29,346 bases of DNA, taken from a virus. The notes beneath the pieces are model-generated. The model did not search any database, was not told the origin of the DNA, and saw only the letters and a program-made list of their open reading frames with translations. Where the stretch lies: positions 1 through 29,346 of the IMG/VR virus record IMGVR_UViG_3300020469_000180, one strand, 5' to 3'. Below are positions 1 to 29,346 of the stretch, one piece after another. The position numbers were made by a program, and so were the translations under genes. How positions within the stretch are numbered: the first letter of the stretch is position 1; each line of letters begins with the position of its first letter.

Positions 1-581
1 TATGTAGCAGTAAAAAACTCTTGTGCCATATTATGAGGCACGAAAGCAAACTCATCAAGAAAAATTAGATTGTATGTACCACCTCGAACACCCGAATTAG
101 ATGTTGCATAGGCATATATTTTAGAACCATTTTCTAATTCTATATTACCTTTATTCCATGTAATAATACCTTGTTGCAACCATAAAGGTAAATATTCATA
201 TGCTCTCTGTAAACGACCAAGTATTTCTCTTGCGAGTTGGCCTTTGTTTGCGAGAATACCAACTGTGTAATCAGGATTAAATAAAACAGCCCATAACATA
301 TAACCCACAGTTGTAGTTGTTTTACCAACTTGTCGTGGCATTTTACATATTGAAAAACGATTCTTATGAAAACCATCTACCATATCTTCTTGAAATGGCC
401 ACATATCAAAATCAACAATACCTAAATCTACATTGACAATCTTTACATATTTTTTAATAAAGTATATTGGATCTTCTGAACATTTTAAAATTTCTGTTAC
501 TTGTTCTTCCGTGTATGGAAGGTCTACACCTACTTTTTTTAGTTTATCATTACCTAAGTAACCATCATTTTTATTTGGCAT
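1..581 (-). CDS. 17: Terminase large subunit gp17, N-terminal part (runs off the left edge)
   Basis: Packaging-motor ATPase of a T4-like phage; it binds the portal vertex and pumps DNA into the prohead. The reading frame is open from the ATG at 581 to base 1, giving 193 codons of a protein that is about 610 residues in T4. The ATPase signatures are visible: a Walker A-type P-loop PRQVGKTT at residues 82-89 and a Walker B LIFLDE at 172-177 followed by F-A-F. The start overlaps the end of the small-terminase gene by 11 bases, the usual coupling of genes 16 and 17. The C-terminal nuclease domain lies outside the window, so whether the gene is intact downstream cannot be judged. Identification rests on the motifs plus gene order and is firm. 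Confidence 0.95.
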   Translation of the reverse strand, partial: MPNKNDGYLGNDKLKKVGVDLPYTEEQVTEILKCSEDPIYFIKKYVKIVNVDLGIVDFDMWPFQEDMVDGFHKNRFSICKMPRQVGKTTTTVGYMLWAVLFNPDYTVGILANKGQLAREILGRLQRAYEYLPLWLQQGIITWNKGNIELENGSKIYAYATSNSGVRGGTYNLIFLDEFAFVPHNMAQEFFTAT

Positions 582-978
582 CTCTTTTACCTTTTAACAT
601 CTTCACAAGGTCATTTGTTGACCCAACAAATACAGCTTTATCTACATTAATATCACTTGATGTTTTTTTAGGTTCTAAATCTCTTTTTCTTTTTTGCACT
701 TCAAGTAAATCTTTGTTTAATTCACCTAAGTTTTTGAGTGTTTGTGCAACAACTTCAAAAGCTCTTGGGTGTTCTGATTCTTTTGCGACTCTTAATAAAC
801 TATCTAAGGCATCATCACCTTTTGTAATTAATCCTTTAATATTTTGTCTGGCAAATTGAGCATCATTAGAAATTTCTTCACCAGTTTCTACGGGAACTAT
901 TTCATTTTGTTTTTCTTCAATAGTTTCAATTTCAGGTATGTCTAATAAATCAGATAAATTTTCATTTAATTTTTTCAT
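571..978 (-). CDS. 16: Terminase small subunit gp16
   Basis: Small terminase subunit, the DNA-recognition and regulatory partner of gp17 in packaging. It has 135 residues, against 164 in T4. The central signature S-E-H-P-R-A-F-E-V (residues 68-76) followed by a charged helix (about 80-103) is typical of the gp16 family, where this part forms the coiled-coil oligomerisation core. The acidic N-terminus (about residues 5-38) and a short C-terminal V-F-V-G-S-T-x-D-L segment are also seen. Its ATG overlaps the TGA of gene 15 (ATGA), and its end overlaps the start of gene 17, so the three are translationally coupled. Position between genes 15 and 17 matches T4. Confidence 0.9.
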   Translation of the reverse strand: MKKLNENLSDLLDIPEIETIEEKQNEIVPVETGEEISNDAQFARQNIKGLITKGDDALDSLLRVAKESEHPRAFEVVAQTLKNLGELNKDLLEVQKRKRDLEPKKTSSDINVDKAVFVGSTNDLVKMLKGKRDAK

Positions 979-1973
979 AATGTGTCTGGGTATTCAGTTA
1001 TTGTTTCAGAGAAGCCAAACTCATCATCAGGTTCAGCTGATGAAGGATTTGGTGTTATAACTATGGCAGCTGCATTAATTGAATCAACTCCTAAAGTTTT
1101 AACAGTAAATGTTGCATTTGATGTATCACCTGTTACAATGTCACCAACTTCAAGAGATTTATTAAATCCTGATATAATTAATGTACCAGTATTAGAATTA
1201 CTAAATGAATCTACTGTAGCATTTAAATCTCTTGCCTTAACTCTTATTGTTTCAGATGATGTAAATTGACCCGTACCATTTGCAAAATCAACAAAAACTT
1301 TTTGTGAAGGTGCTGATAGAGTTGTATCAATATAAAGATTTGTATTTGATTGACGAATATATTTACCAGATTTAACAGGTGGCCAAATATAACCTTTGGC
1401 TGTAAATTGTAAATCCCACATAATCAAACGTGTACTCATCATATCACCTTCATAATCAACTGTTGATTGTACTGAATTTAATATAATTGGCATATCATAT
1501 TTCTGATTCATTTCAGAAATAAAATTAACTGTTACAGTAAAATCTGGTGTGAAAAAAGGTAATATCTGTTCTAATATTTGTGTACCATCTTCTGTATTTC
1601 TTACATAAATGGATAAATTAAAATCAAAATTATATGGTATTGGGTTGAATTGTGTTTTAATTGAAGTTGATGTATTGGCTGCAAAATTTCTTATAAGTGT
1701 ATTTAATTTTCTTGATGTATCGTAAGTCATACTTACCATCTCAAAAGAAATTCGAGGCACAACTATATTTACAGCTTTAGTTAAACTTGGATCAGATGTG
1801 ATTCGTGTAAGATATTTTTCTTTTGCACCATAAGATAATGGTACTTTAAATATTTCTTTTTTTACTGTGTTATTTAAATTATATCTTTGTAAAAGAATAT
1901 CGTTAAAAACTGTACCGAAAGCTGTAACAACTTTTCGTATTGTACGATTATAGAAATGTGCGTTACCTAACAT
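975..1973 (-). CDS. 15: Tail sheath stabiliser / tail terminator gp15
   Basis: Caps the end of the tail tube and sheath and joins tail to neck in T4-like phages. It has 332 residues, about 60 more than T4 gp15 (272). The N-terminal 200 residues look like the family: an aromatic start, K-V-P-L-S-Y-G-A-K-E-K at 43-53, P-R-I-S-F-E-M at 73-79, and a W-D-L-Q-F segment at 186-190. The extra length is C-terminal: a beta-rich module at about 232-291 ending G-D-T-S-N-A-T-F-T-V, then an acidic tail. The same module ends the preceding protein gp14. The start codon overlaps the gp14 stop by one base (TAATG). Confidence 0.9.
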   Translation of the reverse strand: MLGNAHFYNRTIRKVVTAFGTVFNDILLQRYNLNNTVKKEIFKVPLSYGAKEKYLTRITSDPSLTKAVNIVVPRISFEMVSMTYDTSRKLNTLIRNFAANTSTSIKTQFNPIPYNFDFNLSIYVRNTEDGTQILEQILPFFTPDFTVTVNFISEMNQKYDMPIILNSVQSTVDYEGDMMSTRLIMWDLQFTAKGYIWPPVKSGKYIRQSNTNLYIDTTLSAPSQKVFVDFANGTGQFTSSETIRVKARDLNATVDSFSNSNTGTLIISGFNKSLEVGDIVTGDTSNATFTVKTLGVDSINAAAIVITPNPSSAEPDDEFGFSETITEYPDTL

Positions 1974-2878
1974 TATGCCTCACCAAATGGATTTGTTTCA
2001 CTAAAGTCTAATATACCATCTGCATCAGCTTCTATTCTTGCGTTGTCATCAATACTTTCAAAGGATGTATTCATTGTTGCAGTATCATCTGATGTTGAAA
2101 CTGTAAATGTGGCATTTGATGTTTCGCCAATTACATTAGCTGATGTAAACGTGCCTTGTACTCTAATTACATCCATATGTGTATTTGGTACAAAAGTGTG
2201 AACAACTGCTTGAACTGATGCGTTAGCAAGTGTTAAGTCACTACTTTGAAATACAGTTTCATTTACACTATATTGGCCTGTGCCATCACCAGATAAACTA
2301 ATTCTTGTTCTTGGGTAATAATCTTTAATCTTATCATCTATTGTAGGATTACCAGTAAGCACAAGTTCGTTTGAAAAAACAAACTTTCTAAGTTTTAAAG
2401 CATAAACATAAACATTTGCACCACGACCACGTCCTAAAGTATAAAACATGGCCTGTTCATTTTCATGTTCTACAAAAGATATTTCAAAAAAAGCATCTGT
2501 AAGTGGAACATAAACTAAATCACCTTCTCTTGGTCGATTTATATCCGCTAATTCTCTTACTGTGTGAACAAATCTTCTACGAGATACTAAAAGTGTTATC
2601 TCATCTCTTATCTCTAAACCAAATTTAGAAACAAAATCTCCTTCACCTTCAAAACCTTGCACATTTTCAAGATACATTTCAAGAGGAAATGATTGTACAT
2701 ATTGTTTGAGTGTATCTTCACCATAAAGAAAATCAACTACATCACGACTTGTTCTTGGTAAATACAAAGTGTCCATGCCATAAATTTTCATGGACTCAAT
2801 AAGCAAATCTTCTACAAGAAGTTGCTCATTCGTAACTTGATTTGCTGGAAAAGGATTGAAATATTGATTAGTAGCCAT
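1973..2878 (-). CDS. 14: Neck protein gp14
   Basis: Neck component that with gp13 closes the filled head and forms the tail-docking site in T4-like phages. It has 301 residues (T4: 256). The N-terminal part has N-Q-Y-F-N-P-F and E-D-L-L-I-E-S-M-K-I-Y-G (residues 23-34), followed by a conserved region rich in E-R-D-E-x-T-x-x-V-S-R-R-R-F (about 89-103). From about residue 196 a beta-rich module ends in G-E-T-S-N-A-T-F-T-V (251-260), followed by an acidic tail with D-F-S-E-T; gp15 ends the same way. The start is two bases after the gp13 stop. No strong Shine-Dalgarno sequence is seen, so re-initiation after gp13 is likely. Confidence 0.9.
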   Translation of the reverse strand: MATNQYFNPFPANQVTNEQLLVEDLLIESMKIYGMDTLYLPRTSRDVVDFLYGEDTLKQYVQSFPLEMYLENVQGFEGEGDFVSKFGLEIRDEITLLVSRRRFVHTVRELADINRPREGDLVYVPLTDAFFEISFVEHENEQAMFYTLGRGRGANVYVYALKLRKFVFSNELVLTGNPTIDDKIKDYYPRTRISLSGDGTGQYSVNETVFQSSDLTLANASVQAVVHTFVPNTHMDVIRVQGTFTSANVIGETSNATFTVSTSDDTATMNTSFESIDDNARIEADADGILDFSETNPFGEA

Positions 2879-2880
2879 TA

Positions 2881-3888
2881 TTAACCCATATAAATTTCAT
2901 TAGGTGCTACATTGTAGATTTGCATCTCCTCTTCTAGTTTATCTATTTCAGCTTTCGCTTCTTCTTGTATTCTAGGCCCATCAAGAGTAACACCTCCTGG
3001 CATTTGTATGCCTGCAAATTTAGAAAGGTTAGAACCCCATTGATATTTGATTAGAGCTGTTGCGTACCTTTTCAAAAATCTATCGTTCCAAACATCTGAA
3101 GAACCTGCAACTGTCATAGAACCATTTGTAACATTAGCTGTTGGTGCATTGACTAAAGTAATAGATGTTGGTGAATTTATTTTTGAAATCTGTAATTCTT
3201 CACTTACACCTTGAACTGTATTTGCAATTGTGATAAAATCATTTTCTATTAATTCTTGGTCAAATGTGGTACCAAAACCTGTAAGTGTGTTTGATACGGT
3301 ATCTACAAATGTTTCAGCGGTTGCAAGACCAGTTACATCAACTGTATCAGGTCTTAGTTGACGATAACATTCTATCACAACATATTCACCTACTTGTATA
3401 TCAGCGTCCCAAGATATATCTAACATCAATTTATTCATGTGACGATTGAATCTGAATTGTGGTTTACCTGAAAACAACATATTTAATGTTTGTATATGTT
3501 GCATTGTAATTTCATAAGACACATAAGAAACAGATGTAAAGTCATACAAGTCATGTAATCTTAATTGGTATCTTAAATCAAACATATTGATTGAAGCATT
3601 AGAATCATCAAAAGGAAAAACACCCGTTACAAATATAACAGCTGATGGTGCATATATCCATTTACGATCCATATCAGCTTGAGTGATTTGATGTTTCATA
3701 AAGACTTTTTCAACACCATCAAAATGATAGTCATGAAAAAAATCTAAAGCATCATCAACACGATCTTCTAGTTGGTCATCATCAACATTAATTTCAATTA
3801 CTGGAAAACCCAATCTTCTTAAACAATACTCTTTGAATTGTTGTCTAGTTGATGGTTGTCCTGTTCTTCCTCTAGTATAAGTTGGCAT
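2881..3888 (-). CDS. 13: Neck protein gp13
   Basis: Neck (head-completion) protein of T4-like phages, sitting under the portal. It has 335 residues (T4: 309). The N-terminus has an R-R-L-G-F-P-V-I-E-I-N-V segment (24-35) and an acidic D-D-A-L-D-F-F-H-D-Y-H helix (45-55). The C-terminus carries W-N-D-R-F-L-K-R-Y-A-T-A-L-I-K (267-281) and then Q-M-P-G-G-V-x-L (295-302), both typical of gp13. Between them, residues about 190-262 form an insert (T-G-F-G-T-T-F ... E-N-D-F-I-T-I) like the small beta repeats common in phage structural proteins. It starts three bases after the end of the ATC-start gene upstream. Confidence 0.9.
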   Translation of the reverse strand: MPTYTRGRTGQPSTRQQFKEYCLRRLGFPVIEINVDDDQLEDRVDDALDFFHDYHFDGVEKVFMKHQITQADMDRKWIYAPSAVIFVTGVFPFDDSNASINMFDLRYQLRLHDLYDFTSVSYVSYEITMQHIQTLNMLFSGKPQFRFNRHMNKLMLDISWDADIQVGEYVVIECYRQLRPDTVDVTGLATAETFVDTVSNTLTGFGTTFDQELIENDFITIANTVQGVSEELQISKINSPTSITLVNAPTANVTNGSMTVAGSSDVWNDRFLKRYATALIKYQWGSNLSKFAGIQMPGGVTLDGPRIQEEAKAEIDKLEEEMQIYNVAPNEIYMG

Positions 3889-3891
3889 CTT

Positions 3892-4230
3892 TTATGTCCT
3901 TGTAACACCTGGTAATATATTAATGATACCTTCAACTACTCTTGTTTTTTCACCCGTTGCTGTTTTATGAATAAGAACATCATACATATATCGCCCAGCT
4001 GTAAGGTTTCCAGTATTCTCTGCGGTCATAGTAAGTGTTATTTGACCAGTTCCGTTACTGGTAATCGTTGCAACAAAATCATTAGCCGTAGCAGAAAACT
4101 GAGATTTTCTAATTTGAGAGTTTGCAAGATAACCAAACAGGTTGATGTTTGCACCCGAATTGTCTTTTGCGTGTATGGTATTTGAAAAATTTGCGTATTG
4201 CTCTAGAAAGAGCTCAGTATAAGCAGCGAT
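3892..4230 (-). CDS. Small Ig-like virion protein with an apparent ATC start
   Basis: An open frame of 112 codons that a finder limited to ATG, GTG, TTG and CTG would miss. It lies directly before gene 13, where T4 has wac. The frame opens at a TAA at 4257-4255 and contains no ATG, GTG, TTG or CTG near its beginning. ATC at 4230 lies six bases after a good AGGAG. A single C-to-G change would give ATG followed by GCT, a typical start. The protein reads like the beta-sandwich module common in marine phages: F-L-E-Q-Y-A-N-F, N-L-F-G-Y-L-A-N-S-Q-I-R-K-S (29-42), A-G-R-Y-M-Y-D-V (78-85), and the terminal R-V-V-E-G-I-I-N-I-L-P-G-V-T-R (97-111). Function is unknown. The coding call is confident; the start codon is less so. 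Confidence 0.8.
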   Translation of the reverse strand: MAAYTELFLEQYANFSNTIHAKDNSGANINLFGYLANSQIRKSQFSATANDFVATITSNGTGQITLTMTAENTGNLTAGRYMYDVLIHKTATGEKTRVVEGIINILPGVTRT

Positions 4231-4242
4231 GTCGTTCTCCTG
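4228..4242 (-). promoter_or_regulatory. Shine-Dalgarno and ATC start codon of the Ig-like gene
   Basis: On the minus strand CAGGAG (4242-4237) is followed by AACGAC and then ATC (4230-4228). Spacing from AGGAG to ATC is six bases, ideal for initiation. It decides the start because no standard start codon exists in this frame between the upstream stop and the conserved N-terminal sequence. Confidence 0.6.
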
Positions 4243-4270
4243 TTTTTCTTCTATTTAGTATAAACAGGAG
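4237..4270 (-). promoter_or_regulatory. Hairpin hiding the ribosome binding site of the Ig-like gene
   Basis: A perfect 9-bp inverted repeat: on the minus strand CTCCTGTTT (4270-4262) and AAACAGGAG (4245-4237), separated by 16 bases. The 3' arm contains the whole Shine-Dalgarno AGGAG of the downstream gene. In transcripts reading through from the glycine-rich gene at 4280-5350 the site would be paired and translation reduced. The loop contains CTAAATA, a late-promoter-like box. A late transcript starting there would lack the 5' arm and be freely translated. T4 genes e and soc use this arrangement. The role here is inferred from layout only. Confidence 0.5.
4252..4259 (-). promoter_or_regulatory. 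Possible late promoter box in hairpin loop (ACTAAATA)
   Basis: The minus strand reads ACTAAATA, matching the T4 late consensus TATAAATA at six of eight bases. It lies 21 bases before the ATC start, similar to the 24 bases between the perfect late box at 8295-8302 and its gene. The position inside the loop of the inverted repeat strengthens the case, but the box alone is weak. Confidence 0.4.
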
Positions 4271-4279
4271 TTTTTAATT

Positions 4280-5350
4280 TTAAGTTATGAAATAACCAGT
4301 AGATGAAGTAATTTTTAAAATTATAACGCCTGATCCGCCAGCGCCACCTCCTGTGCTTCTATCAGGATTGTTTTCTCCAGATGCGCCTCCGCCTCCGCCT
4401 CCACCCCTATTAGTTAAACCTGATTGTGCAAAAAGAACAGCAGGATTAAATCCAGGAGGTGGCATTCCGCTGGCATTGCCTCCTCCGTATGGCCCACCAC
4501 CAATCCAAGTTCCTGATAAATTAGCTCGACCGGCATAAGGACCACCTCCGCCTCCTCCAGAATAAGCTACATTTGATCCAGAAATTGAAAAGTGTAAACC
4601 TATACCACCTTTTGACCCAGTATCACCGGTAGCCTGAGCATCTCCGCCTTCTCCGCCTGCACCACCACCTCCACCACCCGAAAAATTAGGACTACCGGTC
4701 CCATTGCCTCCATCACTTCCTTGAGTTGTATTAGAAGATATCCCACCAACACCACCTGGTTGACCCGGACCAAATGGTCCGCAAGCTCCTCCACCAGAAC
4801 CTCCAGCACCACCGGGTTCATCTTGTGGAGCGGTTGTCACAGTACCTCCACCTCTTCCACCACCAGTAGAAGATACTACGTTAGCAGAAGGACTTGATCT
4901 AGAAATATGAGAATCTGAACCAGGTGTTGAGAGATTAGCTCCTGGATTTGGCGCACCGCTAAATCCTGCAGCTACAGATTGAACACCGCCACCACCCACA
5001 TTGGCTGTATGTTTTACTGCTGGAAAAGTCGCTATGCCAAATGAAAGACCACCAGCACCTCCACCACCGCCACCTGATCTTGCAGGTCGACCTCCAGCAC
5101 CAGATCCACCACCAGCTATTACTAGATACTCACCAATTACAGCTTCATCAGGAGTAAAATCTGCTGAAGAATTAAAAGTAATAACTGTTGAGTCACCAAC
5201 TTGAGTTTGGGGAGCTGTAGTAGTAATAGAAGCTCCAGCTTGACTCTTACCAAAAGATAAACCTAAAGGAAAAGCAAAACCTGGAGGCCTTGTGGTCTCT
5301 ATTCTTTGTTTCTCTTTAGCAACTTGGTTTCTAGTAAAATTTACGCCCAT
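4280..5350 (-). CDS. Glycine-rich adhesin-like tail fibre protein (copy D)
   Basis: 356-residue probable receptor-binding protein. The N-terminus carries R-P-P-G-F-A-F-P-L-G-L (21-31), the motif shared by all four glycine-rich proteins here and probably an attachment segment. A F-N-S-S-A-D-F-T-P and G-E-Y-L-V-I-A-G-G-G-S-G region then opens a long run of Gly-rich blocks to about residue 340, closing with G-S-G-V-I-I-L-K. Such blocks resemble the polyglycine-II adhesin fold of T-even gp38-type tips and the 'glycine-rich domain' family. It is closest to the protein at 8316-9356, sharing N-V-G-G-G-G, S-H-I-S-R-S-S-P-S-A-N-V-V and G-L-H-F-S-I-S-G-S-N blocks. The C-terminus differs from that paralogue and instead resembles the next gene (G-x-F-I-[ST]). 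No Shine-Dalgarno sequence is evident. Confidence 0.85.
   Translation of the reverse strand: MGVNFTRNQVAKEKQRIETTRPPGFAFPLGLSFGKSQAGASITTTAPQTQVGDSTVITFNSSADFTPDEAVIGEYLVIAGGGSGAGGRPARSGGGGGGAGGLSFGIATFPAVKHTANVGGGGVQSVAAGFSGAPNPGANLSTPGSDSHISRSSPSANVVSSTGGGRGGGTVTTAPQDEPGGAGGSGGGACGPFGPGQPGGVGGISSNTTQGSDGGNGTGSPNFSGGGGGGAGGEGGDAQATGDTGSKGGIGLHFSISGSNVAYSGGGGGGPYAGRANLSGTWIGGGPYGGGNASGMPPPGFNPAVLFAQSGLTNRGGGGGGGASGENNPDRSTGGGAGGSGVIILKITSSTGYFIT
4881..4913. repeat. 33-bp block identical to 8917-8949
   Basis: An exact 33-base match to 8917-8949 inside two glycine-rich genes, encoding the S-H-I-S-R-S-S-P-S-A-N block. Identity of this length in genes that differ elsewhere points to recent duplication or recombination. 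Confidence 0.9.
5037..5084. repeat. 48-bp block matching 9064-9111 at 47 positions
   Basis: This block aligns without gaps to 9064-9111 with one mismatch (position 5070 against 9097). It encodes the A-R-S-G-x-G-G-G-G-A-G-G-L-S-F-G region of both glycine-rich paralogues. Confidence 0.9.
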
Positions 5351-5351
5351 A

Positions 5352-6683
5352 TTAACTTATGAAAAATCCTTCCGCTAAACCTGCATCTGTTTTATATTTA
5401 ATTACAACTATTCCTGAACCGCCTGCTTTTGGCCCTACTGGTGAAGGATTACCTGCGCCTGTACCACCAACTGTTCCGGTACCCCCTCTACCTCCACCGC
5501 CTGTGTTTGCTAAACCAAGGCCAGTAAGAGATGTAGATCCAGGTTCTGATGTAAAAGTTGAATTAGCAGATGGAACTGCAAAAGGTTCTCCACCTCCGCC
5601 ACCTGCACCTCCTTTTCCGACAAGTTCAGATGGTCCATAACCACCAGCACCTCCACCGCCGCCGAAAAATCCGTTAGTCTGTGTTGCTATTCCTATACCA
5701 AAACCTCCTGGAGTTCCAACTCCTGCTTCAGCAAATCCTGAAAAATTTAATCCTGTTCCGCCACTATGACCTTGCGAAGTTGTAGCAACTGGAGCTTTCC
5801 CTCCTATTTCATTAGATACAGCTGTTGATGGTTGACCTGGAACTGAGCCAGCTGTACCGGGTACTCGGCCTCCTCCTGCTTGTCCTGCTCCTCCACCTCC
5901 ACCAGCTACTCCAGGTTGTTGTGTAGATGAATTCCATCCATATGGATTCAACGGATTATCGTGTGTTTGTCCACCTAAACCTCCAGGATTTCCATTATTT
6001 TCTACACCTGAAATTCCTGGATTTGTGACCGGTTGAAAACCAAATCCAACTGCTGAGCCGTGTCTTCCTGGTCCTGAGTTCATTGTGGCTCCACCACCAG
6101 AACCTCCATCCATTCCTTTTCCAAAACCACCATCACCTCCACCAAAAGATGTTGCCCATCCAGCACCACCTCCACCAAACATAGATGTAACTGCTACACT
6201 AGTTGATGTATCTGTGAAAGAAGAGTTTGAGCCAGCACCTCCACCGCCTTGTGTTCCCCCATATGGGCCACCTCCAGCTGATCTATCTGGTGCTAAAGTT
6301 CCACCTGAACCTACGGTTACAGTATAATCTCTATTATCTACAACAGGGAAATTTGAAGCAAAAACGATACCGCCTCCGCCGCCTCCGCCACCTAAAAAAC
6401 TCCCACCACCTCCACCTCCTGCTACGACCAATAAATCTATTTCGCCTGTAAATGATGGAGTAAAAGTTCCTGATCCGCTTGGGTTTGCAAAAATATGAAA
6501 TGTGTTACCACCTGCAACTGGCCCAGATGGGCCAGCTAAACATCTTTGCAAACCACCTTCTGTGTCAGCAGCAGAATTTCCTGTGGGGCCTAATGCACCA
6601 AAACTTAGACCAATAGGAAATTTAAAGCCTTCGGGTCTAGTTCTTTGTAATTGAATTTTGTTAAATTTGAAATCTACTGACAT
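5352..6683 (-). CDS. Glycine-rich adhesin-like tail fibre protein (copy C, longest)
   Basis: 443 residues, the longest of the four glycine-rich paralogues. The N-terminus contains R-P-E-G-F-K-F-P-I-G-L (16-26). Next come F-A-N-P-S-G-S-G-T-F-T-P and I-D-L-L-V-V-A-G-G-G-G-G, the usual lead-in to the Gly-rich domain, then numerous GGGGG blocks spaced by variable segments to about residue 420. It ends G-S-G-I-V-V-I-K-Y and G-F-F-I-S. Gly-rich blocks with variable loops between them suit a polyglycine-II adhesin in which the loops touch the receptor; this is inference from known gp38-type tips. The gene is separated from the gene at 4280-5350 by one base. The apparent proline-rich reading frames on the plus strand are shadows of the glycine codons. 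Confidence 0.85.
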   Translation of the reverse strand: MSVDFKFNKIQLQRTRPEGFKFPIGLSFGALGPTGNSAADTEGGLQRCLAGPSGPVAGGNTFHIFANPSGSGTFTPSFTGEIDLLVVAGGGGGGSFLGGGGGGGGIVFASNFPVVDNRDYTVTVGSGGTLAPDRSAGGGPYGGTQGGGGAGSNSSFTDTSTSVAVTSMFGGGGAGWATSFGGGDGGFGKGMDGGSGGGATMNSGPGRHGSAVGFGFQPVTNPGISGVENNGNPGGLGGQTHDNPLNPYGWNSSTQQPGVAGGGGGAGQAGGGRVPGTAGSVPGQPSTAVSNEIGGKAPVATTSQGHSGGTGLNFSGFAEAGVGTPGGFGIGIATQTNGFFGGGGGAGGYGPSELVGKGGAGGGGGEPFAVPSANSTFTSEPGSTSLTGLGLANTGGGGRGGTGTVGGTGAGNPSPVGPKAGGSGIVVIKYKTDAGLAEGFFIS

Positions 6684-6689
6684 GGTTCA

Positions 6690-7034
6690 TTACGAAATTT
6701 CAGCGCCATAGGCATTAAAAGTAATACCCGTTTTATTTGTATTAGCTGCAAGAATTACACTAGAGTTCATACAAACTGCTCCTGTAATTGTTACAAGTTC
6801 TCTTGCCGGTACAATACCACCTTTAATGATAAAATGTTTATCAGCCAAAGTTTGAGCGATTGGTCTGACAAAGAAACTATATGAAGCATTTGCATCTGTA
6901 TGGTTGTGAACTGTTAATGTTCCTATAACTGTATTAACAGGTGAACCGCCAATATCTGCTGGGCTTACATAAACATTTGTTGTTGTATTAGCCGCAGGAG
7001 AAATTTGACCTAAAGTGCTGTATAGTGATGGCAT
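6690..7034 (-). CDS. Small beta-rich fibre-associated protein (114 aa)
   Basis: A 114-residue member of a four-gene paralogous family here. It has the family pattern: L-G-Q at 8-10, a V-Y-V-S-P strand (21-25), H-N-H-T-D-A-N-A-S-Y-S (43-53), D-K-H-F-I-I-K-G-G (65-73), a short P-A-R-E-L stretch, M-N-S-S (89-92) and a C-terminal F-N-A-Y-G-A-E-I-S (106-114). Alternating hydrophobic strands suggest a small beta sandwich with no signal peptide or membrane segment. CGGAAAAA precedes the ATG and may serve as ribosome binding site. Placed between another family member and a glycine-rich adhesin, it may be a fibre collar or adaptor, but that is only inferred from position. Confidence 0.75.
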   Translation of the reverse strand: MPSLYSTLGQISPAANTTTNVYVSPADIGGSPVNTVIGTLTVHNHTDANASYSFFVRPIAQTLADKHFIIKGGIVPARELVTITGAVCMNSSVILAANTNKTGITFNAYGAEIS

Positions 7035-7044
7035 TATTTTTCCG

Positions 7045-7431
7045 TTATGTTATTGCGACACCAAATGCACTTACTGATACGTTAGAAAAAGTTTCACCTG
7101 TTCTAACCGCATTATTCACAGCAAGTGTGCTTTTAGCATTCATTGTTAAATTTAAATTAAGTATAAGTGATTCAGCTCGTTCTATTTTTTGATCTTTTAA
7201 AATAAAGTGACTATTTCCAACTTCCCCAATAGGATTGGTACCGAGTGTATGAGGGTAAAGTGCAACTGAAACATTACCATTTGTAGCACTTTGATTACAA
7301 AGATAAACTGAATTGATAATTGTATTAGAACCTACGGGACAAGAATATACATTTGAAAGTACATTAACTGTATTAGAGGCCCCACTTTGTCCCAAATATA
7401 TTTGTCCTAATATTCCATATGATTGTGCCAT
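7045..7431 (-). CDS. Small beta-rich fibre-associated protein (128 aa)
   Basis: Paralogue of the neighbours at 6690-7034 and 10370-10699. It shows I-L-G-Q (7-10), V-Y-S-C-P-V-G (28-34), V-Y-L-C-N-Q-S (42-48), N-S-H-F-I-L-K-D (73-80), M-N-A-K (97-100) and S-A-F-G-V-A-I-T at the C-terminus (121-128). It is slightly longer than the others because of extra residues near 12-25. AGGATA stands directly before the ATG, and the ATG overlaps the stop of the fibre-stem gene by one base (TAATG), so the two are coupled. Function unknown; probably a virion component working with the adjacent fibre proteins. Confidence 0.75.
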   Translation of the reverse strand: MAQSYGILGQIYLGQSGASNTVNVLSNVYSCPVGSNTIINSVYLCNQSATNGNVSVALYPHTLGTNPIGEVGNSHFILKDQKIERAESLILNLNLTMNAKSTLAVNNAVRTGETFSNVSVSAFGVAIT

Positions 7432-7856
7432 TATCCTACTCCTAATAATAAAAATGGATTAAGACCACCACCATCACCAATTGATACAGCCACGTTAGCT
7501 ACTCTTGTTATTTGACCTTTGTCATTTACTGAAATTGAAGGTATAGCACTTGCACCACCATAACTTAAACCACCCGGTGGTGTTGCAACATTAGCTAATG
7601 AATCACTTAATATTGTGCCACTCGCTATGTGGCTCGAATTGATTGTATTTTGTGTTATTGAGTTAGCATGAACTGTGCCGATTGCTATGTGGCTCGAATT
7701 AATTGTATTACCTTTTATTCTATCAGCCGTAAGAGTTCCCTCTGCCACATTATTTGGTAGAATAGTATTAGCTTTAATCGTGCCTGCTGAAACAGTATTC
7801 GCACCGATAACAATATCGACACCGGATCCCACTAAGAAAACTCTTGATAATCCCAT
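7431..7856 (-). CDS. Fibre-stem protein with decapeptide-like repeats (141 aa)
   Basis: A small fibre protein. Residues 18-90 are built of roughly ten-residue repeats of the form N-T-I-x-x-x-x-I-x-x-G-T, with N-T-I-N-S-S-H-I-A occurring twice exactly (50-58 and 70-78). Repeats like these form trimeric beta stems in phage fibres. Residues 97-127 carry Y-G-G-A-S-A-I-P-S-I-S-V-N-D-K-G-Q-I, a module common in phage tail fibres and shared here with the proteins at 10710-11228 and 11694-12272. The C-terminus is Gly and Leu rich. AGGACTAATAA lies just before the ATG. It probably carries the following small beta proteins and glycine-rich adhesins, by analogy with the cassette starting at 11228. Confidence 0.75.
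   Translation of the reverse strand: MGLSRVFLVGSGVDIVIGANTVSAGTIKANTILPNNVAEGTLTADRIKGNTINSSHIAIGTVHANSITQNTINSSHIASGTILSDSLANVATPPGGLSYGGASAIPSISVNDKGQITRVANVAVSIGDGGGLNPFLLLGVG
7624..7709 (-). repeat. 60-bp-period direct repeat in the fibre-stem gene
   Basis: The 26-base cores 7624-7649 and 7684-7709 match at 25 positions and are offset by exactly 60 bases, which is 20 codons. They encode the two N-T-I-N-S-S-H-I-A repeats of the stem, which look like a recent internal duplication of repeat units. Confidence 0.85.
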
Positions 7857-7859
7857 TTA

Positions 7860-8270
7860 TTAGTCCTCTGGTTCGTACTCTGGAGGTGGATCACCTTCAG
7901 GTTTTGGGTTATTCTTTTTAACTTCTTCTATTCTTTTAAACCACTCCGATTTTTTCAAATCTTCACCGCTATTTACAGCGTGCCATAACATATCTAACTG
8001 TTCAAACCCATCAGGGTATTCGTGACAACGATTATAAGCATATTGATAATATTCTGCAACTGCTTTTTGTCTTTCAAATTCATTCATAATCTGTTCTTTA
8101 GTTGGTGGTTTCTTACCATCAGGATCATCCCATTTGGGGAAAGAAAACCTACCACCGCCAGCATTCATTTCAAATTTTGCATTTGGTCTTAGAGCTTTGA
8201 TTGCTGTATCAATACCATAACCAAGACCAGATTGTCCCGTAAAACTTTTTGCTATATCATTCACGTTCAT
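7860..8270 (-). CDS. Probable tail fibre/tail assembly chaperone (136 aa)
   Basis: 136 residues with a globular, charged second half: R-C-H-E-Y-P-D-G-F-E-Q-L-D-M-L-W-H (about 81-97), followed by a W-x-x-x-I-E-E-V-K-K-N-N-P-K-P stretch and an acidic, proline-rich end. The E-Y-P-x-x-x-x-Q-L-D-x-L-W element with a terminal K-x-x-x-P-K-P is common in small phage proteins annotated as tail assembly chaperones (XkdW-like), often encoded beside tail fibres. That fits its place between fibre genes, but the activity is inferred. It has the best control region in the window: a perfect TATAAATA late box and a strong AAGGAGGAA eight bases before the ATG. Confidence 0.65.
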   Translation of the reverse strand: MNVNDIAKSFTGQSGLGYGIDTAIKALRPNAKFEMNAGGGRFSFPKWDDPDGKKPPTKEQIMNEFERQKAVAEYYQYAYNRCHEYPDGFEQLDMLWHAVNSGEDLKKSEWFKRIEEVKKNNPKPEGDPPPEYEPED

Positions 8271-8294
8271 TTTAAATATTCCTCCTTAATTCTC

Positions 8295-8302
8295 TATTTA
8301 TA
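8295..8302 (-). promoter_or_regulatory. Late promoter box TATAAATA
   Basis: An exact match to the T4 late promoter consensus on the minus strand, in a 45-base gap between two genes. It lies 24 bases before the ATG of the chaperone-like gene, with AAGGAGGAA between them. A second, weaker CATAAATA lies upstream at the end of the preceding gene (8312-8319). It probably drives the second fibre cassette and the genes beyond. Confidence 0.75.
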
Positions 8303-8315
8303 AATCTTTTTGTAT

Positions 8316-9356
8316 TTATGACACAGGTCCACCTATTGCACCACCAATTGAATAGAATAATTCATCTCCTCCTTGTTCCATAACATATCTTATAATTACA
8401 ACACCTGAACCACCTGCACCACCTCCTGATGAAGGTGCACCATTTGTTCCAGATTGACCTGCACCTCCGCCGCCACCTCTATTTGCTGTGCCAGCGCCTC
8501 CATAATCTGTATAAGAATCAGATGTAGAGGCATTTCCTCCTCCGTATGGGCCACCGCCAACCCAAGTTCCTGCACCTGGAGCTCGACCGCCATAAGGACC
8601 ACCTCCGCCTCCTCCAGCATAACCTGTATTTGAACCAGAGATTGAAAAGTGTAAACCTATTCCAGCTTTTCCACCAGCAGTTCCAGTAGTTGTAGCTGCT
8701 ACACCAGCACCACCGGCGCCTCCGCCTCCACCACCCTGATAATTTGGAGATCCGCCTCCATTACCTCCAGCACTTCCTTGAGTTGAATTAGATGTTGCAC
8801 CTCCTGATCTTCCTGGTCCTTGGCCTCCTCCACCAGAACCTCCAGCACCACCATTTTCATCAGCAACACCTGTGTGTACTGAACCACCATAACCACCGCC
8901 TAGGGAGGCGACTACATTAGCAGAAGGACTTGATCTAGAAATATGAGAAGTTGAACCTGGACTTGAATCTGTTGCAGCTGGGCTAGGACCGCCATCACCT
9001 TTAGATTGAGCTCCACCACCACCTACATTACAAGTATGTTTTACAGCAGGAAATGGTGCGACACCAAATGAAAGACCACCAGCACCTCCACCACCGGCAC
9101 CTGATCTTGCACCTAAACCTGAACCACCGGAACCACCACCACCTATTACTAGATACTCACCAACTATTTCCGCACTAGGAGTAAAATCTGCTGAAGAAGT
9201 GAATGTGTGAACAGCGTTTGTCCCATCTACTGTTTGTGTGCCACCAGTTGTGTTTGTAGCTACATTAACAGATCCCGATTGAGCTATCGTATCTAACCCT
9301 ATTGGATAAGCATAACCTTCAGGTCGAAAAGTAAAAGTGGAAATAGTTCCTCTCAT
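8316..9356 (-). CDS. Glycine-rich adhesin-like tail fibre protein (copy B)
   Basis: 346-residue paralogue of the other three glycine-rich proteins. The N-terminal motif R-P-E-G-Y-A-Y-P-I-G-L occupies residues 11-21, with a very short leader before it. Then come A-V-H-T-F-T-S-S-A-D-F-T-P and G-E-Y-L-V-I-G-G-G-G-S-G-G, Gly-rich blocks to about residue 315, and G-S-G-V-V-I-I-R-Y-V-M-E-Q with an I-G-G-A-x-G-G-P end. The end matches the upstream neighbour at 9356-10357, whereas the middle matches the gene at 4280-5350 down to near-identical DNA blocks. It is therefore mosaic between the two cassettes. The ATG overlaps the upstream stop by one base, with no clear Shine-Dalgarno sequence. Receptor binding is inferred from family resemblance. 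Confidence 0.85.
   Translation of the reverse strand: MRGTISTFTFRPEGYAYPIGLDTIAQSGSVNVATNTTGGTQTVDGTNAVHTFTSSADFTPSAEIVGEYLVIGGGGSGGSGLGARSGAGGGGAGGLSFGVAPFPAVKHTCNVGGGGAQSKGDGGPSPAATDSSPGSTSHISRSSPSANVVASLGGGYGGSVHTGVADENGGAGGSGGGGQGPGRSGGATSNSTQGSAGGNGGGSPNYQGGGGGGAGGAGVAATTTGTAGGKAGIGLHFSISGSNTGYAGGGGGGPYGGRAPGAGTWVGGGPYGGGNASTSDSYTDYGGAGTANRGGGGGAGQSGTNGAPSSGGGAGGSGVVIIRYVMEQGGDELFYSIGGAIGGPVS
8917..8949. repeat. 33-bp block identical to 4881-4913
   Basis: Second copy of the exact 33-base match shared by the glycine-rich genes at 4280-5350 and 8316-9356. Confidence 0.9.
9064..9111. repeat. 48-bp block matching 5037-5084 at 47 positions
   Basis: Second copy of the block at 5037-5084, in the glycine-rich gene at 8316-9356. 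Only one base differs. Confidence 0.9.
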
Positions 9357-10357
9357 TAAGCTGGTCCTCCATTAGCACCACCAATATCATAGGTTAATGT
9401 TGTTGCTGTTTGCTCCATAACATAAGTGATCTGAGCAAAACCTGACCCGCCAGCAGTACCACTTCTTCCCCCTCCTGCATTTGAAACGTGACCTCCGCCA
9501 CCACCTCCTCCGCCACGATTGGCTGTACCTACAACTGTGGCAGCCGCACGATCACCACCAGCCGCACCGCCTCCATTACCGCCAGCCCCAGCAGGACTAT
9601 TACCTGGATGTGTACCGCCACCGCCTCCGCCACCGTAATATACTGGTGAACCGGTAAAATTTATAGCTACACCGACACCGCCTGCACCTCCTGCTCCTGG
9701 AGTAACGCCAGCTGCTCCTGCTGCACCTGCACCTCCTCCACCACCGGCGCTTAAAGGCGCCCCAGCTCCTCCAGGATAACCTTGAGTGCCAGCTGGTGAT
9801 AAAGAAGTAGGACCAGCTACCTTGCATTGTGCAGGTATACCCAATCCTCCTCCACCGCCAGAACCACCAGCATTACCAGGAGTTGATAAATTACCAGTAC
9901 CACCCCCACCACCTTCAGCAGTTAAGTTTAATGAAGGTGTATTTGAATTGATTGTTACTGTGGTATTTGTGCCGTTTGCACCTTTTGTTCCCTGTACTGT
10001 TGAACCGGCACCGGCACTTCCTAGTGTAACAATTAAATCAGCTCCTGGTATTACTGGGTAACCACTACCAAGAACTAAACCTCCAGCACCTCCACCTCCG
10101 CCAGCTTGTCCGCCGCCACCTCCACCAGCAACAAACATATAAGAAAAAGAATATGTAATAGATGAATCATTTGAAAAAGTACCTGATGAAGTATATGTGT
10201 GAACTGCATTTGAACCAACTGTGGTTTGAACACCGCCAGATGAATCTGCGGCTACATTAGCAGTTCCTCCACTCACACTTTTTGTGGTCAGACCTATTGG
10301 ATATTGATAGCCTTCAGGTCTGCCTACTCTTTTAGTTGAAATTGAGAATACAGCCAT
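9356..10357 (-). CDS. Glycine-rich adhesin-like tail fibre protein (copy A)
   Basis: 333 residues. R-P-E-G-Y-Q-Y-P-I-G-L at 13-23 is the shared anchor-like motif, followed by A-V-H-T-Y-T-S-S-G-T-F-S and a Y-M-F-V-A-G-G-G-G lead-in. Gly-rich blocks run from about 77 to 308. The protein closes with G-F-A-Q-I-T-Y-V-M-E-Q and D-I-G-G-A-N-G-G-P-A, an ending shared only with the next gene. AGGTTAATACT precedes the ATG as a modest ribosome binding site. It follows a small beta protein and a fibre-stem gene, the same order as in the second cassette. The long antisense frames opposite it arise from GGN codons and are not genes. Confidence 0.85.
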   Translation of the reverse strand: MAVFSISTKRVGRPEGYQYPIGLTTKSVSGGTANVAADSSGGVQTTVGSNAVHTYTSSGTFSNDSSITYSFSYMFVAGGGGGGQAGGGGGAGGLVLGSGYPVIPGADLIVTLGSAGAGSTVQGTKGANGTNTTVTINSNTPSLNLTAEGGGGGTGNLSTPGNAGGSGGGGGLGIPAQCKVAGPTSLSPAGTQGYPGGAGAPLSAGGGGGAGAAGAAGVTPGAGGAGGVGVAINFTGSPVYYGGGGGGGTHPGNSPAGAGGNGGGAAGGDRAAATVVGTANRGGGGGGGGHVSNAGGGRSGTAGGSGFAQITYVMEQTATTLTYDIGGANGGPA

Positions 10358-10369
10358 AGTATTAACCTA

Positions 10370-10699
10370 TTAAGAAATTTCAGAACCAAATGCACTAAAT
10401 GATACACCTAAAGTTGAAGTGTTTACTCTTATTTTATCAGCAGCATTCATGGCTATACCTAAGGTAACTCCTATTGAATCAGCTTGTGGCACAGCGCCAC
10501 CTCTTATGATGAAATGTGCATCATTAGCTGTTGCACCATCTGGCGCTATTGCTATTGAATACGAGGCATTTACGGCCGTTTGATTACAAACTGCTATTGT
10601 AGATACCACACACTCAGTTGAACTCGGTACCGTGTATAAGTCTGCAAGAGTATTTGCACCTGGTCTTAATTGTCCTAATACTTTATAATTGGTTGCCAT
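10370..10699 (-). CDS. Small beta-rich fibre-associated protein (109 aa)
   Basis: A 109-residue member of the small beta family: V-L-G-Q-L-R-P-G-A-N-T (7-17), L-Y-T-V-P (21-25), I-A-V-C-N-Q-T (35-41), N-A-S-Y-S-I (44-49), D-A-H-F-I-I-R-G-G (60-68), M-N-A-A (84-87) and F-S-A-F-G-S-E-I-S (101-109). The closest relative in the window is the 114-residue protein at 6690-7034. TTAGGAAATAAAAA precedes the ATG. The gene sits between a fibre stem and a glycine-rich adhesin. A structural role in the fibre is likely, but no function has been recognised. Confidence 0.75.
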   Translation of the reverse strand: MATNYKVLGQLRPGANTLADLYTVPSSTECVVSTIAVCNQTAVNASYSIAIAPDGATANDAHFIIRGGAVPQADSIGVTLGIAMNAADKIRVNTSTLGVSFSAFGSEIS

Positions 10700-10709
10700 T
10701 TTTTATTTC

Positions 10710-11228
10710 CTAATTTGTTCCTGTGAAAAATAATCCATTAATTCCTGCCTCTGGTATGTCTACTGTTACATTTGAAGCTAATGTTAATTGACCTGAAGCG
10801 TCTACTTTTAGAGTAGGTATTTGACTTGCTGAGCCATAACTTCCTGCTGTAACACCTGTATTTGCTATTTTATTAGGAGAAACTGTATTTGCAAGAATAG
10901 CTGCATCAGTAACAGCATCTGTAGCTAATTTAGCAGCTGTTATTGTGCCATCTGCAACTTCAACAATTGAACTTTCAGCGCCTTGAGCAATATGCACTAC
11001 TTCAATATTTTTTGTTCCTGCTACTGGTATGAATCCGGCATTAAATGTTAAAGTTGTGCCACTTAATGTGTAAGCGGCTACATTCTGTCTAGCGCCTGAA
11101 ACAAATACAAGTAAAGACGATTTACTTGCTGGTGCTACCGTTAAAGTAAAATCATCTTCTGACCCATCGCCATCAAATGAGTCAACAATAAAGTTTGCAG
11201 TTCTTGGTTCGTTACCTATGTAAGCCAA
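10710..11228 (-). CDS. Fibre-stem protein (172 aa, TTG start)
   Basis: 172 residues. The N-terminus M-A-Y-I-G-N-E-P and F-D-G-D-G-S-x-D-D-F-T-L (18-29) belongs to a module seen at the start of many phage fibre proteins and probably serves for attachment to the virion. A-D-G-T-I-T-A-A-K-L-A-T-D-A-V-T-D-A-A-I-L (92-112) are stem-like repeats. V-T-A-G-S-Y-G-S-A-S-Q-I-P (126-138) followed by V-D-A-S-G-Q-L is the classic phage fibre module. The start codon is TTG, placed seven bases after AAAGGATAAAAA. No ATG upstream fits, and M-A-Y-I-G matches the expected N-terminus, so TTG is well supported. It opens the first fibre cassette. Confidence 0.8.
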   Translation of the reverse strand: MAYIGNEPRTANFIVDSFDGDGSEDDFTLTVAPASKSSLLVFVSGARQNVAAYTLSGTTLTFNAGFIPVAGTKNIEVVHIAQGAESSIVEVADGTITAAKLATDAVTDAAILANTVSPNKIANTGVTAGSYGSASQIPTLKVDASGQLTLASNVTVDIPEAGINGLFFTGTN

Positions 11229-11238
11229 TTTTTATCCT

Positions 11239-11682
11239 TTAATTGTATATTTTAATCCAGCCGGTCTGATTATTTGCTTTATAAGCATTTTCATCCCACT
11301 GGTAGGACTCTGAATTTGCTACATTAGCCTCAGAGGGCATTGCATATGGTGGATTCCATTGAAAAGTAGTATTACTAATTTTCCAACTGTCCCATTGATT
11401 ATTTGATCTTGGAGATACAAAAGCATCTTTACCTGTGCCATTTACATCAGCATGGTATTCATAACCTATACCGGCATAATTACCTCTTAACGGCGTACCA
11501 CCATCTGGTAAATATTCACCATTAGCTGCTACTGCATAATGCACGTTCTGTGATGTATTATATGATGTTTGTATCCATCTATTAGCAGGACCAACAGAAC
11601 CAGAATTTATAAAATCTTGTTCAGCTACTATAACACGAATGACTGTGTTTGTATCTGGATTCACCTCTGCAAAATGTGACAT
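11239..11682 (-). CDS. Unassigned marine-phage structural protein (147 aa)
   Basis: 147 residues starting M-S-H-F-A-E-V, with R-V-I-V-A-E-Q-D-F-I-N-S-G (16-28), R-W-I-Q-T-S-Y-N-T (35-43), P-L-R-G-N-Y-A-G-I-G-Y (63-73), a D-A-F-V-S-P-R segment, and a C-terminal W-N-P-P-Y-A-M-P region. I recognise this as a protein type widespread in marine phage genomes near tail fibre genes, with no defined function. The pattern of W, Y and short loops suggests a compact beta domain. AGGAGAAGTAAAG gives a good ribosome binding site. It lies between two fibre-stem genes, so a fibre or fibre-accessory role is the reasonable guess. Confidence 0.7.
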   Translation of the reverse strand: MSHFAEVNPDTNTVIRVIVAEQDFINSGSVGPANRWIQTSYNTSQNVHYAVAANGEYLPDGGTPLRGNYAGIGYEYHADVNGTGKDAFVSPRSNNQWDSWKISNTTFQWNPPYAMPSEANVANSESYQWDENAYKANNQTGWIKIYN

Positions 11683-11693
11683 CTTTACTTCTC

Positions 11694-12272
11694 CTATGTT
11701 TTAATAAAAATCAAGTTATTAGATTCTTTATATAATCGGCCAGCAACTACTGAACCACCTCCGGTAGGTATGCCTGAAAAATCTAAATCTTTTACATTTA
11801 AATTTGCTACGTTACTTATTCTACCTTTTGTACTCACTTCAATTGTTCCGATAACTAAATTAGCACCTGCAAAATTGCCAAATTTTCCAGATTCTGTTAA
11901 AACATTATAAGAAAAAGTAGTTGATAATTTATCATCTGTAATTGCACCTGTGTCAACTTTGTTTGTGGTAACTGAAAAATCATCAGGAGCTATTGTTGCA
12001 AATCTTTGTTTTTCTCTGTTTACAATAACAATATTTGTTTGACCAGCTGGTGGCGCCTCTATAAAATTAATTGTACTATTTGCTGGCGTTACAACAAATG
12101 CTTGATTGGCACCAAATGTTTGGTGTACGTTAGCAACCCACACATCTAAATCATTACCATCATTAACTGCTAAACCTAATCCGAAATCTTTTGTAGAGCC
12201 ATCACCATTATATCTAACTATACTCTTCTGGAATAGTTCGTTAGCAGGTGAGCGACCAATATATGAACCCAT
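11694..12272 (-). CDS. Fibre-stem protein (192 aa)
   Basis: 192 residues with the same three-part plan as the protein at 10710-11228. The N-terminal Y-I-G-R-S-P-A and Y-N-G-D-G-S-T-K-D-F-G-L (21-32) form the presumed attachment module, with beta strands to about residue 86. A short stem follows with G-A-I-T-D-D-K-L (109-116). Then comes F-A-G-A-N-L-V-I-G-T-I-E-V-S-T-K-G-R-I (134-152) and a C-terminal G-G-G-S-V-V-A-G-R-L-Y region. It has no glycine-rich adhesin directly after it, unlike the other two stems. It begins one base after the stop of the 105-residue gene. Probably a structural fibre or fibre-adaptor protein. Confidence 0.75.
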   Translation of the reverse strand: MGSYIGRSPANELFQKSIVRYNGDGSTKDFGLGLAVNDGNDLDVWVANVHQTFGANQAFVVTPANSTINFIEAPPAGQTNIVIVNREKQRFATIAPDDFSVTTNKVDTGAITDDKLSTTFSYNVLTESGKFGNFAGANLVIGTIEVSTKGRISNVANLNVKDLDFSGIPTGGGSVVAGRLYKESNNLIFIKT

Positions 12273-12273
12273 A

Positions 12274-12591
12274 TTATGTTATCTCCAAAGCCGATAAAAT
12301 TACATCACAATTACCACTACAAGATACAGATAATGTGTCAGTAGCTTCCATTACAACTTTCTGGTCGTTTCCTATGGGAACTAGAGCACCGCCTGTTGGT
12401 ATAGTTGCATCTTTAATCATATGAAAATTAGTGCCGCCAATATTCATATGTATATTTGCGAGAACTGAACTTGCAGTTTTATTTGCAATTGTCATACCAA
12501 TAAGGGTAGCTGAAGTGGAAGCCGGCGTAGTGTAGACAACCGTATTTGATGATACGTTTGATGCTGGATAATTTTTAAAAGTATTTGCCAT
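12274..12591 (-). CDS. Small beta-rich protein (105 aa), divergent family member
   Basis: 105 residues, weakly related to the three other small beta proteins. It has V-V-Y-T-T-P (18-23), I-A-N-K-T-A-S-S (35-42), N-F-H-M-I-K-D (55-61), an A-T-I-P-T-G-G stretch, and a hydrophobic C-terminus L-S-A-L-E-I-T in place of the F-G-x-E-I-S ending. It has a C-S-G-N-C pair (91-95) the others lack. AAGGAAAAA stands before the ATG, after an AATAAATA element. Similarity to the paralogues is limited to spacing and a few motifs, so common ancestry is likely but not certain. Function unknown. Confidence 0.65.
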   Translation of the reverse strand: MANTFKNYPASNVSSNTVVYTTPASTSATLIGMTIANKTASSVLANIHMNIGGTNFHMIKDATIPTGGALVPIGNDQKVVMEATDTLSVSCSGNCDVILSALEIT

Positions 12592-12606
12592 TTTTCATTT
12601 TTTCCT

Positions 12607-12614
12607 TATTTATT
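12607..12614 (-). promoter_or_regulatory. Possible late promoter box AATAAATA
   Basis: The minus strand reads AATAAATA, a one-base variant of the T4 late box, in a 31-base gap before the 105-residue gene. Its 3' end is 15 bases before the ATG, so a start about six bases downstream would leave a very short leader. An alternative is simply an A-rich region around AAGGA. Confidence 0.35.
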
Positions 12615-12622
12615 CCCCTTAT

Positions 12623-13396
12623 TTAGCTTAAAGCAATCGCAAGTGATAGTGCATCATCTGTTATTGAATTAGCTTTTGCCTCGATTATTCTTGATCTATT
12701 ACCAATGTATATTCTACCTACCATAGCCGAGGCATGAGAGGTACATTGATAGTAATATGTTGTACCATCTCCAGCTGTGTTTGCTGGAACTTTCCAATAT
12801 AATATTCCATCTTTTTTTGCTTGAGCAGCACCAGATTTCAAAATTGTAAGACCACCACTTGGAGTCGCATTAACATGAGTTAATCCTACACTATAATATG
12901 TTGATGTATCACCTACATTACCACTTGCATTTGTCGTACGAATTACAAAAGGATGTACACCATTTAATTTTTGTAAATCAAAAGCGTATGTTTGTCCAGC
13001 TTGTAAATCAAGATCAGGATTATCTCCCGGCGCTTGATCAAATATGTAAGCTGAAGATCCTTTATTGTGAACACTAAATCTTGTGGCTACAGCACCTGAC
13101 GTATTGGCTGAAAATTGATAGAGACCATTAACGTCTAAACCTACATTAGCATTTGAACTCGCTCCACCACCTTGTATTACAACATTACCATTCGTTGTGA
13201 TATTATCAAATTCACCTACTGATAGATTTAAATTACCTGTTACATCTAAACTACCAGCAATTTTAACATCACTACTTAAAGTAAAAGTACCACCTGTTCC
13301 TTCTGTTAAAGCATTAAGGGTGGTTACAGTTTCATCTGTTGTAGCAACGTGTTGCTGAAATGTATTAGATGTTGATACTCTATTAATAATTGCCAT
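12623..13396 (-). CDS. Virion protein with a cupredoxin-like (plastocyanin-type) domain
   Basis: 257 residues in three parts. Residues 35-90 are fibre-like, with I-A-G-S-L-D-V-T-G-N-L (46-56). About 105-232 form a cupredoxin-like domain: L-Q-A-G-Q-T-Y-A-F-D-L (131-141), N-G-V-H-P-F-V-I (145-152), and Y-Y-Y-Q-C-T-S-H-A-S-A-M-V-G (214-227). This offers all four residues of a type 1 copper site: H148, C218, H221 and M225. Plastocyanin has C-x2-H-x4-M-V-G; here the last spacing is three. The C-terminus carries an S-I-T-D-D-A-L stem-like motif. Similar domains occur in marine phage structural proteins; copper binding and function are unproven. It could instead be a copper-free fold used for adhesion. 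No signal peptide, so not exported like true plastocyanin. Confidence 0.75.
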   Translation of the reverse strand: MAIINRVSTSNTFQQHVATTDETVTTLNALTEGTGGTFTLSSDVKIAGSLDVTGNLNLSVGEFDNITTNGNVVIQGGGASSNANVGLDVNGLYQFSANTSGAVATRFSVHNKGSSAYIFDQAPGDNPDLDLQAGQTYAFDLQKLNGVHPFVIRTTNASGNVGDTSTYYSVGLTHVNATPSGGLTILKSGAAQAKKDGILYWKVPANTAGDGTTYYYQCTSHASAMVGRIYIGNRSRIIEAKANSITDDALSLAIALS

Positions 13397-13399
13397 TTT

Positions 13400-13612
13400 T
13401 TATCTCTTTGCCACTATTTGTTTTAAAAGTGTTTTTATTTCTTGAAATTCATTTTTAATTACATTTACTTCTTGAGTTAAAGTTTGTATCGTAATAGTTG
13501 ATTCTCTCTCTTTTTTCATTTTGTTTAACTCCATTAAATCCGTATTCAATATGGCTTTTGATCGAGAATCTCTCAAAAGCGCTGGATGTTCTTTCACTTT
13601 GTACATTGTCAT
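13400..13612 (-). CDS. Small coiled-coil protein (70 aa)
   Basis: 70 residues: a short N-terminal segment with H-P-A-L-L-R-D-S-R-S-K-A-I-L-N-T-D (8-24), then a predicted continuous amphipathic helix from about 25 to 68, rich in Lys and Glu with heptad-like hydrophobics (I-x-x-L-T-Q-E-V-x-x-I-x-x-E-F-x-x-I-x-x-L-L). The R-D-x-x-x-x-A-I-L-N-T-D opening is common in small proteins of marine T4-like phages beside baseplate or fibre genes, without known function. The ATG overlaps the TGA of the giant upstream gene (ATGA), so it is co-translated with it. A trimerisation or assembly-helper role is possible. Confidence 0.75.
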   Translation of the reverse strand: MTMYKVKEHPALLRDSRSKAILNTDLMELNKMKKERESTITIQTLTQEVNVIKNEFQEIKTLLKQIVAKR

Positions 13613-16600
13613 GATAGTGCTATAACCCTAAGATTTCTAGCCGTAGGAGCTTTGGCTGTATTCGTAGAAAAGAAAACAATCTTTATTGCAAAAGACCTGA
13701 ATGAATCGAAGTTTACACCAGCTGAAGAGTATATAATATCTTCTGCCTTAAACTCACAATCATAATATTCATTTATATTTTGATTCACAGGTGTTTGTGT
13801 TATCTTATTCATTTCGACATAAGGTAAATCCTCAAAAGCAGTAGTTTCATCTGACTCAGATTGTACTCTATAAAATACACTTATCGAAGAACCCTCAGGT
13901 AAGTTTTTAGCCAATATTACTCTTAAAGCCGTAGCATCAAAACCCTCTCCTAAAGTAACTTTTCTAGTGATGTATTTAGATGAAGCACCACCATCAGAAG
14001 CATTTGTTTCTGGTCTTGTTACAACTTCTGTATTAGCACTTGAGTTAATTAAGTTTTCTACAAAAACAAATCTACATCTATCTTGTTCAAAAACTGGTGA
14101 AACATCAGCATTTGTAGATGACATTATAATTTGTAAATTTGCATCTATATTTTGTTTAAATTCTTTTCTATTTTCTAAGTATGTATCAGAATTAGGTAAT
14201 GTTGTTATACCTGCATCCATATCAGACTGTCCCTCTGTTTTAAGTCCTAATTTAAATGACATATTTGTCTTATCAGAGAAAGTTTGAAATGGTGCGTTAA
14301 TTCTCAATAAATCAAAAGCTTGATCAGGGAGAAGATTTTGTACAGGTTGAATAAAAGAACTAATTGCACCTGTTGTATCAAACTGAGCTTGATGAATTAC
14401 AAAACACAGATCAGATTCTTGAGCTGGTGTCCATGTTGAAGCATTTTGCGATTTAAACAAAGAGCCCAAATATGGTTGACCAACAATTGATTGTCCAGTA
14501 TCTAATCTATTTTGACCAACTGTTGCAATATAAACATTATACTCAAATGAACTTGATAGAAGAACCATGGCATATTGGTCTGGTTCTAAGAATAATGGTG
14601 CATCAAAAGTAAATCTTGTTGGTTCTGGAACATTAGGGTCAATTGGTAAAATTATATCATCAGGATTTTTACTGACTCTTGATTTAGCAATTATAGTTTC
14701 AGATGGAAAACCATTTAAAACTTTTCTTATTTCAAAATGAACAGGTAAAGTAGAATCTTTTGATGCAAAAAATACATCAACTGAAGTTAAAAACACACCT
14801 TTTGGATTTGTAAATTCATTTACAAAGAATGTTTGTGCAAGTGGGTCTACGCCTAATGGACACTCATTTTTAGCCTTAGCCTCAGGTGAGGCCTCGAAGA
14901 TTGTAGTTAAACTAGCTGAAAGGGTTCCTGGTGTGAAAGCATCTATCTCACCATTTTCTATTCTTTCCATATAGTATTGCATACCAGCTTTATCTGGTTT
15001 ACGACCTAAAACAGCTGAATAAGTATCTCTAATTATTTGCTCAGATATACCAAAGGTTGCATCAGTAACATCACTATCACCAGCACCACCATTTGCAGGT
15101 AGTTCTGCTCTAGCTTCAGAAACTGTTTGACAATTTGGTGTCTTTTTATCATCATCCTCTTGAAAAGCACATTCTGTTGATACAGGCGTAACTGGTGCAG
15201 GTGGGTCATTTCGTACCTCTACTACTGGTGGTATTATTCTTGATTTTGGTGTGCCAGAATAATATCTAGTTTCTGCAAATGTTGAGAAAACATTAGGTGA
15301 TGCGATAGAATCAGAGAAAAATATTTGATGTTCACCAGCTGCAAATTGTCGATTAACTGCCTCATTATTTGGTATGACTAATCTACCTTTTGCAAAACCT
15401 TGATCGTCAGAAATAATTAAACATTTTTTAGGAGCCGTTTCAAAAGCATTTGTTGTTGTATTAAATGCTCTTAATCTATCTGATACATTTTTACCATCTA
15501 AGAAAGCATGAACTTCTGTATTTGGCCTATAGCCAAATATTTCAAAATCAATATTCTCAGCTGACATATAGTAAAAAATTCTATCTGTTTCTGTTTTTGT
15601 TGATTGACTTGATGTTTCTTCAGCAGAAGTTGTCGTAGAAACTTTTGCACCATTTTTATCATAGTATGTATATTTTCTTGTAGTATCATTATTAAATGAT
15701 AAAAGATCCCATTCACTCCATACTGAGCCTTGAAAATTTACTCCAAATTCGTAGTTATCTGAATTACCATCACGATTGCTTACTACAATAGGTCTAGAAT
15801 CAAAGTCTGTATAACTGGTCACATCAGTTTCAAGTTTAACATAACCTACAAATGAAACAACATTAAATGGGTTTATGTTAACTGAAGTTGATGCAACATT
15901 TTGAGCACTATAAACTTGTGTTGTAAATGGTAATGTAAGAACATTACCTGTATTTTTCAAAGACCCACCACCGGTTTCAATAGCTGTATTTGTACCATTC
16001 GCTTTAAATCTTGGGTGTAATATCTGATTATCGTAATCAATAGAACACTTATAATCATCATTTAGAACATCACCTATACTATGCCCTTTAAAGTCATCAA
16101 CTAGGAATCCATTGTTTATAAGTTCTATGTTACTATTACTAAAGAATGTAGAACCAGCTACCTCTGACTCTAATAAATTTAGAGCGGTGTAATATTCTAC
16201 TCTTGATAAACGATCATCAATACCACCAATATCTTTCATTGTATATCTTTTATTTTTTACAATGTCTATATCTACATTACTTGTTTGAAAAGTATAAGGT
16301 GGGAATGTTAATTTATATAATGTCATAGAATCAGGATCATCTAGTGGTGTAGCTGGATTATTCAAGGCACTATCACCTTCTATAACTCTAAACTGACCAT
16401 CAAATCCTAAAACAACTTTATCAATTCTGCTTAGATAATAACTTAAATCAACATCAGCTGATCCAACTCTTCTATCAACAATTTGATTTCTTGTAAATGT
16501 CATTGCTGAATTACTATAAACATTTGATGACCTATTCTCTGTTCTAAGTGGTCTAAAGTCTATTGAATCTCTTAATTCTATTTTATTACCCTTATTTTCA

Positions 16601-19131
16601 ATATACTGAGGTATCTCTTCATAAGTTGGGTATGAATTTGCATCAAAGTGACCTAGACCAGTATGTGTAAATCTTGCATAAGTTACATTAACCATACCTT
16701 TAGGTAAAATATTTGATGTTATTGCACTAGGTTTTATTTTTATGGTAGCATGGTCATAATAACTATCTCTTTGGCCTGTATCAAATGTAAAGTGTTTTAG
16801 ATAATTAGTATTTGCATTATCACTTGGCATATAAGATGTATTTGGTGAAATGAATATACCAGTAACATTTGTAACATCAGTAACACCTAACGAATGTAAT
16901 TGGGTGGAACTATTTGAAATTCTAGTAAAAGTAGTAAAAAAACTATTAGCAACTTTTGTTCTTCTACCTGCATCTGTTACATCAAGTGTTGCAAGTATAT
17001 CTGCCGTTCCATCAAAACTGGAATCATCTATGTCTATTGTTGCTGTAGCTGTTGAACCCTCACTTGGTGTCGGAGTTGAAATTGTTACGCCCGATTCTGC
17101 CATATTTACAGCATGATTAGCTTTATGATCTGAAGTTGTTCCTGAACGAATCATAATTGCATAAAGTTCTTTTTTCAAAGCCGCTGTGCCAGCCGCCTTA
17201 AATCTCTCTGTGCCATCAGTTGTTGAAATTGAAGCAACGCCATCAGTAAATGAAACAGTCTTAAATATTCTTCTTGTATTATAATCAATTTGATTTACTG
17301 AAGCTACAGTAGAGTAAGCTGCTGGAAAAACAGATAAAGTATCATTCGTATCTTGAATAGCAGCTCTTTGGAATGTATAAGTGTTTGCAATTTCCTTACT
17401 GTAAGGTTTTCTAGACGACCCATTGTTTGGAGCCGATAATGTAATGTTAGATCCATTAATCGCTGTAACATGAACTCTTCTTTCACCTTCTCCTGTTATT
17501 CCAGTAAAAGCAGAAAGATTATGACCAAAGGCCTCATCACCAACTCTAATTTGTGAAGAATCAGCAACAATGATATGATTAGAATTATCATCAGCTATTG
17601 TGCCTGATGTTTGTATAGTTGTTATAGAAGATAATTCGACATTTGCATTAGCTTGACCCAGCCCAGCACCAACTATTGATTTTGTCATTGATAGTGGTAA
17701 ATTATTTGCACCCGATCTTTTAACACCAAATAAATGTAACTTATGAACAGCATCAAAACCATCACCACTTACATATTCTATATTTTTTACATATGCCTCA
17801 CCGATTTGTGTAAGAGTATTTGTAATAGTATTTGATGAGTGTAATAAAATTCTCTCTGAAGTATTTGAGTTAAATATAGCATTGTTTGACTGGTGTATGT
17901 GTAAAAAATTACCATAAGCAGTAGGTATATCATAACCTACAACTGATTCTTGATCTTGCGCCCTTTTAACAGCTAATTTTGTAATATCATTTGTTTTATC
18001 TATTTCATAACCTTTTACATATGCTTTACCTTTTGATATGTTTAAAATAAAACTACTTGAATTACCAAGTGGTGTTAATCTAGGTTCTAGACCATCTACA
18101 ATATAATCACCTGACTCATCAAAGGTTCTTCTTGCAAGTGTTCTACCTAAATCAGCATATTTTGTACCTGAGGTATCTTTTACTAATTGCCCATTTCTAA
18201 ATCTTACTAACTCAATATACTTGTTTGTTTGTAAACTAGGTAATGAATTATTAGAATCTAAATCTTTCTTAGTTAATGTAAGTGAAATTTTAAGTCTATC
18301 ACCACCCGGCGCTAGATAATTTGATGAATCTAAAGCAGGATCTAATAATGATGTATCGGAAGTTGATGATATTGTATTTTCTACAACATCAAAACCTACA
18401 CTTACGTTTGCATTTGACCCATATTTGTCAACTGCTATAATTTGTTTTTGATTTTTTGCAAAAATTCCACTTGTAAAGAACACACCCTCATCAACACCTA
18501 ATAATTTAGCTGGGCCTTCGGCACTTGCACTTTGAGTTGTGACTGTTGCAAGTAAATTTGCTGGTGCTACGTCAGATGTTGAAAATACTTGTAAATTAGC
18601 TGAATTTTGAATTACTGTATTTGCCTTTTGCAATTCCATAGTGGAATTTGAAGTTGATCCACCTATGGTTAAATTAGTTGTTCTTAGATATGAAACATAT
18701 AAGGTATCCGGATCTGTGCCTAAAGCTGGATCTGCATGATGAACAAAGTAAATATTTTTAACATTTGCAAGTTGGACATTAGCTGTATTTGTTGTAATGT
18801 ACTTGTTTACAAAAGTAGAAACATCAATTGATGAACTTTCAAAAGTAGATTCCAATTTAACAGAACGTGCTGTAGGTTTTTGACTATTTTCAATATTTTC
18901 TAGTTTTCTACCAAATTCTGGAACAGAAAATATTTCTGCACCCGTAACTCTAGAACCATCTTTGAATATATGATCGCCAAATTTTTTAACTTGATCTTGA
19001 AGTATGGTTTGTGACTGTGTTAATTCACGAGCTTGAACTGCCCTACCAGGTTGAAAAAGGATTCTATAAAAGTTTTTATCCTCATCAAAATCGTCATAGT
19101 AAGGTGTTACATTAAAATTTGTTGTAGTCAT
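13609..19131 (-). CDS. Giant DUF4815-type virion structural protein (1840 aa)
   Basis: The largest gene here, directly after gp8, where T4 has genes 9 and 10. The N-terminus Y-Y-D-D-F-D-E-D-K-N-F-Y-R-I-L-F-Q-P-G-R (11-30) followed by Q-A-R-E-L-T-Q-S-Q is the hallmark of the DUF4815 family of phage structural proteins. At about 1365-1420 a helical segment with Y-S-A-V-L-G-R-K-P-D-x-A-G-M-Q-Y-Y resembles DUF4214, known from bacterial surface-layer and secreted proteins. From about 1424, D-P-L-A-Q-T-F-F-V and V-D-V-F-F-A-S-K-D begin a beta-rich C-terminal part. The frame is uninterrupted. AAAGG precedes the ATG. Likely a baseplate-periphery or fibre-attachment protein; the exact role is not known. 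Confidence 0.85.
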   Translation of the reverse strand: MTTTNFNVTPYYDDFDEDKNFYRILFQPGRAVQARELTQSQTILQDQVKKFGDHIFKDGSRVTGAEIFSVPEFGRKLENIENSQKPTARSVKLESTFESSSIDVSTFVNKYITTNTANVQLANVKNIYFVHHADPALGTDPDTLYVSYLRTTNLTIGGSTSNSTMELQKANTVIQNSANLQVFSTSDVAPANLLATVTTQSASAEGPAKLLGVDEGVFFTSGIFAKNQKQIIAVDKYGSNANVSVGFDVVENTISSTSDTSLLDPALDSSNYLAPGGDRLKISLTLTKKDLDSNNSLPSLQTNKYIELVRFRNGQLVKDTSGTKYADLGRTLARRTFDESGDYIVDGLEPRLTPLGNSSSFILNISKGKAYVKGYEIDKTNDITKLAVKRAQDQESVVGYDIPTAYGNFLHIHQSNNAIFNSNTSERILLHSSNTITNTLTQIGEAYVKNIEYVSGDGFDAVHKLHLFGVKRSGANNLPLSMTKSIVGAGLGQANANVELSSITTIQTSGTIADDNSNHIIVADSSQIRVGDEAFGHNLSAFTGITGEGERRVHVTAINGSNITLSAPNNGSSRKPYSKEIANTYTFQRAAIQDTNDTLSVFPAAYSTVASVNQIDYNTRRIFKTVSFTDGVASISTTDGTERFKAAGTAALKKELYAIMIRSGTTSDHKANHAVNMAESGVTISTPTPSEGSTATATIDIDDSSFDGTADILATLDVTDAGRRTKVANSFFTTFTRISNSSTQLHSLGVTDVTNVTGIFISPNTSYMPSDNANTNYLKHFTFDTGQRDSYYDHATIKIKPSAITSNILPKGMVNVTYARFTHTGLGHFDANSYPTYEEIPQYIENKGNKIELRDSIDFRPLRTENRSSNVYSNSAMTFTRNQIVDRRVGSADVDLSYYLSRIDKVVLGFDGQFRVIEGDSALNNPATPLDDPDSMTLYKLTFPPYTFQTSNVDIDIVKNKRYTMKDIGGIDDRLSRVEYYTALNLLESEVAGSTFFSNSNIELINNGFLVDDFKGHSIGDVLNDDYKCSIDYDNQILHPRFKANGTNTAIETGGGSLKNTGNVLTLPFTTQVYSAQNVASTSVNINPFNVVSFVGYVKLETDVTSYTDFDSRPIVVSNRDGNSDNYEFGVNFQGSVWSEWDLLSFNNDTTRKYTYYDKNGAKVSTTTSAEETSSQSTKTETDRIFYYMSAENIDFEIFGYRPNTEVHAFLDGKNVSDRLRAFNTTTNAFETAPKKCLIISDDQGFAKGRLVIPNNEAVNRQFAAGEHQIFFSDSIASPNVFSTFAETRYYSGTPKSRIIPPVVEVRNDPPAPVTPVSTECAFQEDDDKKTPNCQTVSEARAELPANGGAGDSDVTDATFGISEQIIRDTYSAVLGRKPDKAGMQYYMERIENGEIDAFTPGTLSASLTTIFEASPEAKAKNECPLGVDPLAQTFFVNEFTNPKGVFLTSVDVFFASKDSTLPVHFEIRKVLNGFPSETIIAKSRVSKNPDDIILPIDPNVPEPTRFTFDAPLFLEPDQYAMVLLSSSFEYNVYIATVGQNRLDTGQSIVGQPYLGSLFKSQNASTWTPAQESDLCFVIHQAQFDTTGAISSFIQPVQNLLPDQAFDLLRINAPFQTFSDKTNMSFKLGLKTEGQSDMDAGITTLPNSDTYLENRKEFKQNIDANLQIIMSSTNADVSPVFEQDRCRFVFVENLINSSANTEVVTRPETNASDGGASSKYITRKVTLGEGFDATALRVILAKNLPEGSSISVFYRVQSESDETTAFEDLPYVEMNKITQTPVNQNINEYYDCEFKAEDIIYSSAGVNFDSFRSFAIKIVFFSTNTAKAPTARNLRVIALS

Positions 19132-19140
19132 TATCTACCT

Positions 19141-20793
19141 TTAAAATTGTAATACAAGTCTAACATCTTCTGCCTGACTTTCTGTTCTTGTTGTTGGTGT
19201 TGAGTTCTCAACAAATAATAATTCCATACTTTGTGGTTGATATTCTGGGGTTGTTGTTGAAGTCACCGTTCTTGATGCACCTGACGAATCACCCACTAAA
19301 AATTCATTTACTTTAAAATCTCCAACCACTTTTGTTAATTCTATTGTATTTAAACTTACAGTTCTTAAAACTTGAGCTGAAGCTGTAAATATTGTATTGC
19401 TTGTTCCTTGATACACAAATTCATTATCTGTATAACCTGTTCCTGTACCAACTGTTAATTTAGTAACTTGGCCAACAGCATTATTAGCTGAAACATTGTT
19501 AGCTGATGAACTTCTATTATTTGAACCGTATTTATAAGGTTTCCTTATAAGTCCTGTTTGTCTGAATGTAATTCCTGTAGGTATTGTATTACCCTCTGTT
19601 GCATCTAATTCACCTATCTTTGTGTGAATCATAACACTATTTGCACCTAAATCTTGACCTAAATTAAATGCGTGGCCAAAATATGGCGGTAATATTGTTC
19701 TTGTTGTTGCACCACTACCTGTGCCAAATACTCTTGTATTAGCTCTAGTATAACCTGTGCCAACCGTATCAACCGTAATCTTATCTATCACACCCGTTGA
19801 ATTTACAGTCGCATTAGCTAAAGCACCTGTGCCATCACCATCAATGAAAATTCTTGTTTTAGGTGAAAAAAGAGTTACATTAGCTGCAAAACTACTTGTT
19901 ACAGCGGCTTTACTTATTCTAACATTATTATTACCATTATGAACCTCTGTAATAATTGTATCAGCTGCAATGCCATTACCAGTTATAGACATATTAGCAG
20001 AAAGTACATTTGAAGCAACTGAAAGACTTGTATGTGTTAGATACCAAGTCTGTAAAGTAAGCATAGTTTCACCTTTTGCAAAAGCACCAAAAGGTACGTT
20101 TGTAAGATCACGATATAGAGTGCCACCATTATTTAAAACAATTGTTGTTAATTCACCTTCTTTAACACCAACATTATTTAAATTAAAGTTACCATAAACA
20201 GTATTAGCTGACATATCATCAACATCTCTTGTGGCAACTGGCATAAAACTAGAGTCAATAAATTTATTGTTATCTCTAATCGTGTACATATATTTCCATA
20301 CATAACCATCAGCAGTTGATATTACACCATTACTTGTATTGAAATCACCAGATGGTTCTACTGTTGATGTTGTATCTGATGAACTAAGTCCATTGCTATT
20401 ATTTGATAAACACTTATAAACACCTCGCTCTGACGTAATCACATACATTGGTTTTCTAGTTAAATCATTAACTGAAGTGTTTGAAACTAAAGTATCTGTT
20501 GAAACAGTTGGGTCAAATTGTTGATAAATTTTACCCGTTTCCCAATTAACTCTAGGTATAACCACGTTTAAATCACCACCTGTTACTCTTTTCATTCCAA
20601 TTATTCTTGATAACGCATCATCTGTGTCAAATTTAGAGTCTGTAATAGTAGTGGTGGCTTGATCGTTTGCACCAATAGCATCACCAACAAAAACATATTG
20701 TATTTCAATATCATTCGTATTTGCTGTGAATGTATCAATATAGTTTTCAGCACTTTTAAGTGAGAGTGATCTAGTAGAAAGTTTTGTAGCCAT
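19141..20793 (-). CDS. 8: Baseplate wedge protein gp8
   Basis: Wedge subunit of the T4-type baseplate. It has 550 residues against 334 in T4. Family motifs lie in the first 190 residues: P-R-V-N-W-E-T-G-K-I-Y (80-90), V-Y-K-C-L-S-N-N (125-132), V-E-P-S-G (145-149) and D-G-Y-V-W-K-Y-M-Y-T-I (162-172). The extra length is in the second half. It includes a beta module at about 311-368 (D-G-D-G-T-G-A-L-A-N-A-T, then G-T-G-Y-T) of a kind also found in gp6 and the gp7-like protein, and near the C-terminus a G-D-S-S-G-A-S-R-T-V element. A CATAAATA element lies just before the gene. Confidence 0.85.
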   Translation of the reverse strand: MATKLSTRSLSLKSAENYIDTFTANTNDIEIQYVFVGDAIGANDQATTTITDSKFDTDDALSRIIGMKRVTGGDLNVVIPRVNWETGKIYQQFDPTVSTDTLVSNTSVNDLTRKPMYVITSERGVYKCLSNNSNGLSSSDTTSTVEPSGDFNTSNGVISTADGYVWKYMYTIRDNNKFIDSSFMPVATRDVDDMSANTVYGNFNLNNVGVKEGELTTIVLNNGGTLYRDLTNVPFGAFAKGETMLTLQTWYLTHTSLSVASNVLSANMSITGNGIAADTIITEVHNGNNNVRISKAAVTSSFAANVTLFSPKTRIFIDGDGTGALANATVNSTGVIDKITVDTVGTGYTRANTRVFGTGSGATTRTILPPYFGHAFNLGQDLGANSVMIHTKIGELDATEGNTIPTGITFRQTGLIRKPYKYGSNNRSSSANNVSANNAVGQVTKLTVGTGTGYTDNEFVYQGTSNTIFTASAQVLRTVSLNTIELTKVVGDFKVNEFLVGDSSGASRTVTSTTTPEYQPQSMELLFVENSTPTTRTESQAEDVRLVLQF

Positions 20794-20799
20794 AGATTG

Positions 20800-20807
20800 T
20801 ATTTATG
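20800..20807 (-). promoter_or_regulatory. Weak late-box match CATAAATA before gp8
   Basis: The minus strand reads CATAAATA, overlapping the stop codon of the gp7-like gene and ending six bases before the gp8 ATG. Transcription from it would start at about the ATG, so it may be chance in AT-rich DNA. Confidence 0.2.
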
Positions 20808-23800
20808 TATAAATTATGATAGGTTGGTTGTTCAAGTGAACATAATTGTTAGCTAAAGTCGAGAAAACTTGAGCTGAATTAACTTGTATTGTATTATTTG
20901 AATTAACTTTCAAAATAAGAGGATTAAAGTTTTCTTCATCTGTACCCACAGCATTTACATCATCATTTGAAATACCTAATCTAGATTGACCCTCTACAAT
21001 TATACTGGCTGCCTTAGCAACTACAAGGTTTGTATTTGGTGTGGTATTTGATACAGTAATAACTGTTTGCGTAGATACATTAAATGTGGTAGAATTGATA
21101 TGTAACGGATTACCAACATTAATAAGTCCTGGAATACTGTTTGATTGGCCTCTAACTGATATAGAAACATCCGAATTAATTTCTGTTTCAATTTTAAATT
21201 CAGCAAAATTCTTATAGCCAGCTGGGTGTACAAGACCTTTTACTATTGTTTTATATTTTTCAAATTCTAATGGTATATTTGTAATATACGCAAAGTCTTG
21301 ATAAAGATTCGCACCTTGTATTTTTCTTTCATCTGCGGAAATTAGACCTTTAGATGAAGTAAATCTACCTGGAACTTTTCTAACTGGTGGTAGAAGTTCA
21401 GCAACAGCTGTGGCATTTTTATCACCTGTTGTTGTTAAATCTACGCTTGGTGGCACTTGATATCCTGAACCAAAATCATTTAGTTTAATTGATGTTATAA
21501 TACCTTTTTGTTGAGTATTAGCACTTGTGCTTATATTTTCACCATCACCTAATATGCCATCCACTCGTACACTAACTGCGGATGATATGGGGGTTCCATC
21601 TGCTTCTGTTGCTGATTTAATAACCGTAACAGTTGGTAAATGAGTTGCACGATAACCTGTTCCACCTTTTGGCCCAGCCTGATTAATTTTAAGTGGTGCG
21701 CCTCTTAAATGAAAAGTATTTGCTGTATTTGCAAAAAAAGTATTTGAAGTATCACCATAAAAACTAGATATACCTCCAATAGCTATTAATCCGAAATCAA
21801 TTTCTGCTGGAAATGGTGTATCAACTTTAAGAAAGCCAGCAGTTTTTTGTTGTGCTGAACCAATGGCTGTATTAACTTCAACAACTTGTCTTTCATGTCC
21901 TAAAAATGTTATTCTGTCACCAACTTTTACTGGGTGTGGAGCTGAAGTGAAATCCATACCATTCAAGAATGAACCTCTTGTCATGTAAAGAGCATTAAGA
22001 CCATCTGGACTATTAGCTGTATTTGCATTAAGAGTATAACAATTTGGTACTGCAAATTGTCCATTAAATCCCACATTAGCGGTACCACCTGTTCTTACAG
22101 GTCCTTCGTTTACATAATATGGATCTTCTAAACATATATTAAGAATTTGACCAGCACCAGTTTCACAAACTCTTGCAGTTGCACCACCACCAAAAGCAAC
22201 ATCACTAAATTCTACCATATCTCTAACAGAATGTCCGCTACCAGGGTTTAATATTTCTAAAGAACCTATGCTTCTTAATGATGTTACATCAGCAGGAACC
22301 ATTTTTGCAGGACCTTCAGGCATATTTGCTGAAGTAGATGTAAAAGCTCCAATAGGATCTAAATTCATATTTTTTACTTGAGTATTAGATGCGACTATAC
22401 GAACAACTTTTGCTGGGCCAATACCTGATACAGTTGTATATGAATTTACAACATGACAAATTGAAGTGTTTACATTTATACCAGCGCTATCAGCTGCATC
22501 TACACCTATTTGACTATTACCAAAAACTTGGCTGTATCTTAAAGATATTTGTGCATTGTTTAAACCTGTGCCACCAATAGCTGCATTAGAAATACATAAA
22601 TCTGCAAATGATTGAGCTGAGTTTGAAGAAGTATTGGCGCCTATAACTGTGCCCATCATTGTAAATGTATTTGGTGTATTAATACCATTTACATCAACAT
22701 CTACAACTGAATAAGAAATAAAACCAACTTCTGAATTGCCACCTGTTAAAAAACTACCTGGTTCAAATCCTGATCCACCATTAGCACTAAAATTATTGGT
22801 AATTCCAAACAGACCATTAGATATATTAATAACAGGATCTCTTAAAAAATCTGTAAATATTGTTTCAACTTCAGCATTTGCAATTGTTTCAAAAGCACCA
22901 GCATTAATTGGTACAATATCACCCACATTATAAGAAGTGCCACCATCATCAACTTTAATTGATTCAATTGATGAAACTGTATTTAAAGAAATATTTACTA
23001 AAGTACCATCTACTACAATGTCTGTTCTTAATTCTTCACTCTGACTAAAATCACCAAGTATATCGGATCTATCTAAAAATAATTCTATTTTATGAAGTTC
23101 GTCAATAATTCTTGATGCAGCTGTTGACACAACCGCTGAAGCATTAGACGTTTGACCTATTATTTTTCTATTGATTAAAAGAGTTTCATCAAATCCGCCA
23201 GCTTGCAAGTTTGTATATGTAACTCTAATATCTGCACCACTATCTGGTACAGTATGAAAAATTAATTTTTGTTGTTCTCTTTCTACATGAAGAAACTCAC
23301 TATTAGCACCAGCGTTTAAAGAATTTGCACTTTTAAGTTCACCATTTACTCTAACCTCTATTTCATCTCTTGAAACTGGTTGTGCTAAGGAAAAAATATT
23401 ATTACTTCCATCTGCTGTATAGAAAGAACTAATCTCAGTTCTTGCACTTAAAATATTTTCTAACTTATAATCACTATCTGAAGCTTTGAGTATTTGATCT
23501 TTTCCAAATTTTAATTCAACTTCTTTGTTGAAAAACATACGAAATAAAAACTGAAACGATCTAGGGCTTCCTTTTGCAAGGTATAATGGCAATACATTTT
23601 TAATTAAAAATGCTTTATCAACCGTAATATCTTTTGGTATAAGATTTGCATAGCTGTTTAAAAAATTAGATTCAAAGGCATCTAATGATGTATCAATATC
23701 AGAAAGGTATCTTAAATCTTTTGATATTTTTGTTAAGTCATTGTTTTGTGTGCCTTGTTCAGTTTCTAAAAATTCGTAGTATGCCTCTAAGAAACTAATG

Positions 23801-23889
23801 AAAAGAGGATGATCTTCCCGAATAAACTCAGGAACTTGACGATTAATTAAAAGTGAAGTTTTTAAATCTTGCGGATTTACTCTAGACAT
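20803..23889 (-). CDS. 7: Baseplate wedge gp7-like protein (1028 aa)
   Basis: 1028 residues, close to T4 gp7 (1032), and placed between gp6 and gp8 as in T4. The N-terminus V-P-E-F-I-R-E-D-H-P-L-F-I-S-F-L-E-A-Y-Y (19-38) identifies a family of phage virion proteins common in marine T4-like genomes. A helical region to about residue 130 is followed by long beta-rich segments. These contain a G-Q-T-S-N-A-S element near 240 and G-x-G-Y ... P-x-V repeats at about 740-830. I assign gp7 from synteny and size rather than clear sequence match to T4 gp7. The ATG overlaps the gp6 stop by one base. Confidence 0.7.
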   Translation of the reverse strand: MSRVNPQDLKTSLLINRQVPEFIREDHPLFISFLEAYYEFLETEQGTQNNDLTKISKDLRYLSDIDTSLDAFESNFLNSYANLIPKDITVDKAFLIKNVLPLYLAKGSPRSFQFLFRMFFNKEVELKFGKDQILKASDSDYKLENILSARTEISSFYTADGSNNIFSLAQPVSRDEIEVRVNGELKSANSLNAGANSEFLHVEREQQKLIFHTVPDSGADIRVTYTNLQAGGFDETLLINRKIIGQTSNASAVVSTAASRIIDELHKIELFLDRSDILGDFSQSEELRTDIVVDGTLVNISLNTVSSIESIKVDDGGTSYNVGDIVPINAGAFETIANAEVETIFTDFLRDPVINISNGLFGITNNFSANGGSGFEPGSFLTGGNSEVGFISYSVVDVDVNGINTPNTFTMMGTVIGANTSSNSAQSFADLCISNAAIGGTGLNNAQISLRYSQVFGNSQIGVDAADSAGINVNTSICHVVNSYTTVSGIGPAKVVRIVASNTQVKNMNLDPIGAFTSTSANMPEGPAKMVPADVTSLRSIGSLEILNPGSGHSVRDMVEFSDVAFGGGATARVCETGAGQILNICLEDPYYVNEGPVRTGGTANVGFNGQFAVPNCYTLNANTANSPDGLNALYMTRGSFLNGMDFTSAPHPVKVGDRITFLGHERQVVEVNTAIGSAQQKTAGFLKVDTPFPAEIDFGLIAIGGISSFYGDTSNTFFANTANTFHLRGAPLKINQAGPKGGTGYRATHLPTVTVIKSATEADGTPISSAVSVRVDGILGDGENISTSANTQQKGIITSIKLNDFGSGYQVPPSVDLTTTGDKNATAVAELLPPVRKVPGRFTSSKGLISADERKIQGANLYQDFAYITNIPLEFEKYKTIVKGLVHPAGYKNFAEFKIETEINSDVSISVRGQSNSIPGLINVGNPLHINSTTFNVSTQTVITVSNTTPNTNLVVAKAASIIVEGQSRLGISNDDVNAVGTDEENFNPLILKVNSNNTIQVNSAQVFSTLANNYVHLNNQPIIIYT

Positions 23890-25949
23890 TATGTGCTAAG
23901 AACCTCTAAATTAACTGTTATTGAATCTGGATCTCCTGGATCAATTGTTACAATATTATTTCTAACTGATTCTACAACACCACTTTCCGATCCAATTGTA
24001 AATCTAATTAAACCATCTGAAGTTGGCACACTCGTTATATTAATATCGTTAATTGTTATAATACCATTTCCATAATCAACTTCACCAGCAGCTGCATTTA
24101 TAACTTGTCTATTACCATCATTATCAAAGAATACTGATCTAATTGAGCCTGTTCTCGAATCCACTACTGCTGATGCTTCACCGCCTTGGCCATTACCACC
24201 TGTTATTTCAACTGTAGCTTTTGTATAATCTATACCTCTATTCGTAAGAGTGATACCTGTAATTGAGCCACTTGATATTGTTGCAAAAGCAGTAGCACCA
24301 GAACCATCACCTACAATTGTTACAATTGGTGCCACCGTATATGAAAATCCTGGATTGTTTACTTCAATTCTTGAAACACCTGAAAATGATTGAGGCACTT
24401 CTTCAAATTGAACTGATCTAGCATTACCACCAGAATCAAAACCATTAAAAGCAGTTGTAACTAATTTATCATCTGCCGTGCCTCTTTTTAATTTTTCACC
24501 ATAATCAATTACATAAGCTGCCGTGCCAAGTATTGGTGTGACTCTTTTCTGTAATTTTACGGAAGTTTCTGACCCTGTAATTGCATTTTGATCTGTGTCA
24601 TCAATTGCCTTTGATAATTTAGATAAAGAAAATGTACTATCAAATTTATCTAAATTTTGTGATTTGTATGTGATAATTGAATTTTTAATTGCTAACTTAA
24701 AAGCATCAGTAGTTAAAGATGTTTTTCTTGTATCATATAATACAGTTGAATTAACTATGACAAATGTAAAGTTTGGATCAACTAATTCGGCTTCTAATCC
24801 TAAGAGAGCTTTTGGTTTAATTATTTTATCTTTAATTCTTTCTTTCTCTGCATCAGATACGAAAAAATTATCTTTGGCTTTTAATGATAAAAATACTTTA
24901 CCATAAACAACTGGCACATTATCTTCACCACCCCAAACTGATATAGACTCTACACTTGGTGCTTCTCGTAAAACAGTTGTTTCAAAATCTTTTTTAGTAA
25001 TTAGTCTATTTTGTGAAGTGAATTGATTTGGTGCTGAAAACTTTATAGAATCAACAGTTTCTTTCTCAGAACCACCAGTTGCAGCCGCCACAGGTGTAAG
25101 TGTAAGAGTTGTTGAATCACCATTTGTGTCTGTTAAGCTTGATTTAGCCACAAAGTTATTTGCTTTGTTAGCATCAATACCATTTGTTACCAAATATGTA
25201 ACAGTTATAATTGAACCATCTTGTAATTTTTTACCAACACTATCATTACCAAAAAATATTTCATAATTACTATCTCTGTTTTCTTGTAAGAAAAATACTT
25301 CTGATGTGCCATCAACATCTAAAATATCAGTTGATTGACTATAAATTGATGAGAATGTATTTGAAACATTTGGCTGAACACCAACTTTAATTGTTGATGT
25401 ATCTAAAGTTTTATCTGGTAAAATAAACAATTGTTTAGGGTTTGAGCCCTCATCATAAGTAAATTGTGTTGATTGTAACTGACCTTGACTGATAGCAAGA
25501 TTAGAAAATATGTATTGTGAATTATTTGATTTTGTTACAGATGTATCATTTAAAACTGTAAAGTTGTAAGATTTACCATCTATTTGATCCGATAAAAATG
25601 AAAATCCTTCTCCTAATGTTAAAGTGCCAGCTTTTGTAGTGCCAGAATTTGCTGTAAGTGTAATTGTAGCTACGGGCGCTTTTCTAGAATGTGGTGTGTA
25701 ACCTAAAGTTTTTGCGTGTGATACTGCTGAGTCACGAAGCAAAGCGGTATCTAAAAATGATTCATTTGCAACCATATTCAAATAGTAGGCATTATAATGT
25801 GTGTTATAAGCCAGTAAATCTATAAGAACAGAAAGACCTGAACCATCAAAATCGTAATCAGTAAATGTGCTTTGCTGTTTTAGAAAAGATTTTAAATTAT
25901 TCTTGATTGTATCAAAATCAAGTTCGGTAACTCTTAGTCTATCAACCAT
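23889..25949 (-). CDS. 6: Baseplate wedge protein gp6
   Basis: Central wedge subunit whose dimers form the inner ring of the T4-type baseplate; related to baseplate J proteins. It has 686 residues (T4: 660). The N-terminal signature D-F-D-G-S-G-L-S-V-L-I-D-L-L-A-Y-N-T-H-Y (33-52), then N-E-S-F-L-D-T-A (62-69) and L-G-Y-T-P (82-86), is diagnostic. The centre carries the J-like region with T-K-K-D-F-E-T. At about 527-605 two beta repeats of the G-x-x-Y-T-x-A-P-I-V-T-I-V-G-D-G-S-G-A-T type are present. The gene begins one base after the gp25 stop, with a purine-rich GAGAGAGTAAGATAAA leader. Confidence 0.9.
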   Translation of the reverse strand: MVDRLRVTELDFDTIKNNLKSFLKQQSTFTDYDFDGSGLSVLIDLLAYNTHYNAYYLNMVANESFLDTALLRDSAVSHAKTLGYTPHSRKAPVATITLTANSGTTKAGTLTLGEGFSFLSDQIDGKSYNFTVLNDTSVTKSNNSQYIFSNLAISQGQLQSTQFTYDEGSNPKQLFILPDKTLDTSTIKVGVQPNVSNTFSSIYSQSTDILDVDGTSEVFFLQENRDSNYEIFFGNDSVGKKLQDGSIITVTYLVTNGIDANKANNFVAKSSLTDTNGDSTTLTLTPVAAATGGSEKETVDSIKFSAPNQFTSQNRLITKKDFETTVLREAPSVESISVWGGEDNVPVVYGKVFLSLKAKDNFFVSDAEKERIKDKIIKPKALLGLEAELVDPNFTFVIVNSTVLYDTRKTSLTTDAFKLAIKNSIITYKSQNLDKFDSTFSLSKLSKAIDDTDQNAITGSETSVKLQKRVTPILGTAAYVIDYGEKLKRGTADDKLVTTAFNGFDSGGNARSVQFEEVPQSFSGVSRIEVNNPGFSYTVAPIVTIVGDGSGATAFATISSGSITGITLTNRGIDYTKATVEITGGNGQGGEASAVVDSRTGSIRSVFFDNDGNRQVINAAAGEVDYGNGIITINDINITSVPTSDGLIRFTIGSESGVVESVRNNIVTIDPGDPDSITVNLEVLST

Positions 25950-25950
25950 T

Positions 25951-26355
25951 TTATCTTACTCTCTCTAAAAAGAAATCTATTGAAATTGGAGCTGCATTGT
26001 TATTCATATAAAACTCTAGATTAACAGAGTATCCATTTTCATCAGGTGCTGGCACAGCAGTAACATCTTTTACAGTAGCTCTTGGTTCAAAGTTACCTAT
26101 CACCTCTGTTATTTCTCTTTCTAATTGAGCGCCTGTAAGATTATCAACTTGTTCAAAAAGCATCCTTCTTAAATTAGAACCAAGCTCAGGTTGAAAAGGT
26201 CTTTCGTAATGATTCGTTAAGACCAGATTCTTAATAGAGTTTACTATTGATCTTTCATTTTTAAATTGAGTAACATCTTTTGTTGTTGGGTGAACATTGA
26301 AGTTCAAATCCAAATCATTAAATGCTCTCTCTGTTTTTATTGTTATCTCTGCCAT
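25951..26355 (-). CDS. 25: Baseplate wedge protein gp25
   Basis: Small gp25/GPW-family protein that joins the baseplate to the first sheath ring in contractile tails; lysozyme-like in old naming but without proven enzyme activity. It has 134 residues (T4: 132). Diagnostic features are E-R-P-F-Q-P-E-L-G-S-N-L-R (51-63), then L-F-E-Q-V-D (66-71), and the conserved E-P-R in N-F-E-P-R-A (88-93). The gene lies between the gp5 spike and gp6, a placement shared by many myoviruses though different from T4, where 25 is elsewhere. AATAAATAAGAA immediately precedes the ATG. Confidence 0.95.
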   Translation of the reverse strand: MAEITIKTERAFNDLDLNFNVHPTTKDVTQFKNERSIVNSIKNLVLTNHYERPFQPELGSNLRRMLFEQVDNLTGAQLEREITEVIGNFEPRATVKDVTAVPAPDENGYSVNLEFYMNNNAAPISIDFFLERVR

Positions 26356-26359
26356 TTCT

Positions 26360-26367
26360 TATTTATT
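26360..26367 (-). promoter_or_regulatory. Weak late-box match AATAAATA before gp25
   Basis: The minus strand reads AATAAATA in the 13-base gap before gp25, ending four bases before the ATG. That is too close for a normal leader, so this is probably just an A-rich initiation region. Confidence 0.2.
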
Positions 26368-26368
26368 A

Positions 26369-27319
26369 CTAACCTCCAATTTTAACCGTGCCGGAACCAG
26401 AAGATATTGTACCATCTCCTACTGGATCTATATCTGCAACGGTATCTCCTATTCTCGCAGCTCCTTCAGAGCCGTTATTTAAATTAATTGTTTGTCCGTT
26501 TATCTTTACATCACCTGTTACATTTAAATTATAGTCGCCATCTACTTGAATGTTTACATCACCTTTAATCAATACAGACTCGTCCTTGACAACTATTGTA
26601 AACTTATCTCTTTGTATTCTTTCAACTCTATCACCACTTGGAGTAAACTCCATGTAAGAACCTGCACGGTGATATAGATTAATTCTTTCATTATCTCTTG
26701 TATCATCAAACTCCATAACGTGACCCGATTCAGATTCATATACCCTATTATATGGGTACTTTGCATTGTATGAAGGAACTGGCTCAACTGATGATGTATC
26801 ATTTGCCGTAATACGAGCATTTTTAAAAGACACAGCTGATTCTGTATTTGCCGTTTCATTTCTTGCAAGTCTTGAAGTTGTTGGTTCATCTAAATTTCTA
26901 GGGTAATTGTTTGCAACTGGATTTACTGGCACAGATTCTACACCAGTTGGTTTAATCGGTGCAATATCTAACTCTTCTTGTGTTCTGGGGTCATTGAATG
27001 CTTCCTGAGGGTTTGGCTCAGTTAATGGTATATTTGGAAAAATACCCATCATAACTGGATCTTGTCCGCCCGTATCATCAAGAAAAAACCCAAAGACCAT
27101 ATCACCTTCTTTTGGTGGATATGGGTGTGGATTATTTAACGGCAACATGGGTTTTGCCCACGGCAAGTCTTTTGTTGGCACTCGTATCTTATCATTGGGG
27201 TGCCAACCAACACATCTCACTTTACAACGACCTAATTTAAGTGGATCTTGTCTATCTTCAACAACACCAACCCACCAAACGAAGCCGTTTCTACCTAAGA
27301 AAGTATCATTATATTCCAT
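26369..27319 (-). CDS. 5: Baseplate hub spike gp5 without lysozyme, with a PAAR-like tip
   Basis: Cell-puncturing spike under the baseplate hub. It has 316 residues against 575 in T4. Residues 14-95 are the gp5 OB fold, with V-G-V-V-E-D-R-Q-D-P-L-K-L-G-R (17-31), L-P-W-A (52-55) and E-G-D-M-V-F-G-F-F-L (71-80). T4 then has a lysozyme domain; here a Pro-rich linker (about 97-185) replaces it. Residues 190-280 are the gp5C/VgrG-type spike, including S-G-H-V-M-E-F-D-D-T (198-207) and N-L-Y-H-R-A-G-S-Y-M-E (214-224). The last 30 residues (A-A-R-I-G-D ... G-T-I-S-S-G-S-G-T-V-K-I-G-G) resemble part of a PAAR tip. The gene starts directly after the stop of the hub gene. Confidence 0.9.
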   Translation of the reverse strand: MEYNDTFLGRNGFVWWVGVVEDRQDPLKLGRCKVRCVGWHPNDKIRVPTKDLPWAKPMLPLNNPHPYPPKEGDMVFGFFLDDTGGQDPVMMGIFPNIPLTEPNPQEAFNDPRTQEELDIAPIKPTGVESVPVNPVANNYPRNLDEPTTSRLARNETANTESAVSFKNARITANDTSSVEPVPSYNAKYPYNRVYESESGHVMEFDDTRDNERINLYHRAGSYMEFTPSGDRVERIQRDKFTIVVKDESVLIKGDVNIQVDGDYNLNVTGDVKINGQTINLNNGSEGAARIGDTVADIDPVGDGTISSGSGTVKIGG

Positions 27320-28657
27320 TTAATATGCCTTTAATGTTTCGCTTTGTTCTTCGGTTTCTTGCTGTACGAAATCTAAATCTGATGATGTTGATGAACATTC
27401 AATTATACTTTCGTGTTTATCAACAGTTAAAATATGTCTTGATGCTGTAATTAAGTATTTACCCGATAAAAGTGGATTTTTATTTTCATCACCTTCACCT
27501 TTTTCTCCGAAAGTAGGTGCATTTACATTTACATTAAAACCTGAACTTAAAGTAAAATTTCCAGGCATTACAAGTTTTACTCTTCGCATTTTTAAATTTT
27601 CAAATATAGCTTTTCTTTGAAAAGCATAATCTTCTGTTCTTGAATTATATACAACTGATTCAGGATCATGTTCTCTTACATAATTACTTAAAGCTCGTGT
27701 TGTTGAAAAGGTATCTAAAACTATTCTTGAATCAAACATGGCTGAATTTAAAAGACCATCTTTATTTTTAGTTGCTGAAAAATTTGGTGTTTTATTACCA
27801 TGTTTCATGTTACCATAGTGGTCATCAAATGATAACGGCCTTCTTGATATATTTTTTGTAACTAAATCGAAACCAATGAAAGTACCTGCATCAACACCTT
27901 TTCTTGTTCTTGCTATACTATCATATTCTGAAATGACTTCAAATGATCTCGCTGTTGACAATTCTTCAAAAGCAGAATCTTTTTCGTTTTTATTTTTTGT
28001 TTCAAACTTTACATCTAAGACAAAAGGTTTTTCTAAGAATGAACTTAAAGATGCAAAATTATACCCAATTAAATTTTGAAAAAAAACATAACTTGGTGAG
28101 TTTTCATTGTTTACAGTTTTTCTCATCACCCATTCTATAGCTTCAATTGGTCTTAAATTTGGTATAACAGATTGCCTAATACCTGAAGATGGTTCGTAAA
28201 CACCACCTAAGTTACTTTGTGGTATTAACAAATAGTCTAGCATAATTCTTTCAACCATTTCAGTATATGTTTTTGTATATGATTGATTAACTCTTTGTTG
28301 ATCTGAAAATATTAATTCTTGTGATACAAAATTTAAAATGTAAGTTTCGGAGCTTTCACCATCTGCACTTCTATCCGTTTGTTTATAAACTCTAAAAGCC
28401 TTTTTTAAGTTACCTATTGTGCCTTCTTCATCTTTTTGTATGTCTATCAAAATAACTTCTGAACCATCAAACAATAATTTAGAGGACATTCCAACAGAAT
28501 CCTTAATCAATACATTACCACTCATAACAGGCATATAAATTGAATCAAAAATACTCAATTCTAAAAAAATAGTAGATATATCTATTTTACCATTTTTTGA
28601 CACAATAGCTAATTCATTAATTTTAAAGTCAGTTGACTTTGATACAGTAAGACTCAT
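27320..28657 (-). CDS. 27: Baseplate hub protein, gp27-like
   Basis: Probable hub protein that forms a trimer above the gp5 spike and joins it to the tail tube. It has 445 residues (T4 gp27: 391). The start has a beta-rich region with F-L-E-L-S-I-F-D-S-I-Y-M-P-V (31-44) followed by D-G-S-E-V-I-L-I-D-I (64-73), as in gp27, where the hub-type tube domain lies. The C-terminal part, with N-F-T-L-S-S-G-F-N-V and a G-K-Y-L-I-T-A-S-R-H strand, corresponds to the second tube domain. Its place between gp53 and gp5 supports the call; T4 carries gene 27 elsewhere. The ATG overlaps the gp53 stop (ATGA). The name rests on motif layout and context, not strong identity. Confidence 0.75.
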   Translation of the reverse strand: MSLTVSKSTDFKINELAIVSKNGKIDISTIFLELSIFDSIYMPVMSGNVLIKDSVGMSSKLLFDGSEVILIDIQKDEEGTIGNLKKAFRVYKQTDRSADGESSETYILNFVSQELIFSDQQRVNQSYTKTYTEMVERIMLDYLLIPQSNLGGVYEPSSGIRQSVIPNLRPIEAIEWVMRKTVNNENSPSYVFFQNLIGYNFASLSSFLEKPFVLDVKFETKNKNEKDSAFEELSTARSFEVISEYDSIARTRKGVDAGTFIGFDLVTKNISRRPLSFDDHYGNMKHGNKTPNFSATKNKDGLLNSAMFDSRIVLDTFSTTRALSNYVREHDPESVVYNSRTEDYAFQRKAIFENLKMRRVKLVMPGNFTLSSGFNVNVNAPTFGEKGEGDENKNPLLSGKYLITASRHILTVDKHESIIECSSTSSDLDFVQQETEEQSETLKAY

Positions 28658-29343
28658 CTTGTAAACACTCGCTTAAACTCTTTTTCTAATTCTGCAACAA
28701 ATTCTGGTTTCAATATTTTAATTTTTCTCTTCTCTTCATTTTTATTAAACTCATAGGTATAGTATGATTGTGTAAACTTTTCTGTTTTTTCTTTTACTTT
28801 TGAACCATCAACAAGAGAGAATACAGATGTGCTAGTTGCCGTTGTATTTGCATATGTGTTTTTATCTACCTCTGTTTGAACTACAAGTGTTGTATTACTG
28901 ACTGATTCTGATATTGAAGATACGGTATTTTGAGCATTTATTGTTCTTGTTGTTTTTAAGAAATATGCCTGTATATTATTTTCACTTAGAGCCCATGTAA
29001 CACCAGTTTGTGTTGGTGTGTTAGCTGATCCGTTAGCTGTATATTTGTTATTTACATAAGAAATAAAATTATCTTGTGTAAGTGGAAAGTCCCATTGTGG
29101 GTCAATTACTTGATTAAAAGATAATACGATCCAATGTCTTTCAGGATTGCCATATATTTTACTTGCAATAATCTCTGCTGTATCTGTGTCTTGAATATCA
29201 TATGGATAAAATACGCCAGTATTATCTCTTAGATTGTTTGCAATTGTAAATCTAGAAACAATACTTGTAACAGTATCTACACCTTTTGAATTATTATCAG
29301 ATGTATAAAAGGTTGTTGGAAAAAATCTAAAATAATTGGCCAT
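28654..29343 (-). CDS. 53: Baseplate wedge protein gp53
   Basis: Outer wedge protein that completes each baseplate wedge and promotes wedge-to-wedge joining. It has 229 residues (T4: 196). The signature is I-I-A-S-K-I-Y-G-N-P-E-R-H-W-I-V-L (58-74), followed by D-P-Q-W-D-F-P-L-T (81-89), matching the Y-G-N-P ... W-V-L-L element of T4 gp53. The C-terminus is a charged region with K-R-K-I-K-I-L-K-P and a final amphipathic helix. The extra length is a Thr/Ser/Asn-rich stretch at about 100-185. The ATG is three bases from the right edge, so upstream signals are not visible. It heads the baseplate run in this window. Confidence 0.9.
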   Translation of the reverse strand: MANYFRFFPTTFYTSDNNSKGVDTVTSIVSRFTIANNLRDNTGVFYPYDIQDTDTAEIIASKIYGNPERHWIVLSFNQVIDPQWDFPLTQDNFISYVNNKYTANGSANTPTQTGVTWALSENNIQAYFLKTTRTINAQNTVSSISESVSNTTLVVQTEVDKNTYANTTATSTSVFSLVDGSKVKEKTEKFTQSYYTYEFNKNEEKRKIKILKPEFVAELEKEFKRVFTR

Positions 29344-29346
29344 TTT

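Follow-up and report, generated by a model that had tools for sequence, protein, structure and literature searches.

In a 29,346-nucleotide stretch of DNA from a marine T4-like virus (the window; IMG/VR record IMGVR_UViG_3300020469_000180, positions 1 to 29,346) we identified two cassettes, each encoding a stem (S), one or two small beta proteins (B) and a pair of Gly-rich adhesins (G). By comparing sequences with those of other phages we find, as a new observation, that the N-terminal leader of each G protein tracks the B protein encoded before it while the G bodies do not. We suggest that this locus probably builds short composite fibres, in which S is the anchor, B the socket, the leader an address tag and a TNF-like/Gly-rich (TG) body the exchangeable tip. 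The genes are listed below in transcription order.

12274..12591 (−): B0, small beta protein, 105 aa, branching deeply and separately within the B family
11694..12272 (−): S0, stem, 192 aa, with a T7-fibre-like N-terminal domain
11239..11682 (−): Y147, small protein, phrog_7759
10710..11228 (−): S1, stem of cassette 1, 172 aa, TTG start
10370..10699 (−): B1, sole candidate socket of cassette 1, 109 aa
9356..10357 (−): G1, first Gly-rich TG adhesin of cassette 1, 333 aa
10289..10357 (−): G1 leader (tag), residues 1-23, MAVFSISTKRVG-RPEGYQYPIGL
8316..9356 (−): G2, second Gly-rich TG adhesin of cassette 1, 346 aa
9294..9356 (−): G2 leader (tag), residues 1-21, MRGTISTFTF-RPEGYAYPIGL
8370..9224 (−): G2 TNF-like/Gly-rich body, residues 45-329, with Pam3 fibre, Bxb1 tail tip and ALK/LTK TG matches
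7860..8270 (−): X136, small conserved protein encoded between the two cassettes, with a YPDGFEQLDMLWHA motif
7431..7856 (−): S2, short stem of cassette 2, 141 aa
7045..7431 (−): B2, first of the B pair of cassette 2, 128 aa
6690..7034 (−): B3, second of the B pair, immediately upstream of the adhesins, 114 aa
5352..6683 (−): G3, first Gly-rich adhesin of cassette 2, 443 aa
6606..6683 (−): G3 leader (tag), residues 1-26
4280..5350 (−): G4, second Gly-rich adhesin of cassette 2, 356 aa
5258..5350 (−): G4 leader (tag), residues 1-31

All open reading frames that an earlier note on this DNA had assigned to the cassettes are present where it placed them, on the minus strand. The third stem and beta protein without adhesins that it reported at 11694-12591 are S0 and B0, a partial third set; X136 and Y147 are two further genes inside the block, absent from its cassette list. 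In gene maps of relatives B0 holds a fixed position adjoining the VrlC-like/W257 genes, and S0 has B and G genes directly downstream, which in the window are separated from it. The block is flanked on one side by a gene for an 1840-aa protein similar to VrlC of HTVC008M (8e-25) and on the other by gp13/gp14. This position, from a VrlC-like gene to the neck genes, is where pelagimyophages and cyanomyophages have their known host recognition cluster, as outlined in the relevant part of PMC7029224; this description fits better than the place of T4 genes 9-12 and wac proposed before. That part of PMC7029224 treats the island as variable tail-fibre genes and does not describe a repeated S-B-G unit or leader tags.

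Each role is filled by paralogues, as had been supposed, with the stems, the small beta proteins and the Gly-rich proteins each forming one homologous family. In all-against-all profile comparison the stems are related to one another, as are the small beta proteins (hhalign 73–99.9%), with control pairs at 0.1–0.4% and thus below 1%. Matches by blastp, well beyond chance, join B1 to B3 (3e-26) and B2 (5e-18), S1 to S0 (4e-10) and S2 (6e-9), and G2 to G4 (2e-52) and G1 to G3 (6e-10), the G values being inflated by composition. The pair B0-B1 scores just 0.03 by blastp, yet 93.8% (1.8e-7) by profile comparison, which also gives 73.5% for B0-B2/B3, 96.1% for S0-S2 and 98% for S1-S2. G1–G4 all match Pfam/PHROG Gly-rich models and all carry the non-Gly N-terminal motif RPxGFxFPxGL.

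S1 consists of a T7-fibre-like N-terminal domain, a C-terminal TAGxYGxxxxIP...VDxxGR domain and a hydrophobic tail. The stem profile matches the P-SCSP1u fibre (5e-8), the tail fibre 8e4g (0.0024) and, weakly, T7 gp17 (0.018), and Pfam PF03906 is sub-threshold on stems (0.002–0.007). At the level of sequence, then, the front half of the S0 and S1 stems matches T7-type fibre anchors. S2 shares just the C-terminal 45–70 residues of S0/S1 and contains a 20-residue internal repeat; the stem of cassette 2 is without the anchor domain, which counts against the composite-fibre model.

The cassettes had been read as a tandemly duplicated module. Paralogous sets are indeed present, two and a partial third, but the B tree speaks against duplication within this lineage. 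Here the B proteins cluster by cassette type across phages, B2 and B3 with those of L170, L175 and L188 and B1 with those of L009, L008 and L084, suggesting that the cassettes split long before this genome. Recent tandem duplication is not supported by this tree, and judged from it the two cassettes are ancient paralogues. The G bodies do not track cassettes: that of G4 is about 63% identical to that of G2, with a different leader in front, and the adhesin body of these two proteins is the only part that appears to have been recently shared between the cassettes. In relatives the unit comprises a stem, one or two B and one to three G genes, in one to four copies at the same locus; the change in copy number that the note had asked about is found, with the genes in linked positions. 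Of the two outcomes named in the note as refuting its reading, unrelated stems or small beta proteins and unlinked genes in relatives, neither was observed. A blastn search with the 8-kb block matched no cultured phage, and in cultured T4-like phages with the locus (Melnitz, Mosig and HTVC008M) the parts occur in looser arrangements, the exact unit being absent. The cultured Pontimonas phage phiPsal1 has the unit in the form B-G-Y and lacks X136.

The leaders are 10–31 residues long. In genome-controlled comparisons the first 14 residues of G track the preceding B in 71 of 73 cases (quartets 71:2) and the bodies are at chance (39:34), these quartets sharing genomes and hence being non-independent. 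The Mantel r against B is 0.53 for the leader and 0.12 for the body, and none of 500 within-genome swaps reaches the leader–B signal, which is confined to residues 1-14 in other phages and to residues 1-30 in the T4-like group. With pS at 0.46 and pN at 0.14, the leaders are under purifying selection at the protein level. Bodies are exchanged behind them: the G4 leader is nearly identical in L005, whose body differs. In the G2 monomer model residues 1-30 have no helix and a pLDDT of 51–55, the disorder expected of a docking peptide.

This association might also arise from linkage only, if recombination breakpoints lie shortly past the start of the adhesin gene and the leader, without a docking role, hitchhikes with the upstream B. 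First-slot leaders begin a few bases past the B stop codon, so that their association with B could be partly linkage, and the G1 leader is identical in L084, where divergence starts immediately past it. However, second-slot leaders lie more than 900 bases from B, between two exchanged bodies, and are still slot-specific in 15 of 15 comparisons (their bodies in just 9 of 15); third-slot leaders, too, are tag-specific despite the swapped bodies between them and B. Tag identity also survives changes in gene order, as L178, L185 and L181 have three tags, each present once, in two gene orders. Together with the selection on the leaders, this makes linkage alone a rather improbable explanation, and we infer that the leader docks physically, its partner being B or something else specific to the cassette. 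Strictly positional tags are rejected, since L178 and L185 share their three tags but differ in how these are ordered.

The B1 model is an eight-stranded jelly-roll (pLDDT 91). Its fold neighbours, which include jelly-rolls of the nucleoplasmin, cement, turret and endospore-appendage kinds, score alike (Z 9.5–10.3), so that no single structural family stands out. The phage cement protein 7dou (Z 10.1) and the HFTV1 turret 8qpg (Z 9.7) among them would suit capsid or neck decoration proteins in place of fibre sockets, although nucleoplasmin-type folds do equally well. Decoration becomes very hard to credit given the genomic context of B. In most phages an adhesin gene lies downstream: in a survey of 112 hits, near-copies included, 66 of the 99 identified downstream genes are Gly-rich, against 7.7% of ORFs of at least 100 aa. 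Moreover, B members match PHROG tail-fibre families (34/65 and 29/65), the B fold lies within annotated tail-fibre-like proteins of P-SSM2 and S-CAM1, and B is fused to the stem gene in nine other loci, not all independent, the fused B being counterparts of B2. The earlier note had suggested that the stem and beta parts may form one complex with the adhesins; these fusions support a common fibre for stem and beta.

The G2 monomer model (pLDDT 83.5) has a beta-sandwich of TNF-like type that passes into a Gly-rich lattice, and G2 thus models as a TG adhesin. By structure and by sequence the best match of the G proteins is the tail fibre gp24 of the myocyanophage Pam3 (PMC9608196; 7ypx, 7yfw), with Z 15.2 and rmsd 2.7 over 186 residues for the G2 model against 7ypx_A and 6.5e-5 for the G profile. 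The Bxb1 tail tip follows with Z 14.4 and ALK with about 8, the next unrelated row being at 4.0; S16 gp38 (6F45) is not among the listed G2 fold matches, a listing that excludes nothing. The predicted fold lends support to the proposed receptor-binding nature of the Gly-rich proteins, which would bind the host receptor. Single-sequence tblastn with G2 gave no match in phage records, most likely through masking of Gly-rich stretches by the low-complexity filter, and profiles were used instead; single-sequence PDB searches with B1, G2 and S1 returned chance-level matches only. A cassette-specific C-terminal tail, an idea formed by eye from G1–G4, was discarded as the last 10 residues do not track B (36:37). 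A diversity-generating retroelement was likewise rejected as the source of variation, as no reverse transcriptase was found among the window ORFs or, searching for PF00078, in four related contigs (66–136 kb, completeness not established).

In the composite fibre that we propose, the stem would attach to the virion via its T7-fibre-like N-terminal domain or a shorter version of it, and the jelly-roll B, or a B-B pair, would form a socket at the distal end of the stem. Docked there through the short N-terminal leader that ends in RPxGFxFPxGL, one to three Gly-rich adhesins would project their TG bodies, whose loops would bind the host. If the leader addresses its own socket, TG bodies could be exchanged between slots, cassettes and phages with assembly kept. 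S, B and G would accordingly be expected in the virion. More tentatively, a limited set of tags, each fitting a defined site on the jelly-roll specific to its cassette, may provide a fixed number of freely exchangeable adhesins per fibre (2–3 per cassette, with at least two cassettes per virion).

In this reading both cassettes would be displayed simultaneously, and might give a virion two different tips or a widened host range, as the earlier note proposed. They differ in ancient B type and in stem, and might instead give alternative fibres, for example for different virion sites (baseplate or neck) or different hosts. The TATAAATA motif upstream of X136 could then serve cassette 2 as a late promoter of its own; the count of T4-type late promoter motifs in the window is not above chance. 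On the other hand, no switch, invertase or reverse transcriptase was found, PF00078 being absent from four related contigs, and the cassette genes are all co-oriented and tightly packed, which leaves alternative fibres somewhat unlikely.

The composite fibre shares features with several known systems. Pam3 gp24 has a TNF-like and Gly-rich distal domain with a variable tip, but it is a single protein with its own N-terminal alpha-helical baseplate-docking domain; adhesins of this type are homotrimers and have a cognate trimeric chaperone (Tfa-like). G2 is without such a domain; here docking would be split into stem and B, with several adhesins per stem and a short leader on each. As described in part of PMC12892980, citing Dunne et al. 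2018, gp38 of T2-type phages and S16 is similarly a separate fibre-tip adhesin polypeptide with a Gly-rich scaffold and hypervariable loops; it sits on gp37 and has a beta-helix domain (PGII sandwich), whereas the body here is TNF-like/Gly-rich. Klebsiella phages, SP6 and K1-5 have branched systems of receptor-binding proteins, in which a conserved N-terminal anchor or short peptide (hepta- and undecapeptides are reported) docks an exchangeable body onto an anchor or adaptor (PMC6872550). A short conserved N-terminal peptide with an exchangeable body is likewise present in G. In those systems, however, the bodies are mostly depolymerases and branching occurs via T4gp10-like domains, whereas here a small jelly-roll is the candidate socket, the tags form cassette- and slot-specific sets and the whole unit recurs in cassette form.

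Cultured phages are already known to have modular fibres in which the front ends are conserved and the tips exchanged; in these uncultured aquatic phages such modularity takes the form of a repeated cassette whose tag-to-socket specificity can be measured. If correct, the composite fibre would explain how host-binding proteins of abundant marine T4-like phages change fast with fibre assembly kept, and sequence alone would give the number of distinct adhesins per virion and the socket of each.

As to the two additional genes, X136 matches unnamed PHROGs only, its profile giving no PDB match and no Pfam/NCBIfam family; it is possibly a fibre-assembly chaperone, the Tfa type having been considered. 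The Y147 family often closes cassettes of this kind.

All the ORFs listed in the earlier note are present in the window, a 29-kb piece of an uncultured virus. The genes of note all lie on the minus strand in T4-like tail order, with stems (S0–S2), small beta proteins (B0–B3) and Gly-rich proteins (G1–G4) forming one block:

Tail-gene side, minus strand: baseplate genes of gp5, gp25, gp6 and gp8 type
After the baseplate genes: 1840-aa protein (phrog_358), similar to VrlC of pelagiphage HTVC008M (8e-25)
Between the 1840-aa protein and the block: two small genes, Z70 and W257
Block, in transcription order: B0, S0, Y147, S1, B1, G1, G2, X136, S2, B2, B3, G3, G4, with a short gene between it and gp13
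Other flank: neck genes gp13 and gp14, then sheath stabiliser and small terminase

Because it lies between a VrlC-like gene and the neck genes, the block takes the position of the host recognition cluster, which PMC7029224 describes as a hypervariable island of pelagimyophages and cyanomyophages between those genes.

As the earlier note proposed, the stems are related to one another, and so are the beta proteins, by blastp (S0–S1 4e-10, S1–S2 6e-9; B1–B3 3e-26, B1–B2 5e-18) and by profile comparison, which joined all three stems at 96–99.9%, and B0 to B1 at 93.8% and to B2/B3 at 73.5% (unrelated control pairs, 0.1–0.4%). Gly-rich proteins also pair by blastp (G2–G4 2e-52; G1–G3 6e-10). IMG/VR scans yielded more than 200 loci, and the genes are linked in relatives too. 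In the same interval, T4-like relatives carry between one and four units, each made of a stem, one or two B and between one and three G; a Y147-type gene often stands at the end:

L009: a single unit that has three G; what is left of another stem follows X136
L008: a single unit whose two G are giant
L170: three units
L175: four units
L185/L186: three units
L188: cassette 2 of the window (S2, B2, B3, G3, G4), intact

Of 99 B genes whose neighbour could be identified, 66 are followed by a Gly-rich gene; among all ORFs of at least 100 aa the figure is 185 of 2388. The B–G pair also occurs outside the T4-like group, for example in Pontimonas phage phiPsal1 (order B, G, Y) and in ct2KA10 (order B, G, G, Y). 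Further genes were seen at related loci:

L189 (phiPsal1) 8349-9245: gene for a Gly-rich adhesin of 298 aa, immediately following the B homologue; GenBank does not annotate it and gives shorter hypothetical ORFs there
L008 3215-6154 and 6170-8938, L180 3562-7059: giant Gly-rich proteins (922–1165 aa) where 330-aa adhesins would stand
L006 637-3510, L188 4636-7509: extra 957-aa protein, in close relatives, between an ATC-start gene and gp13; lacking in the window

A tree of 37 B proteins grouped them by cassette type, not genome, which indicates that cassette 1 (S1, B1, G1, G2) and cassette 2 are ancient paralogues; the tandem duplication suggested earlier was not borne out as a recent event. 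The B0 proteins make up a single clade (100/100), as do the first-of-pair B proteins (97/93); the second-of-pair and single ones fall into a few. For window B1 the closest sequences are those of L084, L009 and L008; for B2 and B3 they are those of L188, followed by L170 and L175. Unlike B, the Gly-rich bodies do not track cassette type: in their tree the types are intermixed, and G2, from cassette 1, has as its sister group G4, from cassette 2, plus the L188 counterpart of G4 (SH-aLRT 99). In S2, an internal direct repeat of ~46 nt (window 7614-7719; 60-nt spacing, 83% identical; residues INSSHIA.GT...) gives stem-length variation, the L188 stem being shorter by 21 residues.

Throughout the T4-like group, G proteins start with a leader of 6–30 variable residues, disordered in the G2 model, and then the motif RPxGFxFPxGL. 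In L084, whose DNA is 90% identical to the window, identity in G1 ends just past this motif, and the body behind the G1-type leader resembles G2. The G4 leader is found on a different body in L005, and L170 and L175 have one leader in common on unrelated bodies. Among 71 non-redundant B–G pairs from 51 genomes, similarity of the first 14 residues of G followed that of B (Mantel r 0.53, or 0.52 as a partial correlation with the body allowed for); similarity of the body hardly did so (0.12, partial 0.06). Since related phages share everything, we also compared quartets, that is, pairs of genomes each with two or more cassettes; matched leaders were more alike in 71 of 73 and bodies in 39 of 73, although quartets share genomes and 71:2 therefore does not equal 73 independent trials. 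The better guide is swapping adhesins within genomes, where the leader value was reached in 0 of 500 trials and the body value in 148 of 500. The leader–B signal stops at residue 14 in other phages and at residue 30 in the T4-like group.

Because the first-slot leader adjoins B, the main rival explanation is hitchhiking, the leader being linked to its neighbouring B in the DNA. Three results speak against this as the whole story. First, second-slot leaders are slot-specific in 15 of 15 pairs (bodies in 9) despite exchanged bodies on both sides, and L178, L185 and L181 carry the tags SILF/AILF, GIEF and SAIK once each, in two gene orders. Second, leaders with the same tag have changed at 46% of synonymous sites and at 14% of non-synonymous ones, so the leader peptide is under selection. 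Third, nine loci, some of them close relatives (L035, L181, L185, L199, L201, L204, L206, L207, L208), have a stem fused to a B, in each case the first of a pair, the second B always standing behind the fusion. These fusions tie stem and B into one fibre, which supports the stem–beta part of the earlier suggestion that both may form one complex with the adhesins.

The B1 model, built from an alignment of 65 relatives, is a predicted eight-stranded jelly-roll (pLDDT 91). It resembles nucleoplasmins, the cement protein of a phage and the turret of an archaeal virus equally well, and shows clear similarity to domains predicted in virion proteins and tail-fibre-like proteins of cyanophages, P-SSM2 and S-CAM1 among them. 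The stem profile matches the cyanophage P-SCSP1u fibre (5e-8) and, weakly, the T7 gp17 N-terminal domain (0.018). Residues 45-329 of the G2 model (47 relatives; pLDDT 83.5, pTM 0.82) match the Pam3 tail fibre (Z 15.2), the Bxb1 tail tip (14.4) and, at about 8, the TG domains of the receptors ALK and LTK, all far above the next rows (4.0). Since this model matches TG folds, the Gly-rich proteins are predicted to be TG-type adhesins, in keeping with the role first given to them; in Pam3 the TG domain recognises the host (PMC9608196).

We propose that the stem would be the anchor, that B would cap it and act as a socket, that leaders would plug into this socket and that host binding would fall to the TG bodies. 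On this model each cassette of the window would contribute two adhesins, so that as many as four different ones would be displayed. That the leaders physically dock, and that display takes place on the virion, is inferred. X136, the small protein between the cassettes, may be an assembly chaperone, to judge from its position and because TG fibres generally need one; family (Pfam, NCBIfam) and PDB profile searches gave this role no support. SP6, K1-5 and Klebsiella phages are established cases in which a receptor-binding body that can be exchanged docks by a conserved N-terminal peptide (PMC6872550), and TG fibres were already known in Pam3, as was the variable island in pelagimyophages. As far as the papers compared show, three things are new: the repeated stem–socket–adhesin unit, a TG fibre whose parts are separate proteins, and the tag-to-socket specificity seen in the statistics.

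Smaller features were also seen in the window:

3892-4230, minus strand, between G4 and gp13: conserved 112-codon gene with an apparent ATC start (ATC-GCT-GCT-TAT behind CAGGAG)
3967-4185, plus strand: ORF overlapping the ATC-start gene, rejected as spurious
4237-4270: inverted repeat CTCCTGTTT ... AAACAGGAG, its right arm being the Shine-Dalgarno sequence of the ATC-start gene, its loop holding the T4-late-promoter-like CTAAATA
8295-8302: TATAAATA just upstream of X136
12620-12626: CTAAATA just upstream of B0

At the same start position, relatives have ATC (L005, L006, L007, L008, L009), GTG (L093) or TTG (L035). Late-promoter-like motifs are not enriched across the window as a whole; TATAAATA before X136 and CTAAATA before B0 could be late promoters of the two cassettes. 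Relatives show the same layout of inverted repeat and CTAAATA loop, which could couple the control of transcription to that of translation.
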